Source of the DNA: Elioraea tepida
GTDB lineage: Bacteria > Pseudomonadota > Alphaproteobacteria > Acetobacterales > Acetobacteraceae
Assembly (NCBI RefSeq): GCF_019203965.1
Contig: NZ_CP076448.1
Coordinates: 2,619,001 to 2,683,000, forward strand
Direction of reading: 5' to 3'
Length of the DNA stretch: 64,000 nt
In this document: positions 1 to 64,000 of the stretch, piece after piece
How the letters are laid out: each line of letters opens with the position of its first letter
Numbering within the stretch: position 1 is the first letter of the stretch
Position numbers and translations under genes: made by a program
Notes under the pieces: model-generated
What the model was told of the DNA's origin: nothing
The model's database searches: none
The model's input: the letters and a program-made list of their open reading frames with translations, nothing else

Positions 1-1158
1 GGCGATGTCCATCAGGTCGATGTGGCCCAGCTTCCGCACGAAGCCGTTTGCATCCGTCTGGGCGAGGTCGACCACATAGACGCGCTTGAACCGTGCCGGG
101 TTCGGGAAGCAGTCCGGGCGCGGCTGGTTCGGCGCGGGGCAGGCGAGCGAGGGGTCGCCCTCGCCGTCGTCACGCTCGATCACGAGCGCCCGCGTGGCGT
201 CGATCATGTTGAAGTCGCCGATCGCCGTCGCCCCCTGCTCGAGCGCGTACTTGACGCTGCGCCCGGTCCAGCGTCCGGCCGCTGTGTCGAACTCGAGCAC
301 GCGGAGGAAGCGGCCCTCGGATTGGCCCTCGGCGGTGAGGATTGGCTTCTCGAGCATCGCCCAGAGCCGGGTTCCGTCCGGTGTGGCGGCGAGGCCCTCG
401 AAGCCACCGCTGCGCGGCACGCGCCAGTCGCGCCCGGGGGCGGCCGGCTGCACGAGCCCGGGATGGTCAGGGCTGCGGAGCACCTGGCCGTCGAGCATCG
501 TCTCGAACAGGCCGGTGACGCGGCCATCGAGCGTGGCGCGGATCAGGTAGGGGCCGAACTCGTCGCCGATCCACACCGTATCTCCGATCACCTGGATCGA
601 CTCCGGGTCGAAGTCGCCGCCCGTGAGGTAGCGCTCGCGGGTGCCCTCGTTGACGATCCGGAAGGGGATCACCCGGTCAGGGTCGCGCAGGAAGATGCGC
701 TCGCGCACATCCACTGCACCGCTTGCCCAGTCCGGCATCACGCGCACGAAGAGTAGGAGCGCGTCGGGGCTGTTGCGCTTGTTGCCGAAGCCGTTATCGA
801 TGATCGCGTAGAACGAGCCGTCGGCGGCGCGGCTGCGCGAGAAGCCGGAGAAGCCCTGGAGCGGCTGTCCGATGAAGGGGAAGGAGATGCCGGTCGCGCG
901 GTTGCCATGCAGCGCTCCGGTCGTTCCCATCACGCTCATCGGGCGGTCATTGCGCAGGTTTCCGGGCCCGGCGAAGCGGCCGCTCATCATCGCCTCGGCC
1001 GGGGCATCCGCAGGCGGAAGGTGCAGGCTGAAGGCGGGGAGCAGCGCATGGCCGGCAAGCCGCGCAGGGAAGCGCTGGTCGGCTTCGGCCGGCGTGGCGA
1101 GGATCGTGGCGGCGAGGAGGCTCGCGGCGAGGCCCTGAGCGGTCTGGCGAAGGCGCAT
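1..1158 (-). CDS. Phytase-like esterase, secreted (5' part)
   Basis: This reading frame starts at the ATG at 1158 and stays open to base 1, so the C-terminus lies outside the window (386 codons visible). The protein starts MRLRQTAQGLAASLLAATIL and has an Ala-X-Ala type signal peptide ending near residue 26, so export is expected. The mature part resembles the 'esterase-like activity of phytase' family (PF13449-type propeller). Family-like segments are FSGFSRSRAADGSFYAIIDNG near residue 100, GDTVWIGDEFGPYL near 190 and GFEGLAATPDGTRLWAMLEK further on. The substrate is unknown, and the family is often annotated only as phytase-like. It is divergent from the LysR fragment at 1297, which may once have regulated it. 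Family call is fairly sure, substrate is not. Confidence 0.8.
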   Translation of the reverse strand, partial: MRLRQTAQGLAASLLAATILATPAEADQRFPARLAGHALLPAFSLHLPPADAPAEAMMSGRFAGPGNLRNDRPMSVMGTTGALHGNRATGISFPFIGQPLQGFSGFSRSRAADGSFYAIIDNGFGNKRNSPDALLLFVRVMPDWASGAVDVRERIFLRDPDRVIPFRIVNEGTRERYLTGGDFDPESIQVIGDTVWIGDEFGPYLIRATLDGRVTGLFETMLDGQVLRSPDHPGLVQPAAPGRDWRVPRSGGFEGLAATPDGTRLWAMLEKPILTAEGQSEGRFLRVLEFDTAAGRWTGRSVKYALEQGATAIGDFNMIDATRALVIERDDGEGDPSLACPAPNQPRPDCFPNPARFKRVYVVDLAQTDANGFVRKLGHIDLMDIA

Positions 1159-1296
1159 GATCGTTCGGTCCTTTTCGGTGGATGAAACGCGCCGTGGGCA
1201 TACTCGCGTGCTGTTACAGCCGCGTGGCCCGACGATGACGGTTCCGTTGCACCTGCCCGTCGCGGCGAAGGTCCCGCCGCGCCATACTGCTGTGAG

Positions 1297-1482
1297 ATGA
1301 CGGACACGCTGCGCAGCCTCGACCTCAACCTGCTGACCGTTTTTGCCGCGATCATGGCCGAACGCTCGGTCACACGCGCCGGCGAACGGCTCGGCTTGTC
1401 ACAGCCGGCCACGTCCGGTGCGCTTGCACGGCTGCGCGTGGCGCTCTGCGATCCGCTCTTCATCCGCACCGGGCGCGCTTTA
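1297..1482 (+). pseudogene. LysR-type regulator, truncated after the HTH
   Basis: The frame opens [20 protein letters not shown] and carries the typical LysR winged-helix segment ([20 protein letters not shown], then [18 protein letters not shown]). The match stops at residue 62, where IS A begins, and the last few codons of the open frame belong to the IS. The effector-binding domain (about 220 residues) is not found beyond the IS nest or elsewhere in the window. This fragment would be at most a free DNA-binding domain, and loss of function is the simplest reading. It is divergent from the phytase-like gene, a common layout for a LysR regulator and its target. Confidence 0.85.
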
Positions 1483-2380
1483 GGCTCCGGACTCATAACC
1501 GGCAAGTGACGGTTGCGGCGAGGTAGACGGCGCTGAGGAAGACGTCTGCGCGTCGGTCGTATCGCGTGGCGATGCGTCGGAAATCCTTGAGGCGGCAGAA
1601 GACGCGCTCGATCAGGTTTCGCTTGCGCCAGGCGCTCCGGTCGAAGGGGTGTGCTGTTTGCGGGTGGGGTTGTTCGGGATCACCGGCAGGATGCCGCGGG
1701 CGAGGAGGAAGCTGCGGATGCCGTTGCTGTCATAGGCAGCGTCGGCGATGCAGAGCTTGGCTGACGGCCAGGGAGCAAGCAGCGCCAGTGCCACTGGCGC
1801 ATCGCCGTGCTGGCCGGCGGTCAGTTCGAAACCGATCGGGCGGCCAAGATGATCGGTCAGCGCGTGGATCTTGGTGGTCCGCCCGCCCCGCGGCGGGCCC
1901 CATCGCGGCTTGCCGCGATGGGTTCCGCGACCGCCCGATGGCTTGCGCGCGCTCCCCCCTTTTCCACCCCCGGCGCTGCGATGGGCCTTCACATGGCTGC
2001 TGTCGAGCAAAAGCTCGGCCGGCGGGCCGCCAGCCCTGGCGAGCGCGCGGAACACGCGCTGCCACACGCCCTTGGCTCTCCAGCGCACGAAACGGTTGTA
2101 CAGCGTCTAGCGCGGGCCGTAGACAGCCGGCGCATCGACCCACCGACCACCAGAGCGCAGCACATGGACGATGCCGCTGATCACACGCCGGTCATCCACC
2201 CGAGGCTTGCCGCGTCTCTCCGAAGGCAAGAGCGGCGCAAGCCGCCGCATCTGCGCCTCGCTCAGAGAGACACAGATCGCTCATCCCGGTTCCCCTCCAT
2301 CACCGCCAAGGGAACCACCCCGAAACACACCAGCCCGCGTCGCTCAAAGAACTTTATGAACACATTATGGGTCCGGACCC
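1483..2380 (-). mobile_element. IS A: IS5-family (IS427-like) element, 898 bp, decayed
   Basis: The terminal inverted repeats are GGCTCCGGACTCATAA at the left end and GGGTCCGGACCCATAA (read inward) at the right end, 14 of 16 matching. The element is flanked by TA on both sides (1481-1482 and 2381-2382), consistent with a 2-bp TA target duplication. The right-hand TA is also the TA flank of IS B, so A appears to have inserted at the exact edge of the IS630 element. Confidence 0.8.
1493..2284 (-). pseudogene. IS A transposase, multiply broken
   Basis: The DDE transposase of an IS5/IS427-like element is readable only in pieces. The N-terminal part (LSEAQMRRLAPLLPSERRGK) has a stop just upstream in its own frame and seems shifted relative to the ATG at 2284. 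A TAG at about 2108-2110 replaces the Lys codon of the conserved YGPRKTLYNRFVRW segment. The first catalytic Asp is in ELLLDSSHVKAHRS, and the second is in KLCIADAAYDSNGI. After NNPTRK the frame shifts, and the C-terminal block with the catalytic Glu (RNLIERVFCRLKDFRRIATR) is read in another frame, ending at 1493. Three or more lesions make it inactive. Confidence 0.85.
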
Positions 2381-2382
2381 TA

Positions 2383-3445
2383 AAGCGGTTTTCCTACTGG
2401 TGTGAATAGCCGCAGTTGGTGATGTATTTTCGGCATTCGTCTGGGGCGAAGGCGTCGAGCACGCTGCCGATGGCGTTTCAGAGGCCATCGACGGTGCGGC
2501 GTGCGGCGGTGCGAAGCAGGGCCTTCAGCTTGGCGAAGAACTGCTCGATCGGGTTCAGGTCTGGGCTGTAGGGTGGCAGGAAGAGCAGGCGCGCGCCGAC
2601 TGCCTCGATGGCTTCGCGAACGCCCTTCACCCTGTGGCTGCCGAGGTTGTCGATCACCACCGTGTCGCCCGGGCGCAGGCTTGGTGCCAGGAACTGCTCG
2701 ACATAGGCGCGGAAGCTTGGGCCGTTGATTGCGCCGTCCAGCACGAGGGGTGCAACAACTCCGTCGGCGCGCAGCCCGGCGAGGAAGGTTGTGGTTTTCC
2801 AGAGGCCATGCGGCACGGCCGCGACGACGCGCTGCCCGCGCGGCCCGCGCGCCATGCGGCGGGTCATGTTCGTGCTGGCCCAGGTCTCGTCCACGAAGAC
2901 CAGGCGCTCGGGATCGAGGCTCGGCTGCATCTCGCGCCAGGCGGCGCGGGCGGCGGCTACGTCCGGGCGGTCCTGCTCGGCGGCGCGGACCGACTTTTTT
3001 TCAGCGTCAGCCCAAGCCGCGCCAGCGCCCGCCAGACCGTCACCAGAGAGACCGCGACACCGCGCTCGGCCAGCAGCCAGCCGCGCAGTTCGCCAAGTGT
3101 GGCATCCGGCTGCGCAGCCACACGCTCGCGCAGCGGCGCAAGATGCGCGGCGATCTTCGACGGCGGCCGACCCGTCCCACGCCGCGCCACCGTCTCGCCC
3201 GTCTCGTCCCGCTGCTGGCGCACCTTCACGACGTAGGACGGGCTGACCATCAGCCGCTCGGCCACCTCGCGCACGCTCGCCCCGCCATCACAGGCCGCGA
3301 GCACCCGTCCCCGCAGGTCCGGCCCATAGGCTTGTCCCCGACGCCACCCCATCTCCGCCTCCAGCTCATCGCCAGAGGCCTACGAATCACAGATCAGGGC
3401 CGCGCCGGAATCCCCAAACCGATTCCACCAGCCAGAAATCGACTC
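2383..3445 (-). mobile_element. IS B: IS630-family element, 1,063 bp
   Basis: The outer ends were inferred from imperfect inverted repeats: AAGCGGTTTTCCTACTGGTG at the left, and at the right (read inward) GAGTCGATTTCTGGCTGGTG. TA dinucleotides flank both ends (2381-2382 and 3446-3447), as expected for IS630/Tc1-like insertion. The left flank is the LysR fragment (with IS A interposed), but the right flank is the truncated IS C. The two flanks therefore do not reconstruct one uninterrupted target. Confidence 0.75.
2394..3352 (-). pseudogene. IS630 transposase of IS B (frameshift plus premature stop)
   Basis: orfA (2957-3352, starting MGWRRGQAYGPDLRGRVLAA) is the helix-turn-helix half and ends [14 protein letters not shown] run of seven A on the coding strand (T7 at 2995-3001) allows a -1 shift that restores [14 protein letters not shown] and joins orfB. 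orfB carries the DDE core: [26 protein letters not shown] and [24 protein letters not shown] at 2478-2480 stands where TVDGLW would be expected. The family-like tail (AIGSVLDAFAPDECRKYITN) continues in frame to a natural stop at 2394-2396. The A7 shift may be programmed, whereas the UGA is probably a disabling mutation that removes about 28 residues after the catalytic Glu. Confidence 0.8.
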
Positions 3446-4040
3446 TAACCAGTCCTCGCGCGTGCCGCCGTCGCGCAGGATCTGCTCCTCTTTCGTCAGG
3501 CGCAGTCGCCGAGCCTCGACCACGGTCGCCTCGACGATCTCACGGCGCATGGCGAGAAAGCTGCGCTCAGCCAACATCTCGTCGAAGCGCACGAACAACC
3601 TCGTCAGCGCGCCCGGGCGCATCAGCGGTTCGCAGTAGAGCCAGATCTGATTGGCGTAAGGCACGGCGCTTCCTGCAGCGCCACGCCCGCAACGCGCAGG
3701 ACGCTCAAGCGGTCGCGCAGCTGGTCTTCGGCCCGGTCATCCGACAGCGTCTCGTGGGCCCGCAGCACGAGGATGCGGACTATCAGCACCGCATCCCAGG
3801 GCGGGCGTGCGCCGCGGCAGCGGTCCGCGCACGGCAGCGCCGCCCCCAGCTCCGCGCGGAACGCCTCGAGCTCCACCACGGCGCGCAGCCGTGCCAGGCA
3901 ATCGACAGAGGCCGAACGCCACCCCAAGCGTTCCTTCACGTCAAACAACCCGGACTGTCCCGCCATCCGCCGCTCCCGCTGTCACCAGCAGAAGCGAACC
4001 AGCCCGCAGCCGTCAGCGCCAGTGGTTTTTCGAGGTGTCC
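3446..4040 (-). mobile_element. IS C: IS5-family remnant (5' two-thirds)
   Basis: The remnant has one probable native end at about 4040 (read inward GGACACCTCGAAAAACC). Its other end is destroyed where IS B abuts at 3445. It encodes the N-terminal half of an IS5-type transposase: MAGQSGLFDVKERLGWRSAS from 3966 to about 3660, then, after a frameshift, MPYANQIWLYCEPLMRPGAL continuing to about 3450 (RFDEMLAERSFLAMRREIVE). The third catalytic block is missing. The element is inactive. Confidence 0.75.
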
Positions 4041-4162
4041 TTTTGGTATTATGGTAGAGCACATGGTTCTCGGCTCACCTTCTTCCCAAGGACTAGGCAC
4101 GGTCGAGATCGAGAGACATCACTGCGGTTCAAAACTGGGGCAATCCTAACCAGCGCACGATA

Positions 4163-4579
4163 ATGATATCTGGACACCCTACTCTGAATCAGCAAGTAAC
4201 ATTTCTCTATTCCGAGGACGTCGAGGCTTCGTGGCGGTTTTATTCTGAAATACTCCGTTTGCCTCTGATCCAGGATCAGGGTACGTGCCGGATTTACGAG
4301 GCAGCACCGGGCGGTCGAGCCTTCCTAGGGATCTGCCGCGCCAAGGCGCCGCGGGCCACTATGGATCCTCGCGTCGAGGGAGGTGTAGTGATTACCTTCA
4401 TCGCGGATGATGTCGACTGTTGGTATGAGTACTTAAAAGCTCGAGGGGTGGAGATCCCCTACCCACCTACCTTCAACGAGTTTTATCGAGTGTATCACTT
4501 CTTTTTCCAAGATCCGGCGGGCTACACGCTCGAGATCCAGCGCTTCGAACGACCCGACTGGGTAGATCCACCTTGCTAA
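4163..4579 (+). CDS. VOC-superfamily (glyoxalase/dioxygenase-like) protein
   Basis: The 138-residue protein has the vicinal-oxygen-chelate fold pattern. An N-terminal strand/helix unit (VTFLYSEDVEASWRFYSEIL) is followed by EGGVVITFIADDVDCWYEYL and ends in FFFQDPAGYTLEIQRF, whose Glu is the usual metal-ligand position. VOC proteins include glyoxalase I, extradiol dioxygenases and antibiotic-binding proteins, and nothing here settles which. The ATG at 4163 follows an in-frame stop, and no good Shine-Dalgarno sequence is visible. The gene is richer in A+T than its neighbours and lies between the IS nest and a convergent transporter gene (3-bp gap), so it may have come in with mobile DNA. Confidence 0.75.
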   Translation: MISGHPTLNQQVTFLYSEDVEASWRFYSEILRLPLIQDQGTCRIYEAAPGGRAFLGICRAKAPRATMDPRVEGGVVITFIADDVDCWYEYLKARGVEIPYPPTFNEFYRVYHFFFQDPAGYTLEIQRFERPDWVDPPC

Positions 4580-4582
4580 CTT

Positions 4583-5914
4583 TCAGTTTCTAAACATTGT
4601 TGACGGCAGCCAGGTGGCGATGCCCGGAAAGACGGTCACCAGCGCCACGGCAGTGCACATCAACAGAAAGAAGGGGAGCGTGTTTCGTGCGATCGAGAGG
4701 ATGTTCTCCCCCGTTAGCCCTTGCAGGACGAACAGGTTGAAGCCGACGGGAGGCGTGATCTGCGCCATCTCGACAACGAGGACGATGAAGATCCCGAACC
4801 AGAGCAGATCGAACCCCGCCCCCTGGATGATCGGCAGAACGACCGTGACGGTGAGCACGATCATGCTGACGCCGTCGATCACGCAGCCGAGCAAGATGTA
4901 GACCCCCGTGAGTGCGGCGATGATCAGGTACGGGTGAAAGCCCTGCGCGCCGACCCACGCCGCCATCGCCGCGGGGATTCGGGTATAGGCCATCGCCTGT
5001 GTCAGAAAGGCTGCGCCGGCGAGGATGAAGTTGATCATGCAGGAGAGCCGGACTGCTCCCATCAGACTGTTGCGAAATGTCGTCAAGGTGAGCGTTCGCT
5101 CCCACGCCGAAAGCGCCAGAGCGCCGATCACGCCCATCACCGCGGCCTCCGTTGCGGTGGCAATCCCGCCATAAATTGAACCGAGAACAGCAAGGATCAG
5201 CAGCAGAACCGGGATCAGCGCGCCGCTTTCGGCGAACTTGCGGGCGAGCGACAAGCGCGGCCCGGGAGGAGGCGTAAGCCGCGGGTTCAGCAACGACCAG
5301 ACCATGATATAGCCCGAGAACAAAGCAACCAGCATCAACCCGGGCAGAATGCCCGCGATGAAGAGCCGCACGATCGAGACATCGGCCGCCACCCCGTAGA
5401 CGATCATGACGATCGAGGGCGGAATCAGCAGGCCGAGCGTGCCGGATCCAGCGAGCGAGCCGATCGCCATGGGCCGGTAATACCCACGCTCAAGGAGGGT
5501 CGGCAGGCTCATCTTGCCGACCGTTGCGGCCGTTGCAGCGGAGGAGCCGGAAACGGCTGCGAAAATGCCGCAGCCGATCACGTTCACGTGCATCAGCCGG
5601 CCGGGAAGGCGCTCGACCCACGGCGCGAGGCCGCGGAACATGTCCTCCGAGAGTTTTGTTCGGAATAGGATCTCGCCCATCCAGATGAACAGCGGCAGGG
5701 CGGCCAGCGTCCAGGACGCCATGGCCTGCCACACCGCCGTCCCTAGAACCTTCTCCACCGGAAAGGCGTTGAAGGAGGGGAAGACAGCCGGAAGGACAAC
5801 GATGCCGACAAGCCCGGTAAGCATGAGGGCGAATCCGATCCAAATGCCGAGACCGAGGAAGAGGAAAAGGGTCGCGAGCAGGATGACGCCTGCTTCGGTC
5901 AGGGCGACGTCCAT
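4583..5914 (-). CDS. dctM: TRAP transporter large permease (DctM-type)
   Basis: The 443-residue membrane protein belongs to the DctM family, the large permease of tripartite ATP-independent periplasmic transporters. It would carry an organic anion with sodium or proton symport. The start at 5914 (MDVALTEAGVILLATLFLFL) puts the first transmembrane helix where the family has it, and the longer upstream frame overlaps dctQ. Family segments include GCGIFAAVSGSSAATAATVG, GSLAGSGTLGLLIPPSIVMI, GGIATATEAAVMGVIGAL and QITPPVGFNLFVLQG. It lies 4 bp after dctQ in a dctP-dctQ-dctM operon. The substrate is unknown. Confidence 0.92.
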   Translation of the reverse strand: MDVALTEAGVILLATLFLFLGLGIWIGFALMLTGLVGIVVLPAVFPSFNAFPVEKVLGTAVWQAMASWTLAALPLFIWMGEILFRTKLSEDMFRGLAPWVERLPGRLMHVNVIGCGIFAAVSGSSAATAATVGKMSLPTLLERGYYRPMAIGSLAGSGTLGLLIPPSIVMIVYGVAADVSIVRLFIAGILPGLMLVALFSGYIMVWSLLNPRLTPPPGPRLSLARKFAESGALIPVLLLILAVLGSIYGGIATATEAAVMGVIGALALSAWERTLTLTTFRNSLMGAVRLSCMINFILAGAAFLTQAMAYTRIPAAMAAWVGAQGFHPYLIIAALTGVYILLGCVIDGVSMIVLTVTVVLPIIQGAGFDLLWFGIFIVLVVEMAQITPPVGFNLFVLQGLTGENILSIARNTLPFFLLMCTAVALVTVFPGIATWLPSTMFRN

Positions 5915-5918
5915 CGTC

Positions 5919-6449
5919 TCAGAGCTCTTCCGACGCCTTCTCGAGCGCCGTCTCGCTGCCACGCCGATAGGACGGCATGCCGCCTTGGAGCAAAACAACG
6001 AGGTCATCGATGAGCGCGATCGCAAACACGAGGGCGCCCGCCGCCATGAAGCTCTGCGGCATCCACAGCGGCACGGCCAGCATGCCCTGCGCCACTTCCT
6101 CAAACGTCACGCTGTCGGAGACAAGATCGACAGCTGCCCAGGCGAACAGAAGCGACATGCACGCTGCTGCCGCGAGGGCGACCGCCTCGATCACTGTACG
6201 CGCCCTGCCGCGCACGCGGCCGATCAGGAGGTCGACCCTGATATGCGCACCATGCCGGAAGGCATAGGCGAGCGGTAGCATGGCACAGGCGGCCATGGAG
6301 AAGGCGGTGAGATCGTCGCCGCCGGGCAGGAGACCTCCGACCTGCCGCAGCACGACCTGCGCAAGGATGAGCCCGCCGACGGCCAGAAGCGCGACAGCGC
6401 CGGCAATCCCACTCGCCCCGTACAGGGTGTCGAGCGAGCGGCGAAGCAT
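5919..6449 (-). CDS. dctQ: TRAP transporter small permease (DctQ-type)
   Basis: The 176-residue protein has four predicted membrane helices and the DctQ signature region (LAYAFRHGAHIRVDLLIGR), typical of the small membrane subunit that binds the large permease. The start is taken at 6449 (MLRRSLDTLYGASGIAGAVA), since the longer open frame overlaps dctP. The order is dctP, 17 bp gap, dctQ, 4 bp gap, dctM, so the three genes should be co-transcribed. Confidence 0.88.
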   Translation of the reverse strand: MLRRSLDTLYGASGIAGAVALLAVGGLILAQVVLRQVGGLLPGGDDLTAFSMAACAMLPLAYAFRHGAHIRVDLLIGRVRGRARTVIEAVALAAAACMSLLFAWAAVDLVSDSVTFEEVAQGMLAVPLWMPQSFMAAGALVFAIALIDDLVVLLQGGMPSYRRGSETALEKASEEL

Positions 6450-6466
6450 CACCGCCGCGCCTTGGG

Positions 6467-7480
6467 TCAGGCAGCCCGGGCGATCGCCGCGCGATAGGCC
6501 TCGATCAGCGCCCGGCCATCCGGCCCGGCCTTCTGAAGCCACTCATCGACCATGATGTTGCCGATACGCGCGAGGTCTTCCATCAGCTTCTGCGGCGCCG
6601 GGTCAGTCACGATCATGCCGCGTTCAGCGAGCTGGCGTTGGCGTGACACTTCCTGCTCCTGCGCAAGATCCCAGCCCCTCTGTTCGGCACGTTCGGCAGC
6701 GTTCCGGATAGCCGTCTGTGCCGCTGCGGGAAGGCTGTTAAGCGCGCGCGTGGAGCAGAACACGGCGTTCTTAGTGCGCGTGAAACCGACCGGAACGAAG
6801 TACTTCACGTAGTCCCAGGCCTGGCTGTCGACCCCGGTAGCGGCGGATGTAACCATGGCATTCACGACGCCGGTGGCGAAAGCCTGAGCCAGTTCGGCCA
6901 CCTGAACGAGCGTCGGGGTGGCACCCACAAGCGTTGCGAATCGTTGCGTTGCCGCGTTGAAGGTGCGGAACTTCGTCCCCTTCAGGCCCTCGAGGCTCGT
7001 CAGCGGCGCGTTGGTGTAGAACCCCGACTGGGGCCAGGGAACCATGTAGAGCAGGGTGAGGCCCTGGCGCGCGAACCGCGCCTGGATGTAGGGGCGCTGC
7101 AAGCCGTTCAAGACCCGTGCCTGCGTGAAGTTGGTGACAAGCATCGGAATGCCGTCGACCTCGAACATCGGGTCCTCGTTCCCGTAGGCAGAGAGAAGGA
7201 TCTCGCCCATCTGCACCTGACCGGTCTGAACGCCGCGCTTGATCTCCGGCATCCGGAGAAGCGACGCATTCGAGTGGACCACAATGCTGAAGCCTGGGAC
7301 GGCCGACTCGATCTCCTTGACGAACTCGCGGATGTTCTGAGTGTGGAAGTTCCCATCCGGGTATGGCGTGGCAAACTGCCAGCGTGTACGCTGAGCTGCA
7401 GCATCGGAGGGAAACAGGCCGGAGCTCAGGGCAGCCAGAGCACTGCCCGAGGCACCCAGCAGAAGTGAGCGGCGATCCAT
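6467..7480 (-). CDS. dctP: TRAP transporter solute-binding protein (DctP-type)
   Basis: This is the periplasmic receptor of the TRAP system, 337 residues. The start at 7480 gives MDRRSLLLGASGSALAALSS, a signal sequence ending near DAAAQ, with a short basic start. Family features include an internal GLKGTKFRTFNAATQRFATL segment, in which the conserved Arg of DctP proteins contacts the substrate carboxylate, and a GVVNAMVTSAATGVDSQAWD segment. The substrate is probably a carboxylate but cannot be read from the sequence. It is the first gene of the operon, and its promoter should lie in 7481-7580. Confidence 0.9.
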   Translation of the reverse strand: MDRRSLLLGASGSALAALSSGLFPSDAAAQRTRWQFATPYPDGNFHTQNIREFVKEIESAVPGFSIVVHSNASLLRMPEIKRGVQTGQVQMGEILLSAYGNEDPMFEVDGIPMLVTNFTQARVLNGLQRPYIQARFARQGLTLLYMVPWPQSGFYTNAPLTSLEGLKGTKFRTFNAATQRFATLVGATPTLVQVAELAQAFATGVVNAMVTSAATGVDSQAWDYVKYFVPVGFTRTKNAVFCSTRALNSLPAAAQTAIRNAAERAEQRGWDLAQEQEVSRQRQLAERGMIVTDPAPQKLMEDLARIGNIMVDEWLQKAGPDGRALIEAYRAAIARAA

Positions 7481-7580
7481 CACACGAAGCCCCCAAATCC
7501 GTCGTTGCGGGCGACAAACGCCCATTCACGCCAGCATGTCACAGAAAACGGGCCTCGAGCGCAAGGGGGTCTTGGAGGTA

Positions 7581-7784
7581 TCAACGGCTGGAGTCACCGT
7601 CGCCCGAGGCCTCGGCGGCGTCGAAATGGCGCTTCACCAGCGTGAACAAGAACAGCACGAAGGCGAGGAAGATGACGAGACCGGCGATATAGAACGCATC
7701 ATCCTTGGCTGAGGCGGCCATCACGAGGCCAACGAGCGCCATCAGCACGCCGAGGCTGCCGAAGATAAGCGAGGATGGGGTCAT
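7581..7784 (-). CDS. Small membrane protein translationally coupled to ccoS
   Basis: The 67-residue protein starts MTPSSLIFGSLGVLMALVGL and has two predicted membrane helices (about residues 5-23 and 31-50) with a charged C-terminus (KRHFDAAEASGDGDSSR). Its ATG overlaps the ccoS stop (ATGA, 7781-7784), so it is the last gene of the cbb3 operon and probably translated by re-initiation. I do not recognise a family. By position it could be a cbb3 assembly factor or small accessory subunit, which is an inference only. Confidence 0.7.
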   Translation of the reverse strand: MTPSSLIFGSLGVLMALVGLVMAASAKDDAFYIAGLVIFLAFVLFLFTLVKRHFDAAEASGDGDSSR

Positions 7785-7975
7785 CGCGTCGTCTCCCTCG
7801 AGGTTTCGACGTGTTGGGGGGACTGCGGCGGCGCCATCTCGTCCTCGAACAGCACCCTGGAGGCGACCGCTTCGAGATCATCGTATTGGCCGCTTCGGAC
7901 AGTCCAGAGAAATCCCGCGAGCGCGAGCCCCGCGAGCAGAAGCGACAGAGGGATGAGGAGGATCAGTGCGTCCAT
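7781..7975 (-). CDS. ccoS: cbb3 oxidase maturation protein CcoS
   Basis: The 64-residue protein starts MDALILLIPLSLLLAGLALA. It has one N-terminal membrane helix followed by the CcoS-like FLWTVRSGQYDDLEAVASRV segment and a variable tail. CcoS is needed for cofactor insertion (heme b and CuB) into CcoN in related bacteria. The start overlaps the end of ccoI by 13 bp, and the stop overlaps the next small gene by 4 bp. Confidence 0.9.
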   Translation of the reverse strand: MDALILLIPLSLLLAGLALAGFLWTVRSGQYDDLEAVASRVLFEDEMAPPQSPQHVETSRETTR

Positions 7976-10329
7976 GGCACACGAGCCCTCTCGACCCTCA
8001 GCGCATTCAGGATGACGGTCACGGACGACGCTGCCATCGCAACGGCCGCAACCAGCGGAGTGACGAGCCCGGCTACGGCAAGCGGCACCGCGAGAGCGTT
8101 GTAGGCGAGCGAGATCGCGATGTTCTGACGCACCAGCCGCGCCGCGAAGCGCGCCACATCGATCGCCCAAGGGATGGACGCCAGGCGCTTGCCCTGGAAC
8201 ACGAGGTCGGCGGAGGCTTGCGCGATGTCAGCCCCGCTTGCCGGAGACGCGGAGACATGGGCGGCTGCAAGCGCAGGCGCATCATTGAGCCCGTCCCCGA
8301 CCATCAGCACACGATGGCCCGCTGCGCGCAGCTCAGCAAGCCGTGCGAGTTTCGCACCCGGGTCGGCGCCCGCGCGCCACTGCGAGATATCGGCTGCACG
8401 CGCCGCAGCCTCGACGGCCGCAGGTCGGTCACCCGAGAGGAGTTCGACCTCCAATCCAGCCCGGCGAAGTGCTGCCACCGCCTCCCCTGCGTCCGCCCGC
8501 AGCGCGTCGGCGAAGCGGAAGACAACCGGGGAGCGACCGGGAACAGCAAGCCAGAGCTCCATCCCATCGCCCGCGATCGCGCCCGCGAAGCGTGCGTTAC
8601 CGAGCCGAACCGTTCCAGAGGGCGTCGCACGCGACAGCCCCTGCCCAGGATGCTCGACCACACCCACCGCCGCCGCGACGCCTGCAGCCTGTGCCAAGGC
8701 CCGCGCAAGCGGATGGCGGCTCGCAGCCGCAAGCGACCCTGCGAGCACGAGATCGTCGTCCGACCAGTCGCCCGGAAGCAAGCTTGGCTGTCCGCGCGTC
8801 AGTGTCCCGGTCTTGTCCAGCACCGCGACATCGGCCTCCGCGAGGCGATCGAGCGCGGAACCTGATGCAATGAGCACACCACCTCGCATCAGCCGACCTG
8901 CAGCGGCTACGTGGACGGCCGGCACAGCGATCCCGAGCGCGCACGGGCAGGTGATGATCAGCACCGCGACGGCATTGACGAGAGCCGGCTGCCAGGCAAG
9001 ATCGAACCACACCCACCAGAGCAGGAAGGTTGCGGCGGCGACAAGGTGAACCACCGGCGTGTACCAGCCTGCCACGCGGTCTGCCAAGGCTCGGATGCGC
9101 CCTCGGTCGGCCTCCGCCGCCTCCATCATCCGCACGATTGACGCGAGCACGGTGCTGGTCCCCGAGGCCGTGACACGCACGGTGAGCGGGGCGGCAAGGT
9201 TGAGCGTCCCGGCCTCGACGGTGTCACCGGGCGCCGTGGGACGGGGAATGCTCTCGCCGGTGAGGAGCGACATGTCGATCTCGGAACGTCCAGCGAGCAC
9301 GACCCCGTCAACCCCGATCCGCTCGCCGGCAGCGACGAGAACGCGTTCGCCAACCCGGACGGCATCAGGGGCGCGCGGCCGTGCGATGCCGTCGTCCCCC
9401 AGCACCGAGACCGGAGCGCGACTGAGCGCAAGCAGCTCCGCCGCTGCTCGGCGAGCGCGTGCGCGCACTCGCCGGTCGAGGAAGCGGCCGACCAGAAGCA
9501 GCAAGAGCAGCGTCACCGCGCTGTCGAAATAAGCGTAAGGACCGCCGCGGACCGTCTCGGAAAGGCTCATCGCCGCGGTGAGCAGCACGCCGAGGCTGAT
9601 CGGAACGTCCATGTTGGTCCGCCCCGCGCGCAGCGCGCCGAGTGCGGAGGTGTAGAACGGCAGGCCGCACCAGAGGATGGCGGGAAGCCCGATCAGCGCT
9701 GCGATCCAGTGCATCAGGTCGCGGGTCGCAGGCCCCATGTCGCCGCTCGCATGCCCCGTCCAGACGGCGACAGAGACGAGCATCACATTCATCGCGGCGA
9801 AGGCAGCGACACCCATCGCGCGCATCAGACGCCGGGTCTCATCGTCATCGGCCGAGGCAAGACAGGACGGATCGAACGGCGCCGGGGTGAAGCCAAGCGT
9901 GGCCAGCCGCGCGCCGAACGCATCGGCCCGCTCGGCTGGCCCGCGCCAGCGAATGGTGAGGCGACGCGTTGACAGCGCCTGCCGCGCCCAGGTCACGTCC
10001 GGCTCCTGCGCCAGCACCTGCTCGATCAGCCACGCGCAGGCCGCGCAGGTGACCCCGCCGACGAGCAAGGTGAGCTCATGCCCGCCCTTGCCGTCCGGCA
10101 CGGCGCGCGCGGCGAGATCATGGCGCGGTGCGTCCGGGTCCGGCCGTGGGGGCGAAGCGGAGGCGCGCGCGTAAAACGCCTCGAGCCCCAGCTCCGTGAC
10201 GAGACGGTGCGCCGCCTCGCACCCGCGGCAACAAAACCGATCCGTTCCTGCGGGCAGCGGGCGCCCGCAGTGCGCACAGGCTGAGCCGGCCCGGCCGGTC
10301 GCCCGCTCGAGAAGGTCGGTTTCGGTCAT
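7963..10329 (-). CDS. ccoI: Cu+-exporting P1B-type ATPase CcoI/FixI
   Basis: The 788-residue P-type ATPase supplies copper for assembly of the cbb3 oxidase. The N-terminus has a Cys-rich segment (CAHCGRPLP then FCCRGCEAAH, residues 18-40) typical of CcoI, then a heavy-metal-associated domain with GVTCAACAW near residue 92. The core carries the TGES phosphatase loop (LLTGESIPR), the CPC metal-binding helix (ITCPCALGIA), the phosphorylation site DKTGTLT and the hinge motif MVGDGLNDAPAL. Eight membrane helices are expected. It sits 27 bp after ccoH and overlaps ccoS. The cluster context favours CcoI over a general CopA. Confidence 0.95.
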   Translation of the reverse strand: MTETDLLERATGRAGSACAHCGRPLPAGTDRFCCRGCEAAHRLVTELGLEAFYARASASPPRPDPDAPRHDLAARAVPDGKGGHELTLLVGGVTCAACAWLIEQVLAQEPDVTWARQALSTRRLTIRWRGPAERADAFGARLATLGFTPAPFDPSCLASADDDETRRLMRAMGVAAFAAMNVMLVSVAVWTGHASGDMGPATRDLMHWIAALIGLPAILWCGLPFYTSALGALRAGRTNMDVPISLGVLLTAAMSLSETVRGGPYAYFDSAVTLLLLLLVGRFLDRRVRARARRAAAELLALSRAPVSVLGDDGIARPRAPDAVRVGERVLVAAGERIGVDGVVLAGRSEIDMSLLTGESIPRPTAPGDTVEAGTLNLAAPLTVRVTASGTSTVLASIVRMMEAAEADRGRIRALADRVAGWYTPVVHLVAAATFLLWWVWFDLAWQPALVNAVAVLIITCPCALGIAVPAVHVAAAGRLMRGGVLIASGSALDRLAEADVAVLDKTGTLTRGQPSLLPGDWSDDDLVLAGSLAAASRHPLARALAQAAGVAAAVGVVEHPGQGLSRATPSGTVRLGNARFAGAIAGDGMELWLAVPGRSPVVFRFADALRADAGEAVAALRRAGLEVELLSGDRPAAVEAAARAADISQWRAGADPGAKLARLAELRAAGHRVLMVGDGLNDAPALAAAHVSASPASGADIAQASADLVFQGKRLASIPWAIDVARFAARLVRQNIAISLAYNALAVPLAVAGLVTPLVAAVAMAASSVTVILNALRVERARVPWTH

Positions 10330-10356
10330 CGGTCCGACCGCCTCATCGCGCTTGCC

Positions 10357-10857
10357 TCACCTCGCCACGAAACGCTGGCGGAAATCGACCGGCCCATCAC
10401 CGTCACGTCGTGCCTCGAGGCGAACCTCCCATTGCCCCGGTTTAGGCAAGGCGATCGGCGCGACGTATCGACCGGCCCCTGTTTGCGTAAAACTTAGCCT
10501 CAGCGGCTTCGGCGTCTCGAGCGGGCGGATCAGCACGGCGTCGAGCGACAGCTGGTCAAGCGGCGTCGAGCGCGAATCCTCGGCGATCAGCACCACGCGA
10601 CCGGCCAGACGATCGGACGGACCAGCCTCCCACTCCAGCGAGAAGCGCCAACCGATGCGCGCCTGGCGCTCCGCTTCCGCGAGCACCTCATTGTAGAGAC
10701 GCCCTCGCTCATAGGCACGGTCCACGGTCGTGCCGGTGAAGGTGGACAGAGCGAGCCAAACCATGACGGCATTGACGACGATGACGACCCCCATGCCGCC
10801 GACGAAGGCCATCGGGATCCAACGGTCACGTCTCGGCGAGCCAGTCGGCGCAGTCAT
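10357..10857 (-). CDS. ccoH: cbb3 oxidase assembly protein CcoH/FixH
   Basis: The 166-residue protein has one N-terminal membrane helix (MAFVGGMGVVIVVNAVMVWL) and the FixH signature VDRAYERGRLYNEVLAEAER just after it. A periplasmic beta-rich domain follows. FixH/CcoH is required for stable assembly of the oxidase and associates with the subunits. The ATG overlaps the ccoG stop by 4 bp, indicating translational coupling. Confidence 0.93.
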   Translation of the reverse strand: MTAPTGSPRRDRWIPMAFVGGMGVVIVVNAVMVWLALSTFTGTTVDRAYERGRLYNEVLAEAERQARIGWRFSLEWEAGPSDRLAGRVVLIAEDSRSTPLDQLSLDAVLIRPLETPKPLRLSFTQTGAGRYVAPIALPKPGQWEVRLEARRDGDGPVDFRQRFVAR

Positions 10858-12356
10858 CGCTTCGGTGCGAGGAAAACGCTCGCTGTCGAGACGACGGCGC
10901 GTCCGGCCTCGTCCTGCAGCACGAAGGTGACCGGCGTGCTTTCGGCAAGTCGCGCACCGGGCGCGGCCGTGACGTGCACGCGATGGGTCGTAACCCCATC
11001 AGCCCGCGTGGCGATGAGCGGCCGCTCGTCAGGCGCGCCGACGACGGCGATCGTCACTCCGGGCAGCCCCTCGAGGCGGAGATGGTAACTCGGCTCGTCA
11101 TAGCCCTTGTTCCACACTTTGAGCGTGAAACTGTTGCGGATCGTGCCGTCCGAGAGAACAACGTAAAGGGGCGCACGATCGCGCAGAACCGCAAGCTCGG
11201 TTGTGGAGCGCAGAACGAAGGCGACGAGCATCACGAGCGCGACGGCGACAAGAACGGTCGTGTAGATGAGCGTGCGCGGGCGGATGACCCGCCATTCAGC
11301 TCGCGCTGCTGCAACACGCTCAACTCGTGCCGGGCCGGGCGGCACGGCCGAGGCCACCGCCTCTGCCCTCTGCAGATTTGTCAGCGTATCGAGGGCGATC
11401 AATCCACGCGGGCGGCCCACCCGGTCCATGATCTGGTTGCAGGCGTCGATGCAGAGCCCACAGCCGATGCATTCGAGCTGCTGGCCGTCGCGGATATCGA
11501 TCCCGGTGGGGCAGACATTGACGCACTGACGGCAGTCGACGCAGTCGCCACGTCCCTCCCAGGTCTCGCCCTGTTTGTGCTTGCCACGCGGCTCCCCTCG
11601 CCAGGCGCGGTAGGAGACGACGAGGCTGTGCTCGTCGAGCATGGCTGCCTGGAAGCGCGGCCAGGGGCACATGTAGGTGCAGACCTGCTCACGCGCCCAG
11701 CCTGCGAGCGCGTAGGTGGTGAAGGTGAGGATGCCAAAGAATGCGTAGGTCCAGCTCCCCGCCTCGCCTGTGACGATGGCACGAAGCGTGGTTGGTGCAT
11801 CGCCCACGTAGAGAACAAATGCCCCGCCGGTTGCTGCGGCGATCACGAGCCAGACGGTGTGCTTGGCGATCTTCCTGGTCCAGTAGGCGGCGTTGCGCGG
11901 GCCCTGGTCGAGCCGCAGGCGTGCGTTCCGGTCCCCCTCGATCCGGCGTTCGACCCAGAGATAGAGGTCCGTCCAGACAGTTTGTGGGCAGGCGTAGCCG
12001 CACCACACGCGGCCGAATAAGGAGGTGACGAGAAACAGAGACACAGCCGCGAGGATCAGCAGGCCGGTGACGAAGTAGAGCTCGTCCTGCCAGATCACGA
12101 TCGGCCCGAGATAGAAGCGGCGGCCTGCGAGATCGACGAGCAGAAATTGATCAGGCGCATCGCCGGGACGCGGCCAGCGGATCCAAGGCGTGATGTAGTA
12201 GGCGGCAAGGGCCAAGATCAGGAACGCCCATTTTGCGGCACGGAACCGGCCGTTCACGCGAGCAGGATAGACCTTGATCCTCTTGGCGTAGAGCGAGCTC
12301 GGGGGGCTCAGCGGCGCCTCCGCCGGCGTCGTGCGTGTCGGCGCCTCGATGGTCAT
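10854..12356 (-). CDS. ccoG: cbb3 accessory iron-sulfur protein CcoG/FixG
   Basis: The 500-residue membrane protein has an N-terminal multi-helix region (WIRWPRPGDAPDQFLLVDLA, then GRVWCGYACPQTVWTDLYLW). A double ferredoxin-type cluster region follows: CVDCRQCVNVCPTGIDIR and LECIGCGLCIDACNQIMDR. The C-terminal half has an Ig-like FixG domain. CcoG has been described as a cupric reductase assisting CcoI-linked copper delivery. The gene follows ccoP and overlaps ccoH. Confidence 0.95.
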   Translation of the reverse strand: MTIEAPTRTTPAEAPLSPPSSLYAKRIKVYPARVNGRFRAAKWAFLILALAAYYITPWIRWPRPGDAPDQFLLVDLAGRRFYLGPIVIWQDELYFVTGLLILAAVSLFLVTSLFGRVWCGYACPQTVWTDLYLWVERRIEGDRNARLRLDQGPRNAAYWTRKIAKHTVWLVIAAATGGAFVLYVGDAPTTLRAIVTGEAGSWTYAFFGILTFTTYALAGWAREQVCTYMCPWPRFQAAMLDEHSLVVSYRAWRGEPRGKHKQGETWEGRGDCVDCRQCVNVCPTGIDIRDGQQLECIGCGLCIDACNQIMDRVGRPRGLIALDTLTNLQRAEAVASAVPPGPARVERVAAARAEWRVIRPRTLIYTTVLVAVALVMLVAFVLRSTTELAVLRDRAPLYVVLSDGTIRNSFTLKVWNKGYDEPSYHLRLEGLPGVTIAVVGAPDERPLIATRADGVTTHRVHVTAAPGARLAESTPVTFVLQDEAGRAVVSTASVFLAPKR

Positions 12357-12375
12357 CGCTTTCTCTCAACCTTCC

Positions 12376-13245
12376 CTACTCGCCGCCACCAAGAGTGTGC
12401 ACATAGACCGCGAGCATCTTGATTGTCGCCGCGTCGAGGCGACTGCCCCAGGCAGGCATCACCCCCATGCGAGGATTGGTGATCTGCGCGACGATCTCCG
12501 CTTTCGTTCCGCCGTAAAGCCAAATCGCATCGTTCAGCGCGGGCCCTCCCACAGCACGCACGCCCTCACCCCTCTCGCCATGACAGGAGACGCAGTTTTC
12601 CGCGTAGACCTCTTCGCCACGCCTCGCCGCTGCCTGATCCGTCGCGCGGTTCGAAAGGGACAGCACGAACTCCGCGACATCATTGATCTGCCCGCGGCTG
12701 AGAATGCCGCCATAGACCGGCATCTGGCTGATCCGGGCCTCCACACTCTGGGCGTTGCGGATGCCATGGACGATGGTGAAGTGGATGTCCTCGAGGCTGC
12801 CGCCCCAGATCCACTCATCGTCCACGAGCGCCGGGAAGCCCCCGGTGGCTCCCTGGCCGCCTGAACCATGGCAGCCCGCGCAGTTGTCGGCGAAGGCCAC
12901 GCGGCCGCCCGCGATCGCGTAGGCCAGCAACTCGCTACTGTGCCTAATCTCGTCGAGGGAGGCGCCGCGGATCCGATCGAGGAAGGGTGCCTGCTCCGCC
13001 CTTGCCACCGTCATCTGTTCCACGATCGCCGCGCGCTGTGTCCAGCCTGTCAACCCCCGGAAATGGCCCGAGAAACCGGGAAACGACGGATACAACAGCG
13101 CCCATACTGCCGACCACGCGATCGTCGCGTAGAAGATGTAGAGCCACCATCTCGGCAGGGGCGTATTGAGCTCCTTAATACCGTCCCACTCGTGCCCGGT
13201 CGTGGTCTTCCCGGTCAGGCTGTCCTTCTCGATCTTCGTCGGCAT
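12376..13245 (-). CDS. ccoP: cbb3 oxidase diheme subunit CcoP
   Basis: The 289-residue subunit has one membrane helix (PRWWLYIFYATIAWSAVWAL, residues 31-50) and two cytochrome c domains. The heme-binding motifs are CAGCH (122-126) and CVSCH (218-222), and candidate axial Met ligands lie in QMPVYGG (175) and MGVMPAWG (263). It passes electrons from cytochrome c to CcoO. The start at 13245 gives MPTKIEKDSLTGKTTTGHEW, the usual CcoP N-terminus, and a longer open frame upstream is a shadow over ccoQ. The end is 19 bp before ccoG. Confidence 0.96.
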   Translation of the reverse strand: MPTKIEKDSLTGKTTTGHEWDGIKELNTPLPRWWLYIFYATIAWSAVWALLYPSFPGFSGHFRGLTGWTQRAAIVEQMTVARAEQAPFLDRIRGASLDEIRHSSELLAYAIAGGRVAFADNCAGCHGSGGQGATGGFPALVDDEWIWGGSLEDIHFTIVHGIRNAQSVEARISQMPVYGGILSRGQINDVAEFVLSLSNRATDQAAARRGEEVYAENCVSCHGERGEGVRAVGGPALNDAIWLYGGTKAEIVAQITNPRMGVMPAWGSRLDAATIKMLAVYVHTLGGGE

Positions 13246-13262
13246 CGTTTGCCTCGATCCCT

Positions 13263-13463
13263 TCAGCCCCGGTCCGCCGCGCATTGCGGCGGCGCGCCAC
13301 AGTCGCCGCCGCCGCGATCGTCGAGTGGAATCCGACCATGCGCCTCGAGCCGCCTCCTGTTCCCCGGCCAGAACGCCCACGCCACGATGCCGACGAACAG
13401 CAGAACGAACCAGAGCAGCCATGCCTGCCTCAGGAGCCCGTAGTTCGCCGCAAGCCACTCCAT
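13263..13463 (-). CDS. ccoQ: cbb3 oxidase small subunit CcoQ
   Basis: The 66-residue protein has a single membrane helix (LLWFVLLFVGIVAWAFWPGN) followed by a polar tail (RRRLEAHGRIPLDD). This is the classic CcoQ/FixQ pattern. CcoQ stabilises the CcoP-CcoNO interaction in related bacteria. It lies between ccoO (9 bp) and ccoP (17 bp). Confidence 0.9.
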   Translation of the reverse strand: MEWLAANYGLLRQAWLLWFVLLFVGIVAWAFWPGNRRRLEAHGRIPLDDRGGGDCGAPPQCAADRG

Positions 13464-13472
13464 ATTCGCCTC

Positions 13473-14198
13473 CTACTGCCTGAGCTGCTCCGGGGTGACC
13501 TCGGCGAAGTTCACAAGCGTGCCGAGCATCTGCAGGTAAGCGATGAGAGCATCCATCTCCGTCACTACGCTTGGGTTGCCGTCGAACGCTGCCTGCACGG
13601 CCTTCGGATAGCGCGCAAGCAGGCCGGTCGCATCGGCATCAGGGTTCGCCTGCGCGATCAGATCGGCGCGCGCATTCGCGATCATCTCCTCCGTGTAAGG
13701 CACCCCGATCGCCCGGAGCGCCCGCAAGTGATCGGCGATCCCGTCAAACTTGAGTGGCCTCAGGAGGAACCCGTAGGGCGGCATGATGCTCTCGGGAACG
13801 ACGCTGCGCGGATCGACGAGATGGGCGTAGTGCCACTCGTTCGAATACTTCCCACCGACTCGGGCAAGATCGGGTCCGGTACGTTTCGACCCCCACTGGA
13901 ACGGATGATCGTACATGCTTTCGGCAGCGAGCGAGTAATGCCCGTAGCGTTCAAGCTCGTCCCGGAACGGTCGTATCTGCTGGCTGTGGCAAGTGTAGCA
14001 CCCCTCTCTCAGGTAGATGTTGCGCCCGGCGAGCTCGAGGGGGGAGTAGGGCCGGACGCCCTCGACGCGCTCGATAGTCGTCTCGATCGTGAATAGCGGC
14101 ACAATCTGCACAAGCCCGCCGATCGACACCGTGACAAGCGTCAGGACGGCAAGGAGGATGACGTTTTTCTCGATGACTTCGTGACGAATCATCACCAT
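13473..14198 (-). CDS. ccoO: cbb3 oxidase monoheme subunit CcoO
   Basis: The 241-residue subunit has an N-terminal membrane anchor ([20 protein letters not shown]) and a single cytochrome c site, CYTCH at residues 67-71 inside [20 protein letters not shown]. It relays electrons from CcoP to CcoN. The start is the ATG at 14198, and a second in-frame ATG at 14192 has a slightly better spaced GGGAGC, so either may be used. It is 10 bp after ccoN. Confidence 0.96.
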
Positions 14199-14208
14199 CG
14201 CTCCCGTC

Positions 14209-15693
14209 TCACTCGGCTGCCACCGGGGCGATTGCCCTTCGTTTCGCGGGCAGCACCTCCATTTCCCTCACTGTCTTCCAGAGGTTGTAGACCATGATCA
14301 ATGCGCCGGTGAGGTAGAAGATGCCGCCAATCGCGCGGATGACATAGTAAGGATGCATGGCTGCGACCGTCTCGATAAAGGAATATTGTAGAAAACCGAA
14401 CTCGTCGTAGGCGCGCCACATCAGGCCCTGCATGATGCCGGAGACCCACATCGCCGTGATGTAGAGCACGATGCCCAACGTCGCGATCCAGAAGTGCCAC
14501 GCAACAAGCTTCTGCGAATAGAGCTCCCGCTTTCTCCACAGCACCGGAACGAGATAGTAGAGAACGCCGAAGGTGATGAATCCCACCCACCCCATTGCGC
14601 CCGAATGCACATGGCCAACCGTCCAGTCGGTATAGTGGCTGAGGGCGTTGACGGCCTTCACGCTCATCACAGGCCCCTCGAAGGTGCTCATCCCGTAGAA
14701 GGCGACGGCGGTCACCGAGAAGCGCAGCCCCGGGTTGGTGCGCAGCTTGTCCCATGCCCCCGAGAGCGTCATGATGCCGTTGATCATGCCGCCCCAGGAC
14801 GGCATCCACAGCATCACCGAGAAGATCATCCCGAGCGTCTGCGCCCAGTCAGGCAGGGCCGTGTAGTGCAGGTGGTGCGGCCCCGCCCAGATGTAGAGAA
14901 AGATTAGCGACCAGAAATGGACGATCGACAACCGGTACGAGTATACAGGACGCTCCGCCTGCTTGGGAATGAAGTAGTACATCATCCCAAGAAAGCCCGC
15001 CGTTAGGAAGAAACCGACGGCATTGTGGCCATACCACCACTGGATCATCGCGTCCTGGACGCCGGCGGGGATCGTGTAGCTCTTCGCGCCGGCGAGGCTC
15101 ACGGGAATTTGGAGATTGTTGCCAATATGCAGCATTGCGATAGTGACAATGAAAGCGAGGTAGAACCAATTCGCGACATAGATGTGCGGTTCCTCCCGCT
15201 TCATGATCGTGCCGACAAAGACGACGAGGTACACGACCCATACGAATGTCAGGAGAAGGTCGACGTACCATTCCGGCTCGGCGTATTCCTTGCCCGATGT
15301 TACGCCCATGACGTATCCGGTCGCGGCGAGCACGATGAACGTCTGATAGCCGAAGAAGAGGAACCAGCCGGCCTCCGCGCCGCCGAACAGGCGTGTGCGA
15401 CACGTCCGCTGCACGACGTAGAGCGACGTGCCCAGCAAGGCATTGCCACCGAAGGCGAAGATCACCGCGCTCGTGTGCACAGGCCTGAGCCGCCCGAACG
15501 TCGTGTACTCGAGGTCGAGATTGAGCGCGGGAAAAGCGAGCTGCCAGGCGATCACCGTCCCCATCAGGAATCCGATGACACCCCAGAACACCACCGCAAC
15601 CATGAAGGCGCGGACGACATCCTCGACATAGTCGGCCGACCGCGCGATCGCGTGACCGCCCGCCTCTTTCCTTATTGCCGCCTCTGCCGCCAT
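14209..15693 (-). CDS. ccoN: cbb3 oxidase catalytic subunit CcoN
   Basis: The 494-residue heme-copper oxidase subunit I, type C, has twelve membrane helices. Metal-ligand histidines are visible: H73 in [10 protein letters not shown] (low-spin heme), H223 in [11 protein letters not shown] and HH273-274 in [11 protein letters not shown] (CuB), and H361/H363 in [14 protein letters not shown] (the two hemes). The [13 protein letters not shown] helix carries the tyrosine typical of the cbb3 active site. It reduces oxygen to water with high affinity and pumps protons. A GGGGGA Shine-Dalgarno lies just before the ATG. An FNR/FixK-like box lies about 90 bp upstream. Confidence 0.97.
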
Positions 15694-15781
15694 GCTTCCC
15701 CCAGTCCCTCACGCGCGTGGCGAACGCCACGCCGGCCCGCTGAGCCGGCCCTCACGGTGCTCGTGTTGCGGCGGCGCAGCA

Positions 15782-15795
15782 TTGACATGCATCAA
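15782..15795 (-). promoter_or_regulatory. FNR/FixK-type operator upstream of ccoN
   Basis: The 14-bp sequence TTGACATGCATCAA matches the TTGAT-N4-ATCAA FNR/FixK box with one mismatch, at the fifth position. It lies 89-102 bp before the ccoN start and 104-117 bp before the divergent DUF2189 gene. cbb3 operons are commonly activated by FNR/FixK under low oxygen, so the position fits. The call is sequence match plus context only. Confidence 0.7.
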
Positions 15796-15898
15796 GGTAT
15801 CTTGCCGTTTGCCGGGCCACACAGGAGAAGCTTCAGACTACGCCAGCGGACGTGAGGGCGGGCGTTTCTGGTTCGCATCGACACGACGAGGCACGCGC

Positions 15899-16675
15899 AT
15901 GACCGACGAGGCCATCGAGGTTTTCGCTCACGCCGCGCCGCGGATCAGACGCGTTGCCGTCGATCGCCCCTGGGCCTGGCTCGCCGCCGGCTGGCGCGAC
16001 GTGACGGCAGCGCCACGCGTGAGCCTCGCCTACGGGGCGCTGATCGTCGTGATTACCTATCTCCTGCTTTTCCTCCTGCTGCAGGCGGGGGTGTTCTGGC
16101 TCGTCCTGCCGCTGACGGCAGGGTTCTTCTTCACGGCGCCTTTGCTCGCGGTCGGCCTCTACGAGACAAGCCGGAGGCTTGCCGCAAGGGAGCCGGTCAG
16201 TCTCGCACGCGCCCTTGCCGCCTACAGGCGAAACGGCACCCAGCTCTCCTTCATGGGTGTGATGCTCGGGCTGCTACACCTCGGCTGGATCAGGCTTGCC
16301 TTGCTCCTCTTCGCCGTCTTCTTCGGCGTCGGCTTCAACCCGAGCTGGGAAACCCTCGTCATCAAGCTGATGGCGCCGAGCGCGATCCCGTTCTGGATCG
16401 CGGGCAGTGCCGTCGGTGCCGTTCTCGCCGCGCTCGTGTTCGCGATCTCCGCCGTCTCGATCCCCATGCTGCTCGATCGCGATGTGAACGTCTTCGTAGC
16501 CGTGGCGACCTCCTTCGCCGTTGTGCGCGAGAACTGGCCGGCGATGACGCTCTGGGCGGGGCTCATAGTTGCCTTCACCCTCTTCGGCGTCATCCCGTTC
16601 TTTCTGGGACTTACGGTGACGATGCCGCTGGTCGGGCACGCCACATGGTACGCCTACAAGGATTTGGTCGAGTAG
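15899..16675 (+). CDS. DUF2189 integral membrane protein
   Basis: The 258-residue protein has a soluble N-terminal 45 residues and then about six membrane helices. Its family-like segments are VDRPWAWLAAGWRDVTAAPR, TAPLLAVGLYETSRRLAARE, PVSLARALAAYRRNGTQL and PLVGHATWYAYKDLVE at the C-terminus. DUF2189 genes often sit beside cytochrome oxidase genes, but their role is not established. The ATG at 15899 fits the usual start, and an upstream extension in the same frame has no family similarity. The gene shares the intergenic region and FNR-like box with ccoN. Confidence 0.85.
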   Translation: MTDEAIEVFAHAAPRIRRVAVDRPWAWLAAGWRDVTAAPRVSLAYGALIVVITYLLLFLLLQAGVFWLVLPLTAGFFFTAPLLAVGLYETSRRLAAREPVSLARALAAYRRNGTQLSFMGVMLGLLHLGWIRLALLLFAVFFGVGFNPSWETLVIKLMAPSAIPFWIAGSAVGAVLAALVFAISAVSIPMLLDRDVNVFVAVATSFAVVRENWPAMTLWAGLIVAFTLFGVIPFFLGLTVTMPLVGHATWYAYKDLVE

Positions 16676-16955
16676 ACATTATCCGAGTTCTGGTGCGAAT
16701 CGTGACCGTTACAGATTTTCCGAGAAACGGCGGTTGACGCCACACGGCTTGGGCAGTTCCGGCTGACCTGGAACGGACGATCGGGAGGCGCATACGCTAT
16801 GCGGCCTCGCCAGTTCCTTACCTTTCCCACGGGCCGTTGTCGGCGGTAAGCCGTCCGCCCTGTCGGTAAAGACCTGAGCACGAACGGGCAGCGTTTCCTT
16901 TGCAAGGCGTCTGCCATACGCGGGCGCCGCTCGTCTGGGTGTCGCAAAACCAGGT

Positions 16956-17693
16956 TCAGGCAAGCCCCGCGGCGCGGAAAGCAAGCGCAACGAGCACTGC
17001 TGCATTAAGCAGGAGCAGTGGCACGGAGACGAGCCGCAGAGTCGGAGCGAAGCGCCGGGTGAAATACGCGCCGGCGAAGCCGACACCCATCAAAGCTGGC
17101 ATGGTTCCCGCACCAAAGGCGGCCATGCTTACTGCGCCTCCAAAAGCGGAGCCGGATGCTGCTGCGGCTACAAGCGCACCGTAGAGAAGGCCGCAGGGCA
17201 GAAACCCGAGGAGCAAACCCAGGGTGAAGCCCCGTCCCCAGGTCGGATTAGCGAGACTTGGCGCGGCTCTGCGCGACACCGCCTCGCTCACGGCGGAAGG
17301 AACGCCGAAGCGGGGGAACCACGAGAGGCTCGGACAGGTCGCCTGCGCAAGTAGCAGACCAGCTCCGAGCACAAGCAAGACAGGCAGAAAGAGAGTGATC
17401 CCAGCACCATGCACGGCAACGCCCGACGCAAAGCCTGCGCCCGCGCCGAGCCCAGAGTAAGTGACGAGACGGCCGAGATGATATGGCAGGAGCGCTCCGG
17501 CGCTCAGTCGCGACAGTGTTGGCCGCGCGACGAGTCCGGCCGACACCTGCCCCAGCACGAATGGTCCGCACATCCCGGCGCAATGCGTTACGCTGCCGGC
17601 AAGACCCGCCACGAACAAGGTCGCCGCAAGCGTCGCGGTGCCTGAACCTCCGAGTGGCGTCAGATCGTGCAAGCACGAGGCAAGCCATTCCAT
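16956..17693 (-). CDS. SafE/DsbD-like six-helix membrane protein
   Basis: The 245-residue protein belongs to the SafE/UreH-like transmembrane family (PF13386-type). Two internally similar halves carry the signatures GSVTHCAGMCGPFVLGQ near residue 33 and LLLGFLPCGLLYGALVAA near 157. The Cys pairs resemble those in CcdA/DsbD thiol carriers. Relatives beside cbb3 clusters are implicated in oxidase maturation or copper handling, though 'sulfite exporter' is a common automatic label. Its placement next to the cco operon favours a respiratory role. The 280 bp downstream (16676-16955) hold no gene or terminator I can recognise. Confidence 0.75.
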   Translation of the reverse strand: MEWLASCLHDLTPLGGSGTATLAATLFVAGLAGSVTHCAGMCGPFVLGQVSAGLVARPTLSRLSAGALLPYHLGRLVTYSGLGAGAGFASGVAVHGAGITLFLPVLLVLGAGLLLAQATCPSLSWFPRFGVPSAVSEAVSRRAAPSLANPTWGRGFTLGLLLGFLPCGLLYGALVAAAASGSAFGGAVSMAAFGAGTMPALMGVGFAGAYFTRRFAPTLRLVSVPLLLLNAAVLVALAFRAAGLA

Positions 17694-17735
17694 GGAGCGA
17701 AGTTTAGGGCGGTCACGGCTGCCGCGCGAGCTCGA

Positions 17736-18170
17736 TCAGGCGTTGCCCGCGACAAACTGGCGGAGCTGATCAGCCTCTTCCTCGACATCGGCGATCCGAC
17801 GCTTCACCACATCCCCGATGGAGACGATGCCGATCAGCTTCCCTTCCTCGACAACGGGAAGGTGGCGAATACGGCGCTCTGTCATCGTCGCGAGTACCTT
17901 GTCGACCGTATCGCACGGCGATCCATATATGATGTCGCGTGTCATCACGGCGCTTGCGGTCAACAAGAGTGCGGCGGCACCGTGTGTGGCGATGGCGCGG
18001 ATGATGTCGCGCTCCGACAGGATGCCGAGCACGGCATCCGTTGCATCACGGATCAGCACTGCTCCGATGTTATGGCGGGAGAGTAGGCGAGTGATAGCCT
18101 CCAGCGTATCATCCGGCCGTGCTGAAAAGATTTCCTGACCCTTTTGCTCCAGTATCGCAGCAACGCTCAT
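17736..18170 (-). CDS. CBS-pair domain protein
   Basis: The 144-residue protein is made of two CBS motifs: TLEAITRLLSRHNIGAVLIR to LGILSERDIIRAIATHG, then AVMTRDIIYGSPCDTVDKVL to HLPVVEEGKLIGIVSIGDVV. Such stand-alone CBS pairs bind adenine nucleotides and act as sensors. The start at 18170 (MSVAAILEQKGQEIFSARPD) is preceded by GGAGG at a good distance. It lies 42 bp upstream of the SafE-like gene and reads the same way. CBS proteins of this type often accompany respiratory genes, but no direct partner is shown. Confidence 0.88.
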   Translation of the reverse strand: MSVAAILEQKGQEIFSARPDDTLEAITRLLSRHNIGAVLIRDATDAVLGILSERDIIRAIATHGAAALLLTASAVMTRDIIYGSPCDTVDKVLATMTERRIRHLPVVEEGKLIGIVSIGDVVKRRIADVEEEADQLRQFVAGNA

Positions 18171-18411
18171 CGCGAACCTCCATTGACATAGGGCGCTGTG
18201 CGGAAGCCCGCAGCCCGCCCTCCGGCAAAGAAGCAGACATCCCGAGCTACCAAAAACGCAACAGGTCAAGTGTGCAGGTGCACAAAGGCTCGACCATTTG
18301 CATTTTCCAGTATGACAGGACGCACTCGCCGGCTTCGCCGTCAGCCCACCCGCCGGAGCGAGCGGCGCAGCCCATCACCTCCACATCAGCACCGCGACGT
18401 CGGCAAAGCTA

Positions 18412-19573
18412 GTGGTTTGATCGAGTTGATGATTCCCTTGTTGGCCCAGACGTGGGAGTCTGGGCGGATGAGGGAAGGCGTTGAGGTCCGGCTCCGGCCG
18501 GGCGACCGGGAGCGGCTTGAAGGCGTGGTCTGCGACCGCAAGAGCTCGCGGCACCACGTCTGGCGGGCTCGGATCGTGCTGATGACCGCGGACGGCGCGG
18601 GCACGATGGCGATCCGCGCGGCGACCGGCAAAGGCAAACCCACGATCTGGCGCTGGCAGGCGCGCTCCATGCACGACGGTGCCGAGGGCTTGTTCCGCGA
18701 CGCCCCGCGAGGCCGCGCCTTCGCTTCCACCTCGCCTGAGCAGATCGCCGCGGTGGTCGAACGCACGCTGCACGACGACCCGCCAGCGGCGACGCACTGG
18801 ACGTTGCGCTCGATGGGGAAAAGGCGAGCGGCCTGGCGCCGTCCACCATCCACCGCATCTGGCGCGAGCACGGCCTGAAGCCGCACCGGGTGGAGACCTT
18901 CAAGCTCTCCAACGACCCGAAGTTCGTCGAGAAGGTCCGCGGGCTGCAGGCAACGCCCGAAGGGCGGGACATCGTCGGCCTCTACGTCAACCCGCCCGAG
19001 CACGCCCTGGTGCTGTCGGTGGACGAGAAGAGCCAGATCCAGGCGCTCGACCGCACCCAGCCGGGACTGCCGATGAAGCGTGGCCGGGGTGCCACCATGA
19101 CGCACGACTACAAGCGGCACGGCACGACAACGCTGTTCGCCGCGCTCGACGTGACGGCGGGCACGGTGATCAGCCAGCGCATGCTCCGCCACCGCGCGGC
19201 CGAGTTCATCCGCTTCCTGCGGCTGATCGACAAGCAGACCCCCGCCGAACTCGACCTGCACCTGATCCTCGACAACTACGCCGCCCACAAGACTGAGGCG
19301 GTGAAGCGCTGGTTGGCCCGGCATCCCCGCTTCCACCTCCACTTCACGCCGACCTCGGCCTCCTGGATCAACGCCGTCGAGGGCTTGTTCGCCACGCTGA
19401 CAAAGCGTCGCCTGAACCGCGGCGTCTTCCGCTCCGTCATCGAGCTGAACCAGGCCATCCATGCCTATCTCAATGCCCACAACGCCGACCCGAAGCCCTT
19501 CCGCCAGACCGCGCCCGCCAACACCATCATCGGCACGCACCAGCGCAGGAAACGTTCGCTGGAATCACTCTAC
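18412..19573 (+). mobile_element. IS D1: IS630-family element, 1,162 bp
   Basis: The ends were defined by comparison with the inverted copy D2. The left end reads GTGGTTTGATCGAGTTGATG and the right end reads GTAGAGTGATTCCAGCGAAC inward, flanked by TA on both sides (18410-18411 and 19574-19575). The right-hand TA also flanks IS E1. D1 sits 240 bp upstream of the CBS gene. Confidence 0.85.
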
Positions 19574-19576
19574 TAG
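18468..19576 (+). CDS. IS630 transposase of IS D1 (two frames)
   Basis: orfA (18468-18878) starts [20 protein letters not shown] and has the helix-turn-helix region ([20 protein letters not shown]). At GGGGAAAAGG (18815-18824) a -1 shift gives [20 protein letters not shown] and joins orfB, which stays open to 19576. orfB carries the DDE triad regions [29 protein letters not shown] and [19 protein letters not shown]. Such shifts are common and may be programmed in IS630, and the total would be about 368 residues. The stop at 19574-19576 uses the TA flank plus the first base of IS E1, so the last codon context is borrowed from the junction. Confidence 0.75.
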
Positions 19577-20335
19577 GCTCAGGACTGATTGGCCGAGCCA
19601 GAAGGTGACGATGGCGGCGAGGGTGATGGCGCCGAAGAAGATGGTGGCGCATTGGTCGTAGCGGGTGGCGATGCGTCGCCAATCCTTGAGGCGGCGGAAG
19701 GCGATCTCGATGCGGTGGCGCTGACGATAGAGCGCCTTGTCGTAGGGGATGGGCTGCTTGCGGTTCTTCTTGGTCGGGATGCATGCGGCGATGCCACGCT
19801 CGGCGAGCGCGGCGCGGAACGGGGTGCTGTCGTAGCCGCGGTCAGCGATCAGCTTGCGCGCCGGCGGCAGGAGTGGGGCGAGGATGTTGGCGCCCTTCTG
19901 GTCGTTCATCTGCCCGGCGGAGAGCATCATGACGACGGGGCGGCCTTGGCTGTCGCAGACGGCGTGGAGCTTGGCGTTCAGCCCGCCCTTGGTTCTGCCG
20001 ATGCACCGATCAGGCGCCCCGTTTTGAGGAGGCTGGCCGCGGTGCGGTGGGCCTTCAGGTGCGTGCTGTCGATGATTAGCCGGTCGGGCTCGCCGGCCTC
20101 GCCGGCGAGGGCGGCGAAGATGCGGCTGAACACTCCAGCGGACGAAGCGGTTGTAGAGGGTCTTGTGCGGGCCGTAGCCCGGCGGGGCGTCGCGCCAGCG
20201 CAGGCCGCCCCGGATGACGAAGATGATGCCGCTCAGCACGCGCCGGTCGTCCACGCGCGGGATGCCGTGCGAGAGCGGGACGTGCGGCCGGATGCGCCGC
20301 ATCTGCGCCGGGGTGAGCAGGAACAGGACGGACAT
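19565..20335 (-). pseudogene. IS E1 transposase with an out-of-frame core
   Basis: The frame begins MSVLFLLTPAQMRRIRPHVP and matches IS5/IS427-type transposases up to YGPHKTLYNRFVRWS. The next stretch is out of frame: the block with the first catalytic Asp (LIIDSTHLKAHRTAASLL) is read only in the +1 frame. The frame is restored at the AAAA(C/G)GGGGC stretch, giving GRTKGGLNAKLHAVCD. The second Asp (LIADRGYDSTPFR) and the Glu block (HRIEIAFRRLKDWRRIATR) follow in frame. The native stop has mutated (TGA to TCA), so the frame runs through the end of the element to 19565. Without recoding it cannot make an active enzyme. Confidence 0.75.
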
Positions 20336-20406
20336 CAGGGCACCTCCGCCCCGTTCAGAATCACGCCCGCCCGCGTCGCCGCAAGCAGATTAATGGGTCC
20401 TGAGCC
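19576..20406 (-). mobile_element. IS E1: IS5-family (IS427-like) element, 831 bp
   Basis: The terminal inverted repeats are GGCTCAGGACTGATTGG (left) and GGCTCAGGACCCATTAA (right, read inward). TA flanks both ends (19574-19575 and 20407-20408). It is one of three copies (E1, E2, E3), all 831 bp. E1 abuts IS D1 at a shared TA. Confidence 0.88.
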
Positions 20407-20681
20407 TAGTGAGACCCGACGCGAGAAACACCAGTATAACGAGATTGGATCGAGATGAGCGAGTACCGTTGCCGGCGAACTTGCCAGCGGAAGACCATCC
20501 TGCCTGCGCCAGAGGGCGAGGGCGGAGCCGAGGACGGTGCGGAGGCTGTCTGGGATCAGGAGGGTGGCTCCGCTGGGAGTGCTGGAGCGGAGCGCCTTAC
20601 AAACTTCGGGCTTTCCAGGGCTCGAGCCACGAAAGCTCAACCCCGCGCAGTGATCGCGTTCTTCGCAAGGCAAGCTCCCGA
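20407..20681. other. Spacer X1 between IS E1 and IS F1
   Basis: This 275-bp stretch is duplicated in inverse orientation at 26670-26944. It is open in more than one frame, but none gives a recognisable protein. It probably is a remnant of the DNA into which E and F inserted. The right edge carries the complement of the 14-bp sequence that is directly repeated around IS F2. Confidence 0.6.
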
Positions 20682-20778
20682 TGAGCTGGCCCTTTTTTCC
20701 TTGGACATCCATTTGTCGAAGGACGCCCGAGGATGGCTGCTTCCGAGATGCCGAGACGAGAGACCCCGGAGCGGGGTG

Positions 20779-21114
20779 ATGGGGCTGAGCGGCGCGCCGG
20801 CGGCGGGGCCGCTCGCTCCGGGGCAGCGCTGGAGCGTGGCGCGCAAGCGCGCGGTGGTGCTGCGCCTGATCGCGGGCGAGCCGGTGGAGCTTGTGTCGCG
20901 CGAGATCGGCGTGCCGGTGTTCAAGCTCGAGCGCTGGCGCGAGCGAGCCGAGGCCGCGCTGGAAGGGGCGCTCAAGGAGCGCGAGGCCGACGGCGAGGGC
21001 CCCGAGCTGGCCGCCGCGCTGCGTCGGATCGGCGAGCTCAGCATGGAGGTCGACCTCCTGCGCGCGAAGATGGGCCAGTCCCCCGGCCCTTTGGCCCGGA
21101 AGCGGTGGCGGTGA
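20779..21114 (+). CDS. IS F1 OrfA (helix-turn-helix)
   Basis: The 111-residue protein starts MGLSGAPAAGPLAPGQRWSV, preceded by GGAGCGGGG. It contains a transposase-type helix-turn-helix (KRAVVLRLIAGEPVELVSRE, then IGVPVFKLERWRERAE) and a C-terminal leucine-rich segment (LRRIGELSMEVDLLRAKMG) like the zipper of IS3 OrfA proteins. Its stop TGA overlaps the orfB ATG (21112-21116). Confidence 0.7.
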   Translation: MGLSGAPAAGPLAPGQRWSVARKRAVVLRLIAGEPVELVSREIGVPVFKLERWRERAEAALEGALKEREADGEGPELAAALRRIGELSMEVDLLRAKMGQSPGPLARKRWR

Positions 21115-21850
21115 TGGCCGGGTCGGTCTCTCCTGCCACCGGCCGCGCCTACGGCGTGGCGCGGGTGTGCGCGGTCTGGGGCGTGCCGCGATCATCGTTC
21201 TACCTGGCCCGGCAGGCGGCGCAGGGCTTGGCCCCCGCGCGGCCGACCGGCCGCCGCGGGCCGAAGCCCGCGGTTCCGGACACCGCCCTGCGGGCGGCGA
21301 TCCGGGCCGACCTCGCCCGCTCGCCCTGGTCGGGCGAGGGCCATCGCAAGGTCTGGGCGCGGCTGCGCGTCCGGGACGGGCTGCGCATCGCGCGCAAGCG
21401 GGTGCTGCGGCTGATGCGCGAGAACGCCCTCCTGTCGCCACACCGCGCCCGCCCACGCCCCGCCGACGACCATGACCGGAAGATCATCACCGACGCGCCG
21501 AACGTGATGTGGGCCATCGACGGCACGCAGGTCGCCACGGTGCGCAACAGCAAGGTCTGGCTCTTCGCCACGGTGGAACACTGGAACGCGGAGGCGCTCG
21601 GCTGGCACGTCAGCAAGCGCGGCACGCGCCGCGAGGCGCTGCAGGCCATGGGCATGGCCGTGCGCCAGCAGTTCGGCCATCTCGGCCGCGACGCCGCCCG
21701 CGGCGTCCAGCTGCGCCATGATCACGGCAGCTGCTTCATGGCCGAGGACTTCCAGAACCAGACACGAGCCTAGGGCATGACCCCGAGCTTTGCCTTCGTA
21801 GGCAGCCCCAGACCAACGGCGTCGTCGAGCGGTTCTTCCGCACACTCAAG

Positions 21851-23786
21851 CCCAACTTGGACAGTCGTGCGGAACATATGAGGAACTCTTTGGCCTAACT
21901 TAGTGATCGGGCAGAGGGCGTCTCTGGTCGGCCGAAAGTTTTAGTGAAAACATTTTGCGTAGACGATCAGGAATAGCTTGCGAATCAGCTCTTCCCGCGC
22001 GCACAACAGGGCATGTTCGTCGTCGAAAAGGCAGCCCGCGGCCGCCGCTACCTGTACCTCGTCGAAACCGTCCGAGAACCAGGCGGACGCGTCCGCCAGC
22101 GCATCCTCCAGCCACTTGGGCGCAAGGACATTCTCAAACAGTCCGGCGCCCTCGATCGCCTCCTCCAATCCCTCGGACGACATTGCGAACGCAGCATCAT
22201 CCTTTCCGACATCGCCGCCGGCACCATCGCCTGTCGCCGCATCGGCGCGCCGCTGCTGTTCGGGCGCCTGTGGCAACGCGTCGGTATCGCCGATGTGCTC
22301 CACAACCGTCTCGCCGGCCGCGGCTTCGAGTTCGACGTCGAGCGCGCGATCTTCGTCACCGTGCTGCACCGGATCATGGTCTCGGGCTCGGATCGCGCCT
22401 GCGAGCGCTGGATGGAGGACTACGAGATCCGAGGTGCGGAGGGCCTTGCGCTGCACCACCTCTATCGGGCGATGGCCTGGCTTGGCGAGGAACTGCCCGA
22501 CGCCGAGCAGGCCGGCGCCACCCCCTTCGCGCCCCGCTGCGTCAAGGACCAGATCGAGGAGGAGCTGTTCGCCCGCCGGCGCGACCTGTTCAGCGAGCTG
22601 TCGGTGGTGTTCATGGACACCACCTCGCTCTGCTTCCATGGCCGCGGCGGGGAGACGCTCGGCCGGCGCGGCCATTCCAAGGACCATCGACCCGATCTCA
22701 ACCAGATGCTCCTCGCCGTCGTCATCGACGCAGACGGCAGGCCCCTCTGCACCGAGATCTGGCCGGGCAACACCGCCGATGTCGCGGTGCTGCTGCCTGT
22801 GATCGACCGCCTGCGCAGCCGCTTCGCCATCGGGCGGGTGTGCGTGGTCGCCGACCGGGGCATGATCTCGCAGGCCACCATCGAAGGCCTCGAGGCGCGT
22901 GGTCTCGAATACATCCTCGGCGCGCGCGAGCGCTCGGATCCGCTCATCCGCGAGGTGGTGCTGGCCGATGAGCGTCCCTTCACGCCCCTCCTCATCGAGC
23001 GCGCCAACGGCGCCGAGACCGAGCTTCGGATCAAGGAGGTCAGCGTCGCCGGCCGGCGCTACGTGGTCTGCCGCAACGAGGCCGAGGCCGAGCGGGATCG
23101 CGCCGACCGTCAGGCCATCCTCGCCGGTCTCGAGCGCCAGCTGAAGCGCGGCGACAAGGCGCTGATCGGCAACTCGGCCTATCGGCGCTACCTGCGCCGC
23201 CTCCGCGACGGCGACGGCAAGCCCGGCCCGGCCTTCGAGATCGACCCCGGCAAGGCCGCCGAGGAGGCCAAATACGACGGGCTATTCGTGCTGCGCACCA
23301 ACGCCCGCATCACCCCTCTGCAGGCGGTGCTGCGCTACCGCGACCTCCTTGCGGTCGAAGAGCTGTTCCGCCGGACCAAGGCGCTGCTGCGCACCCGCCC
23401 GATCTACCACTCCTCCGACGCCGCCATCCGCGGCCACGTCTTCTGCTCCTTCCTCGCCCTCCTGCTGCAGAAGGAGTTGGCCACGCTCTGCGCCGCCAAG
23501 GGCGTGAAGATCGAATGGGCCAATCTGTTGCGCGACCTCGATCGTCTTCAGCAGGCGACGATCGAAAAGGACGGCAAACGGATCGTCACCCGCACTCACG
23601 CCGAGGGCCAAGTCGGGCGCGTCTTCCAGGCAGCCGGCGTCGCCCTGCTGCCGCCGCACTTCCGTGAACACCCAGGCTGAGCAGCCGCCTGCTCACGCCA
23701 ACCGCACGTGTCGTGCAAACAACCGACACACACGCCCTATCGCATTGGAACAACAGGCGTTTTTCTCAGACAGTCTCCAAGTTGGG
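21851..23786 (+). mobile_element. IS G: IS1634-family element, 1,936 bp, apparently intact
   Basis: The inverted repeats start CCCAACTTGGA at both ends, and the 5-bp target TCAAG is duplicated perfectly (21846-21850 and 23787-23791). It inserted into IS F1 only, so it arrived after the arms were duplicated, or F2 has lost it precisely. About 160 bp of leader precede the transposase gene. Confidence 0.92.
22013..23680 (+). CDS. IS1634-type transposase (IS G)
   Basis: The 555-residue DDE transposase is uninterrupted. Catalytic regions are visible: LSVVFMDTTSLCFHGRGGET (first Asp), GRVCVVADRGMISQATIEGL (second Asp) and LLAVEELFRRTKALLRTRPI with HVFCSFLALLLQKEL (Glu region). The N-terminal part (VVEKAARGRRYLYLVETVRE) is typical of the family. 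Length matches IS1634-type enzymes (about 530-570 residues). It is the best candidate in the island for a currently active transposase, together with IS H. Confidence 0.9.
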   Translation: MFVVEKAARGRRYLYLVETVREPGGRVRQRILQPLGRKDILKQSGALDRLLQSLGRHCERSIILSDIAAGTIACRRIGAPLLFGRLWQRVGIADVLHNRLAGRGFEFDVERAIFVTVLHRIMVSGSDRACERWMEDYEIRGAEGLALHHLYRAMAWLGEELPDAEQAGATPFAPRCVKDQIEEELFARRRDLFSELSVVFMDTTSLCFHGRGGETLGRRGHSKDHRPDLNQMLLAVVIDADGRPLCTEIWPGNTADVAVLLPVIDRLRSRFAIGRVCVVADRGMISQATIEGLEARGLEYILGARERSDPLIREVVLADERPFTPLLIERANGAETELRIKEVSVAGRRYVVCRNEAEAERDRADRQAILAGLERQLKRGDKALIGNSAYRRYLRRLRDGDGKPGPAFEIDPGKAAEEAKYDGLFVLRTNARITPLQAVLRYRDLLAVEELFRRTKALLRTRPIYHSSDAAIRGHVFCSFLALLLQKELATLCAAKGVKIEWANLLRDLDRLQQATIEKDGKRIVTRTHAEGQVGRVFQAAGVALLPPHFREHPG

Positions 23787-23997
23787 TCAAGGAGCAGGTC
23801 GTCCACGGCCGCGTCTTCGAGACCCTCGAAGACCTCCGCGACGCCGTCCGAGCCTTCATCGCCCGCTACAACGCCCAATGGCTGATCGAGAAAAACGGCC
23901 ACCTCAGCCCACACGCACGACGCCGCCAACACGAGCTTGCGGCCATGCCCATGGCCGCGTAACCCAACCGAGTGTCCAAGGAACCGGGTCCGGTTCA

Positions 23998-24214
23998 ACA
24001 GCAACGCGGGGCAGCAGACCGTCTGGCTCTGATAAATCGGCTCGACCGGATTGCCGGGCTTGTTGCGTCCATCAGGGTGCCGTTGAGCTATGGCCGCGAA
24101 CTGTACGATCTTCGGCAGCACATCGATTTCGTCCGCGGCCTTATCGACAGCGGCCGTAGCCTGGGCGGGAGTGCAAAGCCGCACCGCGGCCCTTCGCCGC
24201 CGACTGGTCTATAG
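23998..24214 (+). pseudogene. 3' fragment of an unknown gene cut by IS F1
   Basis: Just after the right end of IS F1 the frame reads RGAADRLALINRLDRIAGLV, then SYGRELYDLRQHIDFVRGLI, ending PSPPTGL at 24214. It looks helical and protein-like but I do not recognise a family. No start is present on the chromosomal side, since the open frame begins inside the IS. The stop overlaps the radC stop (24209) by about 6 bp, a tail-to-tail arrangement. Confidence 0.45.
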
Positions 24215-25090
24215 TATCCCCTCGCTCCGAAAGCTGAGCCAACGTCCGTTGCCGATTATGAGGTGATCATGCAGCGTTACCGAGAGCACAGCTGCCGCCT
24301 CCTTGACCATCCGTGTTATCTCAATGTCCGCCCAGCTAGGGCTCGGGTCACCGGAAGGGTGATTATGGACGAGAATAAGTGCAGTGGCATGTAGATCCAG
24401 CGCGCGTTTGAGCACCTCGCGAGGGTAGAAAGGGGTGTGGTTCACTGTGCCACGAGCTAGCGCCTCAGCGGCAATCAGGCGGTTCTTGCTGTCAAGGAAA
24501 AGTACGCGGAACACTTCCGTTTTCTCTCGTGCCATCGCGGCCGTCAGATACTCGAGTAGCCTATTCCAAGTGTCCAAAATTGGTCTTTCTATCACCTCAC
24601 CCTGCGCCAGCCTGAGCGCTGCCGCCTGAACGAGCTTAAGCGCTGCCACGCTGTGCACGCCGAGCCCTCTGGTCTCTAGCAAAGCCTGCTTCGGTGCAGC
24701 AAGAACATTGGCGAAACTGCCGTAGCGGTTTATGAGCGCCTTCGCGAGCGGCTTGGTGTCGCCCCTTGGCATAGCAAAATAGAGCAGCATTTCGAGCAAT
24801 TAATAGTCGGCGAGCGCATCAGGACCACGCGTGAGCAGCTTGTCGCGCATCCGGCCCCTATGCCCGTGCGGACCGGTGCTCTCAAAGGGCAGGAAACCCG
24901 AAACTTGTGCTAGCCCGCTTCCCTGCGGCGTCTCCGGCGGCTGCTCATCTCGGGCGCCGGGCAATCTCTCAATCGGCTGCCGCTCGACAACGAGCATCGA
25001 CGCTGACAGCGATTCGGCGAACCCGCCCGGCTTCACCTTTGGCTCGGCGTCGGCACGACGGATGCGAGGAAGCTTTGAAACAGGCCACAC
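24209..25090 (-). pseudogene. radC: RadC-family protein with an in-frame nonsense codon
   Basis: Read from 25090, the frame has an N-terminal extension and then the RadC start region (GHRGRMRDKLLTRGPDALAD Y). A TAA at 24800-24802 stands where the family has Glu (YELLEMLL). The frame continues LLEMLLYFAMPRGDTKPLAK, a helix-hairpin-helix segment (LLETRGLGVHSVAALKLVQA) and the JAB/MPN motif with HNHPSGDPSPSWAD near the C-terminus, ending at 24209. A TTG right after the stop could in principle restart translation and give a 196-residue protein lacking the N-terminus. RadC paralogues are frequent on mobile DNA, and their function is unsettled. This gene lies alone between the two inverted IS arms. 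Confidence 0.8.
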
Positions 25091-25280
25091 AGTGCACCAT
25101 CCGCCCCGCTACTCGAAAACGGTAGCATACCAGACAAATAAATACAACTTAAAGTTGTTAAATGGAGGGTGTAGACAGGCTTGGAGCGTTTCGAAGGGAA
25201 TCCCTGGGCGCCGTGGTGGTTCACGCTACAGCGGTTTCCATCTTCAGGCTGCCCCTTCAGGGTTTGCTCGCGAACAAGCC

Positions 25281-25294
25281 TCGGGAGCTTGCCT
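25281..25294 (+). repeat. 14-bp direct repeat left of IS F2
   Basis: TCGGGAGCTTGCCT here is repeated directly at 26670-26683, on the other side of IS F2. The identity runs two bases further (TG), but those overlap the element end. It looks like a target-site duplication, although 14 bp is long for IS3-type elements. IS F1 lacks a matching pair. Confidence 0.7.
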
Positions 25295-25329
25295 TGAACC
25301 GGACCCGGTTCCTTGGACACTCGGTTGGG

Positions 25330-26237
25330 TTACGCGGCCATGGGCATGGCCGCAAGCTCGTGTTGGCGGCGTCGTGCGTGTGGGCTGAGGTGGCCGTTTT
25401 TCTCGATCAGCCATTGGGCGTTGTAGCGGGCGATGAAGGCTCGGACGGCGTCGCGGAGGTCTTCGAGGGTCTCGAAGACGCGGCCGTGGACGACCTGCTC
25501 CTTGAGTGTGCGGAAGAACCGCTCGACGACGCCGTTGGTCTGGGGCTGCCTACGAAGGCAAAGCTCGGGGTCATGCCCTAGGCTCGTGTCTGGTTCTGGA
25601 AGTCCTCGGCCATGAAGCAGCTGCCGTGATCATGGCGCAGCTGGACGCCGCGGGCGGCGTCGCGGCCGAGATGGCCGAACTGCTGGCGCACGGCCATGCC
25701 CATGGCCTGCAGCGCCTCGCGGCGCGTGCCGCGCTTGCTGACGTGCCAGCCGAGCGCCTCCGCGTTCCAGTGTTCCACCGTGGCGAAGAGCCAGACCTTG
25801 CTGTTGCGCACCGTGGCGACCTGCGTGCCGTCGATGGCCCACATCACGTTCGGCGCGTCGGTGATGATCTTCCGGTCATGGTCGTCGGCGGGGCGTGGGC
25901 GGGCGCGGTGTGGCGACAGGAGGGCGTTCTCGCGCATCAGCCGCAGCACCCGCTTGCGCGCGATGCGCAGCCCGTCCCGGACGCGCAGCCGCGCCCAGAC
26001 CTTGCGATGGCCCTCGCCCGACCAGGGCGAGCGGGCGAGGTCGGCCCGGATCGCCGCCCGCAGGGCGGTGTCCGGAACCGCGGGCTTCGGCCCGCGGCGG
26101 CCGGTCGGCCGCGCGGGGGCCAAGCCCTGCGCCGCCTGCCGGGCCAGGTAGAACGATGATCGCGGCACGCCCCAGACCGCGCACACCCGCGCCACGCCGT
26201 AGGCGCGGCCGGTGGCAGGAGAGACCGACCCGGCCAT
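25330..26237 (-). pseudogene. IS F2 OrfB (DDE integrase), nonsense plus frameshift
   Basis: The frame starts MAGSVSPATGRAYGVARVCA at 26237 and stops at the TAG at 25578-25580, the same Trp-to-stop change as in F1. The one-base loss downstream is also shared. The C-terminal part (NGVVERFFRTLKEQVVHGRV and on to MPMAA) ends at 25330. Without IS G the decay pattern is easier to read here. The enzyme should be inactive unless recoded. Confidence 0.85.
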
Positions 26238-26572
26238 CACCGCCACCGCTTCCGGGCCAAAGGGCCGGGGGACTGGCCCATCTTCGCGCGCAGGAGGTCG
26301 ACCTCCATGCTGAGCTCGCCGATCCGACGCAGCGCGGCGGCCAGCTCGGGGCCCTCGCCGTCGGCCTCGCGCTCCTTGAGCGCCCCTTCCAGCGCGGCCT
26401 CGGCTCGCTCGCGCCAGCGCTCGAGCTTGAACACCGGCACGCCGATCTCGCGCGACACAAGCTCCACCGGCTCGCCCGCGATCAGGCGCAGCACCACCGC
26501 GCGCTTGCGCGCCACGCTCCAGCGCTGCCCCGGAGCGAGCGGCCCCGCCGCCGGCGCGCCGCTCAGCCCCAT
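26237..26572 (-). CDS. IS F2 OrfA (helix-turn-helix)
   Basis: This is the mirror copy of the F1 OrfA, 111 residues, starting MGLSGAPAAGPLAPGQRWSV at 26572. It has the same helix-turn-helix and leucine-rich tail, and no difference from the F1 copy was noticed. Its stop overlaps the start of the orfB pseudogene. Confidence 0.7.
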   Translation of the reverse strand: MGLSGAPAAGPLAPGQRWSVARKRAVVLRLIAGEPVELVSREIGVPVFKLERWRERAEAALEGALKEREADGEGPELAAALRRIGELSMEVDLLRAKMGQSPGPLARKRWR

Positions 26573-26669
26573 CACCCCGCTCCGGGGTCTCTCGTCTCGG
26601 CATCTCGGAAGCAGCCATCCTCGGGCGTCCTTCGACAAATGGATGTCCAAGGAAAAAAGGGCCAGCTCA

Positions 26670-26944
26670 TCGGGAGCTTGCCTTGCGAAGAACGCGATCA
26701 CTGCGCGGGGTTGAGCTTTCGTGGCTCGAGCCCTGGAAAGCCCGAAGTTTGTAAGGCGCTCCGCTCCAGCACTCCCAGCGGAGCCACCCTCCTGATCCCA
26801 GACAGCCTCCGCACCGTCCTCGGCTCCGCCCTCGCCCTCTGGCGCAGGCAGGATGGTCTTCCGCTGGCAAGTTCGCCGGCAACGGTACTCGCTCATCTCG
26901 ATCCAATCTCGTTATACTGGTGTTTCTCGCGTCGGGTCTCACTA
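26670..26944. other. Spacer X2 between IS F2 and IS E2
   Basis: This is the inverse copy of X1 (20407-20681), 275 bp. It begins with the right copy of the 14-bp direct repeat and ends with the TA flank of IS E2. No gene is recognised. Confidence 0.6.
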
Positions 26945-27775
26945 GGCTCAGGACCCATTAATCTGCTTGCGGCGACGCGGGCGGGCGTGATTCTGAACGG
27001 GGCGGAGGTGCCCTGATGTCCGTCCTGTTCCTGCTCACCCCGGCGCAGATGCGGCGCATCCGGCCGCACGTCCCGCTCTCGCACGGCATCCCGCGCGTGG
27101 ACGACCGGCGCGTGCTGAGCGGCATCATCTTCGTCATCCGGGGCGGCCTGCGCTGGCGCGACGCCCCGCCGGGCTACGGCCCGCACAAGACCCTCTACAA
27201 CCGCTTCGTCCGCTGGAGTGTTCAGCCGCATCTTCGCCGCCCTCGCCGGCGAGGCCGGCGAGCCCGACCGCCTAATCATCGACAGCACGCACCTGAAGGC
27301 CCACCGCACCGCGGCCAGCCTCCTCAAAAGGGGGCGCCTGATCGGTGCATCGGCAGAACCAAGGGCGGGCTGAACGCCAAGCTCCACGCCGTCTGCGACA
27401 GCCAAGGCCGCCCCGTCGTCATGATGCTCTCCGCCGGGCAGATGAACGACCAGAAGGGCGCCAACATCCTCGCCCCACTCCTGCCGCCGGCGCGCAAGCT
27501 GATCGCTGACCGCGGCTACGACAGCACCCCGTTCCGCGCCGCGCTCGCCGAGCGTGGCATCGCCGCATGCATCCCGACCAAGAAGAACCGCAAGCAGCCC
27601 ATCCCCTACGACAAGGCGCTCTATCGTCAGCGCCACCGCATCGAGATCGCCTTCCGCCGCCTCAAGGATTGGCGACGCATCGCCACCCGCTACGACCAAT
27701 GCGCCACCATCTTCTTCGGCGCCATCACCCTCGCCGCCATCGTCACCTTCTGGCTCGGCCAATCAGTCCTGAGCC
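26945..27775 (+). mobile_element. IS E2: IS5-family element, 831 bp
   Basis: This is the mirror copy of E1, with TA at 26943-26944 and 27776-27777. At the two places where E1 and E2 were seen to differ, E2 agrees with E3. E1 and E2 share a changed terminal base that removes the transposase stop, which E3 does not have. Confidence 0.88.
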
Positions 27776-27786
27776 TAGTAGAGTGA
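27016..27786 (+). pseudogene. IS E2 transposase with an out-of-frame core
   Basis: The frame is as in E1: intact from MSVLFLLTPAQMRRIRPHVP to FVRWS, then out of frame through the block holding the first catalytic Asp, then in frame again from GRTKGGLNAKLHAVCD. The -1 return site is AAAAGGGGGC, a plausible slippery sequence. The earlier +1 step at TGGAGTGTTC has no obvious slippery site. The stop is lost and the frame runs out of the element into D2 (ending LSLVE at 27786). Confidence 0.75.
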
Positions 27787-28883
27787 TTCCAGCGAACGTT
27801 TCCTGCGCTGGTGCGTGCCGATGATGGTGTTGGCGGGCGCGGTCTGGCGGAAGGGCTTCGGGTCGGCGTTGTGGGCATTGAGATAGGCATGGATGGCCTG
27901 GTTCAGCTCGATGACGGAGCGGAAGACGCCGCGGTTCAGGCGACGCTTTGTCAGCGTGGCGAACAAGCCCTCGACGGCGTTGATCCAGGAGGCCGAGGTC
28001 GGCGTGAAGTGGAGGTGGAAGCGGGGATGCCGGGCCAACCAGCGCTTCACCGCCTCAGTCTTGTGGGCGGCGTAGTTGTCGAGGATCAGGTGCAGGTCGA
28101 GTTCGGCGGGGGTCTGCTTGTCGATCAGCCGCAGGAAGCGGATGAACTCGGCCGCGCGGTGGCGGAGCATGCGCTGGCTGATCACCGTGCCCGCCGTCAC
28201 GTCGAGCGCGGCGAACAGCGTTGTCGTGCCGTGCCGCTTGTAGTCGTGCGTCATGGTGGCACCCCGGCCACGCTTCATCGGCAGTCCCGGCTGGGTGCGG
28301 TCGAGCGCCTGGATCTGGCTCTTCTCGTCCACCGACAGCACCAGGGCGTGCTCGGGCGGGTTGACGTAGAGGCCGACGATGTCCCGCCCTTCGGGCGTTG
28401 CCTGCAGCCCGCGGACCTTCTCGACGAACTTCGGGTCGTTGGAGAGCTTGAAGGTCTCCACCCGGTGCGGCTTCAGGCCGTGCTCGCGCCAGATGCGGTG
28501 GATGGTGGACGGCGCCAGGCCGCTCGCCTTTTCCCCATCGAGCGCAACGTCCAGTGCGTCGCCGCTGGCGGGTCGTCGTGCAGCGTGCGTTCGACCACCG
28601 CGGCGATCTGCTCAGGCGAGGTGGAAGCGAAGGCGCGGCCTCGCGGGGCGTCGCGGAACAAGCCCTCGGCACCGTCGTGCATGGAGCGCGCCTGCCAGCG
28701 CCAGATCGTGGGTTTGCCTTTGCCGGTCGCCGCGCGGATCGCCATCGTGCCCGCGCCGTCCGCGGTCATCAGCACGATCCGAGCCCGCCAGACGTGGTGC
28801 CGCGAGCTCTTGCGGTCGCAGACCACGCCTTCAAGCCGCTCCCGGTCGCCCGGCCGGAGCCGGACCTCAACGCCTTCCCTCAT
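27775..28883 (-). CDS. IS630 transposase of IS D2 (two frames)
   Basis: orfA starts [20 protein letters not shown] at 28883 and ends near 28473. orfB (from [20 protein letters not shown] at 28461) ends at 27775. They connect through the same GGGGAAAAGG -1 shift as in D1. No lesion beyond that shift is visible, so D1 and D2 may be functional if the shift is programmed. Confidence 0.75.
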
Positions 28884-28939
28884 CCGCCCAGACTCCCACG
28901 TCTGGGCCAACAAGGGAATCATCAACTCGATCAAACCAC
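27778..28939 (-). mobile_element. IS D2: IS630-family element, 1,162 bp
   Basis: This is the inverted copy of D1, with TA at 27776-27777 and 28940-28941. With D1 it forms the outer boundary of the island's inverted repeat, so D1 to D2 resembles a composite structure with IS630 ends. Confidence 0.85.
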
Positions 28940-29012
28940 TAGAAATACACTGCTTGCAGGCCATGGTCCAACCGGCATTCGCATCCGTACAGAAATAGGA
29001 ATGATCTCCACT

Positions 29013-30128
29013 GGAGACCTCTGCTTCGCTGAGGCTTGTGGTGTGAAGGCGAGGCGGCGATGGGTCAGCGTCGGATTGGCCAGGTCAGCTTGGCGGAGGC
29101 GCTGCTGCCGGCGGGGGCTGGATCGAACCGCCGTCTGGAAAGGATCGCCGGCCTGATCGACTGGGCGCCGATGGAGCACCTGCTCGCCGCGCTGCGCGCA
29201 CCCACCGGCCGGCCCGGCTATCCGCCGCTGGCGCTCTTTCGGGCGCTGCTGCTGGCGCAGTGGTACCAACTCTCCGATCCCTGCCTTGAGGAGGCGCTGG
29301 CCGACCGGCTGTCCTTCTGCCGCTTCTGCGGCTTCGGCCTGGATGACGGCACGCCGGACGAGACCACGCTCTGCCGCTTCCGCAGCGCACTTGCCGAGCG
29401 AGGCCTGGCCGAGGCCCTATTCGCCGAATTGAACCGCCAACTCGACGCCCGTGGCCTGGTGCTGAAGGCTGGTACGCTGATCGACGCGACGCTCGTCGAG
29501 GCCGCGGTCGCCCGTCCGCTGCAGAGCAAGGGCGAGGTCTCCACCAAGGACCCGGAGGCCGGCTTCACGCGGCGCGGTCAGCGCAGCTTCTTTGGCTTCA
29601 AGGCGCATGTCGCGGTCGATCTCGGCTCGGACCTGATCCGCGACGCCGTGCTGACAGGCGCCGATATCGGCGACAGCCTGGCCGCGGATGGGCTGGTGCA
29701 GGGCGACGAGGCCGCGGTGTTCATGGACAAGGCCTATGACAGCGCCGCCCGACGTGAGGCGCTGGCCGAAGCCGGGATCGCCGCCGGCATCATGCCTCGC
29801 GGTCATGCGCGCCGCCCGCTCACCGCCTGGCAGCGCTGGATGAACGTGGCCCTGGCGCCGATCCGCAGCCAGGTCGAGCGCGCCTTCGGCACGCTCAAGC
29901 GAAGCTACGGCTGGCGCCGCGTCCGCTACCGCGGCCTGCTGCGCAACGGCGCCCATCTGCACCTGCTCTGCACGGCGATGAACCTCCGTCGCGCCAAACG
30001 CCTCATCGCCTGACGGGAGAGGTGCGTCAGCCGCACGGTCGCCAAACACTGAAACCGAACACAAAGGCCCCTTCCAGCCCGCCGTCGCCCCTCCATCACC
30101 CGATCAGGCGCATTTCGCAGGAGTCTCC
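29013..30128 (+). mobile_element. IS H: IS5-family element, about 1.1 kb
   Basis: The inverted ends are GGAGACCTCTGC at the left and GGAGACTCCTGC at the right (read inward). The left flank is about 70 bp of unassigned sequence after IS D2. The right end cuts into IS I, so H probably inserted into I. No clear target duplication was seen. Confidence 0.75.
29060..30013 (+). CDS. IS5-family transposase (IS H), intact
   Basis: The 317-residue transposase starts MGQRRIGQVSLAEALLPAGA at 29060, and the open frame extends 8 codons further upstream. It has the DUF772-like N-terminus (LALFRALLLAQWYQLSDPCL) and the DDE regions GTLIDATLVEAAVARP, GDEAAVFMDKAYDSAA and RSQVERAFGTLKRSYGWRRV. It is a single uninterrupted frame of usual length and may be active. 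Confidence 0.88.
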   Translation: MGQRRIGQVSLAEALLPAGAGSNRRLERIAGLIDWAPMEHLLAALRAPTGRPGYPPLALFRALLLAQWYQLSDPCLEEALADRLSFCRFCGFGLDDGTPDETTLCRFRSALAERGLAEALFAELNRQLDARGLVLKAGTLIDATLVEAAVARPLQSKGEVSTKDPEAGFTRRGQRSFFGFKAHVAVDLGSDLIRDAVLTGADIGDSLAADGLVQGDEAAVFMDKAYDSAARREALAEAGIAAGIMPRGHARRPLTAWQRWMNVALAPIRSQVERAFGTLKRSYGWRRVRYRGLLRNGAHLHLLCTAMNLRRAKRLIA

Positions 30129-30597
30129 GAAGCGGGCGTGGATCCTGGTGCTCAGTCCGCCACGAGAACGACCGATGGCGTGATCCGGACCCCCCTTTTT
30201 GGCCCCGGCAGCGTGCTGGTGCGCGCACGATCGACCTGTCGATCAGCGCGAGCGAGCCGGGCGAGCGCGCCGCCAGCGCCTCGAAGATCGCGAGCCACAC
30301 GCCGCGCTTGGCCCAGCGGTTGGAGCGGTTGTACGCGGTGGTGTGCGGCCGGTAACCGCTCGGGCAGGTCGCGCCACGGCGTTCCGGTCCGAAGCACGAA
30401 GAAGATCGCGTTCAGCACGCGCCGGTCGTCGAGCCTTTGACGGCCGATCTGCCGACCTTCCGCACCCGGCAGCAAGGGCTCGATGATCCGCCACTCCGCC
30501 TCGCTCAAGTCAAACCGCGACACACCCGCTCTCTGACACCACCCACGGCGCATCAGATCGCACTGCGTCGCAGCAAGCACTTTCGGTTCAGGACTTA
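30129..30597 (-). pseudogene. IS I: IS5-family remnant truncated by IS H
   Basis: The N-terminal half of an IS5/IS427-like transposase is readable from about 30523 (SRFDLSEAEWRIIEPLLPGA, then DDRRVLNAIFFVLRTGTPWR). After a frameshift it reads GVWLAIFEALAARSPGSLAL followed by the first catalytic Asp region (IDRSIVRAPARC). It stops where IS H begins. The outer end appears to be at about 30597 (TAAGTCCTGAACC read inward). The segment 30598-30730 beyond it holds nothing I recognise. Confidence 0.75.
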
Positions 30598-30732
30598 GGC
30601 GCGAGGCGATAGCCAAGCTCGCTCGGGCAAGCGATCGTGTCCGCTCGGCCGGATCAAACCGAAAGCTCCACGATTTGCAACGGTGGGGGGCGTATGGTCC
30701 TGCTTATGATCCAGAGCCAGACGATCTATTTA

Positions 30733-31563
30733 GGCTCAGGACTCATTGTCCGAGCCAGAAGGTGACGATGGCGGCGAGGGTGATGGCGCCGAAGAAGATG
30801 GTGGCGCATTGGTCGTAGCGGGTGGCGATGCGTCGGAAATCCTTGAGGCGGCGGAAGGCGATCTCGATGCGGTGGCGCTGACGATAGAGCGCCTTGTCGT
30901 AGGGGATGGGCTGCTTGCGGTTCTTCTTGGTCGGGATGCATGCGGCGATGCCACGCTCGGCGAGCGCGGCGCGGAACGGGGTGCTGTCGTAGCCGCGGTC
31001 AGCGATCAGCTCGCGCGCCGGCGGCAGGAGTGGGGCGAGGATGTTGGCGCCCTTCTGGTCGTTCATCTGCCCGGCGGAGAGCATCATGACGACGGGGCGG
31101 CCTTGGCTGTCGCAGACGGCGTGGAGCTTGGCGTTCAGCCCGCCCTTGGTTCTGCCGATGCACCGATCAGGCGCCCCCTTTTGAGGAGGCTGGCCGCGGT
31201 GCGGTGGGCCTTCAGGTGCGTGCTGTCGATGATTAGGCGGTCGGGCTCGCCGGCCTCGCCGGCGAGGGCGGCGAAGATGCGGCTGAACACTCCAGCGGAC
31301 GAAGCGGTTGTAGAGGGTCTTGTGCGGGCCGTAGCCCGGCGGGGCGTCGCGCCAGCGCAGGCCGCCCCGGATGACGAAGATGATGCCGCTCAGCACGCGC
31401 CGGTCGTCCACGCGCGGGATGCCGTGCGAGAGCGGGACGTGCGGCCGGATGCGCCGCATCTGCGCCGGGGTGAGCAGAAACGGGACGGACATGAGGGCAC
31501 CTCCGCCCCGTTCAGAATCACGCCCGCCCGCGTCGTCACAAGCAGATTAATGGGTCCTGAGCC
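30733..31563 (-). mobile_element. IS E3: third copy of the IS5-family element, 831 bp
   Basis: The ends read GGCTCAGGACTCATTGTCC and GGCTCAGGACCCATTAA, with TA flanks at 30731-30732 and 31564-31565. It lies outside the inverted repeat and differs from E1/E2 at several bases. Examples are CGGAAATCC versus CGCCAATCC near 30834 and AGCTCGC versus AGCTTGC near 31010. Confidence 0.9.
30743..31492 (-). pseudogene. IS E3 transposase with an out-of-frame core
   Basis: The 249-codon frame starts MSVPFLLTPAQMRRIRPHVP and ends properly at TGA (FWLGQ stop). It has the same two compensating frame changes as E1 and E2 around the first catalytic Asp. Since E3 is an independent insertion that shares this structure, the frame pattern belongs to the family in this genome and not to one damaged copy. 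Either recoding or trans-mobilisation by an intact copy elsewhere would explain the spread. Confidence 0.75.
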
Positions 31564-31586
31564 TAACGAATAAAGTCAAAAGCTCT

Positions 31587-32515
31587 CAGAGGCTGTCTCG
31601 GAATGCGGGCGGAACGGGGGTTGGGTGGTCACGGTAGGCTGTGATTCCAACCGGTTGTCGAGACCGAGCTGGAGTCGCAACCGATGCGGACCGCAACCAC
31701 CCGGCGGCAGCATAGCCGCGCGGGCCTTCGCTACGCGAGCGACGTGACGGATGCCGAGTGGGGCATCCTGGAAGCCCTGCTCCCCCGACCCGCCTGTCGT
31801 GGCCGACGCTGGGCCTGACCGCTGCAGAAGATCATCAACGCAATCTTCCATGTGCTGCGGGCGGCCTGCACTTGGCGGCTTCTGCCAGACAGCTTCCCGC
31901 CTTGGCGGACGGCGTTTCGCCGGTTCGCCCAGCTGCGCGATGGCGGGGTATGGGAGGCCATATACCATGACCTGGTGATGCTCGACCGCAAGCGGTGCGG
32001 GCGGGAGGCCAGCTCGACCGCCGCAGTGATCGATAGCCAGAGCGTCAAGACGACCGAGAGCTGCGGGCCGCGCGGCTACGACACCGGCAAGAAGGTGAGG
32101 GGCCGCAAGCGCCAGGTCATGGTGGATACCGACGGGCGCGGGCTGACCCTCGACAACCATCCGGCCGACATCCAGGACCGTGACGGCGGGCCGCCCCTGC
32201 TGCGCACCTCGCGCCGCAGCTGGCTGTTGATCCAACGCGGCTATGCCGATGCCGCCTATGCCCGCGACGGACCCGCCAGGGCCAGTCCGATCCGGGTTGA
32301 GATCGTGCGCAAGCCAAGGGATCAGATCGGCTTCGCCGTCCACGCGCGCCGCTGGGTGGTCGAGCGCTTCTTCACCTGGATCGGTCGAAACCGCAGACTG
32401 GCCGAGGACTTCGAGACCACCATCGCCTCCGCCCAGGCCTTCCTCTACGCCGCCTCCGCCATGCTCATGCTACGCCGCGTCGCACGTTCCGCATAAGATT
32501 CACGACGGACTCTCA
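31587..32515 (+). mobile_element. IS J: IS5-family element, about 0.93 kb
   Basis: The approximate ends were set from a short imperfect inverted repeat (GAGGCTGTC at the left, GAGTCCGTC read inward from the right). It contains one transposase gene with an internal stop. Its right edge touches the tail of the broken GNAT gene at 32513. Confidence 0.65.
31684..32496 (+). pseudogene. IS J transposase split by an in-frame UGA
   Basis: The frame starts MRTATTRRQHSRAGLRYASD at 31684 and continues to TGA at 31816-31818 (CRGRRWA stop). It resumes in the same frame as PLQKIINAIFHVLRAACTWR and continues to 32496. DDE regions follow: AAVIDSQSVKTTESCGPRGY (first Asp), DAAYARDGPARAS (degenerate second region) and RRWVVERFFTWIGRNRRLAE (Glu). 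The second Asp block is poorly conserved, another sign of decay. Confidence 0.75.
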
Positions 32516-33092
32516 GTCCTGACCACTCCGTTCGAGCAGGCTGCGGCGCACATTCGCTCGGCATGCCCTTGCGCCGCAGGAGAGACAGCCGACGATCACG
32601 TGCCACTGGAAGCGCGCGACACGGCAGGACGGCCGAGGTCGCGCCGCAATCAGCAGGTAGCGTCGGCCATGGTCCTTTACGCTCCCCGCAGGACACCACC
32701 CAAGCGATGCACACAGGCCCGCCGCCTTGTCGGTGAACAGCCAGATCATGGAGAAGCCCCCTAGCCGGGCGGCGCATTCGACGGCGGCGACAAGCACCCT
32801 GCCGTAGCCGCGACCGCGTCTGTCAGGAACGACGAAGACCGAGGCGAGCCACGGTGTGAGATCGGGGCAGCTGTCGGCATCCTCCGCTGCGAGGCTTGCT
32901 GTGCCGACCGGCACGCCATCCCCAAGAGCGACAAAACATTGCTCGAGGCCAATACGGGACGTGCGCCCGGCTATCATCGCGCGTGTGGTCGTACGGGCGT
33001 CCCTTACCTTGCCCCCATTCCACCCAAAGCCAGCGCGCGACCGGTTCGGCAAGATCCGGCCGATCGGCAATCGTTGTCAGCGATAGCGCCAT
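32513..33092 (-). pseudogene. GNAT-family N-acetyltransferase, frameshifted
   Basis: The N-terminus is read from 33092 (MALSLTTIADRPDLAEPVAR, then WLWVEWGQGKG). Near 32965 the reading must change frame to give LEQCFVALGDGVPVGTASLA and the acetyl-CoA-binding segment VFVVPDRRGRGYGRVLVAAV, then AAGLCASLGWCPAGSVKDHG and RRYLL near 32650. After that a second frame change produces a meaningless tail running to 32513 beside IS J. It follows the DUF3833 gene in the same direction and was probably the last gene of the photolyase operon. Confidence 0.8.
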
Positions 33093-33105
33093 AGGCTGCT
33101 CTGCC

Positions 33106-33651
33106 TCATGCGGGAAGGCGGCGGAAGGCGAGCTGCACCGTGCCGATCCAGATCCCCCAGCGATAGACGCGGGCGGTATTCAGCACAGTCTCTTCGTCGA
33201 TACGGAACATCCAGTCGTCAAATCGCACCTCCCACAAGCTGTCGCCTACCTTGAGATTGATCCGGTAAGAAAACTGAAAAGCGTTACCTGCTTCGCGGCC
33301 GATGGCTACGCCGATCACGTCATCCGCCCTGCCTTCCCACAAACGGTCTCCAGTCCGTGTCAGTCGCCAGATGCGCCGCTGCTTCTCTCCGTCATTGTAG
33401 GTGAAGTCCTCATCTAGTGTGAGGGTAGTGCCGTCCCAGGTACCAACGATGTCGACCACAAAAGTGCGGCGGACCTTTCCGAATCGGTCCTCGAACAGGC
33501 CGGCGGCGCGCGTCTTTCCCGAAAAGAATTGCTCGAGCCTCAGTTCCGGCTTTCCGGCAGCGAAATCGTCGATTCTCATTCCGCCTCCGCATCCTGCAAG
33601 CAGCAGCATTGCGCCAAGGCCGGCGATCATGGCGCGGATCAGCCTTGCCAT
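33106..33651 (-). CDS. DUF3833-family lipoprotein
   Basis: The 181-residue protein starts MARLIRAMIAGLGAMLLLAG at 33651. The lipobox is LLAGC, so it should be a lipid-anchored periplasmic protein. The rest is a beta-rich DUF3833-like domain (GTWDGTTLTLDEDFTYNDGE, then VGDSLWEVRFDDWMFRIDEE and MNTARVYRWG-like GIWIGTVQLAFRRL). No enzymatic function is known for the family. The start overlaps the metallophosphoesterase stop by 13 bp, so the two are co-translated. Confidence 0.82.
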   Translation of the reverse strand: MARLIRAMIAGLGAMLLLAGCGGGMRIDDFAAGKPELRLEQFFSGKTRAAGLFEDRFGKVRRTFVVDIVGTWDGTTLTLDEDFTYNDGEKQRRIWRLTRTGDRLWEGRADDVIGVAIGREAGNAFQFSYRINLKVGDSLWEVRFDDWMFRIDEETVLNTARVYRWGIWIGTVQLAFRRLPA

Positions 33652-34391
33652 GATCCCGTGTCCCCGTTCTCGCTTCTGAGGTCGATCCAGGAGAGGTGTC
33701 CTCCCTTGCCGGCGCCTGTGTCCATGAACACAGCCCTCCCGCCCGCGCGTCCGAACCGGATATGGGGTCGGCCGTCGCTGCTGCGATTGTCGTGGCCACA
33801 ATAGACCGTGAAGCCCTCGGGGATCGTGTCCACCCAGTCGAGCAGGCGCAGAGGGTACCCGTCTTCGATCAAAGCACCCCGAACGGTTTGGCCATAGATC
33901 GCGCGGGCAACGGCTCCCTCGGGGCGCCTCGACCCGGCGTTGGGCGGCGAAGGGTGGAGGAGCATCGATGGGTGGAACCCTCCATGTACGAAGAGTGTTC
34001 GCCTGCCCCAGATGACCCAGGCGGGAGCGCGGGCGATCTCCTCGACCGCCCTGCAGCAGATCGCTGCGGCGTTGTGGTGACGGGCGAGCTGGGCGAGAGT
34101 GGTTCCAAGCCCGTCATTCGCCGCCGGCGTTGCGGCGCCAAGGAGGGCGCGCCGAAGCTTTCGGTCATGGTTCCCAAGAAGGAATAGCCCGGTACCTTGA
34201 TCGATCAGAGCGAACATTGCCTCGAGAACGCCTGGGCTGTCGGGCCCGTGATCAGTCAGGTCGCCGAGCTGCACAATGAAGAGCCTTTCAGCCTCCGCAC
34301 CCTCGATCGCCGCACGGAACGCTTCCGCTTCGCCATGGACGTCGCCGACAACGCGCACGCCGCTGAAGCGGGCAGAAAGTGTGAGCCTCAT
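33639..34391 (-). CDS. Metallophosphoesterase (PPP-type)
   Basis: The 250-residue calcineurin-like phosphoesterase carries the motif series VVGDVHGE, VQLGDLTDHGPDS, LGNHDRK, LFVHGGFHP and YCGHDNRSSD, which coordinate a dimetal site. Overall it resembles serine/threonine phosphatases or diadenosine tetraphosphatases. The start at 34391 (MRLTLSARFSGVRVVGDVHG) overlaps the MFS stop (ATGA), and a longer upstream frame is a shadow over that gene. The substrate is unknown. Confidence 0.85.
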   Translation of the reverse strand: MRLTLSARFSGVRVVGDVHGEAEAFRAAIEGAEAERLFIVQLGDLTDHGPDSPGVLEAMFALIDQGTGLFLLGNHDRKLRRALLGAATPAANDGLGTTLAQLARHHNAAAICCRAVEEIARAPAWVIWGRRTLFVHGGFHPSMLLHPSPPNAGSRRPEGAVARAIYGQTVRGALIEDGYPLRLLDWVDTIPEGFTVYCGHDNRSSDGRPHIRFGRAGGRAVFMDTGAGKGGHLSWIDLRSENGDTGSWQG

Positions 34392-35695
34392 CCCCCTGAT
34401 CCAAGTTGTGCCCTGAGCCGTGCCTGGGCGGCGGCGTCCAGCGGGAAACTCCACATGAGCGCAACCGCGAGCAGCTTCAGCGTCACCGGGGCGGCGCAAT
34501 AGAGGCCGACGAGCGCGCCGAGCCCTGTGGCTCCTTCTGGTGCGGCTCGGAAGCCAAGCACTTCAAGGAGGGGCAGACCGGCACCCACAGCCGCCGCGTT
34601 CCCGAGCTTCTGGGCCATCGAGGACACCGCGAAGAGGAGGCCGGCGCGCCCCTCACCTGTGGCGATCCGATCTAGGTCGACGACATCGGCCTGGATCGCC
34701 GGAGGAAGAGCAAGGTCGGCACCGAGCGACGCCCCTGAGAAGATCGAGATCGCGAGGAATGGCAGCCAGTCTCCGGGCCCGAGCAGCGGGACGAACGCGA
34801 ACACGAACGAGGCCCAGAGCATCGCCGCGCACCAGGCTCGGTGCTTGCCAAGGTGAGCGGAGAGCCGCGTCCAGACAGGAACAGCAAGGATTCCAGCGAG
34901 AAAATACGCGAGCAGGAGCGGTCCGGCCTTGTCGTCCGCTTCGAGCAGATGTGTGACCACCAGAAGGAACAAGGAGGCTGGCAGGCCATTGGCCATGCCA
35001 TTGGTCACCCAGGCGAGAAGAAGGCGTCGGAACGGCGCGTTGCCGACCAGCGGCGCGAACGTGGTGCCAAAGTCTCGCGGCTGTAGGGGGCGAACGGGAG
35101 CCGGCGGATCGGGAACGAAGGCGAACAGAAGAGCGAAGGCCGGAAGCGCGAGCCCCAGCGTGACAATGGCCAGCGCGCGGAGGTCTTCCGCGATTCCACC
35201 GGTGATGACCGCCGGCACGAGGGCGGAGACAACGATTCCCGAGAGAGTTGCCGCCTCGCGCCAAGCGTTGATGCGAGTACGCTGGTGATACTCAGGCGAC
35301 AGCTCGGCGCCCCAGGCGGTGTGGGTGATGTTGAGCATGGTCCAGCCCAGATAGACGAGGCTGGCCGTGATGAAGAGGTGCATAGCGCCTGCGCCGGCGG
35401 GCGGAACAAACAGCAGCCACACGGCTGGAGCCGCGATCGGCAACGCGGCGACCGCCCAGGGGCGGCGTCGTCCGAGACGGCCCCGCGTGCGGTCCGAGAG
35501 CAGGCCGATCAGCGGGTCTGTCACGACATCGAGAAGCCGGGTGGCGAACAACACAAGGCCGACGGTGGTAAGCCCAAGCCCCATCGAGTCGCCCCAGAAG
35601 GTCGGCACATAGACGTTCAGCGGCAGGCCCAGGATCGCAAGAGGGAAGGCCGGCGCGGCATACGCCGCAAGCTGCCTGGGTGGAAGCGGCGGCAC
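34388..35695 (-). CDS. MFS transporter (GPH sugar/cation symporter type)
   Basis: The 435-residue protein has about twelve membrane helices. The GPH-like N-terminus (PLNVYVPTFWGDSMGLGLTT) is followed by the signature LLDVVTDPLIGLLSDRTRGR and RRRPWAVAALP. A GTG at 35695 is taken as start, 5 bp after the CFA-synthase stop, while the longer frame upstream overlaps that gene. In Rhodobacter a transporter of this group is part of the singlet-oxygen-inducible gene set, but the cargo is not known. Confidence 0.85.
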   Translation of the reverse strand: MPPLPPRQLAAYAAPAFPLAILGLPLNVYVPTFWGDSMGLGLTTVGLVLFATRLLDVVTDPLIGLLSDRTRGRLGRRRPWAVAALPIAAPAVWLLFVPPAGAGAMHLFITASLVYLGWTMLNITHTAWGAELSPEYHQRTRINAWREAATLSGIVVSALVPAVITGGIAEDLRALAIVTLGLALPAFALLFAFVPDPPAPVRPLQPRDFGTTFAPLVGNAPFRRLLLAWVTNGMANGLPASLFLLVVTHLLEADDKAGPLLLAYFLAGILAVPVWTRLSAHLGKHRAWCAAMLWASFVFAFVPLLGPGDWLPFLAISIFSGASLGADLALPPAIQADVVDLDRIATGEGRAGLLFAVSSMAQKLGNAAAVGAGLPLLEVLGFRAAPEGATGLGALVGLYCAAPVTLKLLAVALMWSFPLDAAAQARLRAQLGSGG

Positions 35696-35700
35696 GTGGT

Positions 35701-36918
35701 TCAGGGGCGGGCGAGCACGAATCGGCCGACATCGGTCCAGCCGGCGCGGAAGCCTGTCTCGCAGTAGCAGAGATAATATTCCCAAAGGCGCTTGAAGCGC
35801 TCGCCGTAGCCGAGCGGCGCGAGGCGTGGCCAAGCGTCCTGGAAACGCGCATTCCACTGACGGAGCGTTTCGGCGTAGGACTGACCAAACCACGCCTCCG
35901 ACTGCCATATGAGGCCGGCTCGGCTCGTCTCCTCGCGCAGTCGCGCCGGCGAGGGCAGCATACCACCGGGGAAGACGTAGCGCTGGATGAAGTCAGCCGA
36001 GCGGCGATACGTTTCGAAATACCTGTCTGCGATCGTGATGATCTGCAGGCCGGCGCGGCCGCCGGGAGTGAGGCGATCACGGAGCGCAGCGAAGAACGGC
36101 GCCCAGTAGGCTTCGCCGACCGCCTCGAACATCTCGACCGAGGCGACCCGGTCAAAGCGCTCTTTCACGTCGCGCCAGTCCTGAAGCCTGATCTCGACGC
36201 GATCGGCGAGACCTGCCTTGGAAATGCGCGCCATCGCGTAGGCATGCTGCTCGCGCGAAAGCGTGAGCGCGACGACACGCGCACCGAAATCGCGTGCCGC
36301 CGTCTCCGCGAGATAACCCCAGCCGCAGCCGATCTCGAGCAGGCTGTGCCCCGGGCGAAGATCGATTGCGGCGAGCAGGTTACGCACCTTGCGAGCCTGG
36401 GCCTCTTCGAGCGTTTCATTCGAGGCAGCAAACTCGGCCGACGAGTACGTCATCGACGGGTCGAGCCACGCGGCATAGAACTCGTTGCCAAGGTCATAGT
36501 GCGCAGCGATGTTCCGTCGCGCGCCGCGGCGCGTGTTTGGGCGGAGCGCGTGGAGAATTCGCGACACCAGGCGGACGAGGGCGTTGCCGCGCAGTACAGC
36601 ATCCCACTCTTCCTCGTTCGCTACCGCCAACCCCATCACTGCCCTGAGATCGGGAGAGGACCAGTCACCGTCCAGGTAAGCCTCAGCCCAGCCGAGGCTC
36701 CCGCCAAGCGCAAATCGTCTGATCGCGCGCGGCGAGTGGAGGATCACCTCGGCGCAGGGACCAGGACCGTGGCCGCCGAAACAATGGACGGAGCCATCGG
36801 GGAGTGTGAGCTTGAGATGACCTGCCCTGACAAGGCCCGCAAGCCGAAGCGCGAGGCGGAAGCGCCTGTCCTGTCGCAGAGTGTGATGGGTGGTGAGGCT
36901 GGTTCCGAGGCCGTGCAT
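35701..36918 (-). CDS. cfa: Cyclopropane-fatty-acyl-phospholipid synthase-like methyltransferase
   Basis: The 405-residue SAM-dependent methyltransferase is related to CFA synthase. The N-terminal lipid-binding part ends near HYDLGNEFYAAWLDPSMTYS, a hallmark of the family. The SAM motif is LLEIGCGWGYLAETAARD, followed by EMFEAVGEAYW and FIQRYVFPGGMLPSPARLRE. It would modify unsaturated acyl chains of phospholipids. Relatives in the same setting (photolyase, DUF1365, FAD oxidoreductase) may instead act in methylated or furan fatty-acid synthesis. The start at 36918 is 12 bp after DUF1365. Confidence 0.9.
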   Translation of the reverse strand: MHGLGTSLTTHHTLRQDRRFRLALRLAGLVRAGHLKLTLPDGSVHCFGGHGPGPCAEVILHSPRAIRRFALGGSLGWAEAYLDGDWSSPDLRAVMGLAVANEEEWDAVLRGNALVRLVSRILHALRPNTRRGARRNIAAHYDLGNEFYAAWLDPSMTYSSAEFAASNETLEEAQARKVRNLLAAIDLRPGHSLLEIGCGWGYLAETAARDFGARVVALTLSREQHAYAMARISKAGLADRVEIRLQDWRDVKERFDRVASVEMFEAVGEAYWAPFFAALRDRLTPGGRAGLQIITIADRYFETYRRSADFIQRYVFPGGMLPSPARLREETSRAGLIWQSEAWFGQSYAETLRQWNARFQDAWPRLAPLGYGERFKRLWEYYLCYCETGFRAGWTDVGRFVLARP

Positions 36919-36930
36919 GCGTTGTGCCCG

Positions 36931-37710
36931 TTAGGCGGCGGCGGATACAGGCGGATCAGGCGGAGCTGGGCGCGCGTGGAAACGTGCTCCCTTGCGCCAG
37001 AGCTTCAACGCTTCCCAATGGATCGCGGCAATGGTCTTCACGGTCACGAACGGCAGGGTCAACAACGCAGCAGCGAGAGCTCGATCGGTCATTGCGACAC
37101 CGCGGCCGTTCATCGTAGCCGTAAGCAACAGGGCACCCGCGCAGTCTTCCTGCTCGATCGCGATGGCGAAGCGTTCGCCCGGCACGCTGAGACTGAACCT
37201 GTAGCGGCAGTCCATACCGAAGAATGGGGAAACATGGAGAAGCTTGCCGGCACAGTGCCGCCATGGCGCATCGCCATCGAGCCGGGCAAGATAACTGTGC
37301 TGGTCTCCAAAGGTGTTCTTCACCTCATAGAGCACGGCCCCGGGGGTTCCATCACTCCTATCACAAAAATAGATGGAAATCGGGTTGAACACGTATCCCG
37401 CGACGCGAGGCATGGCGAGAAGGCGGATGCGGGCGGCACAGTCGTCAAGCCCATGGCGGGCGAGCGCCGCCTCGACCCAAGGCCGGAGGGGAGAGCCGTC
37501 GCGCGCACCATGGTCACGACATCGAAAGGATACCAGTCCAGGCGACTCGGCTGTCATTAGCCGCGACTGCGCCGCGACCTCCTCGATCCGGTCGATATCG
37601 ATCAGGAGCGTCCAGATGCGGTATTCGAAGCGGTGATGGAAAGGCTGGTGCCTCGCATGCATGACGCGCATGCGGTACAGGACGGCCGGCGTCTCCGAAA
37701 GCGCACTCAT
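36931..37710 (-). CDS. DUF1365 family protein
   Basis: The 259-residue protein has the DUF1365 hallmarks VLYRMRVMHARHQPFHHRFE at the N-terminus, LLAMPRVAGYVFNPISIYFC in the middle and KLLHVSPFFGMDCRYRFSLS after it. The family is nearly always found with a CFA-synthase-like methyltransferase and an FAD oxidoreductase, as here, and is thought to act on lipids. Biochemical function is unsettled. The ATG overlaps the stop of the FAD gene (ATGA at 37707-37710). Confidence 0.88.
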   Translation of the reverse strand: MSALSETPAVLYRMRVMHARHQPFHHRFEYRIWTLLIDIDRIEEVAAQSRLMTAESPGLVSFRCRDHGARDGSPLRPWVEAALARHGLDDCAARIRLLAMPRVAGYVFNPISIYFCDRSDGTPGAVLYEVKNTFGDQHSYLARLDGDAPWRHCAGKLLHVSPFFGMDCRYRFSLSVPGERFAIAIEQEDCAGALLLTATMNGRGVAMTDRALAAALLTLPFVTVKTIAAIHWEALKLWRKGARFHARPAPPDPPVSAAA

Positions 37711-39017
37711 GCGGCCCGATCGAGTGCCGCCTCGACCCAGGGGGGGGAGACGCCGAAGCCGCGCGCAACAGAGACTGCCGAAGCAATTCCATCCTCGTGG
37801 AAGCCGTACCCTGTCCAGGCGCCGCAGAACCAGGTGTTGCGATCGCCCTGCAGCGATGGCAGTGCTCCCTGGGCAGCGATCATTGCGGCATCGTAGCAGG
37901 GGTGCCGATATGTCTTCTCAAGGATCACCCGGGAGGGATCAGGCTCGCGCAGCGGGTTCAGCGTCACGAACAGAGGTTCAGGTGTGGCGAGGTTCTGCAG
38001 CCTGTTCATCCAGTAGGTCACCGAGACTTCTCGGCCATGATCGCGCCGGTCGCGCGCGAGATAGTTCCAAGATGACCACACGCGCTTGCGTCTGGGCATC
38101 AGCCGAGCGTCGGTATGGAGCACCATGCGGTTCGCCTGAGTGCGCACGGCGCCGAGGATGGAGCGCTCGCGCGGCGATGCATCCGCAAGCAGCCGAAGCG
38201 CTTGGTCGCCATGAGTGGCAATCACCACCGCATCGTGTCCACTGACGGTGCCGTCGGCGAGGTGGATCGACACCCCATTGGGGCGACGCAGCACGGCTTG
38301 GACTGGCACGCCTTTGTGCACGGAGGTCGCGAGATCGGCCTCCATGCGGCCGACGTAGGTGCGCGAGCCACCGGTTACCGTCCGCCAGACAGGCCGTCCG
38401 GAAAGGCGGAGGAGGCCGTGATTGACAAAGAAGCGAATGAAGATTTTTGCAGGGAACTCGTACATGGCGCTGACTGAGGCTGACCAGATCGCCGCTCCCA
38501 TTGGCAGGATATGGTCCTCGATGAAACCCGGGCCGTAGCGGTTGCGATCGAGATACTCGCCGAGGGTTGGATCGTCGTCACTGCAAAGAAGCTTTGGCGC
38601 TTCACGGTAGAAGCGCATCACGTCGCGCAGCATGGCGAGGAAACGTGGGCGGGCGATATTGCGTTTCTGGGCGAAAAGCTGGGGAATCGATCCGCCACCG
38701 TACTCGAGCCTGCCCCCGCCGATCGAGACCCCGAAGCTCATATCGGAGCGTTCCGTTGCAACTCCGAGATGGCGGAACAGGGCGGTAAGATGTGGATAGT
38801 TCACGGTATTGTAGACGATGAAACCAGTATCCACAGCTATATCTTGCCCGCCCAGCCGTATGACCTGCGTATCAGCATGGCCTCCGAGCCGATGTTCTGC
38901 CTCGTAGAGAGTTACCGTGCAGTACTCTCGCAGAAACCAAGCAACCGAAAGCCCGGGAATGCCGGCACCGATCACAGCGACCGAACGTCGCCGCCCCGCT
39001 CCCCATACACCATCCAT
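37707..39017 (-). CDS. FAD-dependent oxidoreductase (amine-oxidase-like)
   Basis: The 436-residue flavoprotein has an N-terminal Rossmann motif (VAVIGAGIPGLSVAWFLREY, then YEAEHRLGGHADT). An FAD-binding C-terminal segment is WFCGAWTGYGFHEDGIASAV. This group accompanies DUF1365 and CFA-like genes, where it may desaturate or otherwise oxidise modified fatty acids. It begins directly after the photolyase stop with no gap, so translation is coupled. Confidence 0.88.
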   Translation of the reverse strand: MDGVWGAGRRRSVAVIGAGIPGLSVAWFLREYCTVTLYEAEHRLGGHADTQVIRLGGQDIAVDTGFIVYNTVNYPHLTALFRHLGVATERSDMSFGVSIGGGRLEYGGGSIPQLFAQKRNIARPRFLAMLRDVMRFYREAPKLLCSDDDPTLGEYLDRNRYGPGFIEDHILPMGAAIWSASVSAMYEFPAKIFIRFFVNHGLLRLSGRPVWRTVTGGSRTYVGRMEADLATSVHKGVPVQAVLRRPNGVSIHLADGTVSGHDAVVIATHGDQALRLLADASPRERSILGAVRTQANRMVLHTDARLMPRRKRVWSSWNYLARDRRDHGREVSVTYWMNRLQNLATPEPLFVTLNPLREPDPSRVILEKTYRHPCYDAAMIAAQGALPSLQGDRNTWFCGAWTGYGFHEDGIASAVSVARGFGVSPPWVEAALDRAA

Positions 39018-40475
39018 TCAGGCAGCTCCCTTCTCGGCGGAGATAGCCTCGAGCGCTGCAAGAGCGCGAGCGCGCGCTTCAGCATGCTCGACGATCGGTA
39101 GAGGGTAGGTTCGCCCGAGAACGACGCCAGCCTCCGCAAGCACAAGTGGCGACGCTTCCCAAGGCCGATGGATCAGGGCGGCTGGAAGTCGTGCGAGTTC
39201 AGGGACCCAGCGGCGAACGTACGCTCCTTGGGGATCGAACTTCTCGCCCTGGAGAACCGGATTGAAAATCCGGAAATAGGGAGCGGCATCTGCGCCACAG
39301 CCGGCAACCCATTGCCAGGAGGCGCTGTTGGCAGCGAGGTCCGCGTCGACCAGCGTATCCCAGAACCACGCCTCTCCTTCCTGCCAAGGGATCAAGAGAT
39401 GCTTGATGAGGAAGGATGCAGTGATCATTCGCACCCGGTTATGCATCCAACCTGTGTGCCAAAGTTCCCGCATGCCGGCATCGACGATCGGATAGCCTGT
39501 GCGCCCACGCTGCCATGCCTTCAGAGCGACCGGATCGTTCCGCCATGGGAAGCGAGAGAAAATCGGCTTGAGCGGCACGTGTGGCATTTCGGGCCGGTGC
39601 CAAAGCAGATGATAACTGAACTCCCGCCAGATCAGCTCCTTCAGAAAACTCTCGGTCGGCACTGCGTGGGCGGCGCCGGCCGCAAGAGCCGAGTGCCAGA
39701 CCTCTGAGGGAGAGATCTCACCCCAGTGAAGGTACGGCGAGAGGCCGGATGTGCCGGGAACGTCAGGGCGGTTGCGGAGCGTGTCGTAGCGGGGGAGTGC
39801 CTCACGGAGGAACCGCTCAAGGCGTGCCGCTGCTCCCGCTTCGCCTGGCCGCCACGTGGTTTGCAGCCCGCCGGCCCAGTCAGGTTTGCTCGGAAGGAGC
39901 CGCCAAGCCTCAAGCCGGTCGGAGGCCGGCACATGGTTGGGCGGGATGAGCCGCGCAGGCGCCGGCTTCGGCTGCGGCGGGGGTGCGGCGTTGAAGCAGG
40001 CGCGGCTGAACGGGGTGTAGACGCCGTACGAACCGCCCGTCCTTGTTCTGATGTCCCAGGGCTCGAACAACAGGGCTGTCCTGGCTCCCTCGATCCTCAC
40101 CCCGCGCGCTGCAAGTGCGGCGGCTACGGCTTTGTCGCGCTCGCGCGCCCATGGCTCATACATCCGTCCAGCGAACACTGCCTGTGCGCCCACCTCCTCA
40201 ACGATCGCTGGTATGAGTTGACGGCTATCGCCGCGTCGAAGCACGAGCGGCAGCCCGCGCGACCGGAGCGCGTCAGCGAGCGCGACGAGGCTGTGGTGAA
40301 GCCACCAGCGCGACGCGCCCCCGGGCGCCCAGGCGCCGGCCGAGGCATCGTCGAAGACGAATACAGGCAGCACAGGCGCACCTGTCGCCGCAGCGGCCGC
40401 CAAAGCCGCATTGTCCCCAAGCCGGAGGTCCTGGCGGACCCACCAGATCACCGGTGCCCCGGTGGCCTTCTCCAT
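39018..40475 (-). CDS. phr: Deoxyribodipyrimidine photolyase
   Basis: The 485-residue class I photolyase/cryptochrome family protein repairs UV-induced pyrimidine dimers using blue light. The N-terminal antenna domain starts VIWWVRQDLRLGDNAALAAA. The FAD domain carries GLSPYLHWGEISPSEVWHSA, then KAWQRGRTGYPIVDAGMREL, WMHNRVRMITASFLIKHLL and SWQWVAGCGADAAPYFRIFN. These match DNA photolyases, not cryptochromes. It is the first gene of the leftward operon, and its promoter lies in the 170 bp shared with the divergent paiB-like gene. Confidence 0.95.
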   Translation of the reverse strand: MEKATGAPVIWWVRQDLRLGDNAALAAAAATGAPVLPVFVFDDASAGAWAPGGASRWWLHHSLVALADALRSRGLPLVLRRGDSRQLIPAIVEEVGAQAVFAGRMYEPWARERDKAVAAALAARGVRIEGARTALLFEPWDIRTRTGGSYGVYTPFSRACFNAAPPPQPKPAPARLIPPNHVPASDRLEAWRLLPSKPDWAGGLQTTWRPGEAGAAARLERFLREALPRYDTLRNRPDVPGTSGLSPYLHWGEISPSEVWHSALAAGAAHAVPTESFLKELIWREFSYHLLWHRPEMPHVPLKPIFSRFPWRNDPVALKAWQRGRTGYPIVDAGMRELWHTGWMHNRVRMITASFLIKHLLIPWQEGEAWFWDTLVDADLAANSASWQWVAGCGADAAPYFRIFNPVLQGEKFDPQGAYVRRWVPELARLPAALIHRPWEASPLVLAEAGVVLGRTYPLPIVEHAEARARALAALEAISAEKGAA

Positions 40476-40518
40476 GCGCCAAACGCCTCGCCTGCCCTTT
40501 CAATGCCTCGGCGCACCC

Positions 40519-40533
40519 GGCCGTGACACGGCC
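40519..40533. promoter_or_regulatory. Perfect 15-bp palindrome in the phr/paiB intergenic region
   Basis: GGCCGTGACACGGCC has 7-bp arms around one central base. It lies 44 bp upstream of the photolyase start and about 116 bp from the PaiB-like start. It could be an operator for either gene or an incidental GC-rich hairpin. No T-run follows on either strand, so it is not a simple terminator. Confidence 0.4.
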
Positions 40534-40648
40534 AAATCGCCTCTCCCGTGACCTCGATATGGGAGGATCGCGGGTTTTGCCAGACCCTGATGCTGTCCCG
40601 CAGCGGCCGGGCTGGACAAACAAGCGCGTGACCCCCCGACCATGGGAT

Positions 40649-41260
40649 GTGTACGCGCCTCCCTCCTTCCGAATCACCGATCGCCACCGGCTGCGGGCCC
40701 TGGCCTCTGGGATCAGCCTCGCCACGCTCGTGATCAATGGCGCCGAGGGACCGGTCGCGGCGCATCTGCCGCTCGTGTTCGAGGGCGAGGCGCTGATCGG
40801 ACATCTCGCCCGGGCAAACCCGCTCGCGAGGCTGCTCATGCCCGATGCGCCGGCACTCGCGGTGTTCGTCGGTCCCTCTGTCTATGTCACGCGGTCCTGG
40901 TATCCCTCGAAGCGTGAGCACGGCCAGGTTGTGCCGACATGGAACTACCTCGCGGTGGAGGCTCGCGGCCCGTTCGTGCCGGTGACGGACCCGGAGGAGC
41001 TCCTGAACATTGTTCGCCGGCTGACCGACTTCCTCGAGGGGGAGCGGGAGCAGCCCTGGGCCGTCGAGGATGCGCCGGCCGATTTCATCGCGAGCATGAT
41101 GGAGGCGATCATCGGGTTCCGCATTACGGTCACCGCGCTGGAGGGGACGGCGAAGCTGTCGCAGAACCGCCCTGAGGCCGATCGCGAAGGCGTTCGCGCC
41201 GGCCTCGCGTCCTCAGGTGACGCGGCTGCGGCGGCGCTTGCCTCGCTGATAGCGCGCTGA
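40649..41260 (+). CDS. paiB: PaiB-like FMN-binding protein
   Basis: The 203-residue protein matches the PaiB / FMN-binding negative transcriptional regulator family. The GTG at 40649 gives (M)YAPPSFRITDRHRLRALASG, the usual family start. Other features are HLPLVFEGEALIGHLARANP, VYVTRSWYPSKREHGQVVPT with WNYLAVEARG, and IIGFRITVTALEGTAKLSQN near the C-terminus. PaiB relatives have a split-barrel flavin-binding fold, and the Bacillus member was described as a repressor. No strong Shine-Dalgarno is seen. Confidence 0.88.
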   Translation: MYAPPSFRITDRHRLRALASGISLATLVINGAEGPVAAHLPLVFEGEALIGHLARANPLARLLMPDAPALAVFVGPSVYVTRSWYPSKREHGQVVPTWNYLAVEARGPFVPVTDPEELLNIVRRLTDFLEGEREQPWAVEDAPADFIASMMEAIIGFRITVTALEGTAKLSQNRPEADREGVRAGLASSGDAAAAALASLIAR

Positions 41261-41273
41261 CCCGCGCCACCCG

Positions 41274-41960
41274 TCAGGTTACCGGTTCCGCGGCGCGGAG
41301 CTGGCCGAGCGTGAAGCTGTAGAGGCGGTCGCGCCCTTGCAGAAACACGCGGCAGCCGCGTGGAAACAGTCGGGCGATCGCGGGGTCGCGTACATCGAGC
41401 CCCCCCGTGTAAGCGCCGAAGGCGGGAAGCATCAGCCTGCGCGCATCGGCCACGAAACAGGGGCGGGAGACAGGCTTGCCGCGCGTCGCGATGGTCGCCT
41501 TTGGGTGATGATGGCCGCAGATCTCTGGTGTGTCGCCACCTCCTTCATGGCGGAAGGCGATCGGGCCTTCGCGCCACTCCGCCGCGGCCTCGCCGGGCAG
41601 CGCCTGGGGCGGCGCCGGGTCATGGTTGCCCCGTACCCAGATGATTGGGACGGCGGAGGCAAGGGCACGCAAACGCTCGGCCTCGGGCGGGGGAAGCCGC
41701 GCGGGACCCTGACGGTCATGGAACGAGTCGCCGAGGGCGACGAGCCGCAGCGGCGCGTAGCGGCGGACCAGTGGGATCAACCGATCGAGCGTCGCGCGAC
41801 TGTCATACGGGGGCAGAAGGGCCCCTCTGGCGGCAAGGGCTGAGCCCTTCTCGAGATGTAGATCGGCGACAGCAAGGAGCCTTCGCGCCGGCCACCACAG
41901 GACGCCGCCAGGGTCCAGCATGAGCCGCTCTCCCGCGAGATGAACCGGCGCAGCGGTCAT
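41274..41960 (-). CDS. pdeM: Ligase-associated DNA-damage-response endonuclease PdeM
   Basis: The 228-residue metallophosphoesterase is of the PdeM type found next to Lhr-like helicases and ATP-dependent ligases. It shows the metal-binding motifs ADLHLEKGS, LRLVALGDSFHDRQG, IWVRGNHDPAPP and EICGHHHPKA. The proposed role is nuclease or phosphoesterase action during DNA repair. The ATG overlaps the helicase stop (ATGA). Confidence 0.92.
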   Translation of the reverse strand: MTAAPVHLAGERLMLDPGGVLWWPARRLLAVADLHLEKGSALAARGALLPPYDSRATLDRLIPLVRRYAPLRLVALGDSFHDRQGPARLPPPEAERLRALASAVPIIWVRGNHDPAPPQALPGEAAAEWREGPIAFRHEGGGDTPEICGHHHPKATIATRGKPVSRPCFVADARRLMLPAFGAYTGGLDVRDPAIARLFPRGCRVFLQGRDRLYSFTLGQLRAAEPVT

Positions 41961-44599
41961 TCGTCGATGGCAAGCTCGCCTTGGCGGCGGCTCCGGATGG
42001 TGGCGAGGGTCGCCCGCCCCTTGATGCCCAGCGCGCGGCCCCGAGCCTTTACGTCGCGTCGCGCATTCGCGCGGTGCAGCGGATGCATGCGAGGTTGCGG
42101 TGGCGGGCTTGCAGGCTCGGCCAAACCGAGCGCCTCGGCGATCAGCGCAGCCTCCTCGGCCTCGGCGAGCAGCGCCTCCTCGCCTTCGCCTGCGCGCACG
42201 CTTTCGCGTCCCACCTCGAGCAACACCGGCACCGCAAGCGGAGAAACGCGAGAGAGAGCCATGTGCACGATCCGACCCCTCACCCGTCGCAAAAGCCCCG
42301 CGACTCGTCCGACATCGACAAGCCCGCGAGCTGCTTCGGCGCGCGTCGCCCGCAGAAGCACATGGTTTGGCTCATGCTTGCGCAGCACGTCGTAGACGAG
42401 ATCGGTGTTCACGGTGAGTTGGCGCCGGCTCTTCTCCGCCCCCGGCGCATGACGATCGACCAGCCCGGCGATCACAGCCACCGTGCGGAACGTACGGCGG
42501 AGCATGGAGCTCTCCGCCATCCACTCCTCGAGATCGTCGCCGAGCATGTCCTCGTCGAACAGCTCGGCGACGCGGACAGGCTGGTGCGCCGACCAGATCG
42601 CCACGACGTAGTCGGTCGCGACAAAGCCCAGAGGCCCGAACCCTGCCCGCTCCATGCGCCGTGTCAGCAGCATCCCGAGCGTCTGATGCGCGTTCCGGCC
42701 CTCGAAGCAATAGGCGACGAGAAACCACTTGCCGCCACGCGGGAAGGTCTCCACGAGCAGGTCGTTACTCCCCGGCAGGTGCGAACGAGAGCGCTGGAGC
42801 CTCAGCCACGCGGCCACATCCTCTGGCAGATCATTCCAGCTCTCGGGGCGTTCAAGCATCGCGCGCACCCGGTCAGCGAGAGAGGTGGTGAGCGGCAGCC
42901 GACCGCCGGCGTAGGCGGGGACCTTTGGGTCCTCGCCCGAGGCCGGGCTGCACTCGACCGTCGTTTCCCGAAGCCGATCGAAGCGCAGCACGCGCCCTGC
43001 AAACAGGAACGTGTCACCAGGCTGCAGCATCGAGACGAAGTACTCCTCGATCTCGCCGAGCGGCGTACTGCCGACGCCGCGCCCGAGCCGGACCTTCAGA
43101 AGCGGGGCCTCGACGATCGTTCCGATGTTCATCCGGTACCGGCGTGCGACCGCGGCCGAGGCGACGTGAAACCTGCCTTCGGAATCGCGGAACAGACGCC
43201 GGTACCGCTCGTAGCCTGACAAGGCGTAGCCGCCATCGGCGACGAAGCGCAGGACATCGTCGAAATCCTGGCGGGGGAGGGTGGCGTAAGGTGCCGCGCG
43301 CTTCACCTCAGCGTAGAGATCATCGGCGCGGAACGGCGCAGCGCAGGCCATGCCGAGGACATGCTGAGCCAATACGTCGAGCCCGCCAGGCGGAGGCGGA
43401 TCGCCGTCGAGATCATGCGTGGCAACGCCCTCGACGGCGGCACGGCATTCGAGAACCTCGAAGCGGTTGGCCGGCACGAGCACGGCGCGCGACGCTTCGT
43501 TCCAGCGGTGGTTGGCGCGGCCGATGCGCTGCAGAAGCCGCGACACGCCTTTCGGCGCGCCGACGTGGATGACGAGATCGACATCGCCCCAGTCAATGCC
43601 AAGGTCGAGCGAGGAGGTCGCAACCACCGCCTTCAGCCGCCCCTCGGCCATGGCCGCCTCGACGCGCTCACGCTGCTCGCGCGCGAGACTGCCGTGATGC
43701 AAGGCGATCGGCAGCCCATCGTCGTTGAGCCGCCATAGAGCCTGAAACACAAGCTCGGCCTGGGCGCGCGTGTTCACGAAGACGATCGCTGTGCGCGCCG
43801 AACGGATCAGCCGGTAGATTTCGGGCGCGGCGAGCAGGCCCATGTGCCCGGACCAGGGAAGAGCGCCTTCCGGCACCAGCACGCGCACCTCCGGCTCAGC
43901 CCCGCGAGGCGCCTCGATCACCTCCACGTCGCCGCCATCTGCACGCCCATGGGCCGAGAGGAATGCGACGAGCGGGGCGCGGTGCGGCACGGTGGCGGAA
44001 AGGCCGACCCGGCGCGCCGCCGGCGCGATTGAGCCGAGCCGCGCGAGGCAGAGCGCCAGCTGGTCGCCCCGTTTCGTGCCGGCGAGCGCGTGGATCTCGT
44101 CCACCACCACCGCCTCGAGGCTACGAAACATGCTGAAGCTGTCGGGAAGCGACAGGAGGAGGGCGAGGCTCTCAGGCGTCGTGAGCAGGATATGGGGCGG
44201 TCGCTCGCGCTGGCGCCGCCGCGCTTCAGCACCCGTGTCACCGGTTCGTGTCTCGATCGCGATGTCAAGTCCCATGCCGCGAACCGGGGCGGTGAGGTTG
44301 CGGGCGATGTCTGCAGCGAGCGCCTTCAGCGGCGATACATAAAGGGTGTGCAGGCGTGGGGACGGATCACGCTCGAGGGCGGCGAGAGAGCCCAGAAAGC
44401 CAGCCAGCGTCTTGCCGGCTCCCGTCGGGGCAATCAGCAGGGTCGACCGGCCGGCCCGGGCGGTGGCGAGCATCGCCCACTGGTGCGGGTGCGGCGCCCA
44501 TCCGCGCGCCGCGAACCAGGCGGCCAAGGCGGGGGGCAGATCGGGTGTTCCTGTTGACGCCACGCTCCCGACTATAGTGACGAGTGTTGAGTACGCCAT
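41957..44599 (-). CDS. Ligase-associated Lhr-type DEXH helicase
   Basis: The helicase is about 880 residues. Motifs seen are Walker A LLIAPTGAGKTLAGFL, DEIH box AVVVDEIHALAGTKRG, VVATSSLDLGIDWGDVDLV and QRIGRANHRWNE. The C-terminal winged-helix and Lhr core domains follow. It would unwind or remodel damaged DNA together with PdeM, the exonuclease and the ligase. Two starts are possible: ATG at 44599 or GTG at 44563 (VASTGTPDLPPALAAWFAAR), which is closer to family starts. With the ATG the start codon shares bases with the divergent exonuclease ATG. Confidence 0.9.
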   Translation of the reverse strand: MAYSTLVTIVGSVASTGTPDLPPALAAWFAARGWAPHPHQWAMLATARAGRSTLLIAPTGAGKTLAGFLGSLAALERDPSPRLHTLYVSPLKALAADIARNLTAPVRGMGLDIAIETRTGDTGAEARRRQRERPPHILLTTPESLALLLSLPDSFSMFRSLEAVVVDEIHALAGTKRGDQLALCLARLGSIAPAARRVGLSATVPHRAPLVAFLSAHGRADGGDVEVIEAPRGAEPEVRVLVPEGALPWSGHMGLLAAPEIYRLIRSARTAIVFVNTRAQAELVFQALWRLNDDGLPIALHHGSLAREQRERVEAAMAEGRLKAVVATSSLDLGIDWGDVDLVIHVGAPKGVSRLLQRIGRANHRWNEASRAVLVPANRFEVLECRAAVEGVATHDLDGDPPPPGGLDVLAQHVLGMACAAPFRADDLYAEVKRAAPYATLPRQDFDDVLRFVADGGYALSGYERYRRLFRDSEGRFHVASAAVARRYRMNIGTIVEAPLLKVRLGRGVGSTPLGEIEEYFVSMLQPGDTFLFAGRVLRFDRLRETTVECSPASGEDPKVPAYAGGRLPLTTSLADRVRAMLERPESWNDLPEDVAAWLRLQRSRSHLPGSNDLLVETFPRGGKWFLVAYCFEGRNAHQTLGMLLTRRMERAGFGPLGFVATDYVVAIWSAHQPVRVAELFDEDMLGDDLEEWMAESSMLRRTFRTVAVIAGLVDRHAPGAEKSRRQLTVNTDLVYDVLRKHEPNHVLLRATRAEAARGLVDVGRVAGLLRRVRGRIVHMALSRVSPLAVPVLLEVGRESVRAGEGEEALLAEAEEAALIAEALGLAEPASPPPQPRMHPLHRANARRDVKARGRALGIKGRATLATIRSRRQGELAIDE

Positions 44600-45680
44600 G
44601 CCCCCGCACCCTCGAACTTGGCTCACGGTCACGGAAGCCGGGCTCTTATGCGAGCCGGGTGGCTTCTTCATCGACCCAAGCCGCGCGGTCGATCTGGCGG
44701 TGATCACCCACGGCCACAGCGACCATGCGCGGCCGGGCCACCGGGCCGTGCTCGCCACCCCGGAGACGCTCGCGATCATGACGCGACGCCTTGGTGATGG
44801 ACGAGCTGGGACGAGCCTTCAACCGCTCATCTACGGCGAGACGATCACCGTCAACGGTGTCACGATCATGCTTCGCCCGGCCGGACATGTGCTCGGTTCC
44901 GCCCAAGTGGTGCTGGAGTGGCGCGGCGCGCGAGCAGTGATCAGCGGCGACTACAAGACGCGCCCTGACCCGACCTGCGCTGGCTTCGAGCCGGTCCCGT
45001 GTGACCTCTTCGTTACCGAGGCGACCTTCGGGCTTCCCGTATTCCGCCATCCCGACGCGGCAGGCGAAATCGGCAAGCTGCTCGCTTCGCTGCGCATCTT
45101 CCCGGAGCGGACCCACGTCGTCGGTGCCTACGCGCTCGGCAAGGCGCAGCGGGTGATCGCGCTTCTCCGTGCCGCCGGCTATGACGCGCCCATCTACGTC
45201 CATGGGGCACTCGCGGCGATGAACGAGGTCTATCGGGGCTTTGGCGTTGCGCTGGGTGACCTTCGGCCGGCGACTATCGCCGATCGCAAAGCGCTGAGGG
45301 GAGCGATCGTGCTCGCGCCCCCTGGAGCGATCCAGGACCGCTGGGCCCGCCGGCTTGCCGATCCAGTGGTCTGTCTCGCGTCGGGCTGGATGCGTATTCG
45401 GCAGCGCGCCAAGAGCCGTGGCGTGGAACTGCCGCTCGTGATTTCCGACCATGCTGACTGGGACGAACTCAACGCCACGATCGACGCGGTGGGAGCGCCG
45501 GAGGTGTGGGTGACGCACGGCGCTGAAGAGGCACTGATCCATGCGGCCGGCCTGAGGGGCATTCGCGGGCGCGCGCTCTCTCTCTCCGGACGTGGCGACG
45601 AGGACGAGGCAATCGTCGAGGAGATCCCCGGCACGTCAGCGCCTGACCTGCCCGAGGCTTCTGCCGCAGAGGCCCGATGA
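44598..45680 (+). CDS. Ligase-associated DNA exonuclease (metallo-beta-lactamase fold)
   Basis: The 360-residue beta-lactamase-fold nuclease resembles SNM1/CPSF enzymes. The start MPPHPRTWLTVTEAGLLCEP is followed by VITHGHSDHARPGHR, the HxHxDH metal motif, and RPAGHVLGSAQVVLEW. Later motifs are LPLVISDHADWDEL and VWVTHGAEEALIH. It precedes and overlaps the ligase by 4 bp, forming the rightward half of the repair module. Confidence 0.92.
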   Translation: MPPHPRTWLTVTEAGLLCEPGGFFIDPSRAVDLAVITHGHSDHARPGHRAVLATPETLAIMTRRLGDGRAGTSLQPLIYGETITVNGVTIMLRPAGHVLGSAQVVLEWRGARAVISGDYKTRPDPTCAGFEPVPCDLFVTEATFGLPVFRHPDAAGEIGKLLASLRIFPERTHVVGAYALGKAQRVIALLRAAGYDAPIYVHGALAAMNEVYRGFGVALGDLRPATIADRKALRGAIVLAPPGAIQDRWARRLADPVVCLASGWMRIRQRAKSRGVELPLVISDHADWDELNATIDAVGAPEVWVTHGAEEALIHAAGLRGIRGRALSLSGRGDEDEAIVEEIPGTSAPDLPEASAAEAR

Positions 45681-47254
45681 AGCTCTTCGCCGACCTGCTT
45701 GAACGCCTCGTGCTCAGCCCTGCGCGTACGACAAAGCTTGCCGCGCTGCGCGACTGGATTGCCATCGCCCCCGACCCGGATCGTGGGATCGGCCTTGCGG
45801 CTCTGACGGGCGAGCTCGCCTTCGCCGCCGCCAAGCCAGGGCTCATCCGCGCGCTTGCGGCTGAACGGACGGACCCAGTCCTGTTCGCGCTCTCCTACGA
45901 CTTTGTGGGCGACCTAGCCGAGACAGTTTCGCTCATGTGGCCTTCCCGTGACACCGGAACCGAGGAGCCGCCTTCGCTCTCCGAGGTTGCGGCGACGCTC
46001 GCCTCAGCGCCGAGGAATACGCTTCCGAGCATCGTCGCCGGCTGGCTCGACTCGCTCGATGCGTCCTCGCGCTTTGCGCTCCTGAAACTTATCACTGGGG
46101 GCATGCGCGTTGGCGTCTCGGGGCGCCTGGTGAAAGTGGCGCTTGCCGAACGATACGGGAGGGATGTGTCCGAGATCGAGGAGGCGTGGCCTGCGGTCAC
46201 GCCGCCCTATCTCCCGCTGTTCCGCTGGCTCGAGGGGGATGGGCCGCAGCCGCGGCGAGCCGAGGCCCCAATATTCCGCCCGCCCATGCTCGCCACGCCG
46301 CTCGAAGAGGCTGACCTCGCCGCGCTCGACCCTGCCCGCTACCGGGCCGAGTGGAAGTGGGACGGGATACGGGTTCAGCTCGTTGCGACGCCTGCCGGCG
46401 TGAAGCTCTGGTCGCGCGGCGGAGAGGAGATCGGGCAGGCGTTTCCAGAAATCGTCGCGGCCGCGGAGGGGCTTCACGCGGTTCTCGACGGCGAGCTTCT
46501 CGTGGTGCGCGATGGAGCCGTCGCACCCTTTTCCGATCTGCAGCAGCGCCTCAACCGCAAAGCGCCAAGCGCGAAGCTTCTGCGCGAGCAGCCGGCGCAT
46601 CTGCGGCTCTATGACATGCTGTTCGAGGGGGCGGAGGACATTCGACCGCTCGGCTTCGATCAGCGCCGCGCGCGGCTCGAGGCGTGGTTTGCGCGAACAA
46701 GGGCCCAGCGGATGGATCTCTCACCACTTGTACCGTTCGCCTCATGGGAAGAGCTTGCCGCCCTTCGTGCCGGTGCGCGCGAGGCCGGGATCGAGGGGCT
46801 GATGCTGAAGGAGGCGGAAAGCCCTTATGTCGGAGGCCGACCGAAAGGTCCCTGGCTCAAATGGAAACGGGATCCGCTCGTGATCGACGCAGTCCTGATG
46901 TACGCGCAGCGCGGCCACGGCAAGCGTTCATCCTTCTACAGTGACTATACATTCGGTGTGTGGCGTGGGCAGGAGCTTGTGCCCGTCGGCAAAGCGTATT
47001 CCGGGTTCACGGACCGAGAGCTCGCCTGGCTAGACCGTTGGGTCCGCAACAACACGATCGGACGCTTCGGGCCAGTGCGGGAGGTGGAAAAGGCGCTTGT
47101 GCTCGAGATCGCCTTCGATGCCGCGCAGCGTTCGTCGCGTCACCGCTCCGGTGTGGCGCTCAGGTTTCCGCGTATCAACCGAATCAGAACCGATAAACCA
47201 GCGGCCGAGGCTGATCGACTTGACACGGTGCTTGCCCTGATCGAGCGCGGCTGA
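45677..47254 (+). CDS. ATP-dependent DNA ligase (ligase-associated module)
   Basis: The 525-residue ATP-dependent ligase has an N-terminal alpha-helical DNA-binding domain, then the adenylation domain with catalytic Lys227 in EWKWDGIRVQ. Further nucleotidyl-transferase motifs are VLDGELLVV, EGLMLKEAESPYVGG and PWLKWKRDP, followed by an OB-fold (YSGFTDRELAWLDRWVRNNT). It seals nicks. Bacteria with this module use it in DNA-damage tolerance in addition to NAD-dependent LigA. Confidence 0.95.
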   Translation: MKLFADLLERLVLSPARTTKLAALRDWIAIAPDPDRGIGLAALTGELAFAAAKPGLIRALAAERTDPVLFALSYDFVGDLAETVSLMWPSRDTGTEEPPSLSEVAATLASAPRNTLPSIVAGWLDSLDASSRFALLKLITGGMRVGVSGRLVKVALAERYGRDVSEIEEAWPAVTPPYLPLFRWLEGDGPQPRRAEAPIFRPPMLATPLEEADLAALDPARYRAEWKWDGIRVQLVATPAGVKLWSRGGEEIGQAFPEIVAAAEGLHAVLDGELLVVRDGAVAPFSDLQQRLNRKAPSAKLLREQPAHLRLYDMLFEGAEDIRPLGFDQRRARLEAWFARTRAQRMDLSPLVPFASWEELAALRAGAREAGIEGLMLKEAESPYVGGRPKGPWLKWKRDPLVIDAVLMYAQRGHGKRSSFYSDYTFGVWRGQELVPVGKAYSGFTDRELAWLDRWVRNNTIGRFGPVREVEKALVLEIAFDAAQRSSRHRSGVALRFPRINRIRTDKPAAEADRLDTVLALIERG

Positions 47255-47321
47255 TTGACGAAGACAGCCGCGCGTGGCCCCTTTCCCGCGCAGGTGAACC
47301 GGCAGGGAAGGAAACGCGGTG

Positions 47322-48107
47322 ATGAGCATCATCCCCAACCACGCCAAGGAGCGCATGAAATCTGGCGGGCTCGCTCTTGGCTTGGGCGTGCACCACCTGC
47401 GCACGGCGGCAACCGGAATGATCGCGGAAGCGGCAGGCTTCGACTGGCTGTTCATCGATGCCGAGCACGGCGCCTTTTCCGAGGACCAGGCGACGCAGAT
47501 TGCGCTTGCCGCCCTGCCCACACGCTGCACGCCGATCGTGCGCGTCTGCAAGGGGGCGCTCGACCAGGCGCCACGCCTGCTCGACAACGGTGCGATGGGC
47601 GTTGTGATACCGCATATCGATACACCCGATGAGGCGGCCGCCGTGGTGGATGCCTGCAAATATCCGCCCCTGGGCCATCGAAGCCTTGGCGGGCCACCGG
47701 CTCAGGCGCGTTTCGCCGCGATGCCGCCCGGTGAGCTGATGGCCGCGCTCAACGAGACTCTTATCACGGTCGTGATGATCGAGACTCCGATGGCCATCGA
47801 CCATGCTGAGGCGATCGCTGCTGTGCGCGGCATTGACGTGCTGATGATCGGCACCTCCGATCTGACCGCGGAACTCGGCATCCCGGGCGAGCTTGGCCAC
47901 CCCAAGGTCCAGGCAGCCTATGAGACGGTGATCGGCGCGTGCCGACGACACGGCAAGTTTGCTGGCATGGGAGGCGTCTATGACCAGGAAAACGCAAGCG
48001 CCTACATCGCCATGGGAATACAGTTCATTCTCGGCGGTAGCGACCACTCGCTGCTGATGCCGGCGCTGAGGGCTCGCACGACGTTCCTGCGCGCTCTGAG
48101 AGACTGA
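47322..48107 (+). CDS. HpcH/HpaI-family aldolase
   Basis: The 261-residue TIM-barrel enzyme is of the HpcH/HpaI aldolase/citrate lyase family, which cleaves 2-keto-3-deoxy acids using a divalent metal. Key segments are FDWLFIDAEHGAFSEDQAT (catalytic His), VVIPHIDTPDEAAAVVDACK, TVVMIETPMAIDHAEAIAAV (metal-binding Glu) and MIGTSDLTAELGIPGELGHP (metal-binding Asp). ATG at 47322 is chosen over GTG at 47319, with AGGGAAGGA upstream. The exact substrate is unknown. Confidence 0.88.
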   Translation: MSIIPNHAKERMKSGGLALGLGVHHLRTAATGMIAEAAGFDWLFIDAEHGAFSEDQATQIALAALPTRCTPIVRVCKGALDQAPRLLDNGAMGVVIPHIDTPDEAAAVVDACKYPPLGHRSLGGPPAQARFAAMPPGELMAALNETLITVVMIETPMAIDHAEAIAAVRGIDVLMIGTSDLTAELGIPGELGHPKVQAAYETVIGACRRHGKFAGMGGVYDQENASAYIAMGIQFILGGSDHSLLMPALRARTTFLRALRD

Positions 48108-48128
48108 GCGGCGCGACCAAGTGAGCGC

Positions 48129-48977
48129 TCAATCCGAGAAATAGAGACGCGCCGGATTGTCCCGCAGGATCATCTCGCGCGTTCCGGCATCAGGCACCCA
48201 GTCAAGCAGCAAGTCGAGTTCCTTCGCGTCGTCGGGCTTCGGCTGCAGCTTCGGGTGCGGCCAGTTGGCGCCATAGAGAAGTCGATCGGGCCGGAGCTCG
48301 ACGAGCGCTCGCACGCGCGGCTCGACGTCCTGGTAGGGCCAGCCCGTCGCCGAGGAATAATAGAAGCCTGAGAGCTTGACGTAGACGCGCCCAGTCTCGA
48401 CGAGGCGGAGCAGAGCCTGGAACTGCGGGTGGGTGGCCGAGGCCATCGCGCCCGGCCCGGGCGGGATCCGGCCTAGATGGTCGATCACCACCGGGCAGGG
48501 AATGCCCTCGATCGCTTCCGCCCAGGCGGCGATGTTCGGGCCTGCCGGGTCCTGGAGGATGATGTGCCAGCCAAGCGGTGCAATCCGCTTGGCCAACGGC
48601 TTGATGTCGGCAAGGCTGAGGAACGGCGTGCCGAGAAAGACGCGCAGCGCGCGTGCGCCTTGCGCATGGAGCGCACGAAACCCTGCCTCGGTCTCGTCGG
48701 GGCCTGTCACGACCACGGCGCGGGCGCGGCCGCGCCCAAGCCGTTCGACCGCATCGAGTGTGCAGCGATTGTCGGTGCCGTAGGCAGCGGCCTGGACGAT
48801 GGCGGCACGATCGAAGCCGAGCCGGTCCAGCATGTCGCGGAAGGCCTGCCAGTCATGCGGCGTTTCGCCGAGTTCCTGAAGCACGTAAGGGAAGCGCACG
48901 GGGTCGTAGACATGGCTGTGGCACTCGATTGACCCCTGAGGGCAAACGAGGAGTGGGCGGTGGGGGTCCGGGGTCAT
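48129..48977 (-). CDS. Amidohydrolase-family protein (PDC lactonase-like)
   Basis: The 282-residue TIM-barrel hydrolase is of the amidohydrolase family that includes 2-pyrone-4,6-dicarboxylate lactonase. Segments seen are IECHSHVYDPVRFPYVL (metal or active-site His pair), CPVVIDHLGRIPPGPG, YVKLSGFYYSS and LLYGANWPHPKLQPK with the C-terminal ILRDNPARLYF. It is convergent with the aldolase. The pair could belong to one catabolic route for aromatic or sugar acids, an inference from proximity. Confidence 0.82.
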   Translation of the reverse strand: MTPDPHRPLLVCPQGSIECHSHVYDPVRFPYVLQELGETPHDWQAFRDMLDRLGFDRAAIVQAAAYGTDNRCTLDAVERLGRGRARAVVVTGPDETEAGFRALHAQGARALRVFLGTPFLSLADIKPLAKRIAPLGWHIILQDPAGPNIAAWAEAIEGIPCPVVIDHLGRIPPGPGAMASATHPQFQALLRLVETGRVYVKLSGFYYSSATGWPYQDVEPRVRALVELRPDRLLYGANWPHPKLQPKPDDAKELDLLLDWVPDAGTREMILRDNPARLYFSD

Positions 48978-49084
48978 GCGTCCGCGCTCCGGCAGTCGGT
49001 GTGTATCTGTTCTGGGTCGGGTGACACTCTAGGCTGGGTCTGCGGCCGGGGTGAGGTCCTGAGGCGGCAAGGGGTCTGTCGATT

Positions 49085-49105
49085 TGCACTTGCGAGTCGT
49101 TTGCA
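49085..49105 (+). promoter_or_regulatory. Fur-like 21-bp site 1 upstream of the iron-binding protein gene
   Basis: The 21-mer begins TGCACTTGCGAG and ends TTTGCA, fitting a TGC-N15-GCA layout like alphaproteobacterial Fur boxes. It ends 80 bp before the ATG at 49186. A second site follows at 49119-49139. The two share an 8-bp inverted repeat TTTGCAAC...GTTGCAAA (49100-49107 and 49117-49124, 9 bp apart). Confidence 0.5.
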
Positions 49106-49118
49106 ACTCGACTAGGGT

Positions 49119-49139
49119 TGCAAATGAGAATAGGTCGCA
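49119..49139 (+). promoter_or_regulatory. Fur-like 21-bp site 2 upstream of the iron-binding protein gene
   Basis: The 21-mer begins TGCAAATGAGAAT and ends GTCGCA, close to the known Fur consensus half (AAATGAGAAT). It lies 46-66 bp before the ATG, a typical operator position. Regulation by Fur is inferred. Confidence 0.6.
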
Positions 49140-49185
49140 GGCGAGCGAAGCGGCCGGTCCATTCCCCTCGTTGCAGGAGACACCG

Positions 49186-50289
49186 ATGAAGCGTTCCACC
49201 CCGATCGTCGCCAACATCATCGCCGGTTTCGCCACGCGGCGGTGCCGCCGGCGCGGCGGCAGACGACGCGCGCTCCTCCTTGCAGCCGGCGCGGCGGCGC
49301 TGCTTGCCCCCGCCTTTGCTTTCGGCCAGGAGCGCGTGGTCAATGTCTATTCCTCGCGTCACTACGACACCGATCGCGCGCTCTATGACGGGTTCACGCA
49401 GGCGACCGGGGTGCGCGTGCGGCTCATCGAGGGCGATGCCGACCAGCTGATTGAACGCATCCGGAACGAAGGGCCGAACTCGCCCGCTGACGTCCTGATC
49501 ACCGTCGACGCCGCGCGGCTCGAGCGGGCGCGTGCCGCGAACCTTCTGCAGCCTGTGCGGAGCGAGACGCTCGAGCGGCGCATTCCCGCGCATCTCCGCG
49601 ATCCGGACGGGCACTGGTTCGGGCTGTCGGTGCGCGCACGGGTGATCATGGTGGCGCGCGACTGGACGCCTCCCGTCCCGCTCGCCCGCTACGAGGACCT
49701 CGCCAACCCGGCTCTGAAAGGGACGATCTGCGTTCGAAGTGCCAACCACGTCTACAACATTTCGCTTGCCGGATCGATCCTGGCAGCCAACGGGCCGGCG
49801 GCAACGGAGGCCTGGGCGAAGGGTGTCGTCGCCAACATGGCCCGCCCGCCTCAGGGTGGCGACACGCCACAGATCCAGGCCGTCGCTGCCGGACAGTGCC
49901 GGATCGCCATCGCCAACACCTACTATGTCGGCCGGCTCGCCGCCTCATCGAACGCTGCGGATCGCGAGGTCGCCGGCCGGGTGACGGTGATCTTCCCCAA
50001 TCAGGGGCCAGGTGACCGAGGCACGCATGTGAACGTCTCCGGCGGCGGCGTGGTCCGTACCGCGCCAAACCGCGACGCGGCCGTGGCCTTTCTCGAGTAT
50101 CTGACCTCGGTGCGCGCGCAGGAGATGTTCGCCAACGGGAACTTCGAGTATCCGGTCGTCGACGAGGTCAACATCCACCCGGTGGTCAGCGCGTTCGGCC
50201 GCTTCCGTCAGGACACGCTCAACGCCGTTGCCTACGCAAAGAATGGAGCTGAGGCGCTCGCCATCATGCAGCGGGCCGGGTGGCGCTGA
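49186..50289 (+). CDS. fbpA: Fe(III) ABC-transporter substrate-binding protein
   Basis: The 367-residue periplasmic protein is of the FbpA/FutA group. The start at 49186 has GCAGGAGA before it. A long Arg-rich N-region (CRRRGGRRRALLLAAGAA) precedes a signal peptide ending near AFAFGQE. Mature landmarks are VVNVYSSRHYDTDRALYDGF (iron-binding Tyr/His region), NEGPNSPADVLITVDAARLE, KGTICVRSANHVYNISLAGS and GQCRIAIANTYYVGRLA (Tyr-Tyr iron ligands). It delivers ferric iron to the permease at 52928. No ATPase gene is in the window. Confidence 0.93.
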   Translation: MKRSTPIVANIIAGFATRRCRRRGGRRRALLLAAGAAALLAPAFAFGQERVVNVYSSRHYDTDRALYDGFTQATGVRVRLIEGDADQLIERIRNEGPNSPADVLITVDAARLERARAANLLQPVRSETLERRIPAHLRDPDGHWFGLSVRARVIMVARDWTPPVPLARYEDLANPALKGTICVRSANHVYNISLAGSILAANGPAATEAWAKGVVANMARPPQGGDTPQIQAVAAGQCRIAIANTYYVGRLAASSNAADREVAGRVTVIFPNQGPGDRGTHVNVSGGGVVRTAPNRDAAVAFLEYLTSVRAQEMFANGNFEYPVVDEVNIHPVVSAFGRFRQDTLNAVAYAKNGAEALAIMQRAGWR

Positions 50290-50341
50290 CGCGCGCGTGG
50301 GGGTGTGGCTTTGGTCGCACCCCCTCTTTCCGGGAGAGAGA

Positions 50342-50362
50342 TGCGAATGACTTGCAGTCGCA
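50342..50362 (+). promoter_or_regulatory. Fur-like 21-bp palindrome before the 50.3-kb hypothetical gene
   Basis: The 21-mer begins TGCGAATGACTTG and ends AGTCGCA, with TGCGA/TCGCA outer arms. It has the same TGC-N15-GCA layout as the two sites before fbpA. If it is an operator, the protein must start downstream of it (for example GTG at 50389 or 50395). Confidence 0.45.
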
Positions 50363-50388
50363 AAAATTCGCCCTCGGGCGAGCCCCGC

Positions 50389-50847
50389 GTGGGCGTGCCG
50401 GAGAAAACCTGCGACGAGCTCACGCCGCATCGGCTCGGCCTCAAGGCTCTTTCCCGAGGCGGACAACTCGTGATCGCTGCGGCGCGCGCATGGTCCTCGC
50501 CTCAGGCAATGCCTCTGACGCCGTGTCAGATCCTCGGTGCGGCCGGCGTCAGGCCCTCCGCTTTCGCCGCCTTCGCCGGGCTCCTCGCTCTGCTTGCCAC
50601 GGTCCGGCCCGACGCTCCGCTCTTCCTCGCCCCGGGCGATGACCAGATCGCTCCCCTCGAGCATGACCTGCTCGCGGCTTTGGATGCGCTACAGCAGGGT
50701 GAACCGTGGCGAAGCCAGCGCATTCTCGCCTCCTGGCTTCCGCCAGCCGCGGCGCCGCGCGCGATCGCGCTCATGGCGGTCGCGGCCAAGGGCTTCGCGG
50801 CGGCCGGCCTTGGGATCGCACCGACCGGGTTGGCGACCGTGCACTGA
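50389..50847 (+). CDS. Hypothetical protein between fbpA and the terminator
   Basis: The open frame spans 50305-50847, and the start is uncertain. GTG at 50389 is used because upstream ATGs (50341, 50347) overlap the Fur-like palindrome. The protein is about 152 residues with an N-terminal polar part (CDELTPHRLGLKALSRGGQL) and an alanine-rich helical C-terminus (ALLATVRPDAPLFLAPGDDQ, LLAALDALQQGEPWRSQRIL). I do not recognise a family. It lies in an iron-gene neighbourhood and is followed by a strong terminator. Confidence 0.55.
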   Translation: MGVPEKTCDELTPHRLGLKALSRGGQLVIAAARAWSSPQAMPLTPCQILGAAGVRPSAFAAFAGLLALLATVRPDAPLFLAPGDDQIAPLEHDLLAALDALQQGEPWRSQRILASWLPPAAAPRAIALMAVAAKGFAAAGLGIAPTGLATVH

Positions 50848-50952
50848 GGGCGGTTCGACCGGGATCGGGACAGCTGCGCGCTCCCTTCAGCTGTCCCGCG
50901 ACGCCGGGCGCCGTCGCATCCCTCGCGCCCCAACGCTCCGTTCCTCACCTCG

Positions 50953-50979
50953 GCCCCGCAGGATGCGGGGCTCTTTTTT
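50953..50979 (+). terminator. Rho-independent terminator
   Basis: A perfect 8-bp stem GCCCCGCA / TGCGGGGC with a GGA loop is followed by TCTTTTTT (T-run 50974-50979). It ends rightward transcription from fbpA and the hypothetical gene, about 105 bp after the stop at 50847. It faces the end of the convergent DUF1826 gene. Confidence 0.9.
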
Positions 50980-50993
50980 GCGGTCGCGGCCGA

Positions 50994-51623
50994 TCAGAAG
51001 CGGCCGGGCTCGTCGAGGCAGAGAAGCAGGCGCGGCCGACGGGAATCGGCGGGCGGCGAGCGATGCACCACGCCCTTCCCGCGATTGCCCGGATAGGCCT
51101 CCCCCTTGAAGAGAGCTACGGTGAAGGGCGCGACACGGCGTATGAAGCGAGGGTCAGGAACGATCGCGCGATTGTCGCCTGATCCGAGCGCTGAGCGATC
51201 CACCGCGTGCTCCGGCACCCACTCCGTGCCTTTCCCGACATAGGTCACAAGAAGCCTCAGCCCGACCTGATCGGCATGGAACAGCGGGCAGCCGATCGAG
51301 GCGAGGGCCTCAAGTCGCAGGTGGACCCTGTTCGCGCTGGCAGCGGCGGCGAAGCGCCGTGCCAACATCGCCGCGTCGGCAACGAGGGCAGGGGCAGAAC
51401 TTGGCAGCGCTGCGGTGAGCTCCGCGCCAATCCGGTCCGGCTTCTCCTCTGCCGTGATGGTCAACGGCGCTCTGGCGGCGAGCCGCGCTGCCTCGAGCCG
51501 GATGCGGCGTTGCGGCGGCCGAACCCAGAGGGCGAGAGTGGTGTCTGGCGCGTGGATTGCCGTGAACGCGTCCGGCGTCCCGCGAACGACGGCGAGTGGT
51601 GGGGCTTTGCTGATGCTCGTCAT
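50994..51623 (-). CDS. DUF1826 family protein, probably zinc-responsive
   Basis: The 209-residue protein resembles DUF1826 proteins, which are recurrent neighbours of CobW-type GTPases. It has HLRLEALASIGCPLFHADQV, a His/Cys/Asp cluster that could bind metal, then LRLLVTYVGKGTEWVPEHAV, and the end FTVALFKGEAYPGNRGKGVV, HRSPP. Function is unknown. The start codon at 51623 is only 3 bp from the Zur-like operator and has no visible Shine-Dalgarno, so a leaderless transcript is possible. Confidence 0.8.
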   Translation of the reverse strand: MTSISKAPPLAVVRGTPDAFTAIHAPDTTLALWVRPPQRRIRLEAARLAARAPLTITAEEKPDRIGAELTAALPSSAPALVADAAMLARRFAAAASANRVHLRLEALASIGCPLFHADQVGLRLLVTYVGKGTEWVPEHAVDRSALGSGDNRAIVPDPRFIRRVAPFTVALFKGEAYPGNRGKGVVHRSPPADSRRPRLLLCLDEPGRF

Positions 51624-51626
51624 TTG

Positions 51627-51644
51627 GATATGTTATAGCATATC
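51627..51644. promoter_or_regulatory. Zur-like operator shared by DUF1826 and CobW genes
   Basis: GATATGTTATAGCATATC is an 18-bp near-perfect palindrome resembling the Zur box core (GTTATAntATAAC type). It lies 3 bp from the DUF1826 start and 15 bp from the CobW start, so a bound repressor would block both. The match is by eye. Confidence 0.75.
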
Positions 51645-51659
51645 ATCTCGGAGGCAGCG

Positions 51660-52856
51660 ATGGAAGGAACCCGTCTTCCCGTGACAGTCCTCTCGGGCTT
51701 TCTCGGGGCAGGCAAGACGACACTGCTCAATCACGTGCTTCGCAACCGAGAGGGGCGTCGTGTCGCCGTCATCGTCAACGACATGGCAGAGGTGAACATC
51801 GACGCTGAGCTGATCGGCAACACGGGAGCTCTCTCCCGGACCGAGGAGAAGCTGGTCGAGCTCTCGAACGGCTGCATCTGCTGCACCTTGCGGGAGGATT
51901 TGATGATCGAGGTTCGGAAGCTTGCCTCCGAAGGGCGGTTCGATTCGATCTTGATCGAGAGCACGGGGATTTCCGAGCCGATGCCGGTCGCTGCCACCTT
52001 CGCGTTCCGCGATGCCGAGGGGCGCAGCCTCGCCGACGTTGCGCGTCTGGACACGATGGTCACCGTCGTCGATGCCGCCGCTTTCCTGCGCGACTTCGGT
52101 TCGACCGCGAGCCTCGCGGATCGAGGGCAGGTGGCTGGACAGGATGATCGTCGCATGCTGGTCGACCTGCTCGTCGAGCAGGTGGAGTTCGCCGACGTGA
52201 TCGTCGTCAACAAGGTGGATCTTGTTAGCGAGGCCGAACGCGAGCGGCTCGTCGCTCTCCTCCGCACGTTCAATCCCGGTGCGGAGATCGTCAGTGCTGT
52301 GCATGGCGCAGTCCCGCTCGGGCTCGTGCTTGAGACCGGGCGGTTCGACTTCGCCCGGGCGCAGCGGGCGGCCGGTTGGTCGCAGGCGCTCGCAGGGCAC
52401 CATCTGCCGGAGAGCGAGGAGTTCGGCATCCGAAGCTTCGTTTACCGAGCGCGTCGGCCCTTTCACCCGGCACGCTTTAAGGCGTTCATCGAGGGGCCGC
52501 TGCCTGGCGTGATTCGTGCCAAGGGATTTTTCTGGCTCGCCACGCGCATGCCTTGGGCGGGAACCTGGCAGTTGGCGGGAGCGATCGGGCGGCACGAGGC
52601 CGCCGGCTTCTGGTGGGCTGCCGTCGAGCCCGATCGCTGGCCGGATGACCCTGACTGGCGTGCGGGCATCAAGACGCTCTGGGACAAGCGCTACGGCGAT
52701 CGCCGCCAGGAGCTCGTCTTCATCGGTATCGACATGGATGAGGTGGCGATCCGCGACGCTTTGGACGCTTGTCTCATCGACGAGGCGCTGTTCGCGCGCG
52801 GACCGCGCGCCTGGGCCTCCTTGCCCGATCCTTTCCCTGTGTGGCGGCAGAACTGA
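51660..52856 (+). CDS. CobW/COG0523-family GTPase (ZigA/YciC-like zinc chaperone)
   Basis: The 398-residue G3E GTPase has Walker A ([17 protein letters not shown]), the metal-binding CxCC motif ([12 protein letters not shown]), [12 protein letters not shown] and NKVDL. A C-terminal CobW_C domain is present ([20 protein letters not shown], then [20 protein letters not shown]). These proteins insert or allocate zinc during starvation. GGAGG precedes the ATG. The shared Zur-like box and the DUF1826 partner support a zinc role over cobalamin or nitrile hydratase roles. Confidence 0.92.
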
Positions 52857-52927
52857 GCGCCAGAGCGGCTGCTGTATCGATGTTCCCGGCGATGGACGCT
52901 GTTCGTCGTCTGGTCGCCTCGGCGGCG

Positions 52928-54592
52928 TCAATGCCCTGAGCGCCGCATAGCGCGGGCGAGGACAGCGACGGGGATCAGCCCGGCAGCGACGATCAGGAGC
53001 GCAGCCGTAGAAGCCTGGGCGAGCTTCTCGTCGGAGGCGAGGTTGTAGACTCGAACGGCAAGCGTATCGAAGTCGAATGGGCGGACGATCAGCGTCGCCG
53101 GAAGCTCCTTCATCGTATCGACGAACACGAGGAGGGCCGCCGAAAGAAGGCTGCCGCGGAGCAGTGGCAGGTGCACAGTGGCGAGGCTGCCGGCCGGGCT
53201 GCGCCCAAGCACCCGGGCAGCGTCCTCGATCGATGGCCGGATCCGTTCCAGACCAGCCTCGACAGAGGACAGTGCGACGGCGAGGAAACGCACGACGTAA
53301 GCGAACACCAGAGCCGCGATCGTGCCCGAGAGGAGGAGCCCTGTTGAGACCCCGAAGCGCGCCCGCATCCAGCCATCGAGCGCGTTGTCGAACAGCCCGA
53401 ACGGCACGAGCACGCCGACCGCGATCACCGATCCCGGGATGGCATAGCCGAGAGAAGCGACCGTGGTGGCCCCCCGTATCAACGGCGAGGGGAAGAGCCG
53501 CGCGCCGTAGGCGATCACCACCGCAACCGTGACTGCGCACAGCGCGGCAAGTCCGGCGAGCAGGAAGCTGTTGCGCGCAAACGGCAGCACCAGCGCACCA
53601 TCGTCGCCAGCGCTCCAGCCGAGAAAGGCGAGACGGGCGGCTGGTATGACGAAGCCGAGCAGTACTGGCAGGGTGCACGCGACAATCGCGAGGAGGGCCG
53701 AGGCGCCGCCGAGCGGCTGTGGAACAAGTGCTTGGTGCTTGGAACTCGTGTTGAAGAAGCGACGCGGACCGCGGACGAGCCGCTCGGACAGCAACAGGAG
53801 TGCAACGATACCCATAAGGCAGGCGGCGAGCTGCTGCGCCGCTGTTCGATCGGCCATGTGGAACCAAGCTTGATAGATGCCGGTTGTGAACGTGCGCACC
53901 GCAAAGTGCCCGACCGTTCCAAAGTCTGCCAGCGCCTCCATCACCGCGAGCCCTGCCCCTGCCGCGATCGCCGGGCGTGCCAGCGGCAAGGCGACACGCC
54001 AGATCATCCCGCGTTTCGAACAGCCGAGCGTTCTCGCGACCTCCGCGAGACAGATCGACTGCTCCAGGAAGGCTGCGCGACACAAGAGGTAGACGTACGG
54101 GTAGAGCACCAGCCCGAACATCACCACTGCGCCCTCGATCGATCGGATCTGGGGAAACCAATACTCGCCGAACCGCAGGCCGAAGCTTTCGCGGATCCAG
54201 CCCTGGACAGGCCCCGTCACGTCGAGGAGGTCGGTATAGACATAGCCGATGAGGTAGGCCGGCATGGCCAGAGGCAGAAGCAGAGCAACCTCGAAGAGCC
54301 TCCGCCCGGGGAAGGCGTGCATCGTCACGAGCCATGCCGTGCTTGCCCCGATCGCGGTCGAGATCAACGCCGTGCCGGCGGCGAGCAGGACCGAGTTCGC
54401 GACCAGCTCGGCGAGCACCGTCTCCGCGAGGTGGCGCCAGACCGGGCCCGCAGGAGCAGCAGCGCCGACCAGCACGGCCATGATCGGTGCGGCGACAGCA
54501 GCCGCTGTGATGAGGGCGGCAACCGTCCAGGCGGAGGGCAGGGCAAGCCACCCGGGCGGCGACGCATCGAGGAGTCCTGCTCTCGTACTCAC
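52928..54592 (-). CDS. fbpB: Fe(III) ABC-transporter permease (fused, two domains)
   Basis: The 554-residue FbpB/CysW-type double permease has about twelve membrane helices. Each half has an EAA loop for ATPase contact: ARTLGCSKRGMIWRVALPLA in the first and ARVLGRSPAGSLATVHLPLL in the second. It would move ferric iron delivered by the binding protein at 49186. It is read leftward, away from that gene, with the zinc pair in between. The usual third gene (ATPase) is absent, so it must be outside the window. Confidence 0.92.
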   Translation of the reverse strand: MSTRAGLLDASPPGWLALPSAWTVAALITAAAVAAPIMAVLVGAAAPAGPVWRHLAETVLAELVANSVLLAAGTALISTAIGASTAWLVTMHAFPGRRLFEVALLLPLAMPAYLIGYVYTDLLDVTGPVQGWIRESFGLRFGEYWFPQIRSIEGAVVMFGLVLYPYVYLLCRAAFLEQSICLAEVARTLGCSKRGMIWRVALPLARPAIAAGAGLAVMEALADFGTVGHFAVRTFTTGIYQAWFHMADRTAAQQLAACLMGIVALLLLSERLVRGPRRFFNTSSKHQALVPQPLGGASALLAIVACTLPVLLGFVIPAARLAFLGWSAGDDGALVLPFARNSFLLAGLAALCAVTVAVVIAYGARLFPSPLIRGATTVASLGYAIPGSVIAVGVLVPFGLFDNALDGWMRARFGVSTGLLLSGTIAALVFAYVVRFLAVALSSVEAGLERIRPSIEDAARVLGRSPAGSLATVHLPLLRGSLLSAALLVFVDTMKELPATLIVRPFDFDTLAVRVYNLASDEKLAQASTAALLIVAAGLIPVAVLARAMRRSGH

Positions 54593-54602
54593 GGTATCCT
54601 GG

Positions 54603-54623
54603 GCAAGATGAGAATGCTTCGCA
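54603..54623 (-). promoter_or_regulatory. Fur-like site upstream of the Fe(III) permease gene
   Basis: On the + strand this contains GCAAGATGAGAATGC and continues to TTCGCA, sharing ATGAGAAT-N5-GCA with site 2 before fbpA. Embedded is the perfect inverted repeat GAATGC-TTC-GCATTC (54612-54626). It lies 11-31 bp upstream of the permease start at 54592. Fur control is inferred. Confidence 0.6.
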
Positions 54624-54688
54624 TTCGCGTAAGAATGCCAGGAAGAAATAGTCCGCGCCAGAGGGCGAACGCCGCCTGTTGCGAACCC

Positions 54689-55327
54689 TCAGCCAGCGGC
54701 GCCGCGTGCCTGCCAGTCGGCAAGCGAGATGCGCGGCATCTCGAGCCGATCGGTTGTGCGCACATAGCCGCCGGCGCCGTGCATGCGACCAATCAGGCCG
54801 AGCCTCGGCGTGTCGATGTAACACCGCGACGCGTCGAGCACGCAGGCATCGTCGATCTGGAATGCGAGCACCTCACCAAGCACGACGGCGCGGCCGGCGG
54901 CAAGGTCGACGAGCTGCAGAAGCCGACACTCCAGCGCCACGGGGCTCTCGGCGATACGGGGCGGAGCGACATGCGTGCTGGGCAGGGGTGTCAGCCCCGC
55001 CTCGACGAGCTCATTGACACCCGGTGGGAAGTCGATCGCGGTCACGTTCATCGCTCGTGCGGCTTTTTCCGGCACAAGGTTGACCACGAACTCGCCGGAG
55101 CGGCGGATATTCTCACCGGTATCCTTGAGGCCGGGCTTCTTCGGCCCGATCCCGATGCACACAACGGGCGGCGAGCCGCAGACAGCGTTAAAGAAACTGT
55201 ATGGCGCCGCGTTCGGCACGCCTTCGGCGTCGAGCGTCGTCACCCAGGCGATCGGCCGCGGCACGACCGTTGACACGAGCAGTTTGTAGGTGCTCTCGGG
55301 CGAAAGTGCGGCACAATCGAACAGCAT
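54689..55327 (-). CDS. Flavin reductase-like FMN-binding protein
   Basis: The 212-residue protein of the flavin reductase-like (split-barrel) family has the signature VPRPIAWVTTLDAEGVPNAA, then PYSFFNAVCGSPPVVCIGI and GEFVVNLVPEKAARAMNVTA. ATG at 55327 is preceded by AGAGGGGG and matches family length. It may supply reduced flavin or act as an FMN-dependent reductase, and the partner is not identified. It reads toward the iron permease and could be read through into it, about 65 bp separating stop and Fur-like site. Confidence 0.85.
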   Translation of the reverse strand: MLFDCAALSPESTYKLLVSTVVPRPIAWVTTLDAEGVPNAAPYSFFNAVCGSPPVVCIGIGPKKPGLKDTGENIRRSGEFVVNLVPEKAARAMNVTAIDFPPGVNELVEAGLTPLPSTHVAPPRIAESPVALECRLLQLVDLAAGRAVVLGEVLAFQIDDACVLDASRCYIDTPRLGLIGRMHGAGGYVRTTDRLEMPRISLADWQARGAAG

Positions 55328-55509
55328 CGTACCCCCTCTGATCGTCGCGGTGTCGCCTGCGGCCCTCCGCTTGAACACGCGCGCCGCGGGTTTTAGCGGA
55401 GAGCGGAGCGACGGCAACCACCGAGCGCTTCCTTCACGTTCACGACGAATTAAAGGGATCCGCGTAACACAGCGGGGCCAAGGTCCGGTTCTGCCCGGAG
55501 GTTGCTCGG

Positions 55510-57828
55510 ATGAAGCTGGTGATCAACCTTCCCCTCCGCCTGAAGCTCGGGCTTCTCGCAGTCATCCCGCTCCTCTTTCTCGCTGTGCTCGTCTGGAGCG
55601 TGCTTGACAAAGTCGCGGGGATTGAGACGGCGCGGGGAGACGAGACGCGTGCCCTCGCGGCCGAGCGGCGTGTCCGGGATATCGCAGTGGCTGCAGCGTC
55701 GCTCCAGGCGTTGAACCGCGCTTTGTTCTCGGCGCAGACGGCATCACAGATCGACGAGATCAGAGGGGCGGTGGTGCGCGTGCGGGATACCGCACTTGCC
55801 GAGCTGGACCAGATCGCGGAAGGTCGCGAACAGCCGACAGCCGCAACGATCGCTGCCTACCAGGAGAGTTTGCAAAGGCTCAGCGAGGCGGTTCTGCGCG
55901 CGGCCGAGCTTCGCACCCAGCTGATCGCCAAACGCGACGAAGCATTCTTCCCCTCGGCGCAAACCTTCGAACTGCGCTACGAGGCTGCTTACGCAGGTCT
56001 CGAGCTCGAGGGCCTCGAGCCGCGGACACAGGAGGAACTGCGCGGGCGTCTCGCCGCGGTGGGCACAGGAGCCGCCGAAGCAAGAATCGCTGCGCTCCGT
56101 TATCTCGCAACCGGCGACGGCGCGCAGACACAGCGCGTGCGGCGCGCTACCGCAACTGCCCGCACCCACATGCGTGGCGCGCTGACCATCGAGGTCAATC
56201 CCCGTTACCGTGGCGAGCTCGAGCAGCTCTCCGTCGCTCTGGCAAACCTTACCGACTCGGCCCTGGGACTGAGTGGCCTGACGGCAGAGCTCATCGAGCA
56301 TGACAGTGCCGTCACCGCCGCGGCGATCATCGGGGTGGAGGCCACCGCTGCCGCTGTGGCCGCGACATTCGCGTCCCGAGCCGAGCAGGCCGGAGCGCGC
56401 ATGGGCGCGAAGGTGGAGACGACGGGCGAGGATGTCCTCAAAATTTCTGCTGCGATCGCCGCACTTCTTCTGATGATCTCCTACCTGATCGGAGAAATGG
56501 TGGCACGACCGACGAAGCGCATCACCGGTCTTCTGCAGCGGATCGCTGAGGGCGATACGCGGTTCACGCTCGCCACGACGGTGCGGCGGGACGAGTTCGG
56601 CCGCATGGAGAAGGCCCTCGCGACGCTGCGCGAGACGGCGGAGAAGGCCTTCGCACAAGGGCAGATGCTCGACCAGCTTCCGGTCGCCGTCATGGTCGCT
56701 AACCCTCGCGACGACTTCCGCATCAGCTACATGAACGCTGAATCGCGGCGCGTTCTTGGCACGGTTGAGCATCTGCTTCCGGAGAAAGCTGATGCTCTCC
56801 TTGGCAAGAGCATCGACATCATGCACCGCCACCCGGAACGCGTGCGCACGATCCTGTCGAACCCCGCAAATCTGCCGCATCGCGCCCGCATTCGCCTCGG
56901 CCCGGAGACGATGGATCTCCGCATCAGCGCGATGACCGACCGCGGCGGGGACTATGTCGGCGCCATGCTCGTCTGGAACCTCGTCACGCAGCAGGTCAAG
57001 CTTGCCGAGGATTTCGAGGCGAGCGTCGGCCAGGTCGCCCGCCGAATGGGCGACAGCGCGGCCAGTATGAAGTCCGTCTCCGAGGCGATGAGCGAGGTCG
57101 CTTCCGAAACGGGCAAGCGTGCCGTCGCCGTCGCTGCCGCAACCGATCAGGCGGCAGCAAGTGTCCAAGCCGTAGCGGCCTCGGCCGAGGAACTTGCCGC
57201 CTCCGTGCAGGAGATCGGACGTCAGGTCGCGGAAAGCGCACGCATCGCCGCCGAAGCAGCTCGCGAGGCGGAGGCGACCGACGCGACCGTCGGCAGCCTC
57301 AGCGAGGCGGCAAGTCGGATCGGCGACGTGGTGCGCCTGATCGGCGATATCGCCGGGCAGACGAATCTGCTCGCGCTCAACGCCACAATCGAGGCGGCGC
57401 GCGCGGGCGAAGCGGGCAAAGGCTTCGCTGTCGTCGCCTCGGAGGTGAAGGCGCTGGCCGCTCAGACCGCGAAGGCGACCGAGGAGATCAGCGCCCAGAT
57501 CGCGGCGATGCAGGCGGCGACCAGCCGCTCGGTCGAAGCCATCCGTGCGATCGCGGGAACGATTGCGCGGATGAACGAGATCTCTGCCGGCATCGCCGCA
57601 GCGGTCGAGGAGCAGGGCGCAGCGACGGCCGAGATCGCCCGTGCGGTGCAACAGGCTGCGTCCGGCACGAGCGAAGTCTCGGGCAGCATCGGTGCCGTCT
57701 CCTCAGCCGTCGAGCAGACAGGCGAGCAGGCTGCCCATGTCCTGTCCGCCGCGAATGCGCTGACCGCAGAGGCAGACCGGCTTTCGCACGAGGTCGAGCG
57801 TTTCCTGGCTGAGATCCAAGGGCGTTGA
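55510..57828 (+). CDS. Methyl-accepting chemotaxis protein
   Basis: The 772-residue chemoreceptor has a first membrane helix at about residues 12-32 ([20 protein letters not shown]) and a periplasmic helical sensor of about 270 residues. A second helix follows near 310-328 ([20 protein letters not shown]), then a HAMP domain ([20 protein letters not shown]), a PAS-like region ([20 protein letters not shown]) and the MCP signalling domain with tip [20 protein letters not shown]. No che genes are nearby, so it must plug into a system elsewhere. The ligand is unknown. The stop is 9 bp from the convergent dehydrogenase stop. Confidence 0.95.
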
Positions 57829-57837
57829 GGTGTCGGG

Positions 57838-58812
57838 TCAGGCCACGCGGTCGGGCGGCTCGCGTCCGGCGAAGAAGGCGTCGAGATTGTCGAGCGCACG
57901 GAAGCCCATCGCGTTGCGCGCCTCGAGCGTTGCGCTGCCGAGATGCGGGAGCAGGAATGTGTTGGCGCAGCCAAGATAGCGCGGATCGAGCGCGGGTTCG
58001 TTCGCATAGACATCGAGCCCGGCAGCGGCGACATGGCCGGTCCGTAGCGCCGCGATCAGCGCATCGTCATCGACAAGTGTCCCACGCCCGGAATTGACGA
58101 CGATCGCGCCCCGCTTGAGCAGGGCGATCCGTTCGGCGTTGAGCCACTTCGTGAGGCCTGGACCACCGGGAGCCGTGAGTGCGAGCATGTCGACGATCCC
58201 AAGCATCGACGCCGCGTCGCTGTGGTAGATCGCTCCTCGCTCAAGCTCGGGCGCAAGCCGCCTGCGGTTGTGGTAGTGCACCTCCATCCGGAAGCCGCCC
58301 GCCATGCGCGCCACCGCGCGGCCGATCCGCCCCATGCCAAGAATGCCGAGGCGCTTGCCAGACACCTGCGTGCCCAGAAGCTGCGTCGGTGCCCAGCCTG
58401 TCCAACGCCGTTCGCGGACGAGCAGCTCTCCCTCCGAGGCACGTCTGGCTGCCCCGAGCAGGAGCAGAATGGTCAGCTCCGCTGTCGATTCCGTCAGCAC
58501 ATCCGGCGTGTTCGTCACGATGATCCCGCGTGCACGGGCGGCCTCAAGCGCGATGTGATCGATGCCGACCGAGAAGGTCGCGATCACGCGGATGGAGGTT
58601 GGCAGCGCGGCGATGGTGTCCTCGCCAAACGGGTCTCCGGCGGCGCAGAGGATCGCGTCCGCACCGGAGGCCATGGCGAGCAGGCGTGCGCTATCGGCTG
58701 GCACGTCCTCAGGGTTCTCGGCCACGATCGTGTAGTCGCGGCGAGCTCTGGCCATAACATCGGGCGGGAAGAGCCGGGTGAGGGCAAGCCGTGGCTTTTG
58801 TCTCTCTCGCAT
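57838..58812 (-). CDS. D-2-hydroxyacid dehydrogenase (glyoxylate/hydroxypyruvate reductase type)
   Basis: The 324-residue NAD(P)-dependent dehydrogenase has the Rossmann motif LGILGMGRIGRAVARMAGGF followed by HYHNRR, where basic residues suggest NADPH preference. Catalytic segments are VVNSGRGTLVDDDAL (Arg), AGLDVYANEPALDP (Glu) and FLLPHLGSATLEARNAM (His). Likely substrates are glyoxylate, hydroxypyruvate or a similar 2-ketoacid. Confidence 0.92.
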   Translation of the reverse strand: MRERQKPRLALTRLFPPDVMARARRDYTIVAENPEDVPADSARLLAMASGADAILCAAGDPFGEDTIAALPTSIRVIATFSVGIDHIALEAARARGIIVTNTPDVLTESTAELTILLLLGAARRASEGELLVRERRWTGWAPTQLLGTQVSGKRLGILGMGRIGRAVARMAGGFRMEVHYHNRRRLAPELERGAIYHSDAASMLGIVDMLALTAPGGPGLTKWLNAERIALLKRGAIVVNSGRGTLVDDDALIAALRTGHVAAAGLDVYANEPALDPRYLGCANTFLLPHLGSATLEARNAMGFRALDNLDAFFAGREPPDRVA

Positions 58813-58910
58813 GCGCTACTGACTGGTCATCATGAGCGTCGCTTCCTTACCGCGATCCCCGGCTCGCGGCGAGACGTCGTGGGAGAGGAGCCGACAGGAG
58901 AGCACGTGCC

Positions 58911-59522
58911 GTGGTTCGAGCCACGGTGGTCGGAGTGCTTGTCTGCCTCGCGGCCTCTGAGGTGAGGGCCTGGGATGTCGGAACCACGATGCCGCGCATG
59001 GATCTGATTGACGGCACGGCCGCACCGACCCCGTACGACGCCAGTACCGATCGCTGGGTCGCGCTCCGGATCGGCGGCTCGAGGTGTTCGCCCTGCGCCG
59101 CTGAGCGGCCTTACGCGGAGGCCCTCGCCGCCGCTCATGGCATTGCGGTCTACACCGTCACGGTGCCGCCACAGGGCGGACACGTCGATGCTGAGTTACC
59201 GCGCGAGATCGAAGCCGCGGCGCGTCGCGGCGACAGGCTCCGCCGGATCATGCGCCGCGACCCTGCGGTGCCCCTGAACCCTCCGCCACCGCGGCTTCCC
59301 GTGCCGATCACCTACGTCATCGCGCCTGACCGTCGCATCGTTGCGCGCTGGTCGGGCACCGCCACTTATTCGGACAAGAAGGCGCATCCGTTCGCACCGC
59401 CGCCCACGTGGCGGGACTGGACGGAGGCGACGTTCGCCGGCGTCGGTGCGCCGCTCCCGGCAGGTCTGACTGACGAGGCACAGCGCCTGCGTGACCGGTG
59501 CTTTCCTTCCCTCTGCCGCTAA
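58911..59522 (+). CDS. Secreted thioredoxin-like hypothetical protein
   Basis: The 203-residue protein starts at a GTG (58911) with GACAGGAGA upstream. A signal peptide (VVGVLVCLAASEVRA) precedes the mature part. RIGGSRCSPCAAERPYAEAL looks like a redox CxxC helix in a thioredoxin-like fold, and ITYVIAPDRRIVARWSGTAT resembles the following strands of AhpC/TlpA-like proteins. The C-terminus has a Cys pair (RCFPSLC). I cannot place it in a named family. Confidence 0.65.
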   Translation: MVRATVVGVLVCLAASEVRAWDVGTTMPRMDLIDGTAAPTPYDASTDRWVALRIGGSRCSPCAAERPYAEALAAAHGIAVYTVTVPPQGGHVDAELPREIEAAARRGDRLRRIMRRDPAVPLNPPPPRLPVPITYVIAPDRRIVARWSGTATYSDKKAHPFAPPPTWRDWTEATFAGVGAPLPAGLTDEAQRLRDRCFPSLCR

Positions 59523-59611
59523 GCGGCCTTGCCGCTGCGCCGTCGGCGCGAGGCTTGCCGATGCGGCGGCGGTCCTTACGATGCGGGCACCTGGGAGGGA
59601 GGAGGGCTCGC

Positions 59612-60400
59612 ATGGATCTTGGGCTGAGGGGCAGACGTGCTCTGGTGATGGGCGCCTCGAAGGGGCTCGGACGCGCTGTTGCCGAAGGACTCGCCGCCGA
59701 GGGGGCGACTCTGTGCGTCGCGAGCCGTGACCTCGCAGCACTTCAGACGCTCGCCGTCACCCTCTCGGCCGCGAGCGGCGCACCGGCCTATGCGATCGCG
59801 GCCGATGTGGCCGACGAGGCGGCGATGGACCGCCTTGCCGATGAAGCGGTTCTCCGCATGGGCGGGGTTGACATTCTCGTCCTCAATCACGGCGGCCCGC
59901 CGGTCGGGCCAGCACTCGAGCTCGACCTCGCCGAGCTGAAGGCTCAGTTCGCGAAGATGGTCGTGGCACCGATCCGGCTTGCGATGCGGCTTCTGCCCGG
60001 GATGCGGGAGCGCAGGTGGGGGCGGATCATCACCATCGGCTCCTCCGGCATGGTCCAGCCGCTGCCGAATATGGTGCTGTCAAACACCCTGCGTGCGGCG
60101 ATCGTCGGCTGGAACAAGACGCTCGCGAACGAGGTCGCGGCCGATGGCGTGACCTGCAACATCCTTGCCCCCGGCTCGATCCTGACCGACCGGACCAAGG
60201 ACACGGTGGGGTTCATGGCGAGGAAGGAGGGGATCTCCTTCGAGGAGGCGATGGCGAAGCGCGCGGCCACGATTCCCGCCGGCCGCCTCGGGACGCCTGA
60301 GGAATACGGCGCCGTCGCGACCTTCCTTGCCTCCGAGCGTGCCTCTTACATCACTGGCTCGATCGTCCGCTGTGATGGCGGCATCGTGCGCGGGTTCTGA
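59612..60400 (+). CDS. SDR-family protein with altered active site
   Basis: The 262-residue short-chain dehydrogenase/reductase fold has a nucleotide-binding site ALVMGASKGLGRAVAEGLAA and VDILVLNHGGPPVGP (NHGG in place of NNAG). At the active site the usual Tyr-x-x-x-Lys appears as VLSNTLRAAI after ITIGSSGMVQPLPN, so Ser and Arg stand at those positions. The protein may have unusual chemistry or a non-enzymatic role, a known pattern in this SDR subgroup. GGAGGGAGGAGGG precedes the ATG. It is 10 bp upstream of the carbamoylase gene. Confidence 0.85.
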   Translation: MDLGLRGRRALVMGASKGLGRAVAEGLAAEGATLCVASRDLAALQTLAVTLSAASGAPAYAIAADVADEAAMDRLADEAVLRMGGVDILVLNHGGPPVGPALELDLAELKAQFAKMVVAPIRLAMRLLPGMRERRWGRIITIGSSGMVQPLPNMVLSNTLRAAIVGWNKTLANEVAADGVTCNILAPGSILTDRTKDTVGFMARKEGISFEEAMAKRAATIPAGRLGTPEEYGAVATFLASERASYITGSIVRCDGGIVRGF

Positions 60401-60410
60401 GAGCGGGATC

Positions 60411-61676
60411 GTGAAGGACGCCGCGCAGATCGAGCCTGATCTCGCGCTTGCAGAGCGCCTCTTCGACGCGCTCCGCGAGGCGAGCCTCGATCCGCCCGGG
60501 GTGACCCGCGATGCCTACGGCCCAGGAGAGGAGCGCGCGCACGCCCTCTGCCTCGAGGCTGCCGAAGGCGCGGGGCTCGCGGTGAGCCGCGACTTCGCGG
60601 GCAACAGCTACGCGACGCTTGCGGAAAGCGATTCCGGGGAGCGGACGCTCATCATCGGCAGCCATCTCGATTCGGTTCCTCACGGTGGCAACTACGACGG
60701 CGCTGCCGGCGTCGTCGCCGGGCTCGCAGCACTGGCGGGTCTCGTGCGGGCCGATCGGCGCCCGCGCGGCGATGTGACGGTGATGATGACGCGCGCCGAG
60801 GAGAGCGTGTGGTTTCCGGTCTCCTTCGCCGGGGCGCGTGCCGCGCTCGGGTGCCTGCCCGTGGAGGCGCTAGCCGCGAAACGATCTGATACCGGCGACA
60901 CCCTCGCCCAGCACATGCGAGCGCTCGGCTTCGAGCCGGAGGCGATCGCTGCCGGCCAGCGACATCTTGATCCTGCGCGGATCGCCGGCTTCATCGAAGC
61001 GCACATAGAACAGGGACCCGAACTCATCGAGGTCGGCCGGGCCGTCGCCGTCGTGCCGGCGATCAGCGGCGGCGACCGGTTCCGCAAGGCGCGTATCACC
61101 GGCGTCTATGCCCATGTCGGTGGTGCGCCGAAGCGGGTTCGGCGTGACGCCGTCGCTGCGCTCGGGCATATCATCGTAGGGATCAACGCCGTGTGGGATC
61201 GGCTTGACGCCGAGGGCCACCGCATCATGGCAACCTTCGGCGTGGTCGGCGTCGATCCGGCCATGGCCAGCTGGAGTCGCGTCCCAGGCGAGGCACGCTT
61301 CACCCTCGACATCCGCGGCGTCGACCTGCCCGCTCTCGCCCGGATGCGCGTGGCGCTGGACGACATCGTGGCCGAGGCCGAGTCGAAGTACGGGGTGACG
61401 GTCTCGCTCGGGCCGGACACAGGACCGCGCCCGGCATTCCTCGACCGCGATCTGCTCCAGCGACTCCGCGACTGCGCCTCGGCCCGATTCATCCCGTTCC
61501 ACGAGATGCCTTCGGGGGGACGACACGACGCTCTTGCGTTTCACGAGGCCGGTGTCCCGACCGCGATGCTGTTCATCCGCAACCAGCATGGCAGCCACAC
61601 TCCCGACGAGGCGATGGACCTTGCCGACTTCGCCGAAGCCGCGCGGATTCTCGCCACCCTGGCCGCGACGCACTGA
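60411..61676 (+). CDS. M20-family Zn-dependent hydrolase (carbamoylase / allantoate amidohydrolase type)
   Basis: The 421-residue hydrolase resembles N-carbamoyl-L-amino-acid hydrolases and allantoate amidohydrolases. Metal-binding motifs are IIGSHLDSVPHGGNYDGAAG, TRAEESVWFP (Glu pair), FIEAHIEQGPELIEVGRAVA and EMPSGGRHDALAFHEAGVPT. The dimerisation domain has AHVGGAPKRVRRDAV. GTG at 60411 is chosen because it is 10 bp after the SDR stop, and an ATG at 60375 inside the SDR gene is the alternative. Pairing with the downstream HyuA-like gene suggests hydantoin or N-carbamoyl compound degradation. Confidence 0.88.
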   Translation: MKDAAQIEPDLALAERLFDALREASLDPPGVTRDAYGPGEERAHALCLEAAEGAGLAVSRDFAGNSYATLAESDSGERTLIIGSHLDSVPHGGNYDGAAGVVAGLAALAGLVRADRRPRGDVTVMMTRAEESVWFPVSFAGARAALGCLPVEALAAKRSDTGDTLAQHMRALGFEPEAIAAGQRHLDPARIAGFIEAHIEQGPELIEVGRAVAVVPAISGGDRFRKARITGVYAHVGGAPKRVRRDAVAALGHIIVGINAVWDRLDAEGHRIMATFGVVGVDPAMASWSRVPGEARFTLDIRGVDLPALARMRVALDDIVAEAESKYGVTVSLGPDTGPRPAFLDRDLLQRLRDCASARFIPFHEMPSGGRHDALAFHEAGVPTAMLFIRNQHGSHTPDEAMDLADFAEAARILATLAATH

Positions 61677-62283
61677 ACACCACGCCCTCGATGCCCGCGA
61701 AGTTGATCCAATCTCTCGATCTCGCCACCCGCTTGCCTGAGGAGCATCCGACGCTCAACTCTGGGACCATAGGCATCACCCGCGAGATAGTCAGCACGGA
61801 CGAGCGCAGCGCTCGCGGGATCCTCGGCCGAGCAAGGGAAGGCGTCGAGCGCGACGTGTCTGCTGGTCACGCATGCGAGCCCTCCCTGGCGCGTGCCGGA
61901 CCTGATCGGTCATCCGCCGCTGTCATGATCGGCAGCGAGTGCCACACCGTGCCGCGTCGTCGCGACCTCGACGGAACGGCCGGAGTGCCCAGGAGACCTG
62001 CGACCGTCTCCGGGCACGGACGGCCATGCTTCGCGCCTTTGCGCGATGCAACCGAGAGGGCGGTTCGCGGCAAGGACACCCCTGCACGGCGCAGCGCGAA
62101 ACGGACTATGCTCTCCGACTGCCGACAGGATGCGGCAATCTTCGCCCACGCGGACACCACTCCTGGAACGATCCTTGTACGTATCGGGAAGTGCTGCCGC
62201 ATCCCTGAGGAGGACATGTGCATGGAAGACGTCGCCAAAGAATGCCCCGCGCTGGCGGTTCTAGAGTCCAGGGCCTCGTGCTG
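61677..62283. other. 600-bp stretch without a recognisable gene
   Basis: Several overlapping open frames exist on both strands (for example 61691-62284 on +), but none shows a recognisable family, a good ribosome site or consistent codon-position GC as seen by eye. The stretch precedes the hyuA-type gene and may hold its promoter. It could also be a decayed gene. No clear terminator or inverted repeat was found. Confidence 0.5.
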
Positions 62284-64000
62284 ATGGCCGGCGCGCGGCT
62301 TGCCGTCGACATCGGCGGAACCTTCACCGACCTCGCGCTCGAGCATGGCGGCCGCCGATGGACGGCCAAAGTTCTGACGACGCCCGCCGCCCCGGAGAAG
62401 GGCGTGCTGGAGGGCGTGGCGGCGATCCTCAAGGATGCCGGTCTCGTTCCCTCGGAAATCGGCGTTCTCGTCCATGGGACCACGCTCGCAACCAACGCGC
62501 TGATCGAGCGCAAGGGCGCACGCACGGCTCTGATCACCACTGAAGGCTTCCGCGACGTGCTCGCCCTCGGCAATGAGGCGCGCTACGACCAGTATGACCT
62601 GCAGATCGTCCTGCCCGAGCCACTTGTGCCACGGCGGCTTCGCCTCCCTGTGCCGGAACGGCTCGACAACACCGGCGCTGTGCTCAAGCCGCTCGATGAG
62701 CAGGCCGTGCGCGCGCTCGTGCCGCTGCTCAAGGCCGAGCGGATTGAGGCGATCGCGGTCGGCTTCCTGCACGCCTATGTCAATGGCGCGCACGAGCAGC
62801 GGGTGCGCGAGATCCTCGCCGAGGAGCTGCCGGGCGTTCCGGTGAGCCTCTCCTCCGAGGTCTCGCCCGAGATGCGCGAGTGGGAGCGGTTCTCGACGAC
62901 GGTCGCCAACGCCTACGTGCAACCGCTGATGAGCCGCTACCTGCGAAAGCTCGAGAGGGGCTTGCGCGAGGCGGGGATGACTGCGCCGCTGTTCCTGATG
63001 CTGTCGGGCGGTGGGTTGACCACCGTCGACATCGCCTGCCGCTTCCCGATCCGCCTGGTCGAAAGCGGGCCGGCCGGGGGCGCGATCTTCGCCGCTCACA
63101 TTGCGCGCGAGACCGGGCTCGCGCACGTTCTCTCCTATGACATGGGCGGAACGACCGCCAAGGTGTGCCTGATCGATCACTATCGTCCTCAGTCGTCCCG
63201 AAGCTTCGAGGTGGCGCGGGTCGGACGCTTCAAGAAGGGGTCCGGCTTGCCGTTGCGCATTCCGGTGATCGAGATGGTCGAGATCGGAGCGGGCGGTGGA
63301 AGCATCGCGCATGTGGACGGCATGGGGCGCATTGCCGTCGGCCCCGAGAGCGCCGGTGCCGACCCTGGGCCAGCCTGCTACGGCCGCGGTGGCACGAGGC
63401 CCGCCGTGACGGACGCGAACCTGGTGCTCGGTCGCTACGAGCCGACTCGGTTCGCCGGCGGCCGTCTCAAACTGTTCCCCGATGCCGCGCGGGACGCGCT
63501 CGACCGAGAGGTTGGTGCGCCGCTCGGGCTCGTCCCGGAGATGGCTGCGCTCGGCGTTGTCGAGATGGTCGACGAGAACATGGCGAACGCGGCACGCGTG
63601 CACGCGATCGAGAGCGGGAAGACCCTCAGCGGGCGTACGCTGATCGCCTTCGGCGGCGGCGGTCCGGTGCATGCCTACCGCGTCGCGGAGAAGATCGGGA
63701 TCGGTTCCGTGCTCGTGCCGTCCGGTGCCGGCGTCGGCTCGGCGATTGGCTTCCTCCGTGCGCCGGTGTCCTTCGAGGTTGTCAGGAGCCTCTATCAGCG
63801 CTTCGCGACCTTCGATGTGGAGGCCGTCAATGCGCTGCTCGTCGCGATGAGCGAGGAGGCGCGGGCTGTGGTCGCGCTCGGTTCTCAAGGGGGGGAGGTT
63901 CAGGAGCGCAGACTCGCCTACATGCGCTATGTCGGGCAGGGCCATGAGATTGCCGTTCCGATCCCCTCCCGTACACTCGACCTCGACGCTGTTGCCGCCA
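62284..64000 (+). CDS. hyuA: Hydantoinase/oxoprolinase A-type ATPase (5' part)
   Basis: This is the first 572 codons of a HyuA/N-methylhydantoinase A family enzyme, truncated by the window end. It starts MAGARLAVDIGGTFTDLALE, with the phosphate-binding DIGGTFTD motif. Further segments are GTTLATNALIERKGA, MREWERFSTTVANAYVQPLM, LSYDMGGTTAKVCLIDH and EIGAGGGSIAHVDG. Substrates in the family include 5-oxoproline, hydantoins and, for acetone/acetophenone carboxylases, ketones. A hyuB partner probably follows outside the window. With the M20 carbamoylase upstream, cyclic amide degradation is likely. Confidence 0.92.
   Translation, partial: MAGARLAVDIGGTFTDLALEHGGRRWTAKVLTTPAAPEKGVLEGVAAILKDAGLVPSEIGVLVHGTTLATNALIERKGARTALITTEGFRDVLALGNEARYDQYDLQIVLPEPLVPRRLRLPVPERLDNTGAVLKPLDEQAVRALVPLLKAERIEAIAVGFLHAYVNGAHEQRVREILAEELPGVPVSLSSEVSPEMREWERFSTTVANAYVQPLMSRYLRKLERGLREAGMTAPLFLMLSGGGLTTVDIACRFPIRLVESGPAGGAIFAAHIARETGLAHVLSYDMGGTTAKVCLIDHYRPQSSRSFEVARVGRFKKGSGLPLRIPVIEMVEIGAGGGSIAHVDGMGRIAVGPESAGADPGPACYGRGGTRPAVTDANLVLGRYEPTRFAGGRLKLFPDAARDALDREVGAPLGLVPEMAALGVVEMVDENMANAARVHAIESGKTLSGRTLIAFGGGGPVHAYRVAEKIGIGSVLVPSGAGVGSAIGFLRAPVSFEVVRSLYQRFATFDVEAVNALLVAMSEEARAVVALGSQGGEVQERRLAYMRYVGQGHEIAVPIPSRTLDLDAVAA

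Follow-up and report, generated by a model that had tools for sequence, protein, structure and literature searches.

In the window – the whole 64,000-nucleotide stretch of Elioraea tepida DNA that was analysed – the genes ccoN-O-Q-P-G-H-I-S of a cbb3 oxidase lie on one strand throughout, and the last gene of the operon, after ccoS, encodes a small protein that we call X67. The locus contains the following features:

7553..7566, minus strand: weak terminator-like stem plus T-run, ~15 bases past the X67 stop
7581..7784, minus strand: X67, two-helix protein of 67 aa (67 codons plus stop)
7781..7975, minus strand: ccoS, 64 aa (PF03597, E 2.1e-19; TIGR00847, E 9.7e-19)
7963..10329, minus strand: presumed ccoI, copper P-type ATPase, 788 aa; gene order conserved in many cco loci
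10357..10857, minus strand: presumed ccoH, 166 aa; conserved order
10854..12356, minus strand: presumed ccoG, 500 aa; conserved order
12376..13245, minus strand: presumed ccoP, 289 aa; conserved order
13263..13463, minus strand: presumed ccoQ, 66 aa; conserved order
13473..14198, minus strand: presumed ccoO, 241 aa; conserved order
14209..15693, minus strand: ccoN, short form, 494 aa (TIGR00780, E 7.5e-230)

Among the cco genes upstream of X67, family models were run for ccoN and ccoS only; ccoO, Q, P, G, H and I are presumed names in keeping with the conserved gene order. The terminator-like stem at 7553..7566, a single one where chance would give 0.4, may be where the cco operon ends. Further downstream on the same strand is a gene with a DctP solute-binding match (6467-7525, minus strand), followed by 5919-6542 and 4583-6103, which we take to resemble TRAP transporter membrane parts. 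On the other side of the operon, beside ccoN, 15890-18176 encodes a DUF2189 membrane protein (plus strand), a DsbD_2-type membrane protein (minus strand) and a CBS-domain protein (minus strand). Two stretches, ~1612-3352 and 18386-19576, look to us like broken or frameshifted IS5/IS630-type transposases.

The X67 open reading frame is a real gene under purifying selection. It is kept in two same-genus relatives at 63-64% protein identity, with pN of 0.18-0.20, pS of 0.54-0.57 and a dN/dS of about 0.2 over 60 codons, and the plus strand of 7581-7784 is interrupted by a stop in the frame of the coordinates. The gene is coupled to ccoS: ccoS ends CGA-TGA, its stop and the X67 start codon share an ATGA, and GAGGGAG stands before the start. 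Hydropathy places two helices in the protein, and a single-sequence AlphaFold2 model has helices at 3-25 and 29-59 with a mean pLDDT of 80.2. The open reading frame, hydropathy and model thus agree with the original prediction, which named no strand, of a 67-residue, two-helix protein whose ATG overlaps the ccoS stop.

X67 falls below every Pfam and NCBIfam cut-off, and 27 of its relatives gave only scattered sub-threshold matches when compared with Pfam. The top Pfam score belongs to NfeD_membrane (PF24961; E 0.005, 17.3 bits), with which X67 has a hydrophobic stretch in common; we dropped this identity because the score is short of the cut-off of 26. The operon's other small membrane proteins, CcoQ and CcoS, resemble X67 in kind and setting, but each is already a separate gene in the window, and a CcoS/FixS identity was rejected since X67 matches neither PF03597 nor TIGR00847 and the neighbouring gene does. 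CcoM, which we take to have one helix, was also considered. CcoM of Pseudomonas stutzeri is a cbb3 subunit of 36 aa (PMC10433244) – as X67 would be, a small cbb3 membrane protein outside the classical NOQP set, but unlike X67 with its 67 aa and two helices.

The relationship that we did find is to CcoN itself. A scan of public genomes returned at least two relatives of X67. In two of the loci from the search of 100 related genomes described below, the open reading frame that matches X67 runs on into CcoN. We built a hidden Markov model (HMM) from eight such fused CcoN N-termini and searched it against 9,079 six-frame open reading frames. X67 was recovered at E 1.9e-9, free-standing hairpins ranked right behind the eight members of the model, and the top clearly unrelated open reading frame scored E 0.034. 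Against 25,799 open reading frames the same fused-only model matched X67 at E 5.4e-9 and recovered 38 of 59 detached hairpin proteins at E ≤ 1e-3 and 45 of 59 at 0.01, where a profile of the detached set recovers all 59; the 13 further open reading frames that it matched at 0.01 are free-standing family members, mostly from regions fetched for such matches. In the same 25,799 open reading frames none of the detached proteins was recovered by the reversed model at 0.01, or at 1e-3 by any of 30 models whose columns had been permuted in blocks that preserve composition and the rough hydrophobic layout.

Comparison of profiles gave the same picture. For the ccoS-linked and fused hairpins, hhalign returned a probability of 97.3% (E 1.6e-11, single pair) over an ungapped alignment in which the loop and an acidic residue coincide; the upstream-type and fused hairpins aligned at 94.4% (E 9.2e-8, single pair). 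With the hydropathy cut-off used for X67, 49 of the 55 fused CcoN proteins described below have two N-terminal segments and six have one. The CcoN of the window has just 26 open codons ahead of its conserved core, with no hydrophobic segment among them, so there is no room for a hairpin extension. X67 accordingly combines a profile match above the controls, two helices joined by a short loop, and a partner CcoN that has no hairpin of its own. The original prediction had found no match to known cco genes; this has to be revised, as X67 matches the N-terminal two-helix part of many alphaproteobacterial CcoN proteins.

Relatives of X67 recur beside cco genes. In 100 related genomes, its own included, we obtained 38 matches in 36 genomes. 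Thirty of the 38 were examined as loci: in 14 the homologue immediately follows ccoS, in 12 it immediately precedes ccoN and shares its strand, one is divergent near ccoN, two are fused and one is elsewhere. With 29 of these 30 in a ccoN or ccoS position, the assignment of X67 to the cbb3 operon holds. The weakest eight matches comprise one after ccoS and seven not found in a cco position.

We then classified 154 loci in which the N-terminus of CcoN could be read, from ccoN regions of the 100 related genomes and of further genomes of the class; 105 regions were chosen among the ccoN matches listed, one region (L184) was shifted to take in its known hairpin, and ccoN matches without an N-terminus or with ≤45% identity to the CcoN of the window were dropped. 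Inside the CcoN open reading frame a hairpin was accepted if it scored E 0.1 or better or showed two hydrophobic segments; a detached hairpin had to reach E 0.01. On this basis the hairpin is fused to CcoN in 55 of the 154 alphaproteobacterial loci, 52 of them at E ≤ 0.01; the three that miss that threshold (L210, L248 and L164) comprise two that score E 0.02 and 0.09 and show two hydrophobic segments, and one accepted by hydropathy only. An adjacent separate hairpin gene is present at 59 of the 99 non-fused loci, the window included. X67 is a good candidate for the unrecognised cbb3 component that the original prediction had proposed. These detached genes lie upstream of ccoN (22), after ccoS (23) or divergently (14), and 15 of the 23 ccoS-linked homologues have an ATG available at -4 that would give the ATGA overlap. 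The divergent genes are ~0.15-1.4 kb from ccoN (L074, L168, L179, L188, L189, L192, L194, L195, L197, L207, L232, L254, L259 and L260), and on the CcoN tree this arrangement requires six changes, at least four of them on well supported branches. By the criterion of our script, 22 non-fused loci with a complete region have no hairpin match nearby, so the cbb3 oxidase can apparently manage without a hairpin. The other non-fused loci are 16 partial regions without a match and two with a match elsewhere in the region.

On a tree of the CcoN core the fused state is a single change. When the tree was rooted with eight CcoN proteins from outside the class (L297 was left out of nine rows), in which we judged by eye that there is no hydrophobic extension, the 55 fused proteins came out as a single clade (local support 88-89) within the non-fused ones, on a tree in which several deep nodes are weak. 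Most likely, then, the hairpin began as a gene of its own and was fused to CcoN once. A midpoint-rooted tree is compatible with either direction; fission of the hairpin gene out of CcoN was dropped because the outgroup-rooted tree favours fusion. The fusion of the two domains hints at physical contact between hairpin and CcoN.

The two arrangements never occur in one locus. No detached copy lies within any of the 55 fused regions, an exclusivity that counts as one independent event because fusion arose once. When the nine regions chosen by a hairpin match (L251, L252 and L254-L260) are left out, detached copies are found in 0 of 55 fused and 50 of 90 non-fused loci. For the same reason the Fisher p of 4e-16 for fused versus detached is no true probability, and an independent-pairs test of fused against non-fused loci had one usable pair.

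The hairpin family is wider than the cbb3 oxidase. Among 385 genomes of the class we found 104 profile matches: 17 fused, 9 upstream, 11 downstream, 11 divergent and 3 otherwise within 13 kb of ccoN, with 53 not placed near a listed ccoN – a list that missed some genomes, as eight of the 29 rows recorded as lacking ccoN (six genomes) do have a ccoN match. Homologues lying mostly away from cco clusters would have spoken against the original prediction, and about half of them do: 48 of 104 matches are in the four ccoN/ccoS positions, against the 53. Counted by hand, 32 of the 53 come from genomes that have a ccoN match, and the other 21 from genomes that have none at the cut-off applied; two of these unplaced matches adjoin ccoI. 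In a sample of 249 genomes of the phylum, profile matches were found in three, all in the class of the window.

A second recurring neighbourhood consists of a pyridine nucleotide-disulphide oxidoreductase, a histidine kinase or patatin, the hairpin and then a methyltransferase (hairpins at L103:7626-7796 and L115:5592-5852, and in L262, L265, L269 and others); possibly a second membrane complex uses the same hairpin. One open reading frame, L113:5060-5569, carries two tandem hairpin copies (two domain matches), in a genome with only a weak match to the ccoN model (E 5.5e-6). A tree of the hairpins, built on 63 columns and largely unresolved, does not separate the cco-linked copies from other free-standing ones, and it places 43 of 44 fused hairpins away from the detached copies.

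A cryo-EM study of Rhodobacter capsulatus suggests where on CcoN such a hairpin might dock. Its authors tentatively attribute an added helix, found near CcoN TMH3/TMH4 at the oxidase's distal end, to the N-terminus of CcoN (TMH0) and call it specific to R. capsulatus, with the P. stutzeri CcoN that served as template having no such helix; the bc1-cbb3 supercomplex is deposited as PDB 6XKW, 6XKX and 6XKZ (PMC7876108). TMH0 resembles the X67-like hairpin of the fused CcoN proteins in being an extension ahead of the CcoN core, but it is described as one extra helix within CcoN, whereas the window has a separate 67-aa gene after ccoS and a short CcoN. The CcoN chain of PDB 9G83 has residues ahead of the core. 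When a 99-residue query that includes the extension of one fused CcoN was compared with the R. capsulatus chain, the alignment started at residue 12 of that chain.

We looked for covariation between hairpin and CcoN across 110 paired loci, numbering the CcoN helices by the hydropathy of the CcoN of the window. Fourteen of the 40 top column pairs fall in TM3+TM4, a statistic that was fixed after a first result was known: in the first pass many top pairs lay in the CcoN C-terminal tail, and positions >470 and gappier columns were then dropped. Permutation gave a mean of 6.0 and reached 14 in 0 of 200 runs, and 35 windows of CcoI, CcoG, CcoO and CcoP, treated alike to control for shared ancestry, averaged 6.9 and did not go above 11. 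Detached pairs alone also placed 14 of 40 in TM3+TM4, a count exceeded by one of 35 control windows (16); fused pairs alone placed 6 of 40 there, within the control range (mean 4.6, maximum 7). The covariation lends moderate backing to a predicted place for the hairpin near CcoN TMH3/TMH4.

Three other explanations of X67 have to be weighed against a role as a structural subunit. If the hairpin similarity were convergence of two hydrophobic helices, X67 would be an unrelated small operon protein, and short hydrophobic proteins do match spuriously, as the scattered sub-threshold Pfam matches illustrate. Yet at E ≤ 0.01 the fused profile picks up 45 of the 59 detached proteins and its reversed form none, its 30 permuted forms pick up none at 1e-3, and the profiles align without gaps and with loop and acidic residue in register. 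The reversed and permuted profile controls largely exclude convergence, which we regard as very improbable. We also hold it improbable that the hairpin is a generic membrane module whose cco copies were recruited from the histidine kinase/patatin-methyltransferase locus, the fused form being a separate recruitment. Many genomes do hold free-standing relatives in that or other settings, and the hairpin tree mixes them with the cco-linked copies; against this, the detached gene takes three placements that are all in or beside the ccoN-ccoS cluster, in none of the 154 loci alongside a fused copy. The separation of 43 of 44 fused hairpins from detached ones on the hairpin tree fits either recruitment or a subunit.

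The main rival casts X67 as a factor for assembly or maturation, in the manner of CcoS, CcoH and CcoI: it would bind CcoN while the enzyme is built and then leave, and would have become permanent where fused. Its placement after the assembly gene ccoS in 23 of 154 loci, with the four-base ATG overlap available in 15, speaks for this reading. Factors and subunits are also hard to tell apart here, since the assembly factor CcoH is seen at the enzyme in the R. capsulatus supercomplex (PMC7876108). In 22 loci, however, the gene directly precedes the structural gene ccoN, and in one lineage the hairpin is covalently joined to CcoN and hence permanent there. We consider an assembly factor unlikely. 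The original prediction had named an assembly factor or an accessory subunit; because X67 is homologous to the CcoN N-terminal hairpin, the second of these gains and the first loses.

The sequence comparisons therefore lead us to regard X67 as probably a small structural subunit of the cbb3 oxidase, a CcoN N-terminal hairpin encoded by its own gene. As such, X67 would be made together with CcoS and would insert as a helical hairpin, with both ends predicted to be cytoplasmic because of its basic tail and acidic loop. It might then pack on CcoN near TMH3/TMH4, facing away from the bc1 complex, and stay in the finished enzyme, where it would stabilise or position the catalytic subunit; its role would be one in stability rather than catalysis. 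In the parts of the open-access literature covered, including PMC7876108, PMC10903887 and PMC10433244 – subscription papers being mostly outside, so that an earlier mention is possible – we found no description of a separate hairpin gene.

For the class as a whole, we lean towards a picture in which alphaproteobacterial cbb3 oxidases have an overlooked hairpin subunit, encoded near ccoN or after ccoS, that was independent and then fused to CcoN once; it would correspond to the extra helix of R. capsulatus, and the enzymes of Elioraea and its relatives would consist of NOQP plus one polypeptide. Such an identity for X67 would place an unannotated small protein of many alphaproteobacterial respiratory operons in a major oxygen-reducing enzyme, and it could explain why R. 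capsulatus CcoN has an extra helix at its edge. The split and fused forms would also make a natural pair in which the role of the hairpin can be probed with the catalytic core untouched.
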